NCBI RefSeq assembly: GCF_001715975.1
Contig: NZ_MARB01000017.1
Span: forward strand, 1-64,000
Direction of reading: 5' to 3'
Source of the DNA: Candidatus Thiodiazotropha endolucinida
Lineage (GTDB): Bacteria > Pseudomonadota > Gammaproteobacteria > Chromatiales > Chromatiaceae
Length of the DNA stretch: 64,000 bases
Part shown: in pieces, positions 1 through 64,000 of the stretch
Position numbering within the stretch: the stretch's first letter is position 1
Layout of the letters: each line of letters starts with the position of its first letter
The notes under the pieces: generated by a model
What the model saw: the letters and a program-made list of their open reading frames with translations, nothing else
Databases searched by the model: none
Told to the model about the DNA's origin: nothing
Position numbers and translations under genes: made by a program

Positions 1-560
1 CGCCCATGCCGCCCATGCCGGACATACCGCCCATGCCGCCCATGCCGCTCATGCCGCCCATACCGCTGGACACCCAAACCCACTGGCCACCCATGCCGGA
101 CATGCCGCCCATACCGGACATACCACCCATACCGGACATACCACCCATACCGGACATACCGCCCATACCGGACATACCGCCCATGCCGGACATACCGCCC
201 ATGCCGGACATACCGCTCATGCCGCCCATGCCGGACATACCGCTCATGCCGCCCATGCCGGACATACCGCTCATGCCGCCCATGCCGCTCATACCACTAG
301 CTGGATAGAAGAAGATCTGTCCTTGCGGGGTGATCTTGAAATAGCCGGACATACCGCTCATGCCGCCCATACCGGACATTCCACTCATGCCACCCATGCC
401 GGACATTCCGCCCATACCGGACATTCCACCCATGCCGGACATACCGCTCATGCCGCCCATGCCGGACATTCCACCCATGCCGGACATACCGCTCATGCCA
501 CCCATACCGGACATGCCGCCCATGCCGGACATGCCGTCCATGCCTGACATGCCATACATG
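1..560. repeat. Tandem 9-bp-based repeat array encoding GMG/GMS units
   Basis: Degenerate direct repeats built from a 9-nt unit (minus-strand sense GGCATGTCC or GGCATGGGC, with GGT/GGC and TCC/AGC wobble), assembled into 18- and 27-nt higher-order units. Wobble changes are mostly synonymous, so the protein repeat is selected rather than only the DNA repeat. The array is interrupted at about 62-88 and 293-343, where the encoded protein has non-repeat inserts. Slippage and length variation between strains, or assembly collapse, are likely here. Confidence 0.9.
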
Positions 561-652
561 CCTGCGGACGCCACGGGTGCGACAGCTAGTGCAACGGCCA
601 TCCCCATAGCTTTGATCACTCCTTTCAAACTCGGCATTCGAAACTTTTTCAT
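1..652 (-). CDS. Exported Gly/Met-rich repeat protein (partial, C-terminus beyond window)
   Basis: Open from ATG at 652 to the left edge, at least 216 codons without a stop. A GAGG Shine-Dalgarno lies 9 nt upstream. The N-terminus has basic residues, a hydrophobic core and a signal-peptidase site after PVASA at about residue 30. The mature part is almost entirely GMG/GMS tripeptides. Two inserts break the repeat: YFKITPQGQIFFYPAS (plus positions 296-343) and QWVWVSS (65-85). The repeat has no Cys, and almost every third residue is Met. Low-complexity Gly-rich exported proteins include sulfur-globule envelope proteins of purple and symbiotic sulfur bacteria, and Met-rich repeats can bind Cu(I). 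Neither role is shown here. The downstream end is missing, so total length and C-terminus are unknown. Confidence 0.8.
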   Translation of the reverse strand, partial: MKKFRMPSLKGVIKAMGMAVALAVAPVASAGMYGMSGMDGMSGMGGMSGMGGMSGMSGMGGMSGMGGMSGMSGMGGMSGMGGMSGMGGMSGMSGMGGMSGMSGYFKITPQGQIFFYPASGMSGMGGMSGMSGMGGMSGMSGMGGMSGMSGMGGMSGMGGMSGMGGMSGMGGMSGMGGMSGMGGMSGMGGQWVWVSSGMGGMSGMGGMGGMSGMGGMG

Positions 653-758
653 AATTTTTTGCCTCACGTTGTAGTAAATATTTTCTCCCAACTCGGGGCC
701 GTTAATCGGTCATCCGCCTGAACCGGCAGATAATCCTGACCCCCTATTTATGCCAACA

Positions 759-1043
759 CTACTGATGCCATTGTCGAATATCGTATCTACCCTTCATGCC
801 GGGTTGATTGAAAGGCGTGTGCCAATTTCCTTGGTTGTCAAGGAAATAGAGACTTTTGGGATAGGGTTGCTGCACACCAGTCAAGGAAGATTGATACCAG
901 ACCTTGTCTCGCATCACCCATTCAATGGCAGGCGCACCAACAGGCCGTATGGAAGGCTCTACCCCAGCGATGGGATAGTCAGCCATGAGATGTGGCGACA
1001 GCAGCATCAAAGCGCCACAGCCGGCAGACAGAAACAACCTCAT
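759..1043 (-). CDS. Small exported hypothetical protein
   Basis: Encodes 94 residues with a signal peptide (about residues 1-21, hydrophobic core LSAGCGALMLLS, likely cut near LMA). An AGGAGG Shine-Dalgarno sits 8 nt before the ATG, strong support for this start. The mature part of about 70 residues is rich in Trp, Tyr and Pro and contains LYFLDNQGNWHTPF, a short beta-strand-like segment. No family is recognised. It lies upstream of and co-directional with the Gly/Met-repeat gene, with a gap of about 100 bp, so the two may be co-expressed exported proteins. Confidence 0.65.
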   Translation of the reverse strand: MRLFLSAGCGALMLLSPHLMADYPIAGVEPSIRPVGAPAIEWVMRDKVWYQSSLTGVQQPYPKSLYFLDNQGNWHTPFNQPGMKGRYDIRQWHQ

Positions 1044-1459
1044 TCCAACACCCTCCTCGATTTATCTTTTGTATCAGTACGGGTTGGCATGTCTATGTAG
1101 GCAACAGCTGTGCCATTATGCTGTATCTACCTCTTTTCCTTTGTTTTACAATGATTTTTTATCAAAAACCCAAATATGCGTGCTGATGCGGATAAAAGAT
1201 TGTCTGACGATCTGTCATGCTAAGTGCTGCTGATGCATGTCCGTAATAGAGATAAATTTGTAAGTTATTTTCAAGTACAGAATTTAAATCATATTTATCA
1301 TTCGATTAGAATGGATATTTAATTGACTACTGCAATAGTTCATAGGATTAGGCTCGACTGACATTTCGTCATACAGGGATAACTGATGCTTACATCCGTC
1401 GTATCACAGGGTGGAGGTCAATAGAGACCTCCACCCATTGATCGAACCCAAAGAGTCAA
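1044..1459. other. AT-rich intergenic region
   Basis: About 415 bp between two minus-strand genes. It should hold the promoter of the small exported gene at 759-1043. Only a hairpin near 1409-1436 stands out; I see no supported reading frame or RNA gene. Confidence 0.5.
1409..1436 (-). terminator. Strong hairpin downstream of the 1460-2236 gene
   Basis: Perfect 11-bp stem GGGTGGAGGTC / GACCTCCACCC with a 6-nt loop, 24 bp beyond the stop codon of the minus-strand gene. No T-tract follows on either strand, so it could be an imperfect terminator or an mRNA 3-prime stabilising hairpin. Confidence 0.5.
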
Positions 1460-2236
1460 CTAAAAAATACGTATGACACCACCATCCGATACACGAATCG
1501 CCAGCTGATATTTCAATCGATATGGCTCGGAAACACCGACCACACTGACCAGATAGACACGATTAATCTTACGAATCTTCCCTACCTGCAGGCCAGATTC
1601 CTTTGTTGCGTCTATCCATTGTTTTGTCAGTTCATGTACCTCCGACCACTCATCGAGAGGCAGTACACCCGGATCAAGTTGAAAATAGTCAATACGGCAT
1701 TCAGCCATTTTAGCCGTTGAATCCACTGCCATAGACTGGTTTGTGGTCGGCAACTCCACGGGATGAAATAGCAGTGCCCCGCTTTCATCCCTTTCAATAT
1801 GCCAGTATTCAAAGCCTTTTAAATTTGCCGGTAATGTCACGGAGCCACGCTCAACTGTTTGAGTTGCCGTTTGAGCAGGCGTATCGTCCGTATCGCCCTT
1901 ATCGCCCGTATCACCCGGCCGCAGAATCAACGTGCCGTCACTATCCCACTCAACCTTCCATCCGCGCTCCTGCAGCGCATTGCCAAATTGTCTGATATTC
2001 GGCAGTTCAGCTTCAGGTGACTGATTGTCAGTTGCCGGCTTTTTTACAGGTTGGCGATAGATAACACTGCCATCCGCGGAGATGTACTCTTGCCACCCTT
2101 GAAGAAGCAGAGACTCACGCAGTGATTGAGAGAGGGTAACTCCCTGTTCTGCCAAGCCTGCTGTGGGTATTGATAGTGCAAGCCACAACAGATGAACGCT
2201 GATGCAACGATATCGACTGTTTCTGTTTTTTTTCAC
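1460..2236 (-). CDS. Exported hypothetical protein with three internal repeats
   Basis: Encodes 258 residues with a signal peptide (hydrophobic core HLLWLALSIPTAGLA, cleavage near residue 29). Three copies of a motif of about 27 residues occur at 36-63, 82-107 and 132-159. Each ends with a turn and strand: ADGSVIYRQP, SDGTLILRP and ESGALLFHP, preceded by a GW or GF pair. A low-complexity Asp/Gly/Thr linker (about 107-120) separates repeats 2 and 3. The C-terminal 80 residues form a separate alpha/beta-looking region containing one Cys. I recognise no family. The repeat resembles the YFKITPQGQIFFYP insert in the Gly/Met-repeat protein on the same strand. Confidence 0.75.
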   Translation of the reverse strand: MKKNRNSRYRCISVHLLWLALSIPTAGLAEQGVTLSQSLRESLLLQGWQEYISADGSVIYRQPVKKPATDNQSPEAELPNIRQFGNALQERGWKVEWDSDGTLILRPGDTGDKGDTDDTPAQTATQTVERGSVTLPANLKGFEYWHIERDESGALLFHPVELPTTNQSMAVDSTAKMAECRIDYFQLDPGVLPLDEWSEVHELTKQWIDATKESGLQVGKIRKINRVYLVSVVGVSEPYRLKYQLAIRVSDGGVIRIF

Positions 2237-2354
2237 TTTCGGGACTCCTCCGCATTGTATAATTCACTGAATCCTGGATTAATCAGCAAAACATGCGCCA
2301 AGAGTGCACACGCGGGGCATGCATTCGTAAAAAAGGTCGATTCCTCGCCTATAA

Positions 2355-2371
2355 CCTGACAAAATGTCAGG
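2355..2371. promoter_or_regulatory. Candidate operator dyad upstream of the two-component system
   Basis: Perfect inverted repeat CCTGACA-AAA-TGTCAGG in the 200-bp gap between the divergent gene ending at 2236 and the histidine kinase starting at 2435. It does not fit the FNR, Fur or LexA consensus as I know them. It could be a site for the cognate response regulator; inference only. Confidence 0.4.
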
Positions 2372-2434
2372 AAAAATGGCTGCTTTTGGCATTAAAATCA
2401 AATCAATTGACACTGTAAATCTGAGCCGTCATAA

Positions 2435-4294
2435 GTGATGAACTGGATAGCCAACAGCCTGAATCGGAAATTCATCCTTGGCACCACTTCCGGTCTTGCC
2501 ATCAGCTCCCTGGTCTTTCTCCTACTCTACATCTCGCTCTACCAGTCTGAACTGGAGGGAGAACGCGCGCACACTGCCAGCCAGGTCAACAATTTGCTGC
2601 AGGTCTCATTGGAAAATGCCATGCTGAAGCGAGACCTGCCCGGTTTAAGCGAAATGGTAAAAAAACTGGGCAAGCAGGAGGGCATCGTATCCGTATTCAT
2701 TACCAATCCTGGCGGCGAAATCAGGTTCAGCAGTAACCTGGGCGACTTTGGCAAACAATTGGCCAATCCCTACCGTGCCACATCCCTCACAACCCAATTC
2801 CTCGAAAACGGCGATGGACAGGAAATCCTGCGCAGTATCAATCCGGTACACAACAAAGCACCCTGTAAGGAGTGTCACGGGCCTGCAGAGAAAAATCCCA
2901 TCAATGGCATCCTGTACGTGGATTACGATGCCGTGCCGATCAGAAACAGGGTTCGTGACACTACCCTGATGCTGATGGGGGCGGGCGCGCTGATCGTCAT
3001 CCTGAACCTGATTGGAGGCTGGTGGTTCATCCATGCCTACATCCTCAGACCAGTAAACCATCTAACCCATGCAAGTAAAGAGTTGACCAACGGCAATCTA
3101 GAATCCCGCGTCTCAATGCGGGGTACCGATGAACTTTCGAAGTTGGGTGACACCTTCGATCTAATGGCGGAAAGATTGCAGGAGAAACTACTTGAACTGG
3201 AAGAACAGAAAGGTTTTTTACAGGCGCTTGTGGATGCCGTTCCCGACGGTATCAGAATTATCGACGATGAGTTCAAAATCGTATTGACCAACAAAGCCTA
3301 TCGAGAACAACACACACTGCTGCAAACGACAGAAGTCGGAAACAACTGCTACACACTCACACATAATACAACCAAGCCCTGCCCACCTACTCTGATCACA
3401 TGTCCGGTTCATGAAATCCTGCAGCACCATAAGCCGATCAAAGTGTTGCATCAACACCATCGCTCCGATCAATCAACCTTTGAGGTTGAAATTTTTGCAG
3501 CACCCATGGAAGTAAAGCGAGGCAGGCGCGAAACAACCCTGATCGTCGAGTCGATCCGGGATCTTGCAAAAGAGGTTAAATATTCCCAGGAACAGAAACT
3601 CTCTGAATTAGGACGACTGGCAACCGGCGTAGCCCATGAGATCCATAACCCACTCGCATCTGTCAAGTTGGCCCTGGATGCCACGAAAAACGCGCTTATT
3701 GCCGATAATAACTATTCGAATGGCGTCATGAAACATTTCGAACTTATCGATGACGAGATCAATACCTGTATCGAGATCACCGGAAAGTTGCTCAAATTAG
3801 GCTCGCCACCCCCTGAAAGCCTTGAGTTGGTCGATGTCAATAACGCCCTGCATGAGACACTGAGTCTATTGCAATGGCAGGCTGACCAGTTGCATATCAC
3901 TGTTGAAGAGAGATATAAAACCGATCTGCTTCGTACTTTGGCATCTGAAAGTGAAATCAGAATGGTTGCGCTAAATTTGGCACAAAATGCGTTTCATGCA
4001 ATGCCTGAAGGCGGGATATTGACCGTTTCCAGTTTTTCCGACGGTAAAACGATTTTACTGCAGTTTTCCGATACCGGCGCCGGTATCCGCGCCAAAGACC
4101 TGCCTTATATATTCGATCCCTTTTTCAGTCGTCGTGCTGACGATGTTAAAGGGACCGGCCTTGGCCTATCAATCAGTCTTGCCATCATAGAAAAGTATGG
4201 TGGAACGATAAGAGTTGAGAGTGAATTTTCCGCTGGCAGTGTTTTTACTGTCGAACTGCCGGACGCCGAGCATGAACTAGAGGTAAAGACATGA
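2435..4294 (+). CDS. Membrane sensor histidine kinase with CXXCH haem motif
   Basis: Encodes 619 residues. TM1 is at about 16-35, a periplasmic sensor at 36-175, TM2 at 178-198 and HAMP at 199-252. A PAS-like region at about 260-375 has a Cys cluster (305, 316, 323). HisKA has the H-box GVAHEIHNPL with phospho-acceptor His401, and HATPase has NLAQNAFHAMPEGG, DTGAGI and GTGLGLSIS. The periplasmic sensor carries CKECH at 144-148, the covalent c-haem motif, in a context typical of Tll0287-like or NarX/DUF3365-like haem sensors, so redox, O2 or NO sensing is plausible. The start is GTG 2435 or ATG 2438. The gene overlaps the response regulator by 4 bp (ATGA), so they are co-translated. Confidence 0.92.
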   Translation: MMNWIANSLNRKFILGTTSGLAISSLVFLLLYISLYQSELEGERAHTASQVNNLLQVSLENAMLKRDLPGLSEMVKKLGKQEGIVSVFITNPGGEIRFSSNLGDFGKQLANPYRATSLTTQFLENGDGQEILRSINPVHNKAPCKECHGPAEKNPINGILYVDYDAVPIRNRVRDTTLMLMGAGALIVILNLIGGWWFIHAYILRPVNHLTHASKELTNGNLESRVSMRGTDELSKLGDTFDLMAERLQEKLLELEEQKGFLQALVDAVPDGIRIIDDEFKIVLTNKAYREQHTLLQTTEVGNNCYTLTHNTTKPCPPTLITCPVHEILQHHKPIKVLHQHHRSDQSTFEVEIFAAPMEVKRGRRETTLIVESIRDLAKEVKYSQEQKLSELGRLATGVAHEIHNPLASVKLALDATKNALIADNNYSNGVMKHFELIDDEINTCIEITGKLLKLGSPPPESLELVDVNNALHETLSLLQWQADQLHITVEERYKTDLLRTLASESEIRMVALNLAQNAFHAMPEGGILTVSSFSDGKTILLQFSDTGAGIRAKDLPYIFDPFFSRRADDVKGTGLGLSISLAIIEKYGGTIRVESEFSAGSVFTVELPDAEHELEVKT

Positions 4295-5658
4295 CATCTA
4301 GAATAGTCGTCGTAGAGGATGACGACATACTCAGAAACCTCATCATACAACACCTCATTAAATTAGGGTATGAGGCGGACGGTCTCAGTCGCTGGGACAA
4401 CGTCCTGGGTTATCTGGAAAAGTATGAGCCATCGCTAATCATCACAGATGCCCGCCTACCCGACGCCAACAGCCTTGAGTATATCGAAAATCTATCCATT
4501 AATTATCCTGTAATAATCCTTACCGCATTCGGTTCTGTTCGAGATGCCGTGGGCGCCATAAAAGCCGGAGCGATCGATTACATTCTGAAACCAGTCAGTC
4601 TCGATACACTTTCACTGACTGTTGAGAGAGCTCTCGATAATGCTGCACTGCGGAAAGATCACCTGTTTTGCAAACGACAATTAGAGCAGAGCACGCAACG
4701 CCATTCATCGCTTGTCGGAAACAGCGAGGCACTGACAAAGGTCAGGCAATTAATCGGAGCCGTCGCTCCCAATGACATCACTGTACTGATTCAAGGTGAG
4801 AGCGGCTCGGGTAAAGAATTGGTAGCGCGTGCCATTCATGCACACAGCCACCGTAAAAAGCATAATTTCGTTGCAGTAGACTGTTGTACCCTGCAAGAAA
4901 ATCTATTTGAATCAGAATTATTTGGTCATGAGAAAGGGGCATTTACCGGTGCGGACAAACAGAAAAAGGGATTGATTGAGGGAGCGGAGGGAGGAACACT
5001 GTTTTTAGATGAAATCGGCGAAATAAACAGCAGTGGGCAAGCAAAGCTTCTACGCGTTCTGGAAACCGGGCAATTCCGGAGACTGGGCAGCACAAAGGAC
5101 TTGAACGCCAACGTCAGGATAGTGGCCGCCACAAACCGCGACCTGGAAACCATGTCGTCTGAGGGAGATTTTCGCTCCGACCTCTTCTTCAGGCTCAATG
5201 CTTTCAATGTTATTGTACCGCCATTGCGCGACAGACGTGACGATATCCCGGAGCTGGCCAAGCACTTCCTGACAAATCATAATTTTTCCACCCGGGTTAA
5301 CAAAACACTTTCATCATCGGCCATTCGCTCACTCGTCTCCTACGATTGGCCCGGCAATATCAGAGAGTTAAAGAATGTAATAGAACGAGCGATTATTCTC
5401 TCGGGTGAAAGACAGGCGATCAAACCTGAACATTTTGCCTTTACCCGGGTGCTAAGCAAGGGTGAGGGAGTTGTGACACTCAATTTTGATCACGATCCCT
5501 CCTTGGAAGAACTGGAAGCTCACTACCTGTCATATCAATTAAAGAAACACTCTGGTCGCCGTGGAAAAGTTGCGGAAGTTATGGGGATCAGCGAGCGGAG
5601 CATTTATCGCATGATCAAACGCTACTCTTTGGACGACATTAAATATAAAGCAGTCTGA
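4291..5658 (+). CDS. NtrC-family sigma54-dependent response regulator
   Basis: Encodes 455 residues. The receiver domain at 1-120 has acidic pocket VVEDDD and phospho-acceptor Asp53 in ITDARLPD. The AAA+ domain at about 140-380 has Walker A GESGSGKE (169-176), the sigma54-contacting GAFTGA loop (216-221) and Walker B LFLDE. A Fis-type HTH lies at about 412-450. A clear GAGG ribosome site precedes the ATG. It is translationally coupled to the haem-type kinase and so activates sigma54 promoters in response to its signal. Targets are not identifiable from the window; the downstream thioredoxin and WED-repeat genes are candidates by proximity. Confidence 0.95.
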   Translation: MTSRIVVVEDDDILRNLIIQHLIKLGYEADGLSRWDNVLGYLEKYEPSLIITDARLPDANSLEYIENLSINYPVIILTAFGSVRDAVGAIKAGAIDYILKPVSLDTLSLTVERALDNAALRKDHLFCKRQLEQSTQRHSSLVGNSEALTKVRQLIGAVAPNDITVLIQGESGSGKELVARAIHAHSHRKKHNFVAVDCCTLQENLFESELFGHEKGAFTGADKQKKGLIEGAEGGTLFLDEIGEINSSGQAKLLRVLETGQFRRLGSTKDLNANVRIVAATNRDLETMSSEGDFRSDLFFRLNAFNVIVPPLRDRRDDIPELAKHFLTNHNFSTRVNKTLSSSAIRSLVSYDWPGNIRELKNVIERAIILSGERQAIKPEHFAFTRVLSKGEGVVTLNFDHDPSLEELEAHYLSYQLKKHSGRRGKVAEVMGISERSIYRMIKRYSLDDIKYKAV

Positions 5659-5784
5659 CTGTATCGCGCACTTCTGCATCCGAATGAAGGGGCCATGCGT
5701 TCTCCTGTGATCCCCGACTAGCCTGTCTGGACAAGCGTCAAATAAACAGAGCTGATTTGTAAGCTTGTTGCTATTATGTAGGTC

Positions 5785-6306
5785 ATGAACACAACCTGCT
5801 TACAATACCTTGCCAGTTGGCATCAGCCGCTTGCACGCGCTATCAGACCGGTTTTCTTGTCAGTCGCAGCAGTATTACTGTTGCCCCCAATCTGCAGTGC
5901 CGACGCTCCTGATGGCTACCCGTTCCAGCCATTCGATCAGGCCATGGCGCAAGCGAAAAGCGACGCCAAGCCATTATTCGTCTATTTTGGGCGCTACGGC
6001 TGCGGTTATTGCGAAAAAACCAATAAGGAAGCGTTTATCGATCCAACGGTCAAAGCGCGTTACATAGCCAACTATGCCCTTGCCTACGTGGATGCAGAAA
6101 GCGGCCGCCGACTTCGACTCCACAGCGGTGAAAGGATCACCGAGCGTGAACTGGGAACCCGTTACAATGCCCTGGTCACCCCTGTGTTCTCTTTCCTTAC
6201 TCCGGATGGAAAGCCCATCTACCGCATGATCGGTGTTCAGCGTATTGAGGACCTGATCGAGGCGGATAGAAGGATTCAAGCGGCCCTGGCGAAGGAAGCG
6301 CAGTGA
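5785..6306 (+). CDS. Periplasmic thioredoxin-fold protein (CXXC)
   Basis: Encodes 173 residues with an N-terminal signal or anchor segment (about 20-39, ending CSA) and a thioredoxin-like domain. The active site is CGYC (Cys73, Cys76) in YFGRYGCGYCEKTN, and a cis-Pro segment TPVFSFLTPDG follows. This matches the thioredoxin_7/SoxW-like group of exported thiol-disulfide proteins. It overlaps the next gene by 4 bp (GTGA), so the two products are probably made together. A role in thiol redox chemistry of exported proteins or cytochromes is inferred. Confidence 0.85.
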   Translation: MNTTCLQYLASWHQPLARAIRPVFLSVAAVLLLPPICSADAPDGYPFQPFDQAMAQAKSDAKPLFVYFGRYGCGYCEKTNKEAFIDPTVKARYIANYALAYVDAESGRRLRLHSGERITERELGTRYNALVTPVFSFLTPDGKPIYRMIGVQRIEDLIEADRRIQAALAKEAQ

Positions 6307-7535
6307 AAATTGCTGATTTCGTTGTCCTCACACTCTGTTTTATGTTACCGACGGCACTTACTGCCTCTTCCTGGAAATTCGAACGGGCAATCGACGTCTC
6401 GGGTCCCAACACCGGCTACTTCCACCATATCGATTCCTCTGGTCGACGCAATATCGCCGTCTCAGAGCAGATCATTGCTATCGCATGGGAAGATGATCGG
6501 GATGGCGTTCCACGTATCTACCTGGCATACAAAGGGGCCACCGACAACAATTTCAACCATGACATTCGACTCAGTGGAGGTGGTGAGGCATACGAACCTT
6601 CACTGGTCGCCCTCAGTGGCGGCCGCTTCGTCATCGCCTGGGAGGAGGATGGGTATATTCATGCTCGAATGGCCTCGCTCGACGGTACTCCTGTTCTAGG
6701 GCCTATCGTCAAAGTCGACAGCAATCCCTCATCGCAAGTCAATCTGACCACCCATGGTGACAGGGTCTATGCTGTTTGGTCACAGCGCCGCGGACGCTTT
6801 GGGCGGATTCATGCTACAGATTTGAGGCCGAATGAAAAAGGCGTATTGAAACTCGGTATGGCCTGTCCTGTTGATGCCATCCCTCCCACGGATGAACAAC
6901 TATACCCGGCAGCAGTCATCAGCGACGGTCGCCTGCTGGTAGCCTGGGAAGACCGTCGTCCAAAGCACACGATTATCATGGCTGCGGTTGATCATCCTGG
7001 TAACCCATGCCGATTCAGTGCCGCATATCGTATCAGTGAAAAACCTGAGATTCGCGGTCTGCCATACGGGTCGGGCCACGGGGTATCGAGAGTCGCCTTG
7101 GGGCATTACGGCCATCGTGGCGTATTCGCTGCATGGGAAGACAAGCGCGACTTTCGCGATGGCTACGATATCTGGGGGGCCCCTTTTCTATCCGCAGAAT
7201 CCCGTTTCGGCAGCAACGTAAAGCTCCAGGACGATTTTGGAGGACTGGCTAAGCAGCGTCATGCTGCACTTTCCGGACATCGGGATGGCAGCTTGGTCGC
7301 TGCTTGGGATGATGAGCGGGAAGGTAATACCGACGTGGTGTTGAGCTGGCAAGATGATGGAGTGTGGAGTGATGACTGGTTGCTGCCTGTTGCATCCGGA
7401 GAAGGCCATCAGAGTAATCCAAGTATCGTGCTGGATACCAGGGGAGACCTCCACGTCATCTGGATTGAACGACAAGATATCGGCGCGACCACTCGGCTGA
7501 AGTATGCGCGGGGCCGGCGTCATATCGATAAATAG
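6303..7535 (+). CDS. Exported beta-propeller-like protein with WED repeats
   Basis: Encodes 410 residues from a GTG start overlapping the thioredoxin stop. The signal peptide is about 1-21 (ending LTASS). At least six repeats share the core [IV]AWE[DE]xR: IAWEDDRDG, IAWEEDG, VAWEDRRPK, AAWEDKRD, AAWDDEREG and VIWIERQD, spaced about 45-70 residues apart. This is the pattern of sialidase/BNR-type beta-propellers. No catalytic set is visible. Coupling to the CXXC protein suggests that protein may act on this exported partner, but the mature region has few Cys, so the link remains uncertain. Confidence 0.75.
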   Translation: MKIADFVVLTLCFMLPTALTASSWKFERAIDVSGPNTGYFHHIDSSGRRNIAVSEQIIAIAWEDDRDGVPRIYLAYKGATDNNFNHDIRLSGGGEAYEPSLVALSGGRFVIAWEEDGYIHARMASLDGTPVLGPIVKVDSNPSSQVNLTTHGDRVYAVWSQRRGRFGRIHATDLRPNEKGVLKLGMACPVDAIPPTDEQLYPAAVISDGRLLVAWEDRRPKHTIIMAAVDHPGNPCRFSAAYRISEKPEIRGLPYGSGHGVSRVALGHYGHRGVFAAWEDKRDFRDGYDIWGAPFLSAESRFGSNVKLQDDFGGLAKQRHAALSGHRDGSLVAAWDDEREGNTDVVLSWQDDGVWSDDWLLPVASGEGHQSNPSIVLDTRGDLHVIWIERQDIGATTRLKYARGRRHIDK

Positions 7536-7628
7536 TTACCCACTTGACCATCAGGCTCAGCCATTCGATGACAGGCACGCAAGTAGCCGGGAAAATATTG
7601 ATATGCAAGCGTGTCATTCCAGTAACTG

Positions 7629-8417
7629 TTGGACTACACCTTGATTGAACTGGTACCGCTATCCTGGGATCTCATTTGGCTAGCCGCACCCGTTATCTTC
7701 CTGGCCGGGCTGGTTCATGGCACTTTCGGTATCGGTTTCCCAATGGTCGCAACGCCATTGATAGCCCTGTTCACCGACGTGTTTACCGCCGTGCTGATTT
7801 GTGTGGTCCCCACCATGTCGGTCAACCTTACGACCATATGGCATGGCGGCAGAGCGCAATTGAGGAATGTCCGTCCTTACCTGCTGATTATACCTTTTGC
7901 GCTACTGGGTACGGTGACCGGCACTTTTTTATTACTTTGGCTTGATCCTCGTCCCTTTCTGCTGCTGCTAGCCGTGGCCGTATTGCTCTATCTGAATCAG
8001 GATCGTCTGCAAAGCATCGAATTTTCCTGGGTAAGAAATCACACCCTGCCCGCCTATATCCTGTTTGGCACAACAGCTGGACTGATGGCCGGCATGGTGA
8101 ATGTGATGCTGCCGGTATTGATCATCCTCTTCATGGAATTGCGTATTGCCACAGCGACCATGGTGGTTCTATTCAACCTGAACTTTTTCACCGGCAAATT
8201 GACCCAGAGTCTGATCTTTATGCAGCAGGACATCCCCGGTATCGGCTTATTTCTGTTGCGCACATTGTTGCTCGCACCTTTTGCATTGACCTCGCTATTT
8301 ATCGGCATGCAGCTGCGTAAACGCTTCACAGCAGAACGCTACGTGACCCTGTTAAGGGGGTTGCTCTGGGTAATCGCAGGGATATTGATCGTACGTTTTA
8401 TTGTTGCCTATACCTGA
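7629..8417 (+). CDS. TSUP family (TauE/SafE) membrane exporter
   Basis: Encodes 262 residues, nearly all transmembrane (about eight helices). It has the N-terminal family motif GLVHGTFGIGFPMVATPLIAL and an inverted second half with AGMVNVMLPVLIILFMELR. TSUP proteins export sulfite, sulfoacetate or related organosulfur anions; the substrate here is unknown, though sulfite fits a sulfur oxidiser. The annotated TTG start has no clear Shine-Dalgarno, so the true start could be a few codons downstream. Confidence 0.85.
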   Translation: MDYTLIELVPLSWDLIWLAAPVIFLAGLVHGTFGIGFPMVATPLIALFTDVFTAVLICVVPTMSVNLTTIWHGGRAQLRNVRPYLLIIPFALLGTVTGTFLLLWLDPRPFLLLLAVAVLLYLNQDRLQSIEFSWVRNHTLPAYILFGTTAGLMAGMVNVMLPVLIILFMELRIATATMVVLFNLNFFTGKLTQSLIFMQQDIPGIGLFLLRTLLLAPFALTSLFIGMQLRKRFTAERYVTLLRGLLWVIAGILIVRFIVAYT

Positions 8418-8558
8418 TGAATCAAACCTGAGTAGTAGATTACCCATTTAATATGCCTACAGAATCACAGGTTAGTTGCCTGGCATCATCAGAGACTCGT
8501 TACCTCCCAATGAACCGATTCTGCTTAATCGACCGACAGATCCATCAGTATCTTTGAT

Positions 8559-11093
8559 TCATGATTTTCTGGGTTTTGCCTTGGCGGTTGCTTCTGCATG
8601 AACCGGATCGTCAGGCCAATAATGTTTCGGATAGCGCCCCTTCAACTCCTTCTTCACGTCCGGATAGGTCCTCTGCCAGAATCCAGCCAGATCATCGGTG
8701 ATCTGCATGGGTCTTTGCGCCGGTGAGAGCAGGTGTAACATGACAGGTACCTTACCACCACCTATTCTGGGTGTATCCGCCAGACCGAACATCTCTTGTA
8801 ACCTGACTGCAAGAACCGGAGGCCCTTCCACCGTGTAGTGAAGCGGAACCCTGGATCCACTTGGCACCTTCAAGTGGCTTGGAGCCTCGCGATCCAGTAG
8901 CTGTTGTTGCTGCCAATCAAGACTTGCCTTGAGTATCCCGCTCAGGTCGAGTCGCTGCAGATGTTCTTTGTTGTTGATTCCCGGCAACCAGGGTCCCAAC
9001 CAGTCACTGAGATGTTTCGACAACCATTCATCCGAAAGATCGGGCCAGTTTGAATCATTCAGCTGACTAGCCAACCAACAGACCCGCATCTGCCATTGAC
9101 GAAGCCGTTTACTCCACGGCAATACTGCCAATCCCATCGATGTGAGTCCCTGTAACATGGCGCTGACAACCTTTTCCGGGTCGGGTTCGGCAAGTGGACT
9201 ATGATCAAGGACCACTGCCCCGACCCGGGCTTCCTCAAAGGCCGTAACCCGTTGCTCCCGCTTATCCCAAACAACAGCCGAGGTTGTTTCGATTTCGATA
9301 TCGGGAAGTTGACGGATCTCCGCTTCAGTGATGGCAACGGCCAGTCTGATCCACCCCTCAACCTTGCCGGCATCCAACTCGGCTACGACTAAAAAATCCT
9401 GTGTCGCCAAGGGATCCGAATCGTTCAACAGCGCACCTCGACCATTGGCCAGGCGAAATCGGCCATGCCCTGTCCGCTGAGCAATCCGGTCGGGATAGGC
9501 CAGCGCCAGAAGTTGTGCTGCAGACATTTCCACACTGTTCGTGTCACTATCGAGACGCTGTAAGCGCATGCGCCAATCCCTGCTTACCCTGTCGACCCTT
9601 TTACATGCATGGGTGTCGATGCCGTTTACACTGCCGCCATGACCTCGATTCCGCCACGATGCGAGCAAGTGTAAACGCTGTTCCAGGTCCGCACCCGGAT
9701 GGCTCTCTCGCTGGCGTTTTACGATATCCCGCTCACTCAGCAGCGCAGCCAGGTCACAGGCGAGCTGACGATCTCCCTCGACCACATTTATCAGGATATG
9801 GGCCAATCGTGGATGAGCGGGCAGTCTGGCTATCCGCTTTCCCATTGATGTCAGCAGACGCCGTCTATCCATGGCGCCGAGACGCTGTAACAGATCACAG
9901 GCCTGGTTGTAGGCAGCCTGCGGTGGCGGATCAAGCCAGCGCAGATCGACTGGATCAGCCACACCCCAGGCGGCGAGTTGCAAGGCCAGGGGAGCCAGAT
10001 CGGCCTGCAGGATCTCCGCAGGATGGTAATCAGGCAATTGATCCTGATACTGGGATGACCATAAACGATAACAGATACCGGGGCCGAGACGCCCCGCCCG
10101 CCCGGCTCGCTGGGCGGCTGCAGCCTTCGATACCGCAACGGTCTCCAGCCGGGTCAACCCGATCCCGGGCATAAAACGCGGCAGTCGCGACCAACCGCAA
10201 TCGATGACCGCACTGACCCCCTCAATGGTTAGGCTTGTCTCCGCAATGGACGTGGTGAGCACGATACGGCGCCTCTTTCCCCTGTCCGGGAGTAACGCGC
10301 GATCCTGTTCCGCCTTCGGCAGGTCGCCATAGAGCGGTGCAATCAGGGGCGAGCGTTCAGATTCGGCAAAGCGGCTAGCGATCAGCGTCTGCACCTGTCT
10401 GATTTCGGCAACGCCAGGCAGAAACACGAGGATGTCACCCTGTTCCTCATACCATACCCTGGCAACGGCCTGCGACACCTGTTCGGCAATGGCTCTTTTC
10501 TCGGGCTTTATTCCAAGGTAGTGATGGGTCACAGGAAATTGCCGACCTTGGGCGGTGATGATAGGCGCTCCATACATCAGCGCGGAGATACGATCCGAAT
10601 CGAGGGTTGCCGACATAATCAACAGCCGCAGATCCTCCCGCAGCCCCTGCCGGGCATCAAGGGCCAAGGCCAGAGCCAGATCGCTGTGCAGATTACGTTC
10701 ATGGAACTCGTCAAAGATCAGCAGGCCAACCCCTTTCAACTGAGGATCCTGTTGCAAACGGCGTGTCAGGATACCTTCGGTCACCACCTCGACACGGGTT
10801 TTCCGGGAGACCTTTCTTTCCAGGCGTATGGAATAACCTACCCGTTCACCGACGGCCTCGCCCAATAAATGGGCCATGCGGACTGCTGCTGTCCGGGCAG
10901 CCAGTCGACGGGGCTCAAGCAACAGAATGGTTTGCCCCCTCAACCAGGCAGCCTGCAACAATCGGATTGGAACCAGGGTCGTCTTACCCGATCCGGGCGG
11001 CGCGCACAACACGGCTCTGCCGGTGCTTGCAAGCGTATCGTCCAGTGCGGGCATGATTTGTGTGACGGGGAGTTCAGACACCATCGGCACCAT
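8559..11093 (-). CDS. hrpB: ATP-dependent RNA helicase HrpB
   Basis: Encodes 844 residues, the normal HrpB length. It has Walker A APPGSGKTT near residue 32, DEFHER motif II, motif III MSATLD and motif VI AQRAGRAGR, then the long HrpB-specific C-terminal region. DEAH-box helicase of RNA metabolism, cytoplasmic. The ATG at 11093 lies 5 nt from a REP-like palindrome (11099-11117), so the leader could fold over the ribosome site. ATG 11084 (fourth codon) is an alternative start. It lies downstream of the Rad50-like ATPase on the same strand. Confidence 0.95.
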   Translation of the reverse strand: MVPMVSELPVTQIMPALDDTLASTGRAVLCAPPGSGKTTLVPIRLLQAAWLRGQTILLLEPRRLAARTAAVRMAHLLGEAVGERVGYSIRLERKVSRKTRVEVVTEGILTRRLQQDPQLKGVGLLIFDEFHERNLHSDLALALALDARQGLREDLRLLIMSATLDSDRISALMYGAPIITAQGRQFPVTHHYLGIKPEKRAIAEQVSQAVARVWYEEQGDILVFLPGVAEIRQVQTLIASRFAESERSPLIAPLYGDLPKAEQDRALLPDRGKRRRIVLTTSIAETSLTIEGVSAVIDCGWSRLPRFMPGIGLTRLETVAVSKAAAAQRAGRAGRLGPGICYRLWSSQYQDQLPDYHPAEILQADLAPLALQLAAWGVADPVDLRWLDPPPQAAYNQACDLLQRLGAMDRRRLLTSMGKRIARLPAHPRLAHILINVVEGDRQLACDLAALLSERDIVKRQRESHPGADLEQRLHLLASWRNRGHGGSVNGIDTHACKRVDRVSRDWRMRLQRLDSDTNSVEMSAAQLLALAYPDRIAQRTGHGRFRLANGRGALLNDSDPLATQDFLVVAELDAGKVEGWIRLAVAITEAEIRQLPDIEIETTSAVVWDKREQRVTAFEEARVGAVVLDHSPLAEPDPEKVVSAMLQGLTSMGLAVLPWSKRLRQWQMRVCWLASQLNDSNWPDLSDEWLSKHLSDWLGPWLPGINNKEHLQRLDLSGILKASLDWQQQQLLDREAPSHLKVPSGSRVPLHYTVEGPPVLAVRLQEMFGLADTPRIGGGKVPVMLHLLSPAQRPMQITDDLAGFWQRTYPDVKKELKGRYPKHYWPDDPVHAEATAKAKPRKS

Positions 11094-11098
11094 GGTCG

Positions 11099-11184
11099 GG
11101 TGCGGCGCTACCGCACCGAAGGTTTCGTCTTCTGATCCGTACTATGAGGCCATAGGGTTAATGGTGCGGCAAGCCGCACCCTAC
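11099..11184. repeat. REP-like palindrome pair (type A)
   Basis: Two palindromes about 45 bp apart. 11099-11117 has arms GGTGCGG / CCGCACC. 11163-11184 has GGTGCGGC-AA-GCCGCACC followed by CTAC. The second is identical to copies at 18364-18385 (reverse orientation) and 38169-38190. Paired organisation resembles REP doublets mobilised by RAYT transposases; no RAYT gene lies in this window. Confidence 0.75.
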
Positions 11185-11212
11185 ACCGTAATGGAGCGTG
11201 GAAAAAAGCAGA

Positions 11213-13138
11213 TTAACCCTGTTGCAGCGATATGGAATTGCTCTCTCTATCACAATGTACATGCATATCGAAGTTCAGGTCATCCGCAAAATCCTGGGCA
11301 ACGATCCATATCTGAGTCAGATCCTCACTCAAAGTCGGCAGCACCGTGAGTGAACTGCGCGTACGCTTCTCATCGAAGAAGGCAAAAGGCTCATCGAGAA
11401 ACAGAAACTGACTCCCCTGTATGGCCCGGTTGACCAGCTCCTGGGAAAGCGCGAGACGTACCGCCAACATGATCTGACGCTGGGTACCGCTGGATATCTC
11501 TTCCAGGTCCATGAAGTCCCGCTTTTCACTGGAGAAGGCGCGCACACTCAGATCGTCGTCGATCTGCAGATGCTCATAACGGTTCTCGGTAAACAAGGGC
11601 AGGGTCTTGCTGACCAGACCGCGCAGCTTGTGGTTGAATTTATGGGAGACCTCCCTGGTCGCGCCCTGAATCAATTGATCCGCCACCGCGCAGATCTCCA
11701 TGTGGCGTTGTTTGTCATCGATCTTCTGCTGCAGATCACCCTTGATCTGTTTCAGCTGTTCGAACTTATCCAAACGCTCCTGCTCCTGGTCAATGACCGA
11801 ATCGAGCTGACCCAGCCGGCGCCGGTCCGTTTCCACACCCTGCCTCAATTGGCCCTCTTCCTGCGCCACGCCGTCTCTGACTTCGGCGATGGTGACATTC
11901 CAGTCACTCACCCGCTGACTCAGGCGCTCCCGTGCGGCACGATCGACAATCGCCGGTTCTGCCTCGGCCTCGTCAGGTTGTTCGCTCTCTGTCCCTTCCG
12001 TGCTCTCCGTATCCATATCTGCCTGGTTGGATTCAACCTCCTCCACGAGTTCATTACGGATAACCACACTGGAGAGGCTATCCAGGTTACCCAGTGCATC
12101 CACCAGCCCGGATGCCGCCTCGTCGTAGGCCTTGGCGCTGCGCTTTTTGGCGGCGCGACGAATCCAGAAGATCAAAAACAACAACGCAAATCCGCCCGCA
12201 CCATACAGCAGCCAGGGGATCATCGAATCTTGCCAGGCAGAGATATTGTTGCTCAGTATTTCACTCAATTGCTGTGCAGAGGCCTGCTCGGGTAGTTTTG
12301 CCAGCAGATACCAGGCCCCGCCCGCAATCAATGCCAATAGCAGAGACAGAAACGCCAGAAAGCCGGCGCGTCCGGCTGTACTGAGATCTGACTCCCGTCT
12401 CGGCACGGCATCCTGGTAGGTAATGGATGCGTTCTCCAGCTGTTCGATAAGGTCCATCGAATCTTCCATATGGCGGGTCACCTCATTGTGTTCACCCTGT
12501 AACGCCGGCATCAGGTTGTGATCAATATCGATCTCATCGATTTGAGTCTGCACACTGATCTGTTCCGCTTGACGCTGCTCAACCTCATTCAGGGTGGCGC
12601 CCTTGTCCTCCTGGCATGCCTCGTTGACATACTCCAGGGTTACTAATCCAGCCATGGTCTTTACCGCAAAGCTATGGGGATGGGGAGTCGTGATCTCGCG
12701 TTGCGCCAGATAGAAGGATTCAACGAACTCCTCAAACTCATATCCGACCAACTCATAGACCTTGTCCGCAACTTGCTCCACACCTCGCGCGATCGGTTCC
12801 TCATCGTTATCGGATGCCGTAAGGGTAAGTCTGGCGCTGTGGTTACCCGCATCATCGAGAAAACGATCCAGGCAATAACGCTTACCGTCCCTCGGGGTAA
12901 ATTCGAGCTGTGCCGAACAGTGGGTTTCACCCCAGCGTATCACCTTGGTCAAATCATCCACATCCAGGGAGAAGGTCCTGCCGAAGAGCGCGAAACAGAC
13001 GGTTTCACCAATCGTACTCTTGCCCGATTCATTGGGTCCGGATATTGCGATCAAGCCCTGCCCGGGGATATTCTCCAAATTCAGGTCGGTATACTTCAGA
13101 ACATTATTCGCCTTGATGGAATTAATGATCATGACCAA
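11213..13138 (-). CDS. Rad50/SbcC-like ATPase with transmembrane hairpin in the coiled coil
   Basis: Encodes 641 residues. Walker A GPNESGKST (34-42) is near the N-terminus, with coiled-coil arms at about 175-250 and 400-490. The ABC signature SSGTQRQ (549-555) and Walker B FLFLDEP (578-584) are near the C-terminus, a head-arm-arm-head layout as in Rad50, SbcC and YhaN. No CXXC zinc hook is present. Instead the apex has two hydrophobic segments (257-280 and 307-327) flanking about 26 residues, and an acidic Glu/Asp-rich stretch (368-398). This resembles membrane-anchored YhaN-type proteins. No SbcD/Mre11 nuclease is adjacent. It overlaps the 65-residue upstream gene by 10 bp. Confidence 0.8.
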   Translation of the reverse strand: MVMIINSIKANNVLKYTDLNLENIPGQGLIAISGPNESGKSTIGETVCFALFGRTFSLDVDDLTKVIRWGETHCSAQLEFTPRDGKRYCLDRFLDDAGNHSARLTLTASDNDEEPIARGVEQVADKVYELVGYEFEEFVESFYLAQREITTPHPHSFAVKTMAGLVTLEYVNEACQEDKGATLNEVEQRQAEQISVQTQIDEIDIDHNLMPALQGEHNEVTRHMEDSMDLIEQLENASITYQDAVPRRESDLSTAGRAGFLAFLSLLLALIAGGAWYLLAKLPEQASAQQLSEILSNNISAWQDSMIPWLLYGAGGFALLFLIFWIRRAAKKRSAKAYDEAASGLVDALGNLDSLSSVVIRNELVEEVESNQADMDTESTEGTESEQPDEAEAEPAIVDRAARERLSQRVSDWNVTIAEVRDGVAQEEGQLRQGVETDRRRLGQLDSVIDQEQERLDKFEQLKQIKGDLQQKIDDKQRHMEICAVADQLIQGATREVSHKFNHKLRGLVSKTLPLFTENRYEHLQIDDDLSVRAFSSEKRDFMDLEEISSGTQRQIMLAVRLALSQELVNRAIQGSQFLFLDEPFAFFDEKRTRSSLTVLPTLSEDLTQIWIVAQDFADDLNFDMHVHCDRESNSISLQQG

Positions 13139-13326
13139 CCCTCATCCGCGAGCACACGCAGTTTGTTGATCACCATTTGCATGGCCTGATCGAATGTCTC
13201 CTCGTCAAACGCCTCCCCAGAGTTGAGACGGCGCTCTTTTTCTGCCTTGCAGTAGTCGAGAAACTCCTGGGCAGACGCCCCCAGCGACAGATTCTCTTGC
13301 TGTGTTGTCTGATCTGACGAAGACAT
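13129..13326 (-). CDS. Small partner protein of the Rad50-like ATPase
   Basis: The start at 13326 (MSSSDQTTQQ) is chosen because GGGGAG lies 7 nt upstream; the in-frame extension to 13404 has no such site. The product is 65 residues, acidic, with a helical body containing AQEFLDYCKAEKERRL and EETFDQAMQMVINKLRVLADEG. No family is recognised. Its last 10 bp overlap the ATPase start, indicating translational coupling and probably a physical partnership. Confidence 0.65.
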   Translation of the reverse strand: MSSSDQTTQQENLSLGASAQEFLDYCKAEKERRLNSGEAFDEETFDQAMQMVINKLRVLADEGWS

Positions 13327-13813
13327 ACAAAACTCCCCTTTTTTCTTGTGTACCGCCTGAACTGCTTGAACCAGTAAAATATTGATGCCCAACCGTATTG
13401 GCAACCCGTCGATGAGTTGCCGTCGTTATCCCCATATTGATTGCGCATTCGGTCGTCAGCCCAGTATAGGGAGTTCTGATCAGCAGGTCATCAACGAAAC
13501 AGCCCGTTGCCGGATCTGCAACAATTCGAAATATCTATCGGTAACAATCCGTTAAGGGACTATTGCATGGCTGGATCAAACAGTTTCCCCTTTCATGCCC
13601 TATAATATCAATAACTTATGCTATTGCTTTTTAGAAATTAAAAGCCTTGTGGCGAATAGCCGAAATGTGTCGGTTTTTTTTACGCTCACGAAGCATAACA
13701 ACCCCAAAGAAAATGTGTCAGACCCTATCTTACTGTTTTAAATGAATATCTTAATGTTTGGCATTTTTTTTGTTTATGTAAAAATTAACAATGTACAAAT
13801 AATTGACCGGTAA
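13327..13813. other. Intergenic region with a terminator-like hairpin
   Basis: About 490 bp separating divergent genes, expected to hold both promoters. At 13659-13681 a short stem (GCCGA / TCGGT, loop AATGTG) is followed by a run of eight T on the plus strand. It looks like a small intrinsic terminator with no plus-strand gene before it, so a short transcript ending there is possible. Nothing else is supported. Confidence 0.35.
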
Positions 13814-14134
13814 ATGACTGTGGATAGACGTATTGGTATCAGCGCCATTCCCTCTGACCCAAAAAGCTATCTCAACGAGCAACAACAGCTGGGATTGATA
13901 CACCTGAGAGAGTATGGCTGGACAACCTTCTGCGTGAGGCGTCTCTCGGGAGACAGTGCAACCACGATTCTCAGAAACAAACACAACAAAGTGCTGGGCA
14001 TCCTGCACGAAGATGGCACGCTCAGAATTGCAAATCAATTGAAGGTTCGTGACTGCAGATATGAAGAGAACACCGACATCGAAAGCATGTTGGATTCAAT
14101 CAAACAGCAGGTAAAGAAGCCTCCGCAGCAATAA
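13814..14134 (+). CDS. Small hypothetical protein
   Basis: Encodes 106 residues, soluble, no signal peptide. Two blocks look structured: LREYGWTTFCVRRL and NKVLGILHEDGTLRIANQLKVRD, a strand-turn-strand pattern. The C-terminal tail is Lys/Pro/Gln-rich. I recognise no family and no good Shine-Dalgarno is visible. It is isolated between two intergenic regions of about 400-490 bp. Even residue composition favours a real gene. Confidence 0.55.
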   Translation: MTVDRRIGISAIPSDPKSYLNEQQQLGLIHLREYGWTTFCVRRLSGDSATTILRNKHNKVLGILHEDGTLRIANQLKVRDCRYEENTDIESMLDSIKQQVKKPPQQ

Positions 14135-14522
14135 TCCTTTCCCTGTACTTCAAGCACAAAGTATCCGAAACACCGTAATAATCACTACCACTGGCAAATG
14201 GTAATGCTGTGTGTGCTGTTGAATTGCTTCACGCCATATCTCCCGCCATTGAACAGCTGCATGTGGCTTCGAATGAATCTCATTGATTGAAGCCCTAAAG
14301 ATATCGATATATTCCATGTTACATCTTGTTACAACGCGTTACCGATCAGAGAGGATTAAACCATCGGCGGCGGCCAGAATCAGCTCTGACCGTAAGCCAT
14401 TCCGAGTGCTCTACCAATTTCAGATCAATCCTTCAACAGCGTGTTTGGGGTTTTCGGCCGGTAACAAACCAGATGAAACCGATCAGCGGGAAAATGAAAT
14501 TTGACAGACTTCCAATCAAGAT
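14135..14522. other. Intergenic region, no gene seen
   Basis: About 390 bp between the small hypothetical gene and the TetR operator. Overlapping reading frames near 14283-14550 have no ribosome site and low-complexity Arg/Ser translations, so I do not call them. Confidence 0.4.
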
Positions 14523-14540
14523 ACATACTGGTCGGTATGT
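14523..14540. promoter_or_regulatory. Candidate TetR-type operator
   Basis: Dyad ACATAC-TGGTCG-GTATGT ending 3 bp before the tetR-like start codon. Its size and form match AcrR/TetR-family autoregulatory operators, which commonly carry CATAC...GTATG arms. Bound repressor would block this promoter, and through it probably the RND operon. Confidence 0.65.
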
Positions 14541-14543
14541 TTC

Positions 14544-15161
14544 ATGAATGGGATTCCCGCTGCCATGCTTGCCGATGCTGACGCTACCCGACGGTCACTG
14601 CTGGAAGCCGCCTATGAGGAGATTCATCGTTTCGGTTTCCAGGCCGCCAGTCTGAATGCCATCCTGGAACGAACCGGCGTCACCAAAGGCGCCCTCTATC
14701 ACCATTTCAGCAGCAAACTGCAACTCGGTTACGCCGTACTGGACGAACATATCGCCGAGGAGTTGCAGAGACTCTGGTTCGAACCCCTGCGCCAACCCGG
14801 ACACCCGATCGACGTGTTGATGGGAACCATCATGAAGATGGGCGAGCACTACCAGTGTGAAGAGATCACCCTCGGCTGTCCGCTCAACAACCTGGCCCAG
14901 GAGATGTCGGCCATCGATGACGGTTTTCGTCAACGCATCGACTCGATCTACAAACGCTGGCAGGAGAGTATCGAAACGCTTCTTACCCGAGGACAGCAGG
15001 AAGGCAGTGTCTCCACCGCGATCGATCCGGCCGATACGGCTTTTTTCATTCTTGCCTCACTGGAGGGCTGCATGAGTATGGCGAAAAATGCCCAGAGCCA
15101 CGATGAGCTGATGCGTTGCGGCAAGGCGCTTTCAATCTATCTGAACAGCCTTCGCACATAA
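14544..15161 (+). CDS. TetR/AcrR family transcriptional repressor
   Basis: Encodes 205 residues. The N-terminal HTH (about 15-60) has LLEAAYEEIHRFGFQAASLNAILERTGVTKGALYHHFSSK, summarised by the recognition-helix motif TKGALYHHF. The C-terminal ligand domain resembles the TetR_C YcdC-like group. It lies directly upstream of and co-directional with the exporter genes (gap about 90 bp) and behind a palindromic operator, so it probably regulates itself and the exporter in response to a hydrophobic ligand. Confidence 0.9.
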   Translation: MNGIPAAMLADADATRRSLLEAAYEEIHRFGFQAASLNAILERTGVTKGALYHHFSSKLQLGYAVLDEHIAEELQRLWFEPLRQPGHPIDVLMGTIMKMGEHYQCEEITLGCPLNNLAQEMSAIDDGFRQRIDSIYKRWQESIETLLTRGQQEGSVSTAIDPADTAFFILASLEGCMSMAKNAQSHDELMRCGKALSIYLNSLRT

Positions 15162-15252
15162 ACCCGTAAATTCAAACCAAAGACCCATCGCAAGGAACGT
15201 GAAATGAACAAACAACCAAACGAAACTGACAAATCAGCAACAGGGAAATGAT

Positions 15253-17535
15253 ATGAAAGAATCCTTTTTCCGCTTCGTACTGAATAACAGGTTGCTGGTC
15301 ATCTTTCTTGCCATCGCGATCTCGCTGTTGATGGGCAGTGGTATACAACACCTGGCATTCAGCAATGATTACCGCATGTTTTTCAGCGAAGAGAATCCAC
15401 AACTGAAGGCCTTCGAACAACTGCAGAATACCTACACGAAAAATGACAATGTACTGTTTGTCATCGCACCCAAGGATGGCAAGGTATTTACACGTGAAAC
15501 CCTCACCGCCGTCGCGGAGCTGACCAAGGAATCCTGGCAGATACCCTACTCCCTGCGTGTCGATTCCATCACCAACTTCCAGCATACCCATGCCGAAGGG
15601 GATGATCTGATCGTCGAGGATCTTGTCCTGGACCCCCAATCCCTGAACGATGAAGATCTGGCTGAGAAACAGCGAATCGCCACCAGCGATCCCCTCCTGG
15701 TCAATCGTTTGATATCGCCCTCGGCCCACACCACCGGCGTCAATGTGACGGTACAGCTGCCGGGCAAAAAACTGACCGAGGTACCGGAAGTGGCGAACCG
15801 GGCCAGGGAGATGGCAAAAAACATCGAGGCGGCCTATCCCAACATCGACATCCATCTCACCGGCATGGTGATGATGAACAACGCTTTTCCTTCCGCCTCC
15901 CAGGACGACATGACGAGCCTCTACCCGATCATGTTCGCCGCGGTGATCCTGGTATTGGTAGTGATGCTGCGCTCCATTCCCGGCACCCTCTCGACGGTGA
16001 TCATCATTATTCTGATGATCATCGCCACCATGGGCCTGACAGGCTGGCTCGGCATCAAGATGTCGCCGCCCACCACCACAGTACCGATCGTAATCATGAC
16101 CCTGGCGATCGCCGATTGTGTGCACATTTTGGTCAACTTTCTCCACTTCATGCGAGACGGGCAGAACAAATATGAGGCGATGATGGAGAGTCTGCGCATT
16201 AACCTGCAGCCCATTTTCCTCACCACCCTGACCACTGCCATCGGCTTTCTCAGTCTCAATTTCAGTGAAGCACCGCCGTTCCGTGATTTGGGCAACATGG
16301 CGGCCATGGGGGTAGTGCTGGCATTCTTTCTCTCCATCACCTTCCTGCCCGCCATGATGATGCTGTTACCGGTCAAGGCCCTCAGCGGAGACACCCTGGG
16401 CAGCATTGCCATGGTACGCTTCTCTGACTTTGTTGTGCGTTACAAAAAACAGCTGCTATGGGGCATGGGCATGGTTGTGTTGCTGCTCATTTCGCAGATA
16501 CCCAACAACCGGCTCGATGATCAGTTTGTAAAATATTTCGACGAGACTATCACCTTTCGGCAGGCAACCGATTACACCACTGAAAATTTAACCGGCATCT
16601 ATCTCATAGAGTATTCCCTGGAGAGTGGTGAGACCGGAGGCATCAGCGATCCGCAGTTTCTGCAGAGAGTGGAGGAGTTCGCCAACTGGTATCGGCAACA
16701 GCCCCATGTACTGCACGTCAACAGCATCACTGACATCATGAAACGTCTCAATCGCAACATGCATGCGGACAATGACGATTGGTACCGGCTGCCGGATCAA
16801 CGGGACCTGTCGGCCCAATACCTGCTGTTGTATGAGTTTTCCCTCCCCTTCGGCCTCGATCTGAATAATCAGATCAATGTAAAAAAGTCGGCGACGCGTT
16901 TTACCGTCACCATGGAGAGTATCTCCACCACCCAGTTGCTGGAGATCGAAGAGCGTGCCCAAGCATGGCTGTAGGAGAATGCGCCAGGCATGCGTATCGA
17001 TGGTGCCAGTCCCACGATCATGTTCGCTCATATCGGCAATCGAAATATCATCTCCATGTTGAAAGGCACCACGCTGGCGCTGGTGATGATCTCCGTTATA
17101 TTGATCTTCGCCCTGCGTTCGCTGCGAGTGGGCGGACTCAGTCTTATCCCCAATCTAGTGCCGATGGGGATGGCATTCGGATTATGGGGCATCTTTGTCG
17201 GCGAGGTTGGACTGGCACTCTCCGTGGTAACCGGCATGACCCTTGGCATCGTGGTCGACGATACGGTGCACTTTCTCAGCAAATATTTGCGTGCCCGCCG
17301 TGAAAAGGATATGGACCGCGAAAACGCAGTACGTTACGCATTCTCCACAGTGGGCACCGCACTGTGGGTTACGACACTGGTACTGATGGTCGGCTTCGGC
17401 ATCCTCGCCTTCTCCCACTTCCAACTGAATGCCGGGATGGGATTGCTGACCGCCATTACACTCGGCCTGGCGCTGATTGCCGATTTCCTGTTCCTGCCCC
17501 CGCTGTTGATCTATTTCGGAGGAAAAAAATCATGA
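15253..17535 (+). pseudogene. RND superfamily (MMPL-type) exporter interrupted by in-frame TAG
   Basis: A single reading frame of 760 codons interrupted only by TAG at 16972-16974. The upstream part (573 residues) has TM1, a periplasmic domain, TM2-6 with TLAIADCVHILVNF and TALTTAIGFLSLNF-like motifs, TM7 and most of the second periplasmic domain, ending AQAWL. The same frame continues ENAPGMRIDGAS and contains the second TM bundle with GMTLGIVVDDTVHFLSKY. No frameshift is needed. A CAG, AAG or GAG to TAG change or a base-call error are the simple explanations. It is otherwise well preserved and stop-coupled (ATGA) to the LolA-like gene. If the stop is real, the transporter lacks its second half. 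Confidence 0.85.
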
Positions 17536-18311
17536 AGTCCACCCTTCTAACGCTGCTGCTGGTTTTGACACCGGCACTGACCCTGGCAATGACCGCGGAA
17601 GAACGCGGACTGGAGATCGCCAAGGAGATCGAGGCCCGCGATACCGGCTTTCACGACTTCAAGGCCACCATGACGATGTTGTTACGCAACAAGCATGGCG
17701 AAGAGAGTCTGCGCGACATGCGTAATCGGACCTTGGAGGTCGAGAACGACGGTGACAAAACACTGGTGGTGTTCGATGAACCGCGGGATGTGAAAGGCAC
17801 CGCCCTGTTGAGCTTCTCCCACAAGGTCGGTGACGATGATCAGTGGCTCTACCTGCCGGCACTGAAAAGGGTCAAGCGCATCGCCTCTCGTAATAAATCT
17901 GGGCCGTTCATGGGCAGCGAATTCGCCTATGAGGATATCTCATCCCAGGAGGTTGAGAAGTACACCTACAAGTACATCGAGGATGGCGACCACCAAGGTA
18001 CTCCCTCCTTCCTGATCGAACGCTACCCGGTGGATCCCAACTCCGGTTACACCCGCCAGCAGGTCTGGGTCGACAAACAGCGTTACATACCGCTCAAAAT
18101 CGACTACTACGATCGCAAGAACTCCCCATTGAAGACCCTGGTGTTTCGCGGCTATCAACAATACCTGGACCAATATTGGCGCGCTGACGAGATGTTCATG
18201 GAAAACCACCAGACAGGAAAAAGCACCCTGCTGACATGGAAGGAATACAATTTCCGCTCCGGGCTGACTGACAGTGATTTCAATAAGAACAGTTTGAAGC
18301 GCGCACGATAG
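17532..18311 (+). CDS. Outer-membrane lipoprotein-sorting (LolA-like) protein
   Basis: The start at 17532 overlaps the RND stop by 4 bp (ATGA). Encodes 259 residues with a signal peptide (MKSTLLTLLLVLTPALTLA). The mature part matches the LolA-like PF17131 group: MRNRTLEVENDGDKTLVVFDEPRDVKGTALL-type strands, WLYLPALKRVKRI and GPFMGSEFAYEDI are family landmarks. It probably carries a hydrophobic ligand across the periplasm between the RND pump and an outer-membrane acceptor. Confidence 0.88.
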   Translation: MKSTLLTLLLVLTPALTLAMTAEERGLEIAKEIEARDTGFHDFKATMTMLLRNKHGEESLRDMRNRTLEVENDGDKTLVVFDEPRDVKGTALLSFSHKVGDDDQWLYLPALKRVKRIASRNKSGPFMGSEFAYEDISSQEVEKYTYKYIEDGDHQGTPSFLIERYPVDPNSGYTRQQVWVDKQRYIPLKIDYYDRKNSPLKTLVFRGYQQYLDQYWRADEMFMENHQTGKSTLLTWKEYNFRSGLTDSDFNKNSLKRAR

Positions 18312-18323
18312 CGCTCAACCAAG

Positions 18324-19556
18324 ATGATCAGGAGCAAATTATTGATATGCCTTTTCCGCCGATGTAGGGTGCGGCTTGCCGCACCACTGCTCCGGTTAAT
18401 GTTATTGATACCCGGAGTGTTGTCGGCAGGCGAATGGAGCGGGTTTGTCGAACTGCAGGGACGGCACTTCCCGCAACAGGCGATGGACAGGGATCAATCC
18501 GATCAACTGCTGTCGATTGTCGTCCAGCCTGAATACTATCAACGTTGGGATAATGACAGACAAAGCCTGCTGTTCATTCCCTTCCTGCGCTGGGACAGTG
18601 AAGATGACGAGCGCACCCACGGCGATATCCGGGAGCTGATCTGGACCTACGCCGGTGATGGCTGGGAGACCAAGGCCGGTATCGGCAAGGTCTTCTGGGG
18701 GGTCACAGAGGCGCTGCACCTGGTGGATATCATCAACCAGACAGACTTGATAGAGAACCCTGACGGCGAACAGAAACTGGGACAGCCCATGCTCAAGCTC
18801 TCCCTGGAAAAGGATTGGGGCATCATCGACCTGTATGCCCTGCCCGGATTCCGAGAGCGCACCTACCCTGGTGAAGCAGGTCGCCTGCGAACCCATCCTC
18901 ACGTCGATACCGACTTGGCCGAATACCAGTCCGACAGGGAGGAGAGACACATCGACCTGGCGCTGCGCTGGTCCCACTTCATCGGTGACTGGGATATCGG
19001 CATTGCCCACTTCGACGGCACCAGCCGCGATCCGCTGCTGACACCAGGGCGCAACAGCGGCGGTGAGATCGTATTGATCCCCTTCTATGAACAGATACGG
19101 CAAACCAGTCTCGACCTGCAGGCCACCAAAGGCGATTGGCTGTGGAAACTGGAAGCCATCCACCGCGCCGGCGATAGCGGCAGTTACAATGCGGCCACCG
19201 GCGGCTTCGAATATACCCTGGTCGGTATTGCCGACAGTGATATGGACCTGGGCTTTCTGGGGGAGTATCTCTATGACGACAGGCGCGATGACGCCACCAC
19301 CCCCTTCGAAAACGACCTGTTCGTCGGGCTACGCCTCACCGCCAACGATGTGGACGACAGCGAACTCCTGGCTGGCGTGATCAAGGATCTCGACGATGAC
19401 GGTTGGATGTTCAACCTGGAGGCCAGCCGGCGCATCGGCAATCACTGGAAGACATCTGCGCAGATACGGCTATGGTCGGATATTCCCATAGACGACCCGC
19501 TATTCACATTTCATCGCGATGATTACTTCGAGCTGGCCATTACACGCTTCTTTTAG
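18324..19556 (+). CDS. Outer-membrane beta-barrel protein of the RND/LolA-like operon
   Basis: Encodes 410 residues with a signal peptide cut near LSA (about residue 36), alternating strand pattern and a C-terminal Phe (LAITRFF), the outer-membrane insertion signal. Contains FWGVTEALHLVDIINQTD and aromatic girdle residues, similar to barrel proteins found next to MMPL-type exporters. It follows the LolA-like gene by 12 bp. A REP-like palindrome (18364-18385) lies inside the coding sequence and encodes RCRVRLAA in the signal peptide, making it unusually long and Arg-rich. The real start could be a later codon, or the element inserted in frame. Confidence 0.8.
   Translation: MIRSKLLICLFRRCRVRLAAPLLRLMLLIPGVLSAGEWSGFVELQGRHFPQQAMDRDQSDQLLSIVVQPEYYQRWDNDRQSLLFIPFLRWDSEDDERTHGDIRELIWTYAGDGWETKAGIGKVFWGVTEALHLVDIINQTDLIENPDGEQKLGQPMLKLSLEKDWGIIDLYALPGFRERTYPGEAGRLRTHPHVDTDLAEYQSDREERHIDLALRWSHFIGDWDIGIAHFDGTSRDPLLTPGRNSGGEIVLIPFYEQIRQTSLDLQATKGDWLWKLEAIHRAGDSGSYNAATGGFEYTLVGIADSDMDLGFLGEYLYDDRRDDATTPFENDLFVGLRLTANDVDDSELLAGVIKDLDDDGWMFNLEASRRIGNHWKTSAQIRLWSDIPIDDPLFTFHRDDYFELAITRFF
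18364..18385. repeat. REP-like palindrome (type A) inside a coding region
   Basis: GTAG followed by GGTGCGGC-TT-GCCGCACC, the exact reverse complement of the copies at 11163-11184 and 38169-38190. It falls 40 bp into the outer-membrane barrel gene, within its signal peptide. Confidence 0.75.
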
Positions 19557-19591
19557 CGATGATAGATAGCCGACGCATTGTGCGGCATGAA

Positions 19592-20116
19592 TCAGTCCGG
19601 TAAATTCTCGAGCACGACCCGGGCAATTTCTTGAGCAGCATCCAACTCGTCCTTTCTATTTAAACCCAGGAAGAGATCGACGCTGATAATGTATGAACCG
19701 TACAGTACATCGACTTCGCCCAATGGCTGGGTGTTTCTAGCCTTGTCACCGAGACCTTCGATCGATGGATGTTTACTGCTGAAATCGTAGCTCGCAGCTG
19801 CCTTGGATGCATCGCCCCAGGATTCAATGTTGATATGGATATCATCGGAGCTGCAGTTGAGGTACATGACATTGCCGAGCCTGTCTACCGATGCTGAAGG
19901 TGTAGTGACCGATGTTCCGACGATCTCTTCCATGTTAGTGTGTGAGATCAGTGCACATGGATCAAACGCTTGCTGTACAGGCTGTTGAGTATTCACAGGC
20001 GGGGTAACGCTGATCTGATTCTGAGCGACCGGGCTGGTTTGCTCATCACTGCACCCAGCAATCAGGGACAACAGTAATCCAATCACTATAGATATTTGGT
20101 ATCGCAAGATAATCAT
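19592..20116 (-). CDS. Lipoprotein with DUF3558-like domain
   Basis: Encodes 174 residues with lipobox LIAGC at about 18-22. A Pro/Gln/Thr-rich linker runs to residue 50, then a domain beginning DPCALISHTNMEEIVG, typical of the DUF3558-like group, with a second Cys in YLNCSSDD. Probably outer-membrane lipid-anchored. Function unknown. Convergent with the RND operon. Confidence 0.7.
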   Translation of the reverse strand: MIILRYQISIVIGLLLSLIAGCSDEQTSPVAQNQISVTPPVNTQQPVQQAFDPCALISHTNMEEIVGTSVTTPSASVDRLGNVMYLNCSSDDIHINIESWGDASKAAASYDFSSKHPSIEGLGDKARNTQPLGEVDVLYGSYIISVDLFLGLNRKDELDAAQEIARVVLENLPD

Positions 20117-20270
20117 TCACGTTTCCCTCAAGATTCCGCAAGCTTCGCAAGTAGTTTCATGTCGGGTAAATGGACTTTACAGCACACCGTGAAATTCGGT
20201 TTTGCAATATTCAAGTGATATGGAGTGTATTATTACCTTGACATATCATCAAAAAATGTTGGAGATACAC

Positions 20271-21263
20271 CTACACTGGTTTGCCGCAATGAATACAGAA
20301 CTTATTGCCCGGCATGATTTCATTACCGCAATAGATACAGAATCCCATTCCATTCGACTGCTTTCCTGGATCACTTGGTGAAAATGTCTTAGACATTTCT
20401 TTAATCAACAAATCGACCCCGTTATGGAAAAAAGGTTCTTCCGGTATCGGGATTGCATTTCTGTACGCCAGGGGCTTTAGGCCTTCCGGCAGGTCATCTT
20501 CATCCGGCATGATGCCCTTTTTCACCAACACCGGGATCACCGGAATTTCCTTCTTCAAGGCAGTCTCAATCTCCACCCTGAGGTGATCGTTGGAGAGGTC
20601 CAGTCGGCGTTCACCCTTCTTATTTTTGGCTTCCAGCCATTTGTCCCCTATTATCGCCACCAGCATGCTGCATTGATCGATGGTCTTATTGATGTGTTTT
20701 CTGAAATCGACCCCGGCAGGTATGGAATCAACGTCCCTGAAGATGGCCTGTTTGCCAAATTCGTTAGTGAGCCTGTCACATATCCTGCCAGTGATTTCCC
20801 GGCTATCCCCCCGCCGGTAAGAGATAAAGACAGTGCAGGATTTTCTTTGTTTCGGGGTCTTTTCCGAGGGTTTGATTGTTGGTTTCGCACTGTGGGGTGT
20901 CAATCGAGGTACGGTATTGCCGACCTGTTGCACATACAGATACTGCTTTGGCTTGATCAGAGAATTGAGTGACTTTTCCATACCCTTCAGGGTGAATGCC
21001 TCCCTGATATTTTCAGGCGATCGATCACCGCACTCCAGGTCCAGCGTTTGATCAGGTTTCAGATCAACCCGCAACGGTTCACTTTTGTAGAGATCTATCT
21101 TTATCCCGATGGCATGGGAGCCGATGGGTACTTTGAACTGCTTTGTTTCCCCCGACTTGATTTTACCAACGACATTGTCATCAATGGTGATTGCAAATTG
21201 GCGAATTTGATATGAGTTGGTTTTCTTTCTTTTTAATGTGATGAAAGCAGCTGGCTTATTCAT
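20271..21263 (-). CDS. TIR-domain protein with N-terminal beta domain and C-terminal zinc ribbon
   Basis: ATG 21263 is preferred because AAGG lies 8 nt upstream; GTG 21299 would add 12 residues and overlap the previous gene. Numbering from GTG 21299: N-terminal beta-sandwich-like domain about 16-92, linker, TIR domain about 155-300 (VFISYRRGDSREITGRICDRL, then the conserved helix with Glu243 in RVEIETALKKE, the position of the NADase glutamate), and a C-terminal double-CXXC ribbon (CIYC, CIHC at 321-338). The TIR could hydrolyse NAD or serve as an adaptor. Pairing with the zinc-ribbon membrane protein upstream suggests a two-gene signalling or defence unit. Confidence 0.82.
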   Translation of the reverse strand: MNKPAAFITLKRKKTNSYQIRQFAITIDDNVVGKIKSGETKQFKVPIGSHAIGIKIDLYKSEPLRVDLKPDQTLDLECGDRSPENIREAFTLKGMEKSLNSLIKPKQYLYVQQVGNTVPRLTPHSAKPTIKPSEKTPKQRKSCTVFISYRRGDSREITGRICDRLTNEFGKQAIFRDVDSIPAGVDFRKHINKTIDQCSMLVAIIGDKWLEAKNKKGERRLDLSNDHLRVEIETALKKEIPVIPVLVKKGIMPDEDDLPEGLKPLAYRNAIPIPEEPFFHNGVDLLIKEMSKTFSPSDPGKQSNGMGFCIYCGNEIMPGNKFCIHCGKPV

Positions 21264-21285
21264 TGCGGGGCCCTTAGCGGTTTCC

Positions 21286-21615
21286 TCAGAAATCGCCACT
21301 GATTATCATGTAGAAGACAATAATCCCTATACTGCCGTACAACCACAGCTTACCGACATCCTTCTTCTCTTCCGACTCCCCTTGCGCAAGATAGATGATG
21401 CCCATGATCAGACCGATAAACGGGATAATCAGCGAGCCGGCGAGTATCCCGTACTTCATACCATCAGAGACGGTTTTCTTCTCACTGCCGACTTCTACTA
21501 CCGCGTTATCTTGACTACCCACTGAACCGCCGGTCATACCTGAGAGCTGATGCCTGCAGTTTCCGCAAAATCTCGCGCTATCCGGGTTTTCGGTTCCGCA
21601 CTCCGGGCAAAACAT
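21286..21615 (-). CDS. Zinc-ribbon membrane protein, TIR-gene partner
   Basis: Start 21615 is supported by AGGAGA 7 nt upstream; a longer frame to 21663 lacks this. Encodes 109 residues. N-terminal zinc ribbon CPECG...CGNCR (Cys3, 6, 17, 20), a polar linker, then two TM segments (MKYGILAGSLIIPFIGLIMGIIYL and LWLYGSIGIIVFYMII). It ends 22 bp before the TIR-gene ATG. The shared zinc-ribbon type in both proteins suggests interaction or common origin. Confidence 0.75.
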   Translation of the reverse strand: MFCPECGTENPDSARFCGNCRHQLSGMTGGSVGSQDNAVVEVGSEKKTVSDGMKYGILAGSLIIPFIGLIMGIIYLAQGESEEKKDVGKLWLYGSIGIIVFYMIISGDF

Positions 21616-21879
21616 GGCTGATTCTCCTCTATCGATGTCATTATTATTGTCAATCCGGATCATCGCTTACCAGATTGCTGCATGCCATCATGCAATTACA
21701 ATCCACTCGCCGATAACACTGTCCGTTCAAGTAAATTGTAGACCAATGTCTATATATTTCAGCATTATACAAAGGATATTAATCGTTAATATTACCACTG
21801 GATAGTGGATGGTATTTAAACTTTCAATGTAAATATTGACCAGGGTGGAATTTCAGCGAGTATCCGGGATTACGCTGTA

Positions 21880-24345
21880 TCAGACAGAAGACTCTGCTTT
21901 CGAGTGGTACTGCAACAAATCGGTGAAGGCATCCACATTGATAGGCCGGCTGAACAGATAACCCTGGGCATATTCACACTGCATATCGCGCAATTGGCTG
22001 AGTTGATTCTCGGTTTCCACACCTTCAGCCACCACTTCCAGCCCCAAACCGTGAGCCATCAGTATGGAAGCGTTGACCAGTTCGCAATCGGCCGGGTCTA
22101 CCGTCAGATCGTTGACGAAACTCCGGTCCACTTTCAACACGTCGAATGGGTATTTACGTAAATAGTTCAGCGACGAATAGCCGGTACCGAAGTCGTCCAT
22201 CGCCAGTCTTATGCCGGCATTATGCAACCGGGACAGAGCATGTTCGATATCCTGCTGCCCGCTCATCAGCACACCTTCCGTGACCTCAAGTACCAGTGCA
22301 TTTTCTTTTAGACCATTGCATTCCAGGAGGTCTTTAATGTAATCGACCAAGGTAGTGTCGCGGAACTGTCTGGGCGATAGATTGATGGCAATTTTAAACT
22401 CGTGATCAAGCATTTCCCGCCAACGCAGGGCATTCTCGACAGCCTGTTGCAGTACATATCGACCTATGCCAAGAATCACACCGGTTTGTTCTGCGATCGG
22501 TATGAACTCATCGGGTGATACGGTACCCAACACCGGGTTGTTCCAGCGCAACAATGCTTCAGCCGCGACTACCCGATTGCTCTGCAGTTCGACAACCGGT
22601 TGGTATACCACCGAGAACTCATGCCGTTCCTGGGCACCGTGCAACTGCTCCTCGACTTCCAGCATTCGCGAAACATTCAGGTTCATTTCGGTAGTAAAAA
22701 AATTGAAGGTGTTTCGGCCCTGCTCCTTTGAGTGATACATCGCGGTATCGGCGTTACGCAACAGTTCTGTCGGTGTAATACCGTCGCTTGGATAGACTGC
22801 AATACCAATGCTGGTGGTCACCACCAGTTCCCGTTCATCCAGACTGAAAGGATGCCGAAACTGTGAAATCAGGCTGCTCGCCACCGTCCTGGCATCGGTC
22901 AGTTCCCCAAGATTTCGCAGCAGCACAACGAATTCGTCTCCACCCAGGCGACAGACGCTGTCACCTTCACGCACCACAGACTGCAAACGCTCCGCAGCCT
23001 GCACCAGCAGCCGGTCGCCGGTTTCGTGCCCCAGGGTATCGTTGACACGCTTGAACCCATCGAGATCAAGAAATAAGATGGCGACCTTGCTGACATCTCT
23101 GGATGCCTCTTTGAGCAACTGGGCCAAACGATCCATTGCCAGGAACCGGTTCGGCAGGCCAGTCAGTCCGTCGTAATGGGCCTGCCTGAGAATATGGGCT
23201 TCCTGACGCTTCTTTTCGGATATGTCTACATGGGTTCCGACAGTACGGATCGCATTCCCCTGCGCGTCACGGACCAGAAATGCACGGGACAGGATATCCA
23301 CCCAATGACCGTCCTTATGCTGCATTTTGAACTCGATGTGAAAGTTATCACGCCTGCCGTTGATGTAGTCAGTTAACATTTCCCAAGAACGTTCACGGTC
23401 TTTATCATCGATCAGGCTCTCCCAGGTGGAGAATTCGTTGGGCAGTTCATGGTCTTCATAGCCCAGCATACGCTTCCAGCGTGGTGAGTAGTAGATTTCA
23501 TTGCTCTGGAGATTCCAGTCGTAAACACCATCGTTGGCACCGCGCATCGCCAGCTCGAAACGTTCCTCACTCTTGCGTAATGCGGTTTCCGTAAGCCTCC
23601 GCACACTGATTTCCTTGCTGAGCGCATTGTTTTTATCCTGTAATTCCAGCGTACGTTTTTTTATGACGTTTTCGCGGTTCTTGACTTCCTCACCGAGATC
23701 CTGGATCAGCTGACTGTTCTGTACCTGAAGGCTGATATTTTCCAGCAGGTTCCGATTCACATTACGGGTAAACAATGTGGTCATAACCAGGTACACCAGG
23801 GTCGCAATCGCCAGGGCGTTATGCCCCGCATCCCCATAGGTGAAGAGTGTGACAATGAGTGTCAGCAGCTGCGGGTAGACATAGACAACGAAGGCCGGCA
23901 GGTATACCGATAGGATAACGACAGCGGAAGCAACGATACCGAACAGCAGCATGCTCAAGCCAATCGCGATTGTCAGATTGTTTGCGAGAATGATATAGGG
24001 AACGATCAGACTCCAAGCGGTACCCACTAGCAGGCAGCCGATCAGATAGGCCCGCAGCCATTGCTTGGTCGTCCATTTTTGTGGGTTGTTTTTTCGCATC
24101 AGCCACAGTACGAGGCGAAATGTGGCTGTAGCAAAAAGGGCCAGTACCCATAATTCCACAATTCCCGAGTCAATATGAGACTTCAATATGAAGTAAAAGA
24201 GTAATGCAACCGAATAAACAGTAACGTTGGATATCGGGGCCTGCTGATAGAGAAGCCGGGTTTGCTCTTCGGCAATCAACGCTTTGACAGTTACTTGCTG
24301 CCCGCTTTCGTTATTCGACATGGTCCGTTTGGCCAAGATGGTCAC
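21880..24345 (-). CDS. Membrane PAS-GGDEF-EAL cyclic-di-GMP protein
   Basis: Encodes 821 residues. N-terminal membrane region with about six helices (35-205), a coiled coil, a PAS domain (about 262-380, ending GTHVDISEKK), GGDEF (intact GGDEF motif in CRLGGDEFVVLL) and EAL (EALLRW, NLSPRQF, DDFGTGYSSL, all key motifs present). Potentially both synthesises and degrades cyclic-di-GMP. The start could be GTG 24345 or ATG 24321; neither has a strong ribosome site. It stands alone. Confidence 0.93.
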   Translation of the reverse strand: MTILAKRTMSNNESGQQVTVKALIAEEQTRLLYQQAPISNVTVYSVALLFYFILKSHIDSGIVELWVLALFATATFRLVLWLMRKNNPQKWTTKQWLRAYLIGCLLVGTAWSLIVPYIILANNLTIAIGLSMLLFGIVASAVVILSVYLPAFVVYVYPQLLTLIVTLFTYGDAGHNALAIATLVYLVMTTLFTRNVNRNLLENISLQVQNSQLIQDLGEEVKNRENVIKKRTLELQDKNNALSKEISVRRLTETALRKSEERFELAMRGANDGVYDWNLQSNEIYYSPRWKRMLGYEDHELPNEFSTWESLIDDKDRERSWEMLTDYINGRRDNFHIEFKMQHKDGHWVDILSRAFLVRDAQGNAIRTVGTHVDISEKKRQEAHILRQAHYDGLTGLPNRFLAMDRLAQLLKEASRDVSKVAILFLDLDGFKRVNDTLGHETGDRLLVQAAERLQSVVREGDSVCRLGGDEFVVLLRNLGELTDARTVASSLISQFRHPFSLDERELVVTTSIGIAVYPSDGITPTELLRNADTAMYHSKEQGRNTFNFFTTEMNLNVSRMLEVEEQLHGAQERHEFSVVYQPVVELQSNRVVAAEALLRWNNPVLGTVSPDEFIPIAEQTGVILGIGRYVLQQAVENALRWREMLDHEFKIAINLSPRQFRDTTLVDYIKDLLECNGLKENALVLEVTEGVLMSGQQDIEHALSRLHNAGIRLAMDDFGTGYSSLNYLRKYPFDVLKVDRSFVNDLTVDPADCELVNASILMAHGLGLEVVAEGVETENQLSQLRDMQCEYAQGYLFSRPINVDAFTDLLQYHSKAESSV

Positions 24346-25280
24346 CAGCAGTTTGCCTAAATTGGTAGCGGCAGATTTGTCGTCGACTTTATGCGCCTAA
24401 CGCCTTTATCCCTGAACCTGCAATATCCTGAGCAATAGTATTGATTTAGCTCAACCAGGAATCTGGTATTTTCCTCGCTTGCCTTGCAGGTATGCAGTGG
24501 ATATTGGATCAGTTCCGGTTATATCTGGTTCAGCGAATCCATGCCTCAAGTCCGTTGTTCAAGGACAATGCATATAACATTTATTAAATTAAGGTTATTA
24601 TGGATAGCAGCGGATACCGCATTGGCCACTGAAGACGACTGCCATTCGGAAATCCCCACAGGCTAGTATAGCACCACAGCTGGTTGGCCGAATCTGTACA
24701 AAGCGCTATTCGCATCGTAACCGTAGTATCTGGTGTCTAAAGAACTAGGGCCTGGTACCGAATGTCTGATCATGTCTGTAGCAGGATCATAACCAAGGTT
24801 GTTTGAACCGATTTCGTTACTTCCTCCATCGTCTTTATCGTGATCGATGGCATTGGTTCATCCCTCTTTAATTTGTGGCGATAATCTGTGTCCAGGGGTG
24901 CTTTAAGTAACGGGGCATCCTGTCGAGCAACAGTATGCGGCTTGATGTACTGGTTAGGCATGCTGCGGATGATCAAGTATGACACCGACACAAATATTGT
25001 GTTGTACCGCACTATAAACAATTCGCATTAAGAAATAATCGGAAATGAAACCAATCGGAAAGAGCTTACTGCAAAATGACAAAAATCCCTATGAATACAA
25101 TAAAGATATCAGAGACCCATCGAACAGGTAAGCCGTCAGCTAGGCGCTGTTCTTGAATTATGTTGCGTAATAAATATGGTATGGAACAACAAATAGATAG
25201 CTGAGCCCATCATTCTCTCACTGAGGCTGTAAACCCATTTGTGTTAATTAGTGTTGATTTGCGGACCGACAAATACCGGA
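24346..25280. other. Long intergenic region without a convincing gene
   Basis: About 930 bp. It contains a perfect dyad ACACAA-ATA-TTGTGT at 24988-25002, a half copy of the AGGGCCTG repeat near 24747-24755 and a degraded copy of the TTAGTGTT repeat near 25239-25258. A minus-strand frame at 24770-25021 lacks a ribosome site and matches nothing I know. The region may be a decayed locus. Confidence 0.45.
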
Positions 25281-25817
25281 CTAAGCCGCCAATACCAACT
25301 CAGCAATGTTACCCAACGCCTCCCGTATCTCATTGATGGAGGGCGGCTCAGACCGCGACAAATCGTCAAAGGCGCCACGGCAGGTCATGCGCATGACATC
25401 GGGTTGTTTCTCTGAACTGAGCCAGAGGTGGTAGCCGTGTGTCACCATGGGCGAACCCGGGTCGCCATATTCGACGTTGATAAATCCAGACCGATGGTTG
25501 TATTGCCGCACAACCTCAGTCATCAAGCGCTGTACCTTTTTTATGATAAAGGTATCCGGTTCGATCCGCTGTGCCCTGTCGCTCAGGTTCTCAACTTCGA
25601 AATTACAATTGGCTCGGTAACGATTAAAATCACCAAGCGTTGTCTTCCTACCCCGCTGCAGGAAAGTGCGGGTGGTACCCGGCTCGATTGCTACCGCTTG
25701 CATCAGTACCAGTTTGCTGCCGACCGGCGGCAAGTTGTAGGGGTAAGCCAGGTTGTCACTGACCATATAGGATTGGCTGCATGCCGACAACAGCAAAAGA
25801 AGTATTATCCATCGCAT
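25281..25817 (-). CDS. Lipoprotein, conserved hypothetical
   Basis: Encodes 178 residues with an N-terminal lipobox LLSAC (Cys12). The mature part alternates strands and includes LVLMQAVAIEPGTTRTFLQRG and NCNFEVENL, then a C-terminal helix. Function unknown. It lies downstream of the RNase II-family gene on the same strand with a 47-bp gap, so it may share its transcript. Confidence 0.7.
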   Translation of the reverse strand: MRWIILLLLLSACSQSYMVSDNLAYPYNLPPVGSKLVLMQAVAIEPGTTRTFLQRGRKTTLGDFNRYRANCNFEVENLSDRAQRIEPDTFIIKKVQRLMTEVVRQYNHRSGFINVEYGDPGSPMVTHGYHLWLSSEKQPDVMRMTCRGAFDDLSRSEPPSINEIREALGNIAELVLAA

Positions 25818-25864
25818 AGCTATCCACCTCAGTTGAACAGGCTACTGAAAAGGCCGGCGTGCTG

Positions 25865-27676
25865 TCAGACCACCCGGAAATAGCAACTGAGATCGGGGAT
25901 GTCGATCTCGCGGGGTTTGAGCCTGATGCGATCGTTCAATCCTGCTTCACCGCGGATGCGTACCCTGGCCTCCATGGCAATGGAAGGCAGCAGCACGGTG
26001 GTACGCTCTCCTTCCTTGGCGACGATCACCGCCTCGCCCTGCCATCCGGGATTATCGCGCAGATAGACCAGACGCCAGTGATCGTTTGACACCCGCTCGG
26101 TCTTGCGGTTCGCCATGCTGCCCAACTCGGACTGGGCGATACGCTCGGAAATTGCATGGATATCAAGTACCGCTCCGCCCTTGAGGTGGGCGCGCAGCTG
26201 CTGGTGGGCCAACAGATCGGAGTAGCGCCGTAAGGGACTGGTGGCGCGTGTATAGACCGCCAGTCCCAAGCCGGCATGGGGTTCCGCCTGGGTCTTGATC
26301 CGGGTTGGTTTGAAGTAACGGCGATAGGCATACATGCCCGCCAGATCTTCCGGTTGTTCAAGCTGATCCGGCGGCGCCTGGGTGGCGAATGGCACGGCTA
26401 TCTCCCGGGATTGGCAGAAACCGGCGACCCCCTCTCCTGCCATCAGCATCAGATCGGTGATCATCTCCCGGCTCTGCAACCGGGGCAGTGGTTCGATCTC
26501 CACCTTATCATCTCTCGCCTTGATCTTTACCTCCGGCAGCTGAATCGTCGCAGCACCTGCCTGCTGGCGCCTTTGACGATAACGCCGGCTCATCGCCAAC
26601 AATGCGGCAAAGGGTTCTTCCTGCAAGCGTTGGTCCGCAGCTACGTAACTGATACGCTCGACCCTGACCCAACTCGGATGGATCTCCACATCCTCCACCT
26701 CACCCGTTACCGAGAGGGTAAAACCGATCGACAGGGCGGGCGATTTCTCCTGCAGGCCGAGGCCCAACCGGTCGGTCACCTGGGGTGGCAACATGGGGAT
26801 CACCCGGTCCGGTAGATAGAGATTGGCCCCCCGGGCGCGTGCATCGAGATCCATCTCGCTGTCGGGAGTGACCAGGGCGGCGACGTCCGCCACATGAACC
26901 CAGATCCGTTCATCATCGAGACTGACGGCATCATCCGGGTCCTGATTGTCTTCGTCATCGATGGCATAGGCGGGGAGCCGCGTCAGATCGAGACGTGCCT
27001 CCTCCGGCAAGGTTGGCACTGCGTGATCGGGAATGGTCTCATCTATGCCCATGCGACGCGGATAGGGACTTTCATTAGCCGGCCAGTAACCGGTCTTGAT
27101 CAGCAAGCGGTGTGCGTTGACCGGCGTCTCCTGGATCTCCAGGGCCTGTAGGATACGGCTGTTCTCCCGCTTCTCCAGAGCCAGCGCCTCGACCTCGCCG
27201 AGGGTCTTGCGGTCCTCGTCGATGATCGCGCCCGATCGCACGCGTTGCATGAACCCCTCCCAGGCCTCCGCCTCGGCAGCCTTTTTGTTGCGCTCGGCAA
27301 TCTCGCTCTCGACCGCGTCGGCTGAACGGGGGTGGATCGACGCCGGGCTCCCCTCGAAATAGATCCCCTCTGCCACCAGTTGCCAGCTGGCCCAGGCCAT
27401 GGCGGGCGTGTAGTCGCCGAACACCAACTCACTCAGCTCCTTGATATCGGTCTCCGCGCCCTCCAGTAATTCCCAATTCTCCTCCACCTCACCGTTTTGC
27501 GGTGTCAACTGCTTGAGGTCACTCAAGGGGCCGGGGTGCAGCAGAACTACATCTTTGTCCCTGACCCGCTTGCTCTTACCCCCTTCCAGTTCAATCGTGA
27601 TCTTATCCGTGACCTCGATGACCCGGGCCGGCCGAATCTTGTAGAGAACCAGTGCGCCTGTCGTCAATCTACTCAT
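25865..27676 (-). CDS. RNase II/RNB-family exoribonuclease
   Basis: Start ATG 27676 (MSRLTTGALVLYKIRPARV) is chosen for the GGAAAG site just upstream; the frame is open to 27754. Encodes 603 residues. The RNB catalytic block is AIDDEDNQDPDDAVSLDDERIWVHVADVAALV (acidic metal ligands), followed by the RAxSPLRRYSDL motif YTRATSPLRRYSDLLAH and a C-terminal S1-like segment. Acts as a 3-prime to 5-prime RNA exonuclease in the cytoplasm. The N-terminus differs from E. coli Rnb/Rnr, resembling the shorter group seen in cyanobacteria and many proteobacteria. Divergent from ygfZ, with 112 bp between starts. Confidence 0.9.
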   Translation of the reverse strand: MSRLTTGALVLYKIRPARVIEVTDKITIELEGGKSKRVRDKDVVLLHPGPLSDLKQLTPQNGEVEENWELLEGAETDIKELSELVFGDYTPAMAWASWQLVAEGIYFEGSPASIHPRSADAVESEIAERNKKAAEAEAWEGFMQRVRSGAIIDEDRKTLGEVEALALEKRENSRILQALEIQETPVNAHRLLIKTGYWPANESPYPRRMGIDETIPDHAVPTLPEEARLDLTRLPAYAIDDEDNQDPDDAVSLDDERIWVHVADVAALVTPDSEMDLDARARGANLYLPDRVIPMLPPQVTDRLGLGLQEKSPALSIGFTLSVTGEVEDVEIHPSWVRVERISYVAADQRLQEEPFAALLAMSRRYRQRRQQAGAATIQLPEVKIKARDDKVEIEPLPRLQSREMITDLMLMAGEGVAGFCQSREIAVPFATQAPPDQLEQPEDLAGMYAYRRYFKPTRIKTQAEPHAGLGLAVYTRATSPLRRYSDLLAHQQLRAHLKGGAVLDIHAISERIAQSELGSMANRKTERVSNDHWRLVYLRDNPGWQGEAVIVAKEGERTTVLLPSIAMEARVRIRGEAGLNDRIRLKPREIDIPDLSCYFRVV

Positions 27677-27788
27677 TAAAGCTTTCCAAAAAATAGTTAA
27701 TTCCCGATTTACACAGGGAGTTTCGTCACCAGCGGGATCGGGTATGATACGCACTGTTGTATGTCAAACCCAGGAGCCGCTTCCTGCC

Positions 27789-28787
27789 ATGAATAGAGAA
27801 TGGTCTGAATTCCTTGCCACCCGAAGCACACCCGGCAGCGATGGTGCCGACATCAACTGTGCCCTGAACGATCTCTCCCACTACGGCCTTATCCGGGTCG
27901 AGGGTGAAGATGCAGAGCAGTTCCTTCAGGGTCAGATGACCAACGATATGCGTGAGGTCACTGAGACTCACAGCAACCTGGCAGGTTGGTGTAACGCCAA
28001 GGGCCGCATGATAGCCAGCTTTCGCTGCTTTCGCCAAGGCGGGAGTTTCTATCTGCAGACCCCGGCCGATGCCATCCCCGCACTACTGCCACGACTCTCC
28101 ATGTATGTGCTGCGATCCAAGGTCGAGATCAGCGATGTCAGTGACGAATGGGTTCGGATCGGTCTGACCGGTGACTGCGCCGAGGCCCTGCTGCAGCCCT
28201 TTTTCAACGAGCTGCCCGAACAGGTCAATGGTGTGGAACAGCAGGACGGGATGATCCTGATACGCCTGCCGGGTACCACACCCCGCTTCGAAGTCATCGG
28301 GCCAGGCCCACAGGTAAAGGAGATCTGGCAGACCGCTGAAGGCCAGGCACAGCCTGCAACGAGAGGACTTTGGTCGCTGTATGAGATTCGTGCGGGCGTC
28401 CTGACCCTCTATCCTCAAACCCGGGAGTCTTTTGTGCCGCAAATGGCCAATATGCAGTTGATCGACGGGGTCAGTTTCACCAAGGGATGCTACACCGGTC
28501 AAGAGGTGGTGGCGCGGATGCAATACCTGGGTAAACTGAAACGCCGGATGTATCTGGCCCATGTGGTTACACAGACCCCACCGCAACCTGGCGATGAGCT
28601 GTTTGCGGAAGAAAGCACATCGGAGCAGGGTGCGGGCAAGGTCGTGGATGCACAGGCCAGCGGCGAAGGTTACGACCTTCTGGCTGTCATCGAAATCGCC
28701 AGTGCCGAGGAAAACCAGGTCAGGTTGGGTGAGAACGGGCCCAGGCTGGAAATCCTCAACCTCCCTTACAGCTATTCTGAAGAGTAG
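27789..28787 (+). CDS. ygfZ: YgfZ folate-binding iron-sulfur/tRNA modification protein
   Basis: Start ATG 27789 (MNREWSEF) is preferred over 27744 because GGAG lies upstream at a usable distance. Encodes 332 residues of GcvT-like fold with the YgfZ signature KGCYTGQEVVAR, including the conserved Cys. YgfZ binds folate and helps repair or assemble 4Fe-4S clusters such as that of MiaB. The N-terminal segment LIRVEGEDAEQFLQGQMTNDM is typical. Confidence 0.93.
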   Translation: MNREWSEFLATRSTPGSDGADINCALNDLSHYGLIRVEGEDAEQFLQGQMTNDMREVTETHSNLAGWCNAKGRMIASFRCFRQGGSFYLQTPADAIPALLPRLSMYVLRSKVEISDVSDEWVRIGLTGDCAEALLQPFFNELPEQVNGVEQQDGMILIRLPGTTPRFEVIGPGPQVKEIWQTAEGQAQPATRGLWSLYEIRAGVLTLYPQTRESFVPQMANMQLIDGVSFTKGCYTGQEVVARMQYLGKLKRRMYLAHVVTQTPPQPGDELFAEESTSEQGAGKVVDAQASGEGYDLLAVIEIASAEENQVRLGENGPRLEILNLPYSYSEE

Positions 28788-28871
28788 GATACACCTATCG
28801 CAGCCGTTCAGAATAACCCGGACTGACCGTTAACAAGGACGATAATCAATCGTTGGAAACCCAGGTAAAAA

Positions 28872-29711
28872 ATGATCGACGAAAACCAGTTTCTGCAAAA
28901 GCTCAGCGACGCCATCGACCACAACCGCATCACTCTTCCCACACTGCCGGAAGTGGCGCTGAAGGTCAGGGATGCAGTGGAGAGAGAGCAGAGTTCGGCC
29001 AACCAGATTGCCGACATCATCGCCTCTGACGCGGCCCTCTCGGCCCGGCTTCTGCAAGTCGCCAACAGCCCCCTCTACCGCGGCCGGGTGACCATCGACA
29101 ATCTGCAGATGGCGGTCGCGAGGCTGGGGGTACGCCTGGTACGCAGCCTGGTGATCAGCCTCATCATGCAGCAGATTTTCCAGGCCACCAGCGATCTGCT
29201 GGACGCCAAATTCAGACAGATCTGGGAAGAGAGTGTGGAGATTGCCGCGTTCAGCCGTGTCCTTGCCGCCAATACGGACCACCTGGACAAGGAGCAGGCG
29301 ATGCTGGCGGGCCTGATCCACAACATCGGCGCCCTGCCGATTCTCGCCTTTGCGGAGAGCCATGATGAGCTGCTTGAGGATGCCGAAGAACTGGATCGGA
29401 TTATCGATGCCCTGAGCCCCCGGATCGGTCAACGCATACTCGAAATGTGGGACTTTCCCGAATCCCTGATCCGGGTACCGGCGAATTTTCTCAATCTCGA
29501 TTACACCAGCGAAGGGGAAATGGACTATGTGGATATCGTGCTGGTGGCGCGGCTCGAATCACAGATGAACAACGACGGCCCCATCGACGCAACGAGCCTG
29601 TCGCAGATCCCGGCCTTCGTAAAGGTCGGTCTGGAACCCGAGGTCAATATCATCGAAATCGAAGGTGTTGCAGACGATATCCAGAATATCGAGGTCATGT
29701 TCATATCGTGA
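28872..29711 (+). CDS. HDOD-domain protein
   Basis: Encodes 279 residues. HDOD core: TLPTLPEVALKVRDAVE, IADIIASDAALSARLLQVANSPLYRG and LRLVRSLVISLIMQQIF-type helices. The HD metal site is degenerate (LIHNIGALP in place of LLHDIG). HDOD proteins are regulatory scaffolds in chemotaxis, motility and stress signalling, often without hydrolase activity. It lies 85 bp after ygfZ and 24 bp before the ABC genes, possibly in one transcript. Confidence 0.9.
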   Translation: MIDENQFLQKLSDAIDHNRITLPTLPEVALKVRDAVEREQSSANQIADIIASDAALSARLLQVANSPLYRGRVTIDNLQMAVARLGVRLVRSLVISLIMQQIFQATSDLLDAKFRQIWEESVEIAAFSRVLAANTDHLDKEQAMLAGLIHNIGALPILAFAESHDELLEDAEELDRIIDALSPRIGQRILEMWDFPESLIRVPANFLNLDYTSEGEMDYVDIVLVARLESQMNNDGPIDATSLSQIPAFVKVGLEPEVNIIEIEGVADDIQNIEVMFIS

Positions 29712-29735
29712 CCTCACACCCCACAGGGTCCAAAC

Positions 29736-30614
29736 ATGATTGAGGCGGAAAACCTCTGCAAGCACTATGCGGGTATCAAAGCGGTGGACGGGGTCAGCTT
29801 CTCGATCCCCCGCGGTGTCTGCTTCGGTCTGCTTGGCCCCAATGGTGCGGGCAAGACCACCACCGTGGAGATGCTCGAGGGCATCAAGACCCCAACATCG
29901 GGCCAGATACGATACAAGGGCGAGCCACTGGGCAAACGCTTCCGTAACGAGGCGGGGATCATGTTTCAGCACACCGCCCTGCAGGAGTATATCCGTGTGG
30001 ACGAGGTGCTGAAGATGTTTCAGCAGTTCTACACCAAGACCCGCCCTATCGATGAGTTGGTGGAGATCTGCGCCCTGGAGGAGTTCCTGTCGCGGGATAC
30101 GCGCAAACTCTCAGGCGGTCAGAAGCAGCGGCTGCTGTTGGCCATCGCGCTGATAAACGATCCGGAAGTTGTCTTCCTCGACGAACCCACCACCGGTCTC
30201 GATCCGCAGTCGCGGCGCAATCTCTGGCATCAGGTTCGCCGCATCAAGGCGGAAAACAAAACCCTGGTGCTGACCACACACTATATGGAAGAGGCATTTG
30301 AACTCTGTGATGAGATCATCATCATGGATCACGGTACGATCATCGCCCAGGGCAATCCGAAAACCCTGCTGGCCAACCACTTCGACAAATCGGTGATCAC
30401 CCTGCCACTCTCCGCCCTGCCCAAGGATTTTCAAGCCGATGAATTCTCCACACTCCACCCCCAGGATGGGCAGATGGAGATCCTCTCTAAGGATGTGGAC
30501 ACCACCATACACCACCTGGCAGCCCAGAAGATCTCTTTGCAACAGTTACAGGTGCGTTCGCCGACCCTGGAAGATCTGTTCCTGGAACTGACCGGGCACC
30601 ATCTTCGCACCTAG
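29736..30614 (+). CDS. ABC transporter ATP-binding protein
   Basis: Encodes 292 residues. Walker A GPNGAGKTTT, signature LSGGQKQRLLLA, Walker B VVFLDEPTTGLDP, and switch His in LTTHYMEE. It belongs to the CcmA/NodI/daunorubicin-type group with a C-terminal extension. It pairs with the ABC-2 permease 13 bp downstream. Substrate unknown. Confidence 0.93.
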   Translation: MIEAENLCKHYAGIKAVDGVSFSIPRGVCFGLLGPNGAGKTTTVEMLEGIKTPTSGQIRYKGEPLGKRFRNEAGIMFQHTALQEYIRVDEVLKMFQQFYTKTRPIDELVEICALEEFLSRDTRKLSGGQKQRLLLAIALINDPEVVFLDEPTTGLDPQSRRNLWHQVRRIKAENKTLVLTTHYMEEAFELCDEIIIMDHGTIIAQGNPKTLLANHFDKSVITLPLSALPKDFQADEFSTLHPQDGQMEILSKDVDTTIHHLAAQKISLQQLQVRSPTLEDLFLELTGHHLRT

Positions 30615-30627
30615 GATCGCTCTCACT

Positions 30628-31626
30628 ATGTCGCTTCGTCGCTTTCTGGCTGCCTTGCAAGCACGCAACCTGGAGTTCCTGCGAGACCACACCGCACTCG
30701 GCTGGAACCTGATCATGCCGGTATTGATCGTGATGGGTTTCGCCTTTGCATTCACCACCGGACAGGAGGAGCTCTACAAGGTTGGACTGTATGGGGATCC
30801 TGAACAGAATCAAAGCCTGGACGATTTCCTGAAGACCCGGTATGTGGATTTCATCCCGGTGGATGACCTGAGCAAGATGATCGACAAGGTGGACAGACAC
30901 CAGATAGATCTGTTGCTGGACCTGCAAGACAAACGCTATTGGGTCAACAGTACCTCGCCCAAGGGTTACCTGCTTGAACAGCTGCTATTCCCCTACGGGC
31001 TGCAGCGCGAGACGCTCAGCGGGTCGGAGATACGCTATGTGGATTGGGTCATCCCTGGTGTCCTGGGCATGAACATCATGTTCAGCGCTCTGTTCGGCGT
31101 AGGCTACGTCATTGTCAGGTATCGAAAAAACGGTGTCTTGAAACGGTTGCGGGCAACCCCGCTCAGCGCCTTCGAGTTTATATCGGCACAGATTGCGTCG
31201 CGCCTGCTGATGATCGTAGCGGTCACCGTGCTGGTCTATGTGGGGACTGACCTGCTGGTGGATTTCCGCATGGTCGGTTCCTACTGGCTGCTCTTTCTGA
31301 TCCTCATTCTCGGCGCGCTCAGCATGATCAGCGTCGGGCTGCTGGTGGCGGCCCGCATCACCAGCGAAGAAGCGGCCAACGGGCTGTTGAATCTGATGAG
31401 CTGGCCCATGATGCTGCTGTCGGGGGTCTGGTTCTCGCTGGAAGGCTCACATCCGTTTGTGCAGAACCTGGCATTGGCCCTGCCATTGACCCACATGGTG
31501 GATGCTGCCCGGGTGGTCATGATCGAGGGGGCAGGATTTATGGATGTTGCCTCCCAGCTGTTCATCCTCACGCTATTTACCTTATGCTTTGTCATCATAG
31601 GTTCGAAAACCTTTCGCTGGGAGTAG
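30628..31626 (+). CDS. ABC-2 type transporter permease
   Basis: Encodes 332 residues. One N-terminal TM (NLIMPVLIVMGFAFAFT), a large extracytoplasmic domain and then five TM segments with the ABC-2 motif LKRLRATPLSAFEFISAQI. Forms an exporter with the preceding ATPase. The context (HDOD gene upstream, deaminase downstream) does not reveal the substrate. Confidence 0.92.
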   Translation: MSLRRFLAALQARNLEFLRDHTALGWNLIMPVLIVMGFAFAFTTGQEELYKVGLYGDPEQNQSLDDFLKTRYVDFIPVDDLSKMIDKVDRHQIDLLLDLQDKRYWVNSTSPKGYLLEQLLFPYGLQRETLSGSEIRYVDWVIPGVLGMNIMFSALFGVGYVIVRYRKNGVLKRLRATPLSAFEFISAQIASRLLMIVAVTVLVYVGTDLLVDFRMVGSYWLLFLILILGALSMISVGLLVAARITSEEAANGLLNLMSWPMMLLSGVWFSLEGSHPFVQNLALALPLTHMVDAARVVMIEGAGFMDVASQLFILTLFTLCFVIIGSKTFRWE

Positions 31627-31631
31627 ACAGG

Positions 31632-32075
31632 ATGGATCACCAGGACGAGACATTCATGACCGAGGCGCTGAAGCTTGCGCAACGGGGCATCGAGCAGGGC
31701 GATGGCGGTCCCTTCGGTGCGGTGGTGGTCATGGATGGTCGGATTATCGGGCATGGCTGGAATCAGGTAATCAGGCGCAACGACCCCACCGCGCATGCGG
31801 AAATAGTGGCGATACGCGAAGCCTGCTCCCATGCTGCGAGCTATCACCTGCCCGGCAGTGTACTCTATACCACCTGTGAACCCTGCCCGATGTGCCTGAG
31901 CGCCGCCTACTGGGCCCATATAGATCGTCTGGTCTATGCCGCTGAGGCGGATGACGCCGCCGCCATCGGTTTTAACGACAGTTTCATACAGGCTGAACTG
32001 CACAAACCGAGGGATGGAAGGGCCATGGCGACCCAGCAACTTCTCAGGGAGCGGAGTCTCGCCCTGTTCAGGTAG
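31632..32075 (+). CDS. Nucleoside (guanine-type) deaminase
   Basis: Start ATG 31632, five bases after the permease stop. Encodes 147 residues. Zinc-dependent cytidine-deaminase fold: HAEIVAIREA supplies the His/Glu and TTCEPCPMC the two Cys ligands. The C-terminal region (FNDSFIQAELHKPRDGRAM) resembles GuaD-like guanine deaminases rather than TadA. Purine salvage is the likely role. Confidence 0.88.
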   Translation: MDHQDETFMTEALKLAQRGIEQGDGGPFGAVVVMDGRIIGHGWNQVIRRNDPTAHAEIVAIREACSHAASYHLPGSVLYTTCEPCPMCLSAAYWAHIDRLVYAAEADDAAAIGFNDSFIQAELHKPRDGRAMATQQLLRERSLALFR

Positions 32076-32184
32076 TGGCAGGCGAGTGACAAGCGTGTCG
32101 ACTATTGAGCGGTTCCCCCTTATTGCCCCGATTTTGCAAGGCCAGGACTTGGATTAAAAACAACATAAAACAGTAACAGATACT

Positions 32185-34119
32185 ATGTGCGGTATTGCAG
32201 GCATCTTAAATCTCAAAGACGGCACACCACCCTCCAGAAGCGAACTCGAGGGCATGATACACGCCGTCCATCACCGCGGCCCAGACGGTTACGGCTACTA
32301 CTGTCATGACAGAGTGGGGCTGGCCCACGCCCGTCTCAGCATCATCGACCTGGCAGGGGGCGACCAGCCGATCCACAATGAGGATCAGTCCGTGCAGGTG
32401 GTCTTCAATGGTGAGATCTTCAACTACGTCGAACTGACCGTTCAGCTCAAGCAGCAGGGACACCGCTTCTACACCCACTCAGACACCGAAGTCATCGTCC
32501 ACCTCTATGAAGAGTATGCAGAGAAGTTCGTCGACCACCTGAACGGGCAGTTCGCCATCGCCCTGTGGGACAGCACCAGGCAGAAACTGATACTCGCCAG
32601 GGATAGAACGGGGATTCGCCCGCTGTTCACCGTCGAAACCGGAGGCCGGCTCTATTTCGCCTCGGAGGTAAAGTCCCTGTTCGCTCACCCCGCTATTCCA
32701 CGCCAGATCAATCTGACCGCTTTGCAGGAAGTGTTTACCTTCTGGACAACCCTGCCCCCTCACTCACTCTTTGAGTCGGTGGAGGTTGTCCCCCCCGGCC
32801 ACCTGATGGTGATCGAAAATGGGGTTAAGCGCCTCTCCAGGTATTGGGATTGGACCTATCCCAATGAGCAGATCGATCAGCACAAGTCCGTGGCGGAGTG
32901 GAGTGAGGAGTTGAAGGCGTTGATGATCGACTCGGTGCGGCTGCAGCTACGCTCCGATGTGCCGGTGGGTGCCTACCTCAGTGGCGGCCTGGATTCCTCG
33001 GTACTGACTTCCCTGATCAAGAACTTCACCGATACACCGCTCCGGACCTTCTCCATCGGATTCGAGGATGAAGAGTTCGACGAGAGCGGTTTTCAAAAAG
33101 ATCTGGTCGACTATCTGGGCACCAATCATACCCATGTACTGTGCAAGCGCTCGGACATCGGGACCGCCTTTCCAAGGGTCATCTCCCATACCGAGTCTGC
33201 GATCGTCAGGACCGCGCCAACTCCGCTGATGCTCCTCTCCGGCGCGGTTCGAGAGGCCGGGTACAAGGTTGTCCTGACCGGCGAAGGGGCGGATGAAGTA
33301 TTCGGCGGCTACGATATCTTCAAAGAGGCCAAGGTAAGGCGTTTCTGGAGCCATGCCCCGGATTCAGAGTGGCGCCCCCTGATCCTGCAGCGCCTCTACC
33401 CCTACCTGAAACATTCGCCCACCACCAGCGGGGCCTTTTCCAAACGTTTCTTTCAACAGGGCATGGAACATCTCGACAAACCCTATTTTGCCCATATACC
33501 GCGTTGGGCCACGACCCAGCGCATCATGCAGTTCTTTTCCGATGAGGCACGGGCGGCCGTCAAACCGATAGCTTTTGACGCCATCAATCGCATTCTGCCG
33601 GCGGAGATCGACGCCTGGAAATCCCTCAACCGTGATCAGTACATCGAAGCCAATACCCTGTTATCCGGTTATCTGCTGAGCTCTCAGGGAGACCGAGTGG
33701 CGATGGCCAACTCCATCGAAGGCCGATACCCCTTCCTCGACCACCGGGTGATAGAGTTTGCGGCAACCCTCCCCAGCCGCTACAAGATCATGGGGTTGAA
33801 TGAAAAATATATGCTCAAGCAGACGATGCAGGGACTGATACCGGAAAGCATCAGAAACCGCAGCAAACAACCCTATCGCGCACCGGACAGTCAATCCTTC
33901 TTCGACGGCGAGACCCCTCTGGAATATGTCGCCTATCTGTTGAGTGAGGAGCGGATCCGGAAAGCGGGATACTACAATCCGAAGACCGTCAATCTGCTGT
34001 TGAAAAAATGCGCCCGGGGCAAGGCCCTGGGATTCGCCGACAACATGGCCTTTGTGGGTATCCTCTCCAGCATGCTGGTGGATGAGCTGTTCATTGAACA
34101 AGCGACCATCGAATCCTGA
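32185..34119 (+). CDS. asnB: Asparagine-synthetase-like amidotransferase
   Basis: Encodes 644 residues. The N-terminal class II glutaminase has catalytic Cys2 (MCGIAGIL), HHRGPDG and the AHARLSIIDL block. The synthetase domain has PPi-loop SGGLDSSV, GEGADEVFGGY and EGRYPFLDHR. Length and features resemble AsnB of biosynthetic clusters (antibiotic, polysaccharide or exosortase-linked amidotransferases) more than housekeeping AsnB of about 554 residues. The cluster with an ACP, an acyl ligase and a NadE-like enzyme suggests amidation of an acyl or sugar intermediate rather than asparagine supply; inference. The symbol reflects the family only. Confidence 0.9.
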   Translation: MCGIAGILNLKDGTPPSRSELEGMIHAVHHRGPDGYGYYCHDRVGLAHARLSIIDLAGGDQPIHNEDQSVQVVFNGEIFNYVELTVQLKQQGHRFYTHSDTEVIVHLYEEYAEKFVDHLNGQFAIALWDSTRQKLILARDRTGIRPLFTVETGGRLYFASEVKSLFAHPAIPRQINLTALQEVFTFWTTLPPHSLFESVEVVPPGHLMVIENGVKRLSRYWDWTYPNEQIDQHKSVAEWSEELKALMIDSVRLQLRSDVPVGAYLSGGLDSSVLTSLIKNFTDTPLRTFSIGFEDEEFDESGFQKDLVDYLGTNHTHVLCKRSDIGTAFPRVISHTESAIVRTAPTPLMLLSGAVREAGYKVVLTGEGADEVFGGYDIFKEAKVRRFWSHAPDSEWRPLILQRLYPYLKHSPTTSGAFSKRFFQQGMEHLDKPYFAHIPRWATTQRIMQFFSDEARAAVKPIAFDAINRILPAEIDAWKSLNRDQYIEANTLLSGYLLSSQGDRVAMANSIEGRYPFLDHRVIEFAATLPSRYKIMGLNEKYMLKQTMQGLIPESIRNRSKQPYRAPDSQSFFDGETPLEYVAYLLSEERIRKAGYYNPKTVNLLLKKCARGKALGFADNMAFVGILSSMLVDELFIEQATIES

Positions 34120-34126
34120 CAGGGTG

Positions 34127-34215
34127 GTTAACACTAATTCACACCAAACCTGTTGTATAAATATGTATGATTGATCGGCAGAAAGACCTGGCAGGTTCTG
34201 TGGATTAGTGTTAAC
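34127..34215. repeat. MITE-like inverted-repeat element (type B repeat)
   Basis: Two 17-bp arms, 34127-34143 and 34199-34215, are complementary at 16 of 17 positions (GTTAACACTAATTCACA against TGTGGATTAGTGTTAAC) around a 55-bp interior that can extend the fold (AACCTG / CAGGTT). The right arm continues into AGGCCCTAA. Related sequences lie near 25239, 55119 and 62630. No coding capacity; a non-autonomous mobile element or REP derivative is plausible. Confidence 0.65.
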
Positions 34216-34368
34216 AGGCCCTAACGCGAGTGAAAAAATAACTGTTTCGTTTAAACTGGCCAATTTACAATACTGACCCTTGGACTAAACAAGTTCACTG
34301 ATCAGTCGACATACTGAATGGCGAGCATTAGTCTCACTATCAAACTGTCAGAACATTTGGAAAATTTC

Positions 34369-34614
34369 ATGTCAACAGAAGCAACAATCAGAAACTACAT
34401 ACTTGAAAATTACCTGTTCACCGAGGATCAATCCGCATTAGACAGCGCGGATTCCTTCCTGGACAAAGGCATCCTGGATTCAACCGGCATCTTGGAAGTC
34501 ATCTATTTTCTGGAAGATGAATTCGGCATCAAGGTTGAAGATACCGAAATGGTGCCGGAGAACCTCGATTCCGTTAATAACATCGTTGCATTTATCGGAA
34601 GAAAAAGGCAGTGA
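34369..34614 (+). CDS. Acyl carrier protein
   Basis: Start ATG 34369 (MSTEATIRNYI) is preferred over 34318 because GGA lies a few bases upstream and the product then has normal ACP length (81 residues). The phosphopantetheine site is GILDSTGILEVI (Ser in DST). Small, acidic, four-helix type. It carries an acyl or aminoacyl thioester for the following AMP ligase. Its stop is overlapped or abutted by the ligase start. Confidence 0.9.
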   Translation: MSTEATIRNYILENYLFTEDQSALDSADSFLDKGILDSTGILEVIYFLEDEFGIKVEDTEMVPENLDSVNNIVAFIGRKRQ

Positions 34615-34615
34615 C

Positions 34616-36139
34616 GTGACCTCAATGCAGGCTACCCTGGTCAATCGCTTCAGAGAGAGTGTTGCAAAACACCCTGACTCACTCGCCGTTGCCGACAGCA
34701 GACAGCGGGTCTCTTACCAGGTGCTATCCGATCTCGTAGGAAAAGTCAGTCATTACCTGATGTCGTCGGGATTGCAGAAAGGTGACCGGGTCGCCATGGT
34801 CGTCGCCAACTCGGCGGAATATGCCGGCATCTTTTATGGAATCTGGTCTGCAGGCGGGGTCACCGTCGCACTCAACACCCAGGCGAAAGCGAAGGATATC
34901 ATCAACTGGGTAACGCATTCGGATGCCAAGTGGCTGTTCATGGATCGGCGACACCCGGAATACAAAGGTGTATACGAGGCCGGCGGGGAGTTCACACTGA
35001 TCGATGTGGGCGGTGATGATACCGGAGAGTCAGATAACATCAATGTGGATTGGCAACGAATAGTCGACTTGGAACCGGCCAATCCGAGGATGTTGCCGGG
35101 CCGGTCGGACCTGGCCTCGATCATCTATACCTCGGGCACAACCGGCAATCCCAAGGGCGTCACCCTTAGCCATGGCAATCTCTGCGCCAATATCGAATCC
35201 ATCCTGGCCTATCTTGAACTCAGAGCCGAGGACAGTATTCTCAATGTACTGCCCTTCTACTACTCCTATGGCAACTCCATTCTGCATACCCACCTTGCGA
35301 TTGGCGGATCAATGATTCTGCAGAACAGCCTGCTCTACCCCCATCGCGTCATGGAGAAGATGTCAGAGGAGGCAGTGAGCGGTTTTTCCGGCGTACCCTC
35401 GACCTTTGCATTACTGCTCAGCAGGGTCAACATCGGTGATTATGACCTATCAAAACTGCGCTATATCACGCAGGCCGGGGGACCCTTGGCACCCGCGCTG
35501 GCTGACAGATTGAGTACTGCCCTGCCCCATACTGAGCTTTTCATCATGTATGGGCAGACCGAGGCCAGTGCGCGTCTCACCTACCTGCCTCCTGGTATGC
35601 TGGAGAAAAAGCGGGGCTCGATCGGCATCGCTATCCCAAATACAACCATTGAAGTCAGGAACAAAACAGACGAGGTCACAGCGCCTGGTGAGACAGGTGA
35701 AATATGTGCCAGCGGCGAAAACATCATGCAGGGATATTGGAAGGACCAGGAGAGGACCGACCAGGTCCTGAAGGACGGCTGGCTGTATACCGGCGACCTG
35801 GCGCATACCGACGCCGACGGCTATCTCTATATCGACGGGCGTTCATCCGACATGATTAAGAGCGGCGCCAACCGTATCAGCCCGAAGGAGATCGAAGAGG
35901 TGATCCAGGAGCTGGAGGATGTGCACGAGGTGGCCGTAATCGGCAGTCCCGATGAGATGCTTGGGGAGATCATCAAGGCCTTTGTCGTGTTGAAACAGGG
36001 GAGCGAATTGAAAAAAAGAAACATTCAGCGCCACTGTAAGAACAATCTGGCTATTTATAAAATCCCAAAGTCCATAGCGTTTATCGAGGAGCTGCCAAAA
36101 ACGGCTTCAGGCAAGATAAAGAGGTTCCTGCTGAAATAG
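34616..36139 (+). CDS. AMP-forming acyl/aryl ligase
   Basis: GTG 34616 is chosen because AAGG lies 7 nt upstream; ATG 34625 is the alternative. Encodes 507 residues of the ANL superfamily: AMP loop IYTSGTTGNPKGV, A5-type MYGQTEASARLTYLPP, TGD in GWLYTGDLAHTD, hinge DGRSSDMIKSGANRISPKEIEE and C-terminal catalytic Lys in LPKTASGKIKR. It activates a carboxylic acid as adenylate and probably loads the neighbouring ACP. Similar ligases are annotated in exosortase-linked loci, but no exosortase is in this window. Confidence 0.92.
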   Translation: MTSMQATLVNRFRESVAKHPDSLAVADSRQRVSYQVLSDLVGKVSHYLMSSGLQKGDRVAMVVANSAEYAGIFYGIWSAGGVTVALNTQAKAKDIINWVTHSDAKWLFMDRRHPEYKGVYEAGGEFTLIDVGGDDTGESDNINVDWQRIVDLEPANPRMLPGRSDLASIIYTSGTTGNPKGVTLSHGNLCANIESILAYLELRAEDSILNVLPFYYSYGNSILHTHLAIGGSMILQNSLLYPHRVMEKMSEEAVSGFSGVPSTFALLLSRVNIGDYDLSKLRYITQAGGPLAPALADRLSTALPHTELFIMYGQTEASARLTYLPPGMLEKKRGSIGIAIPNTTIEVRNKTDEVTAPGETGEICASGENIMQGYWKDQERTDQVLKDGWLYTGDLAHTDADGYLYIDGRSSDMIKSGANRISPKEIEEVIQELEDVHEVAVIGSPDEMLGEIIKAFVVLKQGSELKKRNIQRHCKNNLAIYKIPKSIAFIEELPKTASGKIKRFLLK

Positions 36140-36262
36140 AAGTCTTTTAACCTTCGCCTGAGCATGCCAAAGTGGGATAATATTTTGAATGCAAGTACAT
36201 CCTAATCGGATGCCGTGGACCATAATTAATAAAACCGAGCAGAATCTATCCGGAGAACAATA

Positions 36263-37258
36263 ATGCAAGCATTAGCAGAACGGTACGAAGCTGAAATCCT
36301 CAATTTCGACCGGGACGGAGAGGTCGAAAGAATCTGTGAATCCATGCGGGATATCATGCGTACCAAACTGCGCCGGCGCGGCGTTGTGGTCGCGGTATCG
36401 GGGGGAATAGACAGCTCTGTATCAGCGGCCCTGGCGGTCAAGGCCTTTGGCCCGAAAAAGGCCTTTTTCATTCAATTGCCGGAAATCGATTCGGCCCAGG
36501 ATACCCAATCCCGCGGCAGCCAGTTGATCGAGCACCTGGGCGTGGATCATGCCACCCACAACATCGCCGCGACCCTGGAGGCCATCGGTTGTTACCAGGC
36601 CCGTGATGAGGCGATTGTGAAAACATTCCCCGAGTATGCCGACGGCTGGAAAAACAAGATCGTCATCAAAGGGGGACTGGACGGACAAGTCAACCACTTT
36701 TCGCTGGTGGTCCAGGACCCGCAGGGTCAACAGTTCGAAAAACGCCTCGATCTCAAGGAGTACCTGCAGATCGTAGCCGCGACCAACTACAAACAGCGGA
36801 TTCGAAAGACCATCGAGTATTACCATGCAGACAGGTTGAACTATGCGGTAATCGGCACACCCAACCGGCTCGAATACGACCAGGGTTTCTTCGTGAAAAA
36901 CGGTGACGGTTCCGCAGACCTGAAGCCGATCGCCCATCTCTACAAGACCCAGGTCTATGCGTTGGCTAAACATCTCGGCCTGCCTGATTCAATCTGCAAT
37001 GCGACACCGACCACCGATACCTACAGCCTGCCCCAGGGACAGGACGAGTTCTACTTCGCGCTCCCCTATCAGGAGATGGACAAGGCATTGTGGGCCCACA
37101 ACATCGGCGCCCCCGCCAACGAGTTGGCAGAGATGCTCGGCATCACGGAAGAACAGACGAAGTTTGTTTATCAGGACATCGAAAACAAGCGCAAGACTAC
37201 CCACTATCTGCATGTGAAGCCCTATTTGATCGAGGCAATGCCCGAGTTGAATTTATAG
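36263..37258 (+). CDS. nadE: NadE-like NAD synthase-family amidating enzyme
   Basis: Encodes 331 residues. N-type ATP pyrophosphatase loop AVSGGIDSSVSAAL, GTPNRLEYDQGFFVKNGDG (metal/ATP region) and PTTDTYSLPQGQDEFYF match ammonia-dependent NadE. At 331 residues it is longer than the usual 270-280, with inserts around VVQDPQGQQFEKRLDLKEYL. It has no glutaminase domain. Following the AsnB-ACP-ligase genes, it may act on a pathway intermediate instead of, or besides, NAD. The symbol is by family and the substrate is unproven. Confidence 0.8.
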   Translation: MQALAERYEAEILNFDRDGEVERICESMRDIMRTKLRRRGVVVAVSGGIDSSVSAALAVKAFGPKKAFFIQLPEIDSAQDTQSRGSQLIEHLGVDHATHNIAATLEAIGCYQARDEAIVKTFPEYADGWKNKIVIKGGLDGQVNHFSLVVQDPQGQQFEKRLDLKEYLQIVAATNYKQRIRKTIEYYHADRLNYAVIGTPNRLEYDQGFFVKNGDGSADLKPIAHLYKTQVYALAKHLGLPDSICNATPTTDTYSLPQGQDEFYFALPYQEMDKALWAHNIGAPANELAEMLGITEEQTKFVYQDIENKRKTTHYLHVKPYLIEAMPELNL

Positions 37259-37639
37259 ATCGCGAATCGCAGCGCCTTGAAAATATGGCTCACAGCCTGC
37301 GCATATTCCAAAATCATCGAGTGCAATTGTGTAGCCATCATTTCTGATTTGTGCCAACAGGGTTTGAATCTGGTCAAAATCTTCGATAAAGAGGCTTTCA
37401 GTAATTTCAACAACCAACCTGGATGGGGAAATACCATACTCGGCCGACTTGCTATTCAAATAGCTGTCAAAATCGTTTCGTAGGAGCTGTTTCACTGAAA
37501 CATTTATTGAAACCCTTAGCGATTGCCATATTGACTGGATCTCTTTAAATTCTCGATAAACCGTATCAATAATATAGTCCCCAATAGGATTTATCTGCCC
37601 GGTTGATTCCGCGACGGAAATAAACTTATGGGGCGGCAC
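37253..37639 (-). pseudogene. EAL-domain remnant
   Basis: A fragment of an EAL phosphodiesterase. FISVAESTGQINPIGDYIID, INVSVKQLLRNDF, LVVEITESLFIEDF and IALDDFG align with the middle of an EAL domain. The first part (EALLRW region) is missing. After DDFG the usual TGYSSL continues instead as an unrelated tail that stops at the end of the convergent nadE gene. No regulatory or GGDEF domain remains. Probably debris of a rearrangement next to the amidotransferase cluster. Confidence 0.75.
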
Positions 37640-37643
37640 TTGT

Positions 37644-38066
37644 TTATTTTTTTATCGGTAGTTCGTCATAGGAGGGCAGTTCAGCTGGATCCTGGTACCA
37701 GACCGCCCGAGAGGCGCAATAGACATTCTGTATCGGCTTGATTTGCGGATCACTGTCAAGCGTTCCTGCCGGCACCACAACTGTCTTCCCGGTTTGTGCA
37801 AGCCAGGGCAGTGAGGAACCGCACTTCTTGCAAAAACATGTGGCGAAGTGCTTGGCTTCCGCCAGCTCATACCTGCCGATTGAGTCCTCTCCCTTCAGCC
37901 ATTCGAAATCACCAGGTGCCACCAAAAGGTTGGATGAAAAAGCGCTGCCGGTGAACTTTCGGCAACGGGAACAGTTGCAGTACTGAAATATCCCCAAATT
38001 GTCCTTGATGGCATAACTGACCTCACCACATAGACAACTGCCGGTAACTCTGTTTCCTGGCATCAC
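37644..38066 (-). CDS. GFA (CENP-V-like) zinc protein
   Basis: Encodes 140 residues. GFA-family zinc sites: GSCLCGEVSY, CNCSRCRKFTGS and FCKKCGSSLPW. This family includes glutathione-dependent formaldehyde-activating enzymes and many proteins of unknown role. Length is normal. Confidence 0.88.
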   Translation of the reverse strand: MMPGNRVTGSCLCGEVSYAIKDNLGIFQYCNCSRCRKFTGSAFSSNLLVAPGDFEWLKGEDSIGRYELAEAKHFATCFCKKCGSSLPWLAQTGKTVVVPAGTLDSDPQIKPIQNVYCASRAVWYQDPAELPSYDELPIKK

Positions 38067-38131
38067 ATATCCTCATCGGGTCGCGGATCTTTTGTATCTA
38101 TATTAGCTGACAAAGCATAAGCGAAAACCCT

Positions 38132-38190
38132 GGGCGCCGCTTGCCGTACCGACTATTGACAGATATACGGTGCGGCAAGCCGCACCCTAC
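38132..38190. repeat. REP-like palindrome pair (type A)
   Basis: 38169-38190 has GGTGCGGC-AA-GCCGCACC plus CTAC, identical to 11163-11184. An imperfect partner, GGCGCCGC-TT-GCCGTACC, lies at 38133-38150 in opposite orientation. It sits between two minus-strand genes. Confidence 0.7.
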
Positions 38191-38198
38191 AAGTCTGT

Positions 38199-38588
38199 TT
38201 AGGATGGATATTCGTTCTGTATTCGTCGTTTGATATAGAGAAAGAACGATTGCGCCGTAAACATGATCGCGCAGCTTATCAGGACCGTATAGATGTGTCC
38301 CATCATCTCATCTATGGAGATAAACTTCACCAGTAATCCACCAAGATAGAAGATAAAAGCGAGCCAGCCATACCCAAGCCAATCTCTGGCGTCGAGACGT
38401 ATGGCTATTCCAATACCCATGCAGACAGGAAAAAGATAGCCCACCAGGATGGTTTCACCTTCGATGGTCAGGATTGTTTTATGGAATACAGTAAGAGCAT
38501 CTATCAGAGTCATTCCCAGAATCGATGCAACCCCCGCCCCCATCGGCTGCCATGCCATGAACTCCTTTTTATTACGGGGTACTTTCAC
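38199..38588 (-). CDS. Small four-helix membrane protein
   Basis: Encodes 129 residues with about four hydrophobic segments (GAGVASILGMTLIDALTVF, VGYLFPVCMGIGIAI, GWLAFIFYLGGLLVKFI, IYTVLISCAIMFTAQSFFLYI) and basic ends. No family recognised. Its start overlaps the GNAT stop by 17 bp, suggesting co-expression. Confidence 0.65.
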   Translation of the reverse strand: MKVPRNKKEFMAWQPMGAGVASILGMTLIDALTVFHKTILTIEGETILVGYLFPVCMGIGIAIRLDARDWLGYGWLAFIFYLGGLLVKFISIDEMMGHIYTVLISCAIMFTAQSFFLYIKRRIQNEYPS

Positions 38589-39162
38589 GCTTTATTTCTT
38601 CTCTCTCATTCCATCCGCTCCTGGAAATAGAATACAACACATGCATTGATAGAGGATGGCCAGGCGTCAATGCCGGATGAATGAAGTCTCGGTTCGTATT
38701 GACCATACCAAGCCGCTTCATCACTTCTCTGGATCGTCTGTTCATCAATGTAGTAAAGGCCACTACCTCATCCAGATTCAATTCTTCAAAGGCAAAGCGC
38801 AATGCTGTGGTTCCAGCTTCGGTGGCAAAACCTTTGCCCCAATGCCCAAATGAGAGCCGCCATCCGATCTCGATACAGGGCGAACATGGCAAACGATGTT
38901 GTGGTTCGTTGAGACCGACAATGCCGATAAAGTCACTACGCCCTTTTAATTCGACAGCCCAAAAACCCCAGCCTCTCCGAGCGATCAAATCACGACATCT
39001 CCTTGCCAGATCATCGCTCTCAACCCGCGAAAGGGACTGAGGAAAAAATTCCATTACCCTGGGGTCCGCATTGATCCGTGCGAACGGCATATAATCTCCA
39101 TCTCGCCACTGACGGAGTATCAGTCTGTCCGTTTCCAATACCGAGCTCTTCTCTGTGTTCAT
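38572..39162 (-). CDS. GNAT acetyltransferase (RimJ/RimL type)
   Basis: Encodes 196 residues. LETDRLILRQWRDGDYMPFARINADPRVMEFFP is the usual RimL-type N-terminus, and HWGKGFATEAGTTALRFAFEELNLDEVVAFT carries the acetyl-CoA loop (GKGFATEA). Substrate unknown. It overlaps the downstream membrane-protein gene. Confidence 0.9.
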   Translation of the reverse strand: MNTEKSSVLETDRLILRQWRDGDYMPFARINADPRVMEFFPQSLSRVESDDLARRCRDLIARRGWGFWAVELKGRSDFIGIVGLNEPQHRLPCSPCIEIGWRLSFGHWGKGFATEAGTTALRFAFEELNLDEVVAFTTLMNRRSREVMKRLGMVNTNRDFIHPALTPGHPLSMHVLYSISRSGWNEREEIKRESTP

Positions 39163-39234
39163 GAAGGTAGTTTATTTCATGAACAGAACTACCGTTGTGA
39201 TGGGATTAGTAGATCAAAATCAATCCGAATGGAT

Positions 39235-40128
39235 CTACCCTTCCGCAGATTCCTTCAACTCCACGCTCTGAGTTGCATAATATATGCTGCCGCTCTGTTC
39301 TGGCGCCCACCCCACCTGGTGTATCGGTAGCCGTGGCAAATCCTTATCCTCGATCAGTTGCCCCAGGGGTTGAATGCCCCCCTGCATGCCTTTCCACATC
39401 ACAACCAGTTTCTCCATCAACGGCAAATGGGACATACCCTCCATCTCCGCGTCACAGGCGTAGACATGACCATGGGGTAAGATATGTTGGCTCTCCGCAT
39501 AGAGGTACTCATGCACATTCAGATTTGTGATTTCGCCACCCTGGCCCAGCAATTCACTCAGGGTCGGTAGTGTCGTTGATATCTGGGGACAGTTCGAATC
39601 CACACCCTGCAGGTGGGGATAGAAGATGGTCCTGCCCCTGACATCGCTCGCAAAACTAAAGCCCCTGCTCTGCTGTAGCGCCAGCAGGTGGGGATTGATC
39701 TGCCATCCTGCGGCTGCCATGCATGTCGGTTTTTTACCGAAAACCTCTGTGTAGGCGTCGATTGCCCTGTCCAGTTCCTGCCGGGTCCAGGTTTCGTCCG
39801 CATGGGCGATCTCATCCAGCCAACGGGAGCGGTCATGACAGAGAATGCCTGTCTCATGGCCTGCCGCCAGCGTGGTGCGCATGACCTCCGCCGCCCTTCG
39901 GTGAATAACCGGAGGCGGCAGCGCTATGCCGTAGAGTCGTGATGCGATATCGAGATCGCGATACCAGGGTTGCAGGATGCGACCGATGCGACGACCGCTT
40001 TTATCAGCGCCGGTGGCGAAAAAGAAACTGGCGCGAATCTTATATTCATCGAATAGCCTCAGCAGCGCGGGCACTCCCAACAGGGCGCCTTGCAGAGTGT
40101 TGACGCATACTCGAAGACCTACCCTCAT
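39235..40128 (-). CDS. ArnD-like polysaccharide deacetylase homologue with altered catalytic motif
   Basis: Encodes 297 residues aligning along ArnD: GVPALLRLFDEYKIRASFFFATGADKSGRRIGR, CMAAAGWQINPH and VYACDAEMEG correspond to its landmarks. The usual acidic motif LRIDVDT reads LRVCVNT, replacing both Asp by Cys and Asn. The His-rich stretch of ArnD (HEVGLHAWDHHAW) is HETGILCHDRSRW. Deacetylase or deformylase activity on undecaprenyl-linked aminoarabinose is therefore doubtful. No other arn gene is nearby. It starts 15 bp after trhP on the same strand. Confidence 0.75.
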   Translation of the reverse strand: MRVGLRVCVNTLQGALLGVPALLRLFDEYKIRASFFFATGADKSGRRIGRILQPWYRDLDIASRLYGIALPPPVIHRRAAEVMRTTLAAGHETGILCHDRSRWLDEIAHADETWTRQELDRAIDAYTEVFGKKPTCMAAAGWQINPHLLALQQSRGFSFASDVRGRTIFYPHLQGVDSNCPQISTTLPTLSELLGQGGEITNLNVHEYLYAESQHILPHGHVYACDAEMEGMSHLPLMEKLVVMWKGMQGGIQPLGQLIEDKDLPRLPIHQVGWAPEQSGSIYYATQSVELKESAEG

Positions 40129-40143
40129 GAATGGGATCTGTCG

Positions 40144-41448
40144 CTATACAGGACCAAGATAACGACACAACAAGGCGTTCTCCACCTTATGGGTAGGCAG
40201 TGCCACACGAACCCGATAACCACCGCCAGGCGCTTCCTGCATGGCATTCCCGTTTTGATCCTCCATACGCTCTAATACAAAACTGTGGTTTCCTCCAGGC
40301 GTCATCAGTTCCAGTCTGTCCCCCACGCGGATCTTGTTCTTCACATCCAGATCGATCAGGCCTGAGCCGTTGTCGACACCGGTCACCTCACCCACGAACT
40401 GCTGTCTTTCAGTCTGTGAACTGCCGTAACGGTAGTTCTGCAGCTCCTGGGATTCATGACGCTGATAGAACCCATCGGTATAACCCCGGTTGGCCAGACT
40501 CTCCAGGTCGGCCATCAGTTCGATCTGAAACGGGCGTCCCGCAACGGCATCGTCGATCGCCTGCCGGTAGACCTGGGTGGTGCGGGCGGTATAGTAGTGC
40601 GATTTGGTTCGGCCCTCGATCTTCAGGCAATCCACCCCGATACCCACCAAACGCGCCACATGCTCAACTGCGCGCAGGTCTCTGGAGTTCATGATGTAGG
40701 TGCCATGTTCATCCTCGAACATCGGCATCGGCTCACCGGGCCTGCCTCTCTCCTCGATGTAGTAGACCTGGTCGGCCTCGCTGTGCCGGGCAACTCCCGC
40801 AGGGCCTGTGCCGGTAGTTGGCGGCTCCACCGCTTGTGACATCTTGTAGTCCCAGCGGCAGCTGTTGGTACAGGTACCCTGATTGGCATCCCGATGGTTG
40901 AAGTAGCCCGACAGCAGGCAACGGCCGGAGTAGGCAATACAGAGGGCGCCATGGATGAACACCTCCAGTTCCATATCCGGGACAGCCTGCCTGATCTCCT
41001 CCACCTCTTCCAGGGAAAGTTCCCGGGAGAGGATCACACGGCTCAGGCCCTGCCGCTGCCAGAATCGCACCGCTTCCGCGTTCACCGTGTTGGCCTGCAC
41101 CGAAAGATGGACCGGCATCTCCGGCCAGGCCTCCCTGACCATCAGGATCAATCCCGGATCGGACATGATCAGGGCATCCGGTCCCATGGCTATCACCGGT
41201 TCCAGATCCTTGATGAAGGTCTTCAGCTTGGCGTTGTGGGGCATCACGTTGCAGGCCAGGTAGAAATGGCGTCCCAGGCCGTGTGCATCGGCGATGCCGA
41301 TCGCCAGATTGTCCTGCAGGAAGTCATTGTTCCTGACCCGCAGACTATAACGCGGCAGGCCGGCATATACGGCATCGGCGCCATAGGCAAAGGCGTAGCG
41401 GGCGTTCTTCAGGGTGCCCGCGGGTGAAAGGAGTTCGGGTCGTTTCAT
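40144..41448 (-). CDS. trhP: U32-family tRNA hydroxylation protein TrhP (YegQ)
   Basis: Encodes 434 residues. PELLSPAGTLKNARYAFAYGADAVYAGLPRYSLR and the U32 signature EVFIHGALCIAYSGRCLLSGYFNHRDANQGTC carry the Cys ligands. TrhP makes 5-hydroxyuridine in tRNA in an O2-independent, prephenate-dependent way. It is in one direction with the upstream ChaN-PDZ gene (16-bp gap) and the downstream ArnD-like gene. Confidence 0.9.
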   Translation of the reverse strand: MKRPELLSPAGTLKNARYAFAYGADAVYAGLPRYSLRVRNNDFLQDNLAIGIADAHGLGRHFYLACNVMPHNAKLKTFIKDLEPVIAMGPDALIMSDPGLILMVREAWPEMPVHLSVQANTVNAEAVRFWQRQGLSRVILSRELSLEEVEEIRQAVPDMELEVFIHGALCIAYSGRCLLSGYFNHRDANQGTCTNSCRWDYKMSQAVEPPTTGTGPAGVARHSEADQVYYIEERGRPGEPMPMFEDEHGTYIMNSRDLRAVEHVARLVGIGVDCLKIEGRTKSHYYTARTTQVYRQAIDDAVAGRPFQIELMADLESLANRGYTDGFYQRHESQELQNYRYGSSQTERQQFVGEVTGVDNGSGLIDLDVKNKIRVGDRLELMTPGGNHSFVLERMEDQNGNAMQEAPGGGYRVRVALPTHKVENALLCRYLGPV

Positions 41449-41464
41449 CTGTCAGCTATAGAAC

Positions 41465-42580
41465 TCAACGCAGGGTAACCAGCATGGTCTCCACAATGGT
41501 GCCAAGAAGCAGCCGCTCTCTCTCCACTTCCAACTCGACCTTTTCCCCAACCTCTCTGTCCATCAGGGCGATACGGATATCGGCATAGCTCTTGATCGGC
41601 TGTCCATCGATGGATAGTAGCCGATCCAATTTCTCCACACCCGCCTCCCTGGCACCACTGCCCTCGATAAAATCCTTAATACTGGGGGGTGAACTTGTGG
41701 TATCGAGCAAAACACCGAGCTTTCCGCTAGGTGGCAAGGAGCGTTTCTCGGCCACAATCAAATAGTCCGCTAACGCCTGGTCCAGTTCCGTGGCTGTATC
41801 GACATTAAGAATGGTTGCCTGACTGGCGTCGATACGGCGCAACAGCCGCTTGGGAATACCGTCGCCATACATCAGATGACCAACCCCCGCCAGGATGACC
41901 AGGTGGGATTCGGGATTCCGTTGCATCCACTCCGCCGCCCGCTGCGCCATTCCCTCGTCCCACAGCAGCTGAACCTCAAGGAAGTTTTCAAAACTCCTCC
42001 CCTCTTTATGGGGGTGCGCATCGAAGACCGACTGCAATCGTTTGTGGTAATCCTCGTTATCCCTGTCTATCTCGGCGGGTAATCTCAGTTTCAATTTCTC
42101 GGGTAGACTCTCGATGCCTTCCCTTCCCACCTGCCGGGTGATCTCACTCTCCAGATTGAGGGCGATCAACGGGATGCCATGCTCCCTGGCATATTGGAAA
42201 ATAGGCCGGTAGAGCCGATAATCGAAACGCCAGCGATCGAAGTACTCCGACTCCCGAATCAGGTCGGCTTCATCGATCTCCCCGACGATATAACGGTCGA
42301 GGACATCCTGGTAGGGCTGAAAAAAGAACTCCAGTCCGATTCCCAGGTCTGAGTGCTTTGCATGCAGCCCCTTGATGATCGCCAACTGATTCAGATGGTG
42401 TTGATACTGATCATGGGACTCGCCGACAAAGACCACACGTCGGTCCGCGACCTTCTCTATCAGGCTCGAGACATCGATCACTGCGGAGAGATCGATCACC
42501 GGGTCAGGCACGGGCTCATGAGCCTTAGCACCTGTCGTCGCGCAGGCCAAGACTAGAAACAGAAGACGAAAATAGAGCAC
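41465..42580 (-). CDS. ChaN-like haem-binding protein with PDZ domain
   Basis: Encodes 371 residues with a signal peptide (about 1-21, ending AKA). ChaN domain at about 30-270: VVFVGESHDQYQHHLNQLAII, LGIGLEFFFQPYQ and LVILAGVGHLMYGDGIP contain the family Glu/His motifs. The C-terminal PDZ (GVLLDTTSSPPSIKDFIEGSGAREAGVEKLDRLLSIDGQ) suggests docking to a protein partner. ChaN proteins bind haem and act in iron uptake. It is divergent from the M1-type peptidase with only 26 bp between start codons. Confidence 0.85.
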   Translation of the reverse strand: MLYFRLLFLVLACATTGAKAHEPVPDPVIDLSAVIDVSSLIEKVADRRVVFVGESHDQYQHHLNQLAIIKGLHAKHSDLGIGLEFFFQPYQDVLDRYIVGEIDEADLIRESEYFDRWRFDYRLYRPIFQYAREHGIPLIALNLESEITRQVGREGIESLPEKLKLRLPAEIDRDNEDYHKRLQSVFDAHPHKEGRSFENFLEVQLLWDEGMAQRAAEWMQRNPESHLVILAGVGHLMYGDGIPKRLLRRIDASQATILNVDTATELDQALADYLIVAEKRSLPPSGKLGVLLDTTSSPPSIKDFIEGSGAREAGVEKLDRLLSIDGQPIKSYADIRIALMDREVGEKVELEVERERLLLGTIVETMLVTLR

Positions 42581-42606
42581 TACATTCTCCCATTAAGATT
42601 GACTCA

Positions 42607-44790
42607 ATGCGCCTTATGACAAACAAAACCACGATCTGTTACATCCTGCTGTGGCTGACGCTATTTTGCAAACCGATTATTGCCGCATCAACGGTTCACC
42701 ATGAACTGCAGGTCTCCCTCGACCCGAACAGCCAGCAGCTGCAGGTGACAGATCGAATCTCTCTCGCCTCCCCGCAGGATGGTGGCGCTACGCAGCCTAC
42801 CCTAGCCCATCAGGGCCGGTTGCGATTCCTGCTTCATCGCGGTCTCAGCCCACGCAGCATGACGGCGGAAGTGGCCCTGAAAGAGATCGGACCGATCTCT
42901 GATAGCGCTCCTTTGATCGCATACCAGCTCAGCATGCCTGAAGATCAACGTCATTTCACCCTGAAGTATGGCGGGAAGATCGCACACCGGCTGACCACAC
43001 TGAGGGAGAGCCCGGGACGGGCCAGCGAACGCCTGCGCGGCACCATATCGGAACAGGGTGTCTATCTGGATGCCGCTACCGGCTGGTACCCCTACTTTGC
43101 CGATACACTCCATACCTTCGAACTGCAGGTGGAACTCCCTTCATCCTGGCTTGCGGTAAGCCAGGGCAAGGGACCCGAGATAGGCGGAGAGGGTCAGAGA
43201 CGCTTGATCCGCTGGCATGAAAACTCTCCCCAGGATGATATCTATCTGGTCGCCGCACCCTACCGGCTCTATCGCAAAACCACGGAGGGCATCGAGGCAC
43301 AGGTTTTTCTGCGCCAGCCGGATGCCGAAATCGCAGAGCGCTATATAGAGGCCACCGCGGATTATTTGCGACTCTATCAATCCCTGATCGGTCCCTATCC
43401 CTACGCCAAGTTCGCGTTGGTGGAAAACTTCTGGGAGAGTGGATACGGGATGCCCTCCTTCACTCTGTTGGGACCGCGGGTACTGCGCCTCCCCTTTATC
43501 CTGCACACCTCCTATCCCCATGAGATCCTTCACAACTGGTGGGGAAACAGCGTCTACATAGACTATCAAAGCGGCAACTGGGCGGAGGGATTGACCAGTT
43601 ATCTGGCCGACCATCTGCTGGCCGAACAGCGGGGCCGGGGCGCCAACCATCGGCGCACGGCACTGAAACGCTATGGCGATTTCGTGCGTAACGAGAATGA
43701 CTTTCCGCTGGCGGCGTTCAGGGCCCGCCATACAACCGCCAGCCAGGCGGTAGGCTATGACAAGAGCCTGATGTTTTTCCATATGCTGCGGCGCCGCCTC
43801 GGCGATCACAACTTCATTAAGGGCCTGCAGATCTTCTTTCGGGACAACCGTTTCAAGACAGCCGGGTATGCAGATCTGAAGTTGGCTTTTGAGAAAGCCG
43901 CAGGCGTGTCAATCGATACCTTTTTCCAACACTGGACCGAACGCAACGGCGCCCCGCGCCTGGCCGTCAGTAACCTCACTGTGAAACAGCTTGGGGACGG
44001 TTTTCAGATCAGCGGCACCCTGCAGCAAAGCCAGAGTAGCGCCCCCTTTCCCCTGAAGGTCCCCATGCTTACACGCATGAAAGATGGAAGCGTATCGCAG
44101 ACCACTCTCTCCTCCCAGGCACGAGAGACTCCCTTTACGATTAAGGTGGAACAAGAACCGCAACAACTGCAGATAGACCCCTGGTTCGACCTTTTCAGAC
44201 AACTCGATCCCGCGGAAACCCCGGCGACCCTGAGTCGTCTGTTTGGCAGTGAAAGGATATTGATCGTACTACCGTCGAATGCGAACAAGCGGATGCTGCA
44301 GGCCTATAGAGGGTTGGCTCAACAGTGGAGCGACGGCTATGACGAGGCGGATATACGCCTCGACAGTGAACTGAACAGTCTGCCGCAGGATCGCCCCATT
44401 TGGCTGCTCGGCAGGGAAAACCTGTTCCACCATGAGTTTGTAAAACAGCTCTCCGGCCTGCCTTTTTCCCTGGGACATGAATATATCAAGCTAACCGACA
44501 CCGATTACTCCACCGGGGAGCACAGTTTTGTACTGAGTGAGCGTAATCTGAACAATGGCCAGACCATAGCATGGGTTGCCGGCAACTCGGATGCGGCGAT
44601 CGCGCGACTGATGAGAAAACTGCCCCACTATGGCAAATACAGTTATCTGGTATTCAAGGGAGATCAGGCACAGATAGCGTTCAAGGGGGAGTGGCCGATC
44701 ACCCAATCACCGCTGCACTTCAACTTTGCCGAGGATGGGAGGGTAGTCGAAATGGATGAACCCGGACCGCTTATTATGATGCCTGAATGA
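42607..44790 (+). CDS. Exported M1-family metallopeptidase
   Basis: Encodes 727 residues with a signal peptide (CYILLWLTLFCKPIIAA). Zinc site HEILHNWWG plus the downstream Glu in NWAEGLTSYL (17 residues after HEILH, one fewer than the usual 18). GYDKSLMFFHMLRRRLG follows with the catalytic Tyr region. An additional C-terminal domain of about 180 residues (VLPSNANKRMLQAYRGLAQQW onward) is not part of the peptidase core. Periplasmic or surface aminopeptidase. The stop overlaps a 40-codon frame (ATGA). Confidence 0.88.
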   Translation: MRLMTNKTTICYILLWLTLFCKPIIAASTVHHELQVSLDPNSQQLQVTDRISLASPQDGGATQPTLAHQGRLRFLLHRGLSPRSMTAEVALKEIGPISDSAPLIAYQLSMPEDQRHFTLKYGGKIAHRLTTLRESPGRASERLRGTISEQGVYLDAATGWYPYFADTLHTFELQVELPSSWLAVSQGKGPEIGGEGQRRLIRWHENSPQDDIYLVAAPYRLYRKTTEGIEAQVFLRQPDAEIAERYIEATADYLRLYQSLIGPYPYAKFALVENFWESGYGMPSFTLLGPRVLRLPFILHTSYPHEILHNWWGNSVYIDYQSGNWAEGLTSYLADHLLAEQRGRGANHRRTALKRYGDFVRNENDFPLAAFRARHTTASQAVGYDKSLMFFHMLRRRLGDHNFIKGLQIFFRDNRFKTAGYADLKLAFEKAAGVSIDTFFQHWTERNGAPRLAVSNLTVKQLGDGFQISGTLQQSQSSAPFPLKVPMLTRMKDGSVSQTTLSSQARETPFTIKVEQEPQQLQIDPWFDLFRQLDPAETPATLSRLFGSERILIVLPSNANKRMLQAYRGLAQQWSDGYDEADIRLDSELNSLPQDRPIWLLGRENLFHHEFVKQLSGLPFSLGHEYIKLTDTDYSTGEHSFVLSERNLNNGQTIAWVAGNSDAAIARLMRKLPHYGKYSYLVFKGDQAQIAFKGEWPITQSPLHFNFAEDGRVVEMDEPGPLIMMPE

Positions 44791-44909
44791 ATATAATGCG
44801 TTGCAGCAGAGTCAATATCCGCCGTCGAGTTCACCTTTGTCTCTCGTCACTGCTCCTGAATCTGCTATTGTCCTCAACTCTTATTGCGGGTGAAACGCTA
44901 ACCCCTTAA
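44787..44909 (+). CDS. 40-residue signal-peptide-like frame, possible gene remnant
   Basis: ATG overlaps the peptidase stop (ATGA) and a TAA occurs at 44907. The product has several Arg residues, a long Leu/Ser hydrophobic core and ends just after SSTLIAGETLTP, like a signal peptide with almost no mature protein. It may be a truncated exported-protein gene or a tiny secreted peptide. No downstream continuation is seen in any frame. Confidence 0.35.
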   Translation: MNIMRCSRVNIRRRVHLCLSSLLLNLLLSSTLIAGETLTP

Positions 44910-45018
44910 TCTGAATCAAACGATCATATCGGAGTCGATAGGCTCAAGTTTGTTGACATCGACCGACTGGTCCATATCATCAACGGCTGAGGCCGCATGT
45001 AAGCGTGCCAGGCGGTCG

Positions 45019-45957
45019 CTAATCTTCGTAGCAAAGTCCGCCGCCCAATAAGCCTACACCCATCCCTTTCGTCGCAGCCCAAAGCTTGCTCATCTTAAAT
45101 TCCTCGAACATCAGGATACGAAACAGGTCATGCAGACTGGCGAGAAAATCGTAGAAGACAAAGCCGGGAAAGGTGAACAGGTTTTCGCGCCAGATGCGGG
45201 TGCGGTTGCGATAGATGGTGTAGCGACGTTTGGGTGAGTGATTCCACGCCAGGAAGCGCCGGCCCAGGAACCGGTGTTCCGACTGTGCCCCCAATTGATG
45301 GTAGAGCACCGCATCGGCCACCGCTACGATCCGGTAACCACCGCGCAGGGCACGCAGACAAAAATCCACATCAAGGTAATCGATACTGAATGATTCACGG
45401 ATAAGGCCTATCTCACGAAACAGCGAAGCCCGGATAAGACTACCGGAACTGATTGCGATATACAGATGTGGGAGTATCGATCTATTCGAGAAATCCTGAA
45501 TGGTAAAGCGGGGACCGCCGTAGGCGCCCCGTGGCGCGGTGACATAGCGCGCTTCCCTGGGGACCCCCTGCTCTTCATATCGCGGCGCCAGAATTGCGAC
45601 TTCCGGCGCTTGTCGCTGTGCAGTCTGCAATAAGGTCGATACCATGTCGGGTGCGGCACGGCTGTCGTCGTCCATCATCAGCAACCAGGTCGCACCCGCA
45701 TCCAGGGCAGTACGGATTCCGATATTCTGTGCCATGCCGAGCCCAAGGTTTTGACCGTTTTGTATCAGTGTCACCCGATCGCCTGCCGACCTGACTATGG
45801 CTTCCAACAATTCCCTGGCGTCTACATCGCTGCTGTTATCGACAATAATGACCTGCGATACCTGATCCAGATAGCTCCGCAGGGCGTTTTCAAATTTGCC
45901 GCCGACATTGTAGGTGACGGTGACGGCAACAACATTATCGATAGGAGTTAAAGACAT
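45019..45957 (-). CDS. Family 2 glycosyltransferase (rhamnosyltransferase-like)
   Basis: ATG 45957 (MSLTPIDNVVAVTV) is chosen; GTG 45993 would add 12 residues. Encodes 312 residues of GT-A fold with VTVTYNVGG, LIQNGQNLGLGMAQNIGI and MMDDDSR as the DXD-type metal site. Length and order match dTDP-rhamnosyl or similar transferases of cell-surface polysaccharide synthesis. It stands alone between intergenic gaps. Confidence 0.88.
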   Translation of the reverse strand: MSLTPIDNVVAVTVTYNVGGKFENALRSYLDQVSQVIIVDNSSDVDARELLEAIVRSAGDRVTLIQNGQNLGLGMAQNIGIRTALDAGATWLLMMDDDSRAAPDMVSTLLQTAQRQAPEVAILAPRYEEQGVPREARYVTAPRGAYGGPRFTIQDFSNRSILPHLYIAISSGSLIRASLFREIGLIRESFSIDYLDVDFCLRALRGGYRIVAVADAVLYHQLGAQSEHRFLGRRFLAWNHSPKRRYTIYRNRTRIWRENLFTFPGFVFYDFLASLHDLFRILMFEEFKMSKLWAATKGMGVGLLGGGLCYED

Positions 45958-46187
45958 GAGTCCATTCTCGCCGATCCGACCCCCACTCGTCACATATCAT
46001 TTCATACTGTCTCAATCAATCGCCTCATCCTGCGGATCCGGTTATTGAAACACCCGTCATCGCGGTGACGACAACTGGCTTACGCCTAAGGCTGGAGCAT
46101 CAATGGATTTCACTTTATAATGCAACGATGCTGCACTGAACAAACACTATAACTAGTTGTAATTAATAGTTTTTATGGGAATTTATC

Positions 46188-47054
46188 ATGTCTGATAGCG
46201 CTGACGAGATCCACCTTGAGAGCAGTTGTGTTGCCACGCTCAAATCAACCACACGCATTACTCCCGAAACGACGGATGAGGTTCGCCAACTCGTTCTGAA
46301 GATCGATGAACCGTCATTCCGTTATACGGCCGGTCAGTCGATTGGCGTTTTGGTGCCTGGTCCGCACCAGTTCGGCAACGAGTTTCACCATCGCCGTTAC
46401 TCGATAGCCAATCCGGTGGAGAGCGACAATAGCCAGAGTATTGAACTGGAGCTGCTGGTCAGACGCTGTTTCTATCTGGATGAGATCTCCGGAGAGCAGT
46501 ACCCGGGGATTGCCTCAAACTACCTCTGTAACGCCAAGGTCGGCGATAAGATCAAGATCACAGGTCCTTATCGCAGCCCATTCAAGATACCCGCCGATAC
46601 CTCGAGCAATCTGTTGATGATCGGAACCGGCACCGGTGTCGCCCCGTTTCGTGCCTTCGTGCGTCAGATCTACGCTCAGCATGGGAGCTGGCAAGGCGAT
46701 GTCAGGCTCTTCTACGGTGATCGCGGGGGCATGAATCTACTCTACATGAATGACCAGCAGAAAGACCTGACTCAGTTTTATGATGAACAGAGCTTCAAGG
46801 CATTCAGCGTTTTGACAGACCGTCCGCTCTCCGGCGCGGAAGAGGGTCTTCAGGACAGCCTTAAGAACAACGTCGAGGAGTGTGTTCGCTTACTCCGTGA
46901 ACCCAACACCTATCTCTATCTTGCCGGGCAGGAGAAGGCTGCCCAGGTATTCGACAAAGTCATGGTGGACGCATTCGGTTCGGAAGAGGCCTGGAACAAA
47001 GAGAAATCCACTCTGGTCGAGCAGGAGCGCTGGGCGGAGTTGCTCTATCACTGA
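46188..47054 (+). CDS. Ferredoxin-NADP reductase-like flavoprotein
   Basis: Encodes 288 residues. FAD-binding RRYSIANP, then the NADP domain with LMIGTGTGVAPFRAFVRQI and VRLFYGDRGG, and a C-terminal YLYLAGQEKAAQVFDKVM block. No iron-sulfur Cys set. It belongs to the FNR group used in electron transfer between NADPH and ferredoxin, or in benzoyl-CoA oxygenase-like BoxA reductases. Preceding spacer 45994-46187 is AT-rich. Confidence 0.85.
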   Translation: MSDSADEIHLESSCVATLKSTTRITPETTDEVRQLVLKIDEPSFRYTAGQSIGVLVPGPHQFGNEFHHRRYSIANPVESDNSQSIELELLVRRCFYLDEISGEQYPGIASNYLCNAKVGDKIKITGPYRSPFKIPADTSSNLLMIGTGTGVAPFRAFVRQIYAQHGSWQGDVRLFYGDRGGMNLLYMNDQQKDLTQFYDEQSFKAFSVLTDRPLSGAEEGLQDSLKNNVEECVRLLREPNTYLYLAGQEKAAQVFDKVMVDAFGSEEAWNKEKSTLVEQERWAELLYH

Positions 47055-47251
47055 TAATAGGGTTGTATAAATCGGATCGATCTACAAAGGTTCACCGCGC
47101 CAAATAGCGTATCCGCGCTCAGTTCAACAATAACGTTGTTGGCCGAGTTGTGGATCCCCTTAAGATGATCCGCTTTAAATCGCTCAAGTTGCCGCTTATC
47201 CAGTTGATCCAGAAGTGATTTGAAGCCCGCGCTGTCAGGGCCTGTTGACAT
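47048..47251 (-). CDS. Small protein following queC
   Basis: ATG 47251 lies 1 nt after the queC stop codon, so translation could be coupled. Encodes 67 residues, soluble, with FKSLLDQLDKRQLERFKADHLKGI and VELSADTLFGAVNLCRSIRFIQPYYQ. No family recognised. It overlaps the convergent flavoprotein gene end by 7 bp. Confidence 0.4.
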   Translation of the reverse strand: MSTGPDSAGFKSLLDQLDKRQLERFKADHLKGIHNSANNVIVELSADTLFGAVNLCRSIRFIQPYYQ

Positions 47252-47252
47252 T

Positions 47253-47942
47253 TCAGCGCTGTCGCTTTGCATTGACGTAGACGGTGGGATCGTCGATATC
47301 GGCATCCACAAAACCCTTTGCGCGCAACCGGCAGGAGTCGCATACCCCACAGGCCATACCGGCCTTGGTCGCCTGATAACAGGATATCGTCAGGCTGTAA
47401 TCGACACCCAGATCCACACCCAGACGGATGATTTCCGCCTTGGAAAGATCGATCAACGGTGTGTGTATACGATAGCTGGCACCCTCAACAGCCGCCTTGG
47501 TGGCCAGATTGGCGAGCCTTTGGAAGGCCTCGATGAATTGCGGTCGGCAATCCGGATAACCGGAATAGTCAACTGCATTGACACCGATAAAGATATCCTG
47601 GGCCTCCAGCACCTCCGCCCACCCCAGGGCGAGGGAAAGAAACACGGTATTTCTCGCCGGCACGTAGGTGACCGGAATACCGCTACCCATCTCCTCCGGC
47701 ACCTGTATGGATTGGTCGGTCAGGGCGGAACCGCCGATGTCATCAAGACCGATATGCACGACTTTGTGATCTTCCGCTTCGAGAGACGCGGCAACCCTTG
47801 ACGCGGCCGCCAACTCTGCGGCATGGCGCTGACCATAAGCCATGCTGAGTGCATGGCAGGCATACCCCCGGCTACGGGCAATCGCCAGTACGGTTGCCGA
47901 GTCCAGTCCTCCGGAAAGCAGTACCACTGCGCGTCTACTCAT
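47253..47942 (-). CDS. queC: 7-cyano-7-deazaguanine synthase QueC
   Basis: Start 47942 ([12 protein letters not shown]) is preceded by GGAAG at good spacing and overlaps the queE stop. Encodes 229 residues. ATP-pyrophosphatase loop [11 protein letters not shown], and zinc ligands [17 protein letters not shown]. Converts carboxy-deazaguanine to preQ0 in queuosine synthesis. Confidence 0.95.
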
Positions 47943-47944
47943 GG

Positions 47945-48586
47945 TCATCTTCCAGGCAGGTCGCCCCACAACAGTTTATGCAACTGCAGCTGCAGTCGAG
48001 CCTGTACCCGATCTTCAATCATCCAATCGGCCAGCTGCGTGGGATTCATCCGGTCCTGGGCGGGAGAGAAGAGCACTTCGCACCTGTCCGTAATACGGAA
48101 CCGCTTCAGCTGTTCGCAACTCCACTCGTAGTCGGCCCTGTCGGTGATCACAAACTTGACCTGGTCATCCGCCCGCAAAAAGTCGATATTGGACATCCTG
48201 TTTCGCTGCATCTCCCCCGAGCCCGGCGTCTTGAGATCCATCACCCTGGCGACCCGCTCATCCACACTACCGATATCGAGTGCGCCACTGGTCTCGAGGG
48301 AGACCCGAAAACCGGCATCGCAAAGGGCCCTGAGGAGAGAGTGGCACTCCGGTTGTACCAGCGGTTCCCCACCGGTCACGCAGACATGCTCCACATCATA
48401 GCCGGCAACCTGCTGCAGGATCTCTTCGAGGGTGTACTTCTCACCACCGCTGAAGGCATAGGGAGTATCACAGTAGTGACAACGCAACGGACAGCCGGTC
48501 AAACGTACGAAAACGGTGGGATAACCTGCACACCTCCCCTCCCCCTGCAGGGAGAGGAAGATTTCGGTAATACGGAGTTGAGACAT
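47945..48586 (-). CDS. queE: 7-carboxy-7-deazaguanine synthase QueE (radical SAM)
   Basis: Encodes 213 residues. Radical SAM cluster [17 protein letters not shown] (CX3CX2C), [11 protein letters not shown] as the SAM-binding GGE, and the N-terminal [10 protein letters not shown] substrate motif. Makes the deazaguanine core before QueC acts. Follows cpoB in the Tol-Pal transcript direction, a common gammaproteobacterial order. Confidence 0.95.
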
Positions 48587-48619
48587 ACTCTCAGGTATAG
48601 GGAAGGTCGAAATCCCCCC

Positions 48620-49459
48620 TCAATGCCCCTCTTTGGTCAGCCTTTGCAGGCGCTTTTGCGCCAGGCGCGATTCGGTGGTAGCAGGAAAATTGTCCATCAG
48701 CTGTTTCAGAATATTTCTGGTGCCGGTCCAGTTCTTCTTCTCGTATTGAATGTACCCTATCTTCAACATCGCACCTGGAACCTTGGGGCTGTCCGGATAA
48801 TTTTCCATTATCTTCGTGAATTCACCCAGGGCAGTATCGAAGTCACGATTGACATAGCTGGCCTCCGCCAGCCAGTACTGGGCATTGTCCTCGTATTCAC
48901 CCCCGGGGTAGTCCCTGAGAAAACTGGAGAAGGCGGTGATCGATTCCCCATAGCGACCCTGCTTCAGCAGATTGAAGGCGGCTTGGTAGGCTTCCGACTC
49001 CTTTTTAGGATCGGGAGGGGTCACACTGCCGATCGCTGCGTTTGCCGGTGCCTCAGGGGGCGGTTCCGGAGATACGGCAGCCGTTTGGCCTACAGCACCC
49101 GATGCCGAGGGCGGTGTCACCGGCGTGGTTACGGACTGTGGTGTGGGTGACATGGCGCCCCCGGACTGGATTCGCGAGAGTCGCTGATCAATGTCCACAT
49201 AGAGATCACGCTGGCGCCGACTCATGCCGTCCATATTGTATTTTTGTTCCTCAAGATCCCCACGAAGCTGCCGCACCTCCTGCCGCAACTGCTGCACCTG
49301 CAGTACCAGATCCGCGAGACTCTGGTTCTGCAGTATGCGCTCGATACGCTGCAGGCGTTGCTCCATCGTCAGCTTGGCCCCATTTGCGGCAAATGCCGGC
49401 CCTACTGAAAACAGCCCCATCAAGATGCAGAGCAAGACTCGTTTGATGATCAGCCTCAT
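48620..49459 (-). CDS. cpoB: Cell division coordinator CpoB (YbgF)
   Basis: ATG 49459 with GGGAG 6 nt upstream. Encodes 279 residues: signal peptide (ending AFA), N-terminal coiled-coil trimerisation region (about 30-95), Pro/Ala/Thr-rich linker and C-terminal TPR repeats (AYQAAFNLLKQGRYGESITAFSSFL, AQYWLAEASYVNRDF). Periplasmic partner of TolA coordinating outer-membrane constriction with septal murein synthesis. Confidence 0.93.
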   Translation of the reverse strand: MRLIIKRVLLCILMGLFSVGPAFAANGAKLTMEQRLQRIERILQNQSLADLVLQVQQLRQEVRQLRGDLEEQKYNMDGMSRRQRDLYVDIDQRLSRIQSGGAMSPTPQSVTTPVTPPSASGAVGQTAAVSPEPPPEAPANAAIGSVTPPDPKKESEAYQAAFNLLKQGRYGESITAFSSFLRDYPGGEYEDNAQYWLAEASYVNRDFDTALGEFTKIMENYPDSPKVPGAMLKIGYIQYEKKNWTGTRNILKQLMDNFPATTESRLAQKRLQRLTKEGH

Positions 49460-49473
49460 CACGCTCTCCCGTA

Positions 49474-50019
49474 TCAGTAGATCAGTTCGACACGCCGGTT
49501 GAGTGCCCAGGACTCTTCATTGTGCTCGAAGGCCGCGGGCCTCTCTTCCCCGTAGCTCACCACAACCAACTGATTGTCCGATACACCTTGTGCCAACATC
49601 AGGCTACGCACTGAATTTGCACGATTTTCGCCCAGACCCAAATTGTACTCGCGTGTTCCTTTCTCATCCGCATGACCCTCCAGGCGCACAACAGCCTGTG
49701 GATTGGCCGCCAAATAGTCGGCGTGGGCCTGAATCACATCCAGATATTCGGAACGCACTGTACTCTGATCAAAATCAAAATAGATCACCCGAGTGGCCAG
49801 CAGACTGTTGGGATTCTCCAAGGGATCCCCCTGCCATTCTCCTCCCTGGCTGGCGGCCGATGTTGAAGCTCCGCCACTACCATCGCCACTGCCATCGGCA
49901 CCGGTGGACTGCTCAGTGACTTCAGCACCTTCACCGTCACTGGTCGGCGTGGATGAACAGCCGGCTACCAGCAGCAACAATAGTAGAACTGGGATCCAGA
50001 GGAATAGTACTTTCTTCAT
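49474..50019 (-). CDS. pal: Peptidoglycan-associated lipoprotein Pal
   Basis: Encodes 181 residues with lipobox LVAGC, a Ser/Gly/Thr-rich linker and the OmpA-like peptidoglycan-binding domain: VIYFDFDQSTV, RLEGHADEKGTREYNLGLGENRANSV and SYGEERPA. Anchors the outer membrane to murein. Lies between tolB and cpoB as expected. Confidence 0.96.
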   Translation of the reverse strand: MKKVLFLWIPVLLLLLLVAGCSSTPTSDGEGAEVTEQSTGADGSGDGSGGASTSAASQGGEWQGDPLENPNSLLATRVIYFDFDQSTVRSEYLDVIQAHADYLAANPQAVVRLEGHADEKGTREYNLGLGENRANSVRSLMLAQGVSDNQLVVVSYGEERPAAFEHNEESWALNRRVELIY

Positions 50020-50045
50020 TTAATATCTCCTTAGCAGCGGTGCAG

Positions 50046-51347
50046 TTAATTATTAAAAGGTGACCAGACCGGTTCGCGCACATCGCCCTCCTGCAGGGCG
50101 AGGCGTTGTCGTACACGGCCATCGACCGAGACTGCCGCCAAAACACCACGATGACCCGCCTTGGATGCGTAAATTACCATGCTCCCATTGGGCGCGAAAC
50201 TGGGCGATTCGTCCAGGCTCCCCTGACTGAGTACCTGCATCACACCGGACTCGAGATCCTGGACCGCGATGCGATACTTCCCCTCTTCACGGGTAACCAG
50301 GGTCAACAGCTTTCCGTCGGGCGAGAAGGAGGCACGGGCATTGTAGCTGTTTTGGAATGTCACCCGCTGGGCCTTGCCGCCATGCGCGGAGACCCGGTAG
50401 ATCTGCGGTCTGCCTCCACGATCCGAGGTAAAGACGATACTGCGTCCATCCGGCGACCAGGCAGGCTCGGTATCGATGGCGTAGTGGTTGGTGATGGTCT
50501 TGAGCTTGCGTGTAGTCAAATCGTAAACATAAATATCGGGATTACCGCCTTTCGACAGGGTCATGGCCAGTTTACGCCCATCCGGCGACCAGGCGGGCGC
50601 TCCGTTGATGCCCTTGAATGAAGTGACCTTCTTCCGCGTGCCGGTATAGACCCCCTGTACATAGATAGCGGACTGTCCCTCCTCAAAAGAGACGTAGGCG
50701 ATCTTCCGTCCATCAGGGGACCAGGCGGGGGACATCAATGGTTCGGTGGAAGTAACGATGGTTTCCGAATTGAATCCATCCGCATCGGCGATATTCAGTT
50801 TGATTCGCGCCCCGCCGTCGGTCAGCTTGGTTGAGGTTATGTAGGCCACCCGGGTGGCAAAGGCGCCGGGCACACCGAGTAGCTTTTCATAGATCAGGTC
50901 GGCAATCCGGTGGGCGGTACTGCGCAGGTTCGGCGCCGTGGTGGGTATACTGTAACCGGTGAGTTGCTCCCCCCGGAAGACGTCAAGTAGCTGAAACTGT
51001 ATCTGGTAGCCACCGGCACCGTGGGCCTGTACCTGGCCTATCACCAGATTTTCGATATCCAGGGCTCGCCAGTCCTTGAATTCCACTGCATCCACCGAGG
51101 CGGGTCTTGCCAGCATATCCTCCCGGGGCAGGGTCTTGAAACGACCGCTGCGTTGCAGGTCTGCGTTGATCACAGCGGCGATATCCTCAGGCGGCGCTCC
51201 TTTACCCTGCCAACTGAAAGGGACCACGGCGATCGGCAACGCCCCCTCGACACCTTCGGTGATTTCAATGGTCAGCTCGGCATAGAGCGCCGGCTGCCAA
51301 CACAGTATCAAAATCAGGATAAGTAGATTTTTTTTCATCATAACCAT
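50046..51347 (-). CDS. tolB: Tol-Pal system protein TolB
   Basis: Encodes 433 residues with a signal peptide, N-terminal TolB domain and a six-bladed beta-propeller formed by repeated [11 protein letters not shown]-type WD/PD40 motifs. Periplasmic; binds Pal. Several Met codons at the N-terminus leave the exact start open by up to four residues. Confidence 0.96.
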
Positions 51348-51350
51348 TAG

Positions 51351-52232
51351 CTAGCTACTAGGTTTAAATTTCAATCTTAAAGTGCGGAAGGACTCGAACA
51401 AGGGTCCGCTCGGCACCTGCAGCGGCGCTGCTTTATAGACCGCGGTCTCCACAGAACGATCGAAGGCCGGGTTACCGCTGCTGCTGACAATGCTCACACC
51501 ACCAGGCACCACATCCCCACCCGGTATCAGGCGCACCTGGACGATACATGAGAGCTCTTTTCCCGCCTGCCCCGGCTTCAGCCAATTTCGTTCGATCTGC
51601 TGTTTGATGACGGCTACATAGCGATCAATCTCACGGCTATTCTGCTCCGCCGCCAGTTGCTCTTGCAAGGCGCGTTCACGCTCGGCCTGTGCTGCGGCTT
51701 CCGCTTTTCGCTTCGCCTCTGCCTTACGCCTGGCTTCCAACTCGGCTTTACGTTTTTTTTCCAGCTCCGCCTTGCGCTTGGCTTCAGCCTCTGCCTTCCG
51801 TTTCGCTTCTGCCTTGCGTTTGGCTTCAACGACCGCCAAGCGTTTTTCTTCCGCCTTGCGTTTGGCCTCTTTCGCCTCGCGCTCCTTCTTCAACTGTGCC
51901 TGACGTTTGCGTTCCGCCTCCTGCTTCTGCCGCTCCGCCTTTTGCTTGGCAATGCGTTTCTGCTCGAGTTGCTGGCGCTTCTTCTCTTCCGCCTGCTTAC
52001 GCTTCAGCGCCTCTTTACGCTGTTTCTCCCGCTCTATCGCCCGCTCTTTCTCCTTGGCTTGATCGAGTTGCTTGGCATCGACGGTATGTGCCTGCACCAC
52101 ATTCGCATTGGGTGTCGCGGGTTTGTGAATTTTCGACCAGTCGAAGCCGAACACCAGAAAGACCACGATCAGCACATGCAGCAGGACTGCCAGCATGACT
52201 GAAACGGGATTTCTTTTTATAACTGAGAACAA
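51351..52232 (-). CDS. tolA: Cell envelope integrity protein TolA
   Basis: Encodes 293 residues. N-terminal TM (VSVMLAVLLHVLIVVFLVFGF), a long Lys/Ala/Glu-rich helical region (about 55-200, repeated KRKAE units) and a C-terminal globular domain (IERNWLKPGQAGKELSCIVQVRLIPGGDV). Spans the periplasm from TolQR to Pal/CpoB. The antisense strand is open because of the repeats but not coding. Confidence 0.95.
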   Translation of the reverse strand: MFSVIKRNPVSVMLAVLLHVLIVVFLVFGFDWSKIHKPATPNANVVQAHTVDAKQLDQAKEKERAIEREKQRKEALKRKQAEEKKRQQLEQKRIAKQKAERQKQEAERKRQAQLKKEREAKEAKRKAEEKRLAVVEAKRKAEAKRKAEAEAKRKAELEKKRKAELEARRKAEAKRKAEAAAQAERERALQEQLAAEQNSREIDRYVAVIKQQIERNWLKPGQAGKELSCIVQVRLIPGGDVVPGGVSIVSSSGNPAFDRSVETAVYKAAPLQVPSGPLFESFRTLRLKFKPSS

Positions 52233-52234
52233 GG

Positions 52235-52660
52235 CTATGACTCCGGCGGCTCCGTAATTAAGCCGACACTGGGCGCCCCGCCGGCCTGTAACAGCACCAT
52301 TGCCTCCACCACTCGTCCATAGGCCACTCCGGCATCACCACGCACCATGATCGGGGTCTTCGGTTTGTGTTTGAGAACAACCTGCACCCTCTTGACCAGG
52401 TCATCCGAATCAATCGGACTATCCTTATCCTGGCCGATATCGATAAACATCTCACCCTCTCGATTGACCGTTACCACCAGCGGCTCATCCGCCTCTTTCG
52501 GCAAAGGCTCCGCATCGGCCTGGGGCAGCTCCACCTTGACGCCTTGGGTCAATAGCGGTGCAGTAATCATGAATATCACCAGCAGCACCAACATCACGTC
52601 AATATAGGGGACTACATTGATCTCGGACATTGGGCGACGGCGATTTTTTTGACGACTCAT
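52235..52660 (-). CDS. tolR: Tol-Pal proton channel protein TolR
   Basis: Encodes 141 residues. ExbD/TolR family with one TM containing the essential Asp in NVVPYIDVMLVLLVIFMITAPLL, then a periplasmic domain. Ends 2 bp before tolA. Confidence 0.96.
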   Translation of the reverse strand: MSRQKNRRRPMSEINVVPYIDVMLVLLVIFMITAPLLTQGVKVELPQADAEPLPKEADEPLVVTVNREGEMFIDIGQDKDSPIDSDDLVKRVQVVLKHKPKTPIMVRGDAGVAYGRVVEAMVLLQAGGAPSVGLITEPPES

Positions 52661-52674
52661 TGTGATATGGCGGC

Positions 52675-53349
52675 TTAGGCGACAGCCTGGCGTTGAAGGA
52701 TGGTGGCAAACTCTTCGACAAAGTCATCATAACGGTTATTCAGACGCTCCACATCGTTGGAATAGCGGTTGTAGGCAACAACCGCAGGAATTGCGGCAAA
52801 CAGGCCGATAGCGGTTGCGATCAATGCTTCGGCAATGCCGGGGGCAACCAGCGCAAGGGTTGCCTGCTTGACGTTACCCAGTGCAGTGAACGAATTCATA
52901 ATGCCCCAGACAGTCCCGAACAGTCCCACATAAGGGCTGGTGGAACCGATCGTGGCCAGGGTGGAAAGATGATGTTCCAGGCGATCGACCTCACGGTTCA
53001 GAGAGACCCGCATGGAGCGTTGCGCACCATGTACCATAGCCATCGGATCCTTGTGGCCCTTGGTGCGTAGCCGTGCAAATTCACGAAACCCGGCACGGAA
53101 GATGGATGCCATGCCGGACTCTTCGTCGGTCTCTCTTTCGATCTGGCGATAGAGTTCCGCCAGGTCGCCGCCGGACCAGAAACGCCCTTCGAATTCATCG
53201 GCCGCGCGTACTGCGCTCTTCAGGACACGCATACGGTCGAAAATCATGCTCCATGAGCTGACGGATGCGAATACCAACAGGGCAATCACAAGCTGAACCA
53301 CCGGACTGGCATTGAGTATCAGATGGGTAATGGTCAGGTCAGTCGACAT
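52675..53349 (-). CDS. tolQ: Tol-Pal proton channel protein TolQ
   Basis: Encodes 224 residues, three TM segments of the MotA/TolQ/ExbB family, with the conserved GLFGTVWGIMNSF and PGIAEALIATAIGLFAAIPAVVAYN motifs. Forms the proton-driven motor with TolR. Its start overlaps the ybgC stop by 11 bp. Confidence 0.96.
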   Translation of the reverse strand: MSTDLTITHLILNASPVVQLVIALLVFASVSSWSMIFDRMRVLKSAVRAADEFEGRFWSGGDLAELYRQIERETDEESGMASIFRAGFREFARLRTKGHKDPMAMVHGAQRSMRVSLNREVDRLEHHLSTLATIGSTSPYVGLFGTVWGIMNSFTALGNVKQATLALVAPGIAEALIATAIGLFAAIPAVVAYNRYSNDVERLNNRYDDFVEEFATILQRQAVA

Positions 53350-53761
53350 CCGGTATCTCCATCAGTAATTTCTTGGGTATGGGGGTGGGGCGCATTGTTT
53401 CCATATTCACACAAGCAATCTTTATGGTACCCCGGCATAACAGTTGTGAATCCGATGGTCGCACCACCTCTTGAAAGAAGGTGAGACTGGCACGTCCCTT
53501 CTGAGACAATCTGGCAATGACCTCGAGGTTATCGTTAAAACGGGCTGGAGCATGGTAACCCAGTTCCACCTGTCGAACTGCGAAGATGATCCCGTCCTGT
53601 TGTAGCAACAGATCCTGCTCGAAACCGAGTGAACGCAACCACTCGCTACGTGCCCGCTCCATGAACTTCAGATAATTGGCATAGTAGACAACACCACCGG
53701 CGTCAGTATCTTCGTAGTAGACCCTGATGGGCCAGACAAAACCCGGCGACTCGTCGTTCAT
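53339..53761 (-). CDS. ybgC: Acyl-CoA thioesterase YbgC
   Basis: Encodes 140 residues. Hotdog fold with the catalytic YYEDTDAGGVVYYANYLKFMERAR motif. First gene of the tol-pal operon, overlapping tolQ. Hydrolyses short acyl-CoA or acyl-ACP and is associated with phospholipid metabolism. Confidence 0.95.
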   Translation of the reverse strand: MNDESPGFVWPIRVYYEDTDAGGVVYYANYLKFMERARSEWLRSLGFEQDLLLQQDGIIFAVRQVELGYHAPARFNDNLEVIARLSQKGRASLTFFQEVVRPSDSQLLCRGTIKIACVNMETMRPTPIPKKLLMEIPDVD

Positions 53762-54051
53762 ACCTCTTTCCAGACTCGAATCACTATTGCGCCAGCTTCA
53801 TCTGGTGCAGTTCAGTTAAACGGTTAATCATACTTAGCTTCGTAAACCGATGGTAGTGAAAATAGTTAAACCCCTGCATGAATCCCAATCTATGAGTATG
53901 TGATTTGCAAGGAGTTCCCATCGTGCCGGATTGAATCCGTCAGGCTTCGGGATCGATGGCGGCAAAGATCGTAACTCAATCACGATTTCACATTCTGTGC
54001 TGGCAGATTGCAGTCCACCGGGCAAGCCCTGTTCGGGTGGGATCTCGTCGA

Positions 54052-55098
54052 CTACTTTTCGCGGAACAGATCGTCCTCGGTGGGTACATGTTCGCCGGGT
54101 TTCGGCGACAATCCAAAGTGCAGATAGGCAGCCTGGGTCGCCACTCTACCTCTTGGTGTGCGCATCAGAAACCCCTGCTGAATCAGATAGGGTTCAAGGA
54201 CATCCTCGATGGTACCCTTCTCCTCACCGATCGCCGCGGCCAGATTGTCGACCCCGACGGGCCCGCCCTCAAACTTCTCGATGACCGCCAACAGCAGGCG
54301 CCGGTCCATGTTGTCAAAACCGTTGCCATCGACCTTGAGCATGCCCAGGGCGCTGTCGGCCACAGTTCTGTTGATATGGCCATCCTGTTTGACCTGGGCA
54401 TAATCGCGCACCCTTCTCAACAGACGGTTGGCAATCCTCGGCGTACCCCGGGAACGACGTGCGATCTCTCTGGCCCCGTCCGCGTCCATACCGATATTGA
54501 GAATGTCTGCTGAACGGGTGACGATATGGGCCAGGTCGCTGCTGCTGTAGAACTCCAGCCGCTGAACGATGCCGAACCTGTCCCGCAAGGGGGAGGTCAG
54601 AAGACCGGCCCTGGTCGTGGCGCCAACCAGGGTAAAGGGCGGCAGATCGAGCTTGATCGAGCGTGCGGCCGGCCCCTCGCCGATCATGATATCGAGTTGA
54701 AAATCCTCCATTGCCGGATAGAGCACCTCTTCAACCACCGGGCTGAGGCGATGGATCTCATCGACGAACAACACGTCATGGGGTTCAAGGTTGGTCAACA
54801 GCGCCGCCAGATCTCCCGGCTTTTCGAGTACCGGGCCGGAGGTTTGTCGCAGATTGACCCCCATCTCATTGGCGATGATATGCGCCAGGGTGGTCTTGCC
54901 CAATCCGGGAGGACCGAAAATCAGGACATGATCCAACGCCTCGCTCCGCGCCTTGGCGGCGGGTATGAAGATCTCCATCTGCTCGCGGACTGCGGGCTGG
55001 CCCACATAGTCGCACAAACGTTTGGGCCGGATAGCCCGGTCCAGGGCGGCGTCTTCACCCGTGGCATCGCCGTTGATCAATCTGGGTTCACTAATCAC
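54052..55098 (-). CDS. ruvB: Holliday junction helicase RuvB
   Basis: Encodes 348 residues. AAA+ with Walker [14 protein letters not shown], Walker [10 protein letters not shown], sensor region [18 protein letters not shown], and the C-terminal winged helix with GRVATQAAY. Branch-migration motor with RuvA. The gap to ybgC (53762-54051) shows no gene. Confidence 0.97.
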
Positions 55099-55118
55099 TT
55101 ATCTTTCCGGTTCGGTCT

Positions 55119-55140
55119 TAGGGCCTGTTAGCAGGCCCTA
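55119..55140. repeat. Palindromic hairpin between ruvA and ruvB (type B repeat)
   Basis: Perfect 9-bp stem TAGGGCCTG-TTAG-CAGGCCCTA, in the 64-bp gap of the ruvA-ruvB transcript. The left arm matches the outer end of the element at 34199-34220 (AGGGCCTGTTAACAC in reverse). It could modulate ruvB expression as an attenuator-like hairpin or be a passive repeat. Confidence 0.6.
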
Positions 55141-55162
55141 GTATCAATGCTCGAGAGCCCCG

Positions 55163-55771
55163 CTATTTCTGCACCACACTCTGCAGCGCAGCCCGTATCA
55201 AACCCTCGCTATCCATCTCATCCTCCACCACCGCTTTTACCATGCGGCCGGCCTCCTGCGGTTTATAGCCCAAGGCCACCAGTGCGGCCACGGCATCGGT
55301 TGAGGCACTGCCGCGATTTGCGGCCAAGCCACCCTGTGTTGGACTAACGGCTGGCGTCAGATCGCCCAGCTTAGCCAATCTGTCACGCATCTCCACAATC
55401 AGCCGCTGCGCTGTCTTACGGCCGATTCCCGGCAACCGTACCAGGGATGCCACATCCTCCTCCTCCACACAGCGGCCGAACTCATCGGCACTCATACCGG
55501 AGAGTATCGCCAATGCCATCTTGGCGCCGACTCCACTCACTTTCAGCAGGCTGCGAAACAGGGTCCGTTCCGACTCCGTAGCAAAGGCATACAGGACATG
55601 GGCATCCTCACGCACAGCCAGGTGAGTGAAGAGCGTGACCGCCTGGCCGGCTTCCGGCAGGGTGAAAAAGGTGGAGAGCGGGGCTTCAAGTTCATACCCC
55701 ACGCCATTGACATCGATCAGCATGTGGGGTGCCTGTTTGTGGACAAGCTCCCCTCTTAAACGGCCTATCAT
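55163..55771 (-). CDS. ruvA: Holliday junction DNA-binding protein RuvA
   Basis: Encodes 202 residues. N-terminal OB fold (MIGRLRGELVHK...), tandem helix-hairpin-helix (VSGVGAKMALAILSGMS, LPGIGRKTAQRLIVEMRD) and C-terminal RuvB-binding domain (AVAALVALGYKPQEAGRMV). Tetrameric clamp on four-way junctions. Confidence 0.97.
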   Translation of the reverse strand: MIGRLRGELVHKQAPHMLIDVNGVGYELEAPLSTFFTLPEAGQAVTLFTHLAVREDAHVLYAFATESERTLFRSLLKVSGVGAKMALAILSGMSADEFGRCVEEEDVASLVRLPGIGRKTAQRLIVEMRDRLAKLGDLTPAVSPTQGGLAANRGSASTDAVAALVALGYKPQEAGRMVKAVVEDEMDSEGLIRAALQSVVQK

Positions 55772-55835
55772 CCTGGGTTGTTATCCGGTTGACGATTCAG
55801 GCTGTGATTATGGCACGGATGGGGCACGGGTATCC

Positions 55836-56333
55836 TCACTTTCCGCGGCCGGACTGGCGCATCAGCGTGGTATGGGTATGGGCATGGCTCAGGGCCACCG
55901 CCAGGGCATCCGCGGCATCCGCCTGGGGTTTTTGCCGCAAACCCAGGATCATCTGCACCATATGCTGGATCTGCGCCTTGTCCGCCCGCCCCGTTCCCAC
56001 TACCGCCTGTTTGATGCGGGTGGGCGTATACTCCGCCACACTCAGTCCGCGATATACCGCAGCGCAGATGGCCGCCCCCCTCGCCTGCCCCAGCTTGAGG
56101 GCTGAAGAGGGATTTTTGGCCACGAAGACCTGCTCGATAGCCATCACATCCGGTTGATGCTCCTGGATCAAGCCGCTGATTGTCGCAAATATCTCCCCAA
56201 GTCTGGGGGGAAGCGGTTCACCGCTCAATTTTATAACCCCATGGGACAAGTAGACAGAATGCATGCCATCGGTATCGATCAGGCCGTAGCCTGTCATGCG
56301 GGAGCCGGGATCGATGCCGATAATACGTAACAT
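55836..56333 (-). CDS. ruvC: Holliday junction resolvase RuvC
   Basis: Encodes 165 residues. RNase-H-like fold with first catalytic Asp in IIGIDPGSRMTGYG, AIEQVF carrying the Glu, and C-terminal DAADALAVALSHAH with the last Asp residues. Starts directly after yebC (1-bp junction) and precedes ruvA. Confidence 0.97.
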   Translation of the reverse strand: MLRIIGIDPGSRMTGYGLIDTDGMHSVYLSHGVIKLSGEPLPPRLGEIFATISGLIQEHQPDVMAIEQVFVAKNPSSALKLGQARGAAICAAVYRGLSVAEYTPTRIKQAVVGTGRADKAQIQHMVQMILGLRQKPQADAADALAVALSHAHTHTTLMRQSGRGK

Positions 56334-57080
56334 TCAGTTGATTGCATCCAAAATCTCATCCGAGATCTCGGCATTGGTATAGACATTCTGTACGTCGTCC
56401 AGGTCCTCCAGCATGTCGACCATGCGCAACAGTTTCTCGGCATCGTCCTGATCGAGGACTGCGCTGGTCGAGGCATTATAGGTGACCTCGTCAGTATCCG
56501 GATTCAGGCCGGCGGCAACCAGGGCATCCTTGATCTGGGAGAACTCCTCAGGTGTGGAGATGACATCGACCGAGCCATCGTCGTTGGTGACCACATCTTC
56601 GGCACCTGCCTCCAAGGCCGCCTCCATGATGGCATCCTCATCCACTCCCGGATTGTAGCTGAGCATTCCCTGCTTGCTGAACAGATATGAGACAGACCCA
56701 TCGGTACCCAGGTTGCCACCCAGCTTGCTGAAAGCGTGACGAACCTCGGATGCGGTACGGTTTCGGTTGTCTGTCATACAGTCGACCATGACCGCCGTAC
56801 CCCCCGGCCCATAGCCTTCATAGCGGATCTCGTCATAGTTATCGCCGTCGGTGCCTCCCGCGCCACGCTTGATGGCGCGTTCAATGGTGTCCTTGGGCAT
56901 ATTCGCACCGAGACCCTTGTCAACGGCCAGCCGCAGACGCGGATTGGCATTGATTTCCCCCCCTCCCATGCGGGCAGCCACGGTAATCTCTCGTATCAGC
57001 TTGGTCCAAATCTTACCGCGCTTCTTGTCATTGGCGGCTTTCTTATGCTTGATATTGGCCCACTTACTGTGTCCTGCCAT
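56334..57080 (-). CDS. yebC: YebC/PmpR (TACO1) family protein
   Basis: Encodes 248 residues. [32 protein letters not shown] is the universal N-terminus. The family includes transcription regulators and, more recently, proteins helping ribosomes translate proline stretches. First gene of the yebC-ruvCAB group. Confidence 0.97.
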
Positions 57081-57317
57081 ACAAACCTCTCAAAACTCTG
57101 CATTCAAATATGACATTTTATCATCCACCCGATCTCGCAGAAACCGAGGAATGCCGACGGCTTAAGATTCACTGTGAATTGCCGATCTGTTAAGTACAAT
57201 CTGAGGGCATAACAATCGAGCTCCATTCACCCATCCGGCTCGGCAACCGCCACCTTTGGGTGATCCATACAGGTAAAATCATTTGGCGATAAAAACCGTT
57301 TCAAAGGGCAATCCCCA

Positions 57318-58805
57318 ATGACCCAATCAGCCCAAGAATGGACCCGTGCACTTTCTTCAGAGCCGCTCCTTGTCATGCAAAGGACACTGACTCAGGTCAG
57401 GGATCTGCTGCGAAAGTCGAGTGTCAACCACGGCAGATTATCCGAAGTCATCTCCCGCGATCCCGGTTTCAGCCTGCATGTAATGCGGCAGATCAACAAT
57501 CTGCCGAACCCGCCAAAAGAGCCCATCAGCAAGATTTCCCTCGCCATACCCTTGTTGGGTATGGATGCGATCGAACAGGCAAGCCGGACCCTGCCTTCTC
57601 TTGAGGAAAAACTCAAAGGACCGCCAAGACGCGGATTGATCGATTGCTACAGCCGCGCAGTCCACGCAGCAATCTATGCCAGTCATATCGCTGAAATGCA
57701 GAGATGGCAGGAAGTCGATTCACTCTATACCGCCGCATTGCTCCACGACATTGGAGAGATGGCATTGTGGGCCATAGCACCGGATGATATGCGCTCCGTG
57801 CAAAGGAAAATCATCCAGCGAACACCGCGCGAGAGCGCCGCTCAGGAGATCCTGGGTGTTACCCTGGAAGAGTTAAACGTTCAGTTGAGTGTGAAGTGGC
57901 AACTGCCTGAGCTGGTACACGAATCACAGGGGTTATCCAGCAGCCACCTGCCAAAACCGCTTTCCGTGATGCTGGCTTCGATCCTTGCCAGAGAGAGCAG
58001 TCTGGGCTGGCAGCATGAGAAATTGGATAATGACATCGAGTTGTTGGCGGAGTTTCTTGAGATATCACACGAGGAAGCGACTGCCTATCTGCACCGCCTG
58101 GCAGCGGAAGCAGCTCGCGGTTTACACAGGCTCACCCTGCCGTTGCCGGCGTTCCATCTCATTTCTGTTGGTCTGGCAGCCCACGAAACCGAGACAGCGG
58201 ATGCTGCCGTTTCACCCGAGACAACCCGGCAGGCACCGGTTGACACACCTGAATCCAGCCCCGATGCGAAACCGTCCCCACAGCCGCAACACGCAACCCG
58301 CCCTGAAACCTCTCCCAGCGATGAGAAGAAAGCTGTCTCACAACCCGCAACAAAGAAACGTGTCAATCCATTGCAGGCATTACTCAATGACGCCTTGCAG
58401 CAGATGCATGAGGAACTCGGATTGAGCAGAACCATGTTTGCCATGCTCAGCCCGGACAAAAGCGCCCTCAGAGCCCGGTTCGTGGTGGAGTCGGAACAGC
58501 AGCTCTCTCTGAAAGGCTTTGCATTGACTATGACAAAACCAAATTTATTCAAGGCCTTAATGAATAAACCACAAGCAATATCACTAAACAGGGATAATGC
58601 TGAACAGTACCTGCCAATGATTCCCCAATCAGCCTTGGAGCAGATAAACAACAGTGGATTCGTCTCAATGTCGGTCTTTATTCAGGGCAAACCGGTGGGG
58701 CTCTTTTATGCAGACAACGGCATAAGCGGTCCTGGTGTGACACGCCGGCAGTACGACAATTTCAAGGTTATTTGCCAGAAAACCGTGCAATCGATCAGTT
58801 CGTGA
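57318..58805 (+). CDS. HDOD-domain protein with C-terminal GAF-like domain
   Basis: Encodes 495 residues. HDOD region about 15-250 (PGFSLHVMRQINN, LGMDAIEQAS, LLHDIGEMALWA with an intact HD), a Pro/Ser/Thr-rich linker about 290-350, and a C-terminal domain about 355-495 (LQQMHEELGLSRTMFAMLSPDKS, KPVGLFYADN) like GAF sensor domains. Likely a signalling scaffold. Preceded by 237 bp of noncoding sequence after the divergent yebC. Confidence 0.85.
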   Translation: MTQSAQEWTRALSSEPLLVMQRTLTQVRDLLRKSSVNHGRLSEVISRDPGFSLHVMRQINNLPNPPKEPISKISLAIPLLGMDAIEQASRTLPSLEEKLKGPPRRGLIDCYSRAVHAAIYASHIAEMQRWQEVDSLYTAALLHDIGEMALWAIAPDDMRSVQRKIIQRTPRESAAQEILGVTLEELNVQLSVKWQLPELVHESQGLSSSHLPKPLSVMLASILARESSLGWQHEKLDNDIELLAEFLEISHEEATAYLHRLAAEAARGLHRLTLPLPAFHLISVGLAAHETETADAAVSPETTRQAPVDTPESSPDAKPSPQPQHATRPETSPSDEKKAVSQPATKKRVNPLQALLNDALQQMHEELGLSRTMFAMLSPDKSALRARFVVESEQQLSLKGFALTMTKPNLFKALMNKPQAISLNRDNAEQYLPMIPQSALEQINNSGFVSMSVFIQGKPVGLFYADNGISGPGVTRRQYDNFKVICQKTVQSISS

Positions 58806-58923
58806 CGGCAATGAATCCGGATTCATCCCCGGGCACGCATCTTCAGATGCCAAAAAGAGATCCTGTGATTGCTGAGCACATCTTCCATTAACTATTCATA
58901 TCCGATACCCCAACCTGATTGCT

Positions 58924-58964
58924 TTGATCAAAGTCATTGTTTCAGTCAATGCAAACGCTAGGAT
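58924..58964 (+). promoter_or_regulatory. FNR/ANR-like site with fitting -10, class II arrangement
   Basis: TTGAT-CAAA-GTCAT at 58924-58937 matches 8 of 10 half-site positions of TTGATNNNNATCAA. TAGGAT at 58959-58964 is a 4/6 match to the -10 hexamer. With a start site near 58971 the FNR centre would be at about -41, the class II position. Found just upstream of the radical SAM-ubiUV operon. Confidence 0.55.
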
Positions 58965-58995
58965 GACACTTCCTATTTCCAGACCAGAGTAGAAA

Positions 58996-59595
58996 GTGCA
59001 ACAACAGATAAGTTATCAAATTGGAAACAACCTCTATCTCAGCATTACGGATCGCTGCACATTGGAATGTGCATTTTGTCCAAAAACCCATGGCGACATG
59101 ATGGTCAAAGGTTATGATCTTACCTTCGATCACCGCCCAACAGCAGAAGAGATTATTACCTCGATCAATGATCCGGCTGGCTACGATGAGGTGGTCTTTT
59201 GCGGATATGGCGAACCGACACTGAGATTGAACCTGCTGCTTGAAGTGGCCAGACATATCAAACAGCATGGTGGTCGGGTGCGCGTAAATACCGATGGTTT
59301 ATGCAATTTGATACACAAGCATGACACATTGCCGGAGCTCGGAGATTGTGTGGACGCAATTTCAATCTCACTAAATGCCCAGAACAGTGAGATCTATGAC
59401 ATCCACTGTAGACCCAACCTGCCTGGTTCCTATGAGGCAATGCTTGAATTCCTGCGTAGGGCTCCCGAATATATCGCCGATGTGACGGCAACCGCGATCG
59501 TCGGAATGGAGGGAGTCGACATTGCCGCGTGTGAAGAGATCGCAAAAGCGATGAACGTAAAGTTTCGTCGTCGCTTCCTGAACGAGGTCGGCTAG
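58996..59595 (+). CDS. Radical SAM protein, TatD-associated type
   Basis: GTG start. Encodes 199 residues. Radical SAM cluster ITDRCTLECAFCPKTHG (CX3CX2C), and GYGEPTLR as the SAM-binding segment. This short type is usually annotated as TatD-linked radical SAM protein of unknown substrate. Its stop is 5 bp before the YhcC-like gene. Confidence 0.88.
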   Translation: MQQQISYQIGNNLYLSITDRCTLECAFCPKTHGDMMVKGYDLTFDHRPTAEEIITSINDPAGYDEVVFCGYGEPTLRLNLLLEVARHIKQHGGRVRVNTDGLCNLIHKHDTLPELGDCVDAISISLNAQNSEIYDIHCRPNLPGSYEAMLEFLRRAPEYIADVTATAIVGMEGVDIAACEEIAKAMNVKFRRRFLNEVG

Positions 59596-59600
59596 CCCGG

Positions 59601-60527
59601 GTGTATGCGATGACAACTCTTTCGGAGCAAGCATCCACATTCGGACAATACCTGTTGCAGCGCTATGGCGAGCGTGTACATAAAATTGCTCTAGACGCTG
59701 CATTTACATGCCCCAACAGGGACGGCAGCAAGGGCAGCGGTGGATGTACCTTTTGCAATAATGTCTCGTTCAGTCCCAATGGGCGCCAGCCCAAGCCTAT
59801 CAGTGAGCAACTGGCATCGGGCCGGCGCGTGATATTGAAACGAACCGGTGCCCGCAAGTATCTGGCCTATTTTCAGGCCTATACCAATACCTATGCTGAA
59901 ATCGATAAATTGACCGCACTTTATGACGCGGCTTTGGCGGATGAAGATGTCATCGGCCTCTCCATCGGCACCCGACCGGACTGCCTGCCTGATACGGTTA
60001 TCGACCTGCTTGCCGGTTATCAGGACCAGGGAAAAGAGGTATGGCTGGAACTCGGTCTGCAGTCGGCCTTTGATGAAACTCTCGCCAGGGTTAACCGTGG
60101 ACACGGTTTTGCCGAGTATAGAGAAAGCGTATTACGCGCGCGAAACCGAGGACTCAAGGTCTGCACCCACATGATCGCGGGACTGCCCGGAGAGACGGCC
60201 TACCACGCTACAGAAACATTGCAAAGGGTGCTGGAGCTGGGCACAGACGGCCTGAAACTCCACCCATTGCATGTAGTCAAGGGGACTCAGCTGGCCAACG
60301 CCTGGCGTCGGGGTGAATATCGACCGCTCACCCTGGAGGCCTATGTGGATATTGCGGCCGATCTGGTGCAACAGACACCCTCGAATGTGGTCTGGCACCG
60401 TCTTACCGGCACCGCTTCGGAGACAATCCTGCTGGCTCCTCTCTGGTGTGCCAGGAAATGGCTTGTGCTGAACGCTATCACGACTGAACTGCAACGGCGA
60501 CGCACGACGTGTCGACAGGTTGCCTGA
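59601..60527 (+). CDS. YhcC-family radical SAM protein (TIGR01212)
   Basis: Encodes 308 residues. FTCPNRDGSKGSGGCTFCNN holds the CX10-11CX2C-like radical SAM cluster of the YhcC group. Other family blocks are LSIGTRPDCLPD, LELGLQS and GLPGE. Function unknown; homologous to Elp3/MiaB-like tRNA enzymes. GTG 59601 or ATG 59610 may start it. Followed 16 bp later by ubiU. Confidence 0.9.
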   Translation: MYAMTTLSEQASTFGQYLLQRYGERVHKIALDAAFTCPNRDGSKGSGGCTFCNNVSFSPNGRQPKPISEQLASGRRVILKRTGARKYLAYFQAYTNTYAEIDKLTALYDAALADEDVIGLSIGTRPDCLPDTVIDLLAGYQDQGKEVWLELGLQSAFDETLARVNRGHGFAEYRESVLRARNRGLKVCTHMIAGLPGETAYHATETLQRVLELGTDGLKLHPLHVVKGTQLANAWRRGEYRPLTLEAYVDIAADLVQQTPSNVVWHRLTGTASETILLAPLWCARKWLVLNAITTELQRRRTTCRQVA

Positions 60528-60543
60528 ACGAGTATGCACGATT

Positions 60544-61539
60544 ATGGAACTGGTCTGTCCCGCAGGTAACCTGCCATCGCTTAAGGCTGCCGTTGATAAT
60601 GGCGCTGACGCAATCTACTTCGGACTGCGCAATGACACCAATGCGCGCCATTTTCCCGGATTGAATTTCAATGAAAAACGCGCCCGGGAAGGCATTGCTT
60701 ATGCAAAAGAGCATGGCAAACGCGTCTTCATGGCAATCAATACCTATCCACGCCCGGATGGCTGGGAACGTTGGCGTCAAGCCGTGGACAGCGCCGCTTC
60801 GCTTTCGGTTGACGCCCTTATCTGCGCCGATATAGGTGTACTCGACTATGCCAGCCGGCAATGGCCGGAGCTCAATCTGCATCTCTCTGTTCAGGCTTCG
60901 AGCACCAACTATGAGGCACTCGCCTTTTATCACGAATCATTTGGCATCAAACGTGCGGTGCTGCCCCGCGTTTTGTCACTCAGCCAGGTCAGGCAGGTGG
61001 TGGAAAACACCCCTGTCGAGATTGAAATATTTGGCTTCGGCAGTCTCTGTGTAATGGTGGAAGGACGCTGTATCCTCTCCTCCTATGTCACCGGTGAATC
61101 GCCGAATACCCATGGCGCTTGCTCACCCGCCCAGTTCGTTGAATACCGGGAAACCCCCCAGGGACTGGAATCGCGCTTGGGCGGCCTATTGACAGATCGT
61201 TACGGGAAACATGAAACAGCCGGCTACCCAACGATCTGCAAGGGGCGCTTTGCGGTGGGCGACAATACTTTTTACGCCATAGAAGAACCCACCTCACTGA
61301 ATACATTGGCACTGCTTCCAGAGCTGTATCGAGCCGGCATCAAGGCAATCAAGATCGAAGGCCGTCAACGCACTCCCGCGTATGTGGGCCAGGTCACCAA
61401 GGTTTGGCACGAGGCGATAGACAGCTGCCTGCACAATCCCGATAAGTTTCAAGCGACCTCAGTTTGGAACACTATTCTGGATCAGGTCTCAGAGGGGACC
61501 AGTACCACATTGGGCCCTTACTACCGACCTTGGCAATAA
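60544..61539 (+). CDS. ubiU: O2-independent ubiquinone hydroxylation protein UbiU
   Basis: ATG 60544 (MELVCPAGNLPSLKAAVDNGADAIYFG). Encodes 331 residues. U32 family with four cluster Cys in the UbiU pattern: CVMVEGRC (6 residues between), the third Cys 16 residues later in HGACSP, and the fourth in YPTICKGRF. With UbiV it hydroxylates the ubiquinone ring without oxygen, using prephenate. Stop TAA overlaps the ubiV start by 1 bp. Confidence 0.95.
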   Translation: MELVCPAGNLPSLKAAVDNGADAIYFGLRNDTNARHFPGLNFNEKRAREGIAYAKEHGKRVFMAINTYPRPDGWERWRQAVDSAASLSVDALICADIGVLDYASRQWPELNLHLSVQASSTNYEALAFYHESFGIKRAVLPRVLSLSQVRQVVENTPVEIEIFGFGSLCVMVEGRCILSSYVTGESPNTHGACSPAQFVEYRETPQGLESRLGGLLTDRYGKHETAGYPTICKGRFAVGDNTFYAIEEPTSLNTLALLPELYRAGIKAIKIEGRQRTPAYVGQVTKVWHEAIDSCLHNPDKFQATSVWNTILDQVSEGTSTTLGPYYRPWQ

Positions 61540-62441
61540 TGATGAATACAGTACCTAAACTCTCTCTCGGCCCGGTACTTTACTATTGGTCACGGGATAA
61601 ACTATTTGATTTCTATGCTCAAGCGGCGGAAATGCCTGTGGATATCATCTATCTGGGTGAGACTGTCTGCTCTAAGAGACGCAGTCTCCGTACCAGTGAC
61701 TGGCTTGATCTGGCCGCTAAACTGAGCCGGCAATGCAACAAGGAGATCGTGCTCTCATCGCTTGCTTTGATTGAGGCTGAGTCAGAACTCAAGACGCTCA
61801 GGCGATTATGTGACAACGGAAGCTTCGTGATTGAGGCCAACGATATCGGCGCTATCCATATCATGAGTAAAAAGGGACTTCCCTTTGTGACCGGCCCCAG
61901 TGTCAATATATATAATTCGGCAACACTCGCACTATTGGCATCGAAAGGGCTGAAACGCTGGGTTCTTCCGATAGAACTATCAAATCAGACACTGCAACAG
62001 ATTCAAGCGAAACGACCGGATGGAATCGAAACTGAGGTCTTCTCCTATGGACGTATGCCATTGACCCTTTCAGCCAGATGTTTCACCGCACGCTCCCACA
62101 ATCTTCCCAAAGATGACTGTCAATACAAATGTATCGATTATCCTGATGGGCGTTTGCTTTCCACCCAGGAAAAAGAGCCCTTTCTGGCCCTGAACGGTAT
62201 CCAGACCGTATCCGCGAAAACCTGTAATCTGCTTGACGAGATACCCTTACTCAAACAATTGCAGGTCGATGTATTAAGAATCAGCCCTCAATCCACATTT
62301 ACAGCCAACATCGTGGATGCTTTCCATAAAGCCCTGCACCATGAAGAGGTGATGGATCTCAGTAGATTTATACCGCTTGGTGCATGTAACGGTTATTGGC
62401 ATGGAACAAGTGGGCAAAAAGAATTTAATTCCCCTGATTGA
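61539..62441 (+). CDS. ubiV: O2-independent ubiquinone hydroxylation protein UbiV
   Basis: ATG 61539 (second Met at 61542). Encodes 300 residues with an N-terminal Cys in ETVCSKRRSLR and the C-X12-C-X3-C motif in CFTARSHNLPKDDCQYKC, matching the four 4Fe-4S ligands of UbiV. Forms a heterodimer with UbiU. UbiT, the third anaerobic factor, is not in this window. Confidence 0.95.
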   Translation: MMNTVPKLSLGPVLYYWSRDKLFDFYAQAAEMPVDIIYLGETVCSKRRSLRTSDWLDLAAKLSRQCNKEIVLSSLALIEAESELKTLRRLCDNGSFVIEANDIGAIHIMSKKGLPFVTGPSVNIYNSATLALLASKGLKRWVLPIELSNQTLQQIQAKRPDGIETEVFSYGRMPLTLSARCFTARSHNLPKDDCQYKCIDYPDGRLLSTQEKEPFLALNGIQTVSAKTCNLLDEIPLLKQLQVDVLRISPQSTFTANIVDAFHKALHHEEVMDLSRFIPLGACNGYWHGTSGQKEFNSPD

Positions 62442-62444
62442 ATC

Positions 62445-62494
62445 TGGCGTTCTTTCCTGCCGCCCCCCCGTACGAATACCAACCTAGAACGCCA
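62445..62494 (+). terminator. Possible hairpin after ubiV
   Basis: Perfect 9-bp arms TGGCGTTCT and AGAACGCCA separated by 32 bases, starting 4 bp after the ubiV stop. No T-tract. Long loop and missing T-run make an intrinsic terminator uncertain. Confidence 0.3.
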
Positions 62495-62759
62495 ATACCC
62501 TGACAGCGGATATCCGGAATCCATATCCTAGATCCGCACATGCCATGTATTGAGATATAACCCTTTGTCGTGTGTGGTGTATCATATTCAATGTTGACAA
62601 TTGATTGTCGCCATTACACTACCTGTGCCAGGGTCTGCTAACACTTATCCGATAGGCTCTGCACCTGAAAAGGCGCCAATCAATGCATGGGGAGAGAGAT
62701 TTGGTAACACCATATGAAAGCCGAGCTAAGTGAGTGACCCACACGATCTCTTAATTGCT
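62495..62759. other. Intergenic region before the TonB-dependent receptor
   Basis: About 265 bp of AT-rich sequence expected to contain the receptor promoter. It has a degraded type B repeat (AGGGTCTGCTAACACTTATC at 62630-62649). No gene is seen. Confidence 0.45.
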
Positions 62760-64000
62760 ATGAAACCTCGTACAGTACAGGGTTTGCACATGCATCACTA
62801 TAGATACTATATAAATCGACACATCCTGGCTGGGTTATTACTAGTCGTATTTTCGAACCCTTCCGATAGCAATGACGACACCCTGGCTTTCACAGAAAGC
62901 TATTTTTATGACGATCTGCCGATCGTGCTTTCTGCATCGAGGCTTTCGCAGGCACAATCCGATACACCAACGGCCGTGACAGTCATTGACAAAAAAATGA
63001 TCCAGGCCAGCGCCGCGTTGAACCTGCCGGATCTTCTCAGACTGGTGCCTGGTTTCACAGTTGGCTTTTTTTCCGGCACCAGTGCCACGGTTACCTATCA
63101 TGGTCATGCGGATGAATATGCCAGAGACATGCAGGTCCTGATAGATGGAAGGTCGATATATGATCCTTTGTTCGGAGGTATTCCTTGGACAGAAATCTAT
63201 CTAAGCCTGGATGAAATATTACGCATCGAAGTGATTCGCGGGCCGAATGCCGCCGCATATGGATCCAATTCTTATGCCGGTGTGATTAATATTGTAACGG
63301 AGCACCCGGCGGATCTTCCCGGTACCATGCTTTCGGCAACAACCGGTTATGAAAGAACCCGTTATGTTGAAGCGGCCTTTGCAGACAGTGTCGGCAAACT
63401 GGATTATCGAATATCGACAAGCTACAAAGAGGGGGAAGGTTTCGACAACCGAGACGACTCATCACGGGCAAAATGGCTGAAATTCGACAGTGATTATAAC
63501 ATCGATATTGATAACTCCATTCGTACCACTGTAGGTGTAGCATACGGTAATTACGATGAAGGGTTGCCAAGCCTGCTACAGCAGGAAAGGGAACTTGATA
63601 ATCAGTATAATTATCAGTTTATCGAATGGAATCGGGTATTGTCTGAAAAAAACAAGATTAGCCTGCAATTTTATCACAACTACTACTCTGTCGATGACCT
63701 GATATTGACACCATCCCTGTCTGAGCAAATAGAATCCCTCGATGATTTGCAGGGGTTTGACGAATCTGTAAGAGCGGATCTCTTTGCGGCCACGTTATCT
63801 GGCGGCCTGTATAATTTCGATGCCTTTTTGAACGCTTTGAACCTGACCGACTCGCCAATGCTGTTTTCATATATCGGTCTGAAATCTCACCGCTATGATC
63901 TGGAATTTGAGCATACTTCCGAACCGGTAAAGGATCTGCGCATTGCCTGGGGAATTGGTGCCAGACACGATCGTGGTGAAAGCTTTTGGCTGCTTCAGGA
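62760..64000 (+). CDS. TonB-dependent receptor (partial, runs off window)
   Basis: Open from ATG 62760 (or 62790, MHHYRYYINRH) to the right edge, at least 413 codons. A hydrophobic export segment (HILAGLLLVVFS) is followed by the plug domain: LPIVLSASRLSQAQSDTPTAVTVIDKKMI, LPDLLRLVPGF, VLIDGRSIYDPLFGGIPW and EVIRGPNAAAYGSNSYAGVINIVT. Aromatic-rich beta-barrel strands begin near residue 175. No classic TonB box is seen before the plug. Substrate (siderophore, cobalamin, carbohydrate) cannot be told. Confidence 0.92.
   Translation, partial: MKPRTVQGLHMHHYRYYINRHILAGLLLVVFSNPSDSNDDTLAFTESYFYDDLPIVLSASRLSQAQSDTPTAVTVIDKKMIQASAALNLPDLLRLVPGFTVGFFSGTSATVTYHGHADEYARDMQVLIDGRSIYDPLFGGIPWTEIYLSLDEILRIEVIRGPNAAAYGSNSYAGVINIVTEHPADLPGTMLSATTGYERTRYVEAAFADSVGKLDYRISTSYKEGEGFDNRDDSSRAKWLKFDSDYNIDIDNSIRTTVGVAYGNYDEGLPSLLQQERELDNQYNYQFIEWNRVLSEKNKISLQFYHNYYSVDDLILTPSLSEQIESLDDLQGFDESVRADLFAATLSGGLYNFDAFLNALNLTDSPMLFSYIGLKSHRYDLEFEHTSEPVKDLRIAWGIGARHDRGESFWLLQ

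Follow-up and report, generated by a model that had tools for sequence, protein, structure and literature searches.

A Gly-Met-x repeat protein encoded with a DMSO-reductase-type complex in two proteobacterial classes: a proposed periplasmic methionine/methionine-sulfoxide cycle

The window analyzed here is a stretch of 64,000 nucleotides from Candidatus Thiodiazotropha endolucinida, and it starts at the edge of a contig (C17) in a 4.49 Mb genome assembled in 55 contigs. The following features lie at this end of the window, with the basis for each given in brackets.

2..652, minus strand: GMX, an exported protein of Gly-Met-x repeats, N-terminal 217 amino acids, continuing past the contig edge (translation; complete orthologues)
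65..88, minus strand: aromatic insert GQWVWVSS of GMX (translation; GQWVWxPS in the same-genus orthologues tabulated)
296..346, minus strand: aromatic insert GYFKITPQGQIFFYPAS of GMX (translation; also in orthologues and in a fragment on contig C42)
563..652, minus strand: signal-peptide-like N-terminus of GMX, 30 amino acids, ending ASA (by eye; orthologue N-termini are similar)
759..1043, minus strand: F10, an exported protein of 94 amino acids, found in the alpha- and gammaproteobacterial versions of the cluster (no Pfam or NCBIfam match at E up to 1)
1100..1115, minus strand: sigma-54 (-24/-12) promoter-like site TGGCACAGCTGTTGCC, upstream of F10 and GMX (10 of 12 positions)
1460..2236, minus strand: F4, an exported protein of 258 amino acids in which, by eye, W..DG.LIL.P-like motifs recur (sequence comparison)
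2285..2300, minus strand: sigma-54 promoter-like site TGGCGCATGTTTTGCT, ahead of F4 (10 of 12 positions, equaled by 0.01 of 300 shuffles)
2435..4294, plus strand: sensor histidine kinase with HAMP and PAS domains and one CXXCH at residue 144 (Pfam/NCBIfam)
4291..5658, plus strand: NtrC-type response regulator with a sigma-54 interaction domain (Pfam/NCBIfam)

The GMX frame begins with an ATG at position 652 on the minus strand and stays open up to the contig end. Its visible mature part of 187 residues contains 54 in-register triplets, every one of which is Gly-Met-x (54/54), arranged in runs of 24, 23 and 7 that are split by GYFKITPQGQIFFYPAS and GQWVWVSS. The 217 visible residues include 58 Met, no Cys and no His, and the part beyond the signal segment contains a single Lys and no Arg. 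A preliminary description of this DNA had proposed an exported Gly/Met tripeptide-repeat protein with two short aromatic inserts and a repeat free of Cys and His, and each of these points was borne out, with both inserts also present in five complete orthologues from the same genus. The same description had taken synonymous wobble as a sign of selection on the protein, and the codon counts agree: the Gly codons before Met (n = 55, including one from the signal segment) are GGC 29, GGT 21, GGA 4 and GGG 1, Ser is encoded by both TCN and AGY, and Gly or Met is lost in none of the repeat triplets. Because the Gly codons wobble and yet Gly and Met are kept in all triplets, we suggest that GMX is constrained at the protein level. 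The window protein has no Pfam match, and its NCBIfam matches are far under cut-off (27.4 vs. 325 bits and 24.7 vs. 500 bits). Identity with the Gly-Gly-Met tail of GroEL was considered and rejected, since the frame consists only of a signal-peptide-like start, the repeats and the two short inserts.

Complete orthologues of GMX from the same genus were tabulated for five genomes (G001, G004, G008, G016 and G018); they are 290-348 amino acids long with 68-95 Met, and in all five the two inserts are arranged as YFK...QWVW...YFK...GWR. In G001 (336 amino acids, 91 Met) and G004 (348 amino acids, 95 Met) the layout is repeat, YFKITPQGQIFFYP, repeat, QWVW, repeat, YFKITPQGQIFFYP, repeat and GWR, and the full frame of G018 likewise ends in GWR. 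The frame changes within the repeat in G005, and the copies of several other relatives are cut by contig ends. Decay of the reading frame, which had been raised as a concern, is therefore not a property of the family as a whole. A matching C-terminal end, with a YFK insert and ending GMSGWR, lies at the end of contig C42 of the same genome, and in G001, G004, G008 and G016 the neighbors known here from the edge of C17 and from the end of C42 lie on the two sides of a single gene. From this synteny we infer that the two ends belong to one GMX gene, which an assembly break inside the repeat probably split over C17 and C42. The C-terminus sought in flanking sequence is thus represented by a matching end, although the C17 and C42 ends share no simple overlap.

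The wider comparison table holds 21 GMX proteins, 16 of them gammaproteobacterial, and the complete ones contain 42-125 Met. Gly-Met is constant among them, and the residue at x is mostly S or G and also N, Q, D, R, Y, H and others, with Pro at x in 0/21. Most of the gammaproteobacterial proteins lack His (10/16) and Cys (14/16). Cys does occur in the aromatic insert (W-V-C-T-Q-W) of alphaproteobacterial (Rhodobacter, L022) and gammaproteobacterial (L100, L244, L245) proteins. Conservation of Met next to a variable x fits a function for the thioether itself.

On the window side, the TGGCACAGCTGTTGCC site upstream of F10 and GMX was equaled by 0.003 of 300 mononucleotide shuffles, scored against the -24/-12 consensus. 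When the regions upstream of F10 were scanned in ten loci, nine scored 9-12 of 12 (12 in L283, 11 in L239 and L277); the cluster on a Rhodobacter plasmid has no good sigma-54-like site, its F10 upstream region scoring 7 of 12. The histidine kinase and NtrC-type regulator genes are divergent to F10 and F4, and their relatives adjoin the cluster in many related genomes. The kinase has a weak match to the Mcp40H-20 sensor domain (21.6 bits, cut-off 27). Family searches with F4 (Pfam, NCBIfam) gave nothing useful, and its relative in L239 has a weak PepSY_2 match below cut-off; a stretch resembling the C-terminal part of F4 lies within a GMX protein of G132 (L235 8652-10136, E 4e-13). Scattered matches of the F4 relative in L277, some of them above cut-off (DUF4224, HicA_toxin), were taken as repeat artefacts, as no stretch passed alone.

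The other side of the gene is on C42, where the order outward from GMX is a pentaheme cytochrome c, a molybdopterin enzyme, a 4Fe-4S protein, a TorD-family chaperone, a monoheme cytochrome c, a ferredoxin-type protein and a thioredoxin-NHL protein. In relatives the complete GMX gene accordingly stands between F10 and an operon for the pentaheme cytochrome, a DmsA-like enzyme, a DmsB-like protein and a TorD-like chaperone, and in the relative L171 the coding strand shows no terminator-like site in the interval from GMX to the cytochrome gene. The cytochrome has five CXXCH motifs, and comparison with solved structures gave no useful family for it. The DmsA-like enzyme is 854 amino acids long, with a Tat-like start scoring 21.2 bits (cut-off 22.7). 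In NCBIfam it matches the model for DMSO/selenate reductase A best, and next in rank come those for YnfE, DmsA, YnfF, the BisC family and TorA. Against the DmsA model TIGR02166 it scores 625.6 bits (E 1.1e-187), below the curated cut-off of 777.7, and the DmsB-like subunit scores 189.5 bits against TIGR02951, below the curated cut-off of 214.1. Since both scores fall below the cut-offs, we regard the two proteins as relatives of DmsA and DmsB and not as full members, and the substrate of the enzyme could differ. The DmsB-like protein is nevertheless the best match to the DmsB model in the genome (about 190 bits, next 95.9), and the chaperone is one of four of the NarJ/TorD type encoded there. 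An NrfD-like DmsC anchor was absent among the seven C42 operon proteins scanned with Pfam.

An alignment of 13 other members of the enzyme clade gave 71.5-92.2% identity to the enzyme of this genome, which itself is 36.5% identical to E. coli DmsA and 30.8% identical to TorA; in a tree, four E. coli enzymes group on one long branch. In all 14 clade members aligned, a Ser occupies the column of the Mo ligand of DorA and DmsA.

We found that the repeat gene and the enzyme gene occur together with few exceptions. From 45 chosen loci we obtained 37 copies of the DmsA clade in Gamma- and Alphaproteobacteria. In 34 of these a GMX gene in the same orientation lies no more than 2.3 kb upstream, and a cytochrome gene lies directly upstream in all 37. 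No GMX adjoins the copies of L276 and L279, and in L280, which has the operon in tandem, none adjoins the second copy. The count has to be read with the knowledge that 26 of the 37 copies are in loci or genomes first found through the repeat; the other 11 were reached through F10 or the enzyme, and GMX is present in 11/11 of them. In a sample of the phylum (398 genomes, this one included) the DmsA clade occurs in five genomes, each with GMX upstream. In a sample of the class (369 gammaproteobacterial genomes, again with this one) F10 occurs in 13; GMX accompanies it in the cluster in 12 of them and not in G144, where F10 is on a 3.2-kb contig. The DmsA clade is likewise present in 12 of the 13, and the exception, G294, has F10 and GMX and no enzyme at E 1e-150. 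Three genomes found only through a long repeat pattern (G029, G119 and G152) all have the enzyme. A Gly-Met-rich gene in G057 was set aside as unrelated, having neither the cluster nor the enzyme. At E 1e-150 the enzyme was found in 0/7 chosen genomes without the cluster (G057 and six without an F10 or repeat match), and GMX was found at 0/5 ordinary dms, ynf or tor loci examined. Within the genus the enzyme is present in 21 of 22 genomes; the one without it, G017 (2.6 Mb, 93% complete), has a single repeat-pattern match, which is in GroEL.

GroEL also dominates the results of a short DNA repeat pattern, which finds at least 79 GroEL-like open reading frames against at least 38 others, some of those also GroEL ends, and counts from the pattern were used only after the loci had been inspected. 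The non-GroEL matches listed include Ca. Thiodiazotropha, a Lamellibrachia symbiont, Sedimenticola, Chromatiaceae, Rhodobacterales, Hyphomicrobium and Phyllobacteriaceae. Among the matches listed, 10/10 non-GroEL genomes searched for the enzyme carry the DmsA clade, at 75-84% identity to the Rhodobacter enzyme. Outside those ten are the non-GroEL loci L027 and L048 (enzyme present in both) and L052 and L085, with L073 being the same contig as G083; the enzyme of L048, a Ca. Thiodiazotropha, is 98.5% identical to that of G021 from the same genus. The GroEL-only genome L010 has no enzyme at E 1e-100. A cultured carrier is Rhodobacter xanthinilyticus LPB0142, which has a compact cluster on the conjugative plasmid pEJ01 in the order F10, GMX, cytochrome, DmsA-like enzyme, 4Fe-4S protein, TorD, second 4Fe-4S protein, kinase and sigma-54 regulator. 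Its repeat protein has 244 amino acids and is annotated "hypothetical protein" (WP_198037905.1), its cytochrome has six CXXCH motifs and its DmsA-like enzyme has 78% identity.

The genetic link between GMX and the DmsA-like enzyme is strong, and we propose, with a probability of about 0.6, that GMX is the methionine-bearing half of a periplasmic methionine/methionine-sulfoxide cycle and is re-reduced by the co-encoded DMSO-reductase-type complex. In almost all sampled carriers the GMX gene directly precedes those for the enzyme and its electron-transfer partners, so GMX would most simply be the substrate of that enzyme. The chemistry that we infer runs as follows. The exported Gly-Met-x polymer, presumed to be flexible and solvent-exposed, would react with oxidants through its thioethers and so be converted to sulfoxides. 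The DmsA-like/DmsB-like complex of the same operon would then draw electrons through the pentaheme cytochrome c and reduce these sulfoxides back to Met. The two-component system, probably heme-sensing, would switch expression at the sigma-54 promoters. The purpose would be oxidant defense and possibly also a respirable store of oxidizing equivalents. Of the roles named in the preliminary description, methionine-sulfoxide buffering is thus the one we favor, as GMX in two classes adjoins genes for a DmsA/DmsB-like enzyme together with a dedicated cytochrome and chaperone.

Studies of characterized enzymes bear on this proposal in both directions. DorA of Rhodobacter sphaeroides, a DMSO reductase, is reported to reduce methionine sulfoxide in proteins, preferring a ...GAGM(O)Q... 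peptide over ...GYM(O)E... (PMC7402097). E. coli DmsABC is reported to reduce free methionine sulfoxide, and hypochlorite raises dmsA expression (PMC12096835). An easy analogy with DmsABC is weakened by work on Haemophilus, where DmsABC is reported to act on free S- and N-oxides and MsrAB to handle proteins (PMC11024254).

The strongest competitor, which we nonetheless consider unlikely, is that the DmsA-like enzyme respires a small molecule such as DMSO, selenate or another oxide and that GMX is only a sacrificial protector or product coat and not a substrate. Another substrate is possible because selenate and tellurate models are among the best NCBIfam matches, with the top model named for DMSO/selenate reductase and the YnfE and YnfF models next to it. 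Perchlorate reducers are reported to have a Met-rich peptide directed against hypochlorite that arises as a by-product (PMC4623255), and a study of clam symbionts named DMSO as a possible acceptor (PMC6872982). A bystander role for GMX is harder to reconcile with its absence from the five ordinary loci and with its near one-to-one conservation with the enzyme over two classes, which fits a substrate pair better. A bolder version of the methionine cycle, in which GMX would be a rechargeable "methionine battery" that oxidants or oxygen chemistry load with up to about 100 sulfoxides per molecule and that the cytochrome-linked DmsA-like complex would respire during anoxia as a self-made, cell-retained terminal acceptor, is speculative, and we think it rather unlikely to be correct.

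Gly at each third residue raises the question, touched on in the preliminary description with its self-assembling fiber, of whether GMX could be a structural scaffold, a fiber in collagen register or of the polyglycine type that holds the multiheme cytochrome and the molybdoenzyme in place, or apart, in the periplasm, with Met as a packing residue. In the one homologue tested, from Rhodobacter, the GMX protein passes the Pfam Collagen model (35.2 vs. 27.2 bits), the window protein has below-cut-off matches to collagen-like adhesins, and the recurring aromatic inserts could be docking sites. The lack of Pro at x throughout the 21 tabulated proteins and the failure of the window protein to match Pfam or to approach the NCBIfam cut-offs argue against a scaffold, and a packing role explains less well why Met is kept while x varies, which makes this reading improbable. 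A sulfur-globule envelope protein analogous to SgpA/B/C had also been suggested, and GMX is exported and repetitive in what appears to be a genus of clam symbionts, in one of which three Sgp types are reported to be highly expressed (PMC11171427). The operon partner, however, is an S-oxide-reductase-like enzyme and not one of sulfur oxidation, and the same GMX-enzyme pair is found in Rhodobacter, Hyphomicrobium, Phyllobacteriaceae and other Alphaproteobacteria. Rhodobacter, Hyphomicrobium and the other alphaproteobacterial carriers are not known to make protein-coated sulfur globules, which weakens the case for a globule coat further and leaves it very improbable. Least probable of all is Cu(I) or Ag(I) binding through the Met thioethers, also put forward earlier for Cu(I): Met-rich stretches occur in copper proteins and a protein of L076 that looks like a multicopper oxidase by eye has a Gly-Met insert, but there is no copper protein among the neighbors scanned with Pfam, and His and Cys are mostly absent from the gammaproteobacterial GMX proteins.

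The operon may also bear on expression data from clam symbionts. A DMSO-reductase-like gene is reported among the most expressed genes of these symbionts in five transcriptomes and six proteomes (PMC6872982), and two other Thiodiazotropha clades are reported to have dmsB and dmsD in their top-100 transcripts when upwelling occurs (PMC12172469). Lucinid symbionts are also described as having genes annotated dmsAB close to soxY and dsrAB (PMC11237559), and these may be different genes. The best DmsB match of the genome is in this operon and the enzyme is present in nearly all genomes of the genus, so it is plausible that the highly expressed dms genes are those of this operon. Were that so, the co-encoded methionine polymer would be a candidate substrate, and the methionine-battery reading would account for a respiratory enzyme whose one suggested substrate in those studies is DMSO. 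The system would also be a second, differently built methionine-cycling system, and it is directly testable because it is carried on the conjugative plasmid of a cultured Rhodobacter. That GMX and its own S-oxide-reductase-type complex exist together in two proteobacterial classes is an observation, and one that we have not seen described among the open-literature matches listed. The peptide strings GMSGMG, GMGGMS and GMSGMS occurred in no paper of an open-literature text search, and among the matches listed for Met-rich proteins and DMSO reductases, methionine sulfoxide respiration and the Thiodiazotropha DMSO reductase the operon was not described.

Paralogues of the repeat protein are present in the same genus. 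One kind, which we call type C, belongs to a second enzyme operon with its own repeat protein in G001, G021 and L048, and second enzyme copies occur also in G009 and G010. Another, type B, is a short GMX paralogue of about 175 amino acids on contig C18 of this genome. It lies approximately 0.2-0.3 kb from a convergent gene for a lipoprotein-like MsrA(B) at 7 of 17 Msr loci (this genome and six relatives) and is absent from the 10 other Msr loci fetched. This adjacency speaks for the methionine cycle, but all seven cases are in one genus, so it probably represents one event.

Among known systems, the closest in design is MrpX with YedYZ (MsrPQ) of Azospira suillum, in which an exported Met-rich peptide is reported to be encoded with a methionine sulfoxide reductase in a periplasmic methionine cycle (PMC4623255). 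GMX resembles MrpX in being an exported Met-rich protein, on the evidence of its Met content and signal-peptide-like start, and it is set apart from MrpX, by description, through its strict Gly-Met-x repeat. The enzyme there is MsrP, of the sulfite oxidase family, acting with MsrQ, whereas here it is of the DMSO reductase family with an FeS subunit and a pentaheme cytochrome. Control there is by SigF/NrsF and may differ here, where the adjacent regulators are a histidine kinase and a sigma-54 regulator and sigma-54-like sites stand upstream of F10. Because the enzyme family differs, we suggest that the GMX system would work like MrpX/YedYZ without being a member of it. DmsABC and YnfEFGH share with the cluster homologous catalytic and FeS subunits, a chaperone of the TorD/DmsD family and the presumed Mo-ligand Ser column, and the DmsA/DmsB-like complex may reduce S-oxides as they do. 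The cluster differs from them in its low identity to E. coli DmsA, in scores below the family cut-offs, in the presence of a pentaheme cytochrome c gene, in the lack of DmsC from the neighbors scanned, and in its GMX gene, which the ordinary loci of this type that we examined lack. In Bacillus cereus, Met in exported proteins is reported to serve as a recyclable antioxidant with MsrAB (PMC5526929), and the type B paralogue next to MsrA(B) recalls that arrangement; the Met there is in ordinary exoproteins and MsrAB is cytoplasmic, while here the polymer is dedicated and its main partner is a molybdoenzyme. SgpA-D of Allochromatium are, as described, extracytoplasmic and somewhat repetitive (PMC10386293), and GMX differs from them in its genetic partner and its apparently wider host range. 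Lastly, the window protein scores below cut-off as a collagen-like protein (Scl/Lcl, Pfam Collagen) and differs from that group in having Met at one position of the triplet and no Pro at x.

The exported Gly-Met-x repeat protein at the contig edge lies beside two other exported proteins, F10 and F4:

2-652, minus strand, Gly-Met-x repeat protein, open at the contig edge
759-1043, minus strand, F10, 94 amino acids
1460-2236, minus strand, F4, 258 amino acids

Within F4, a W..DG.LIL.P-like motif recurs (e.g. WKVEWDSDGTLILRPG), and the repeat protein's GYFKITPQGQIFFYP insert (window 296-346) resembles this motif by eye. The motif and the insert may represent one small hairpin module common to both proteins. 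In genome G132 (locus L235, 8652-10136), the two neighbours are naturally fused: the Gly-Met-x chain of a repeat protein has a segment resembling F4's C-terminal portion embedded within it.

F10 matched no known family, and the alignment of F10 with its relatives (A2, 15 sequences) has 17 invariant residues, including W49, Q71, G72, W74, G82, M83, Y87, D88 and R90. The last gene of the repeat-protein operon on contig C42 of the same genome (L169, 6428-8020) encodes a thioredoxin-like protein with NHL repeats, a relative of which is encoded near F10 in G144 (L236, 773-2281). In G053 (L233, 2422-3600 and 8911-9390), F10 carries a Met-rich tail, and the repeat protein, in the same operon position as the others and with one stretch masked, is built of GMYGMRGMGG units with Tyr and Arg at x.

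The repeat genes of G005 (L174, 9393-10495) and a Hyphomicrobium (L283, 8116-8808) shift frame partway through their Gly-Met-x stretch, which may equally reflect phase variation, slippage or an error in sequencing.

Gly-Met-Ser-type tails also occur on two other exported redox proteins, which by eye are a PQQ-dehydrogenase-like protein of Paracoccus sanguinis (L085, 2663-4819) and a c-type cytochrome of Thiolinea disciformis (L060, 3190-3627). A multicopper oxidase-like protein of a Dermatophilaceae bacterium (L076, 6453-8000; also by eye) contains an insert of Gly-Met-Thr/Ser type; here repeats of this kind may serve a distinct purpose connected with copper.
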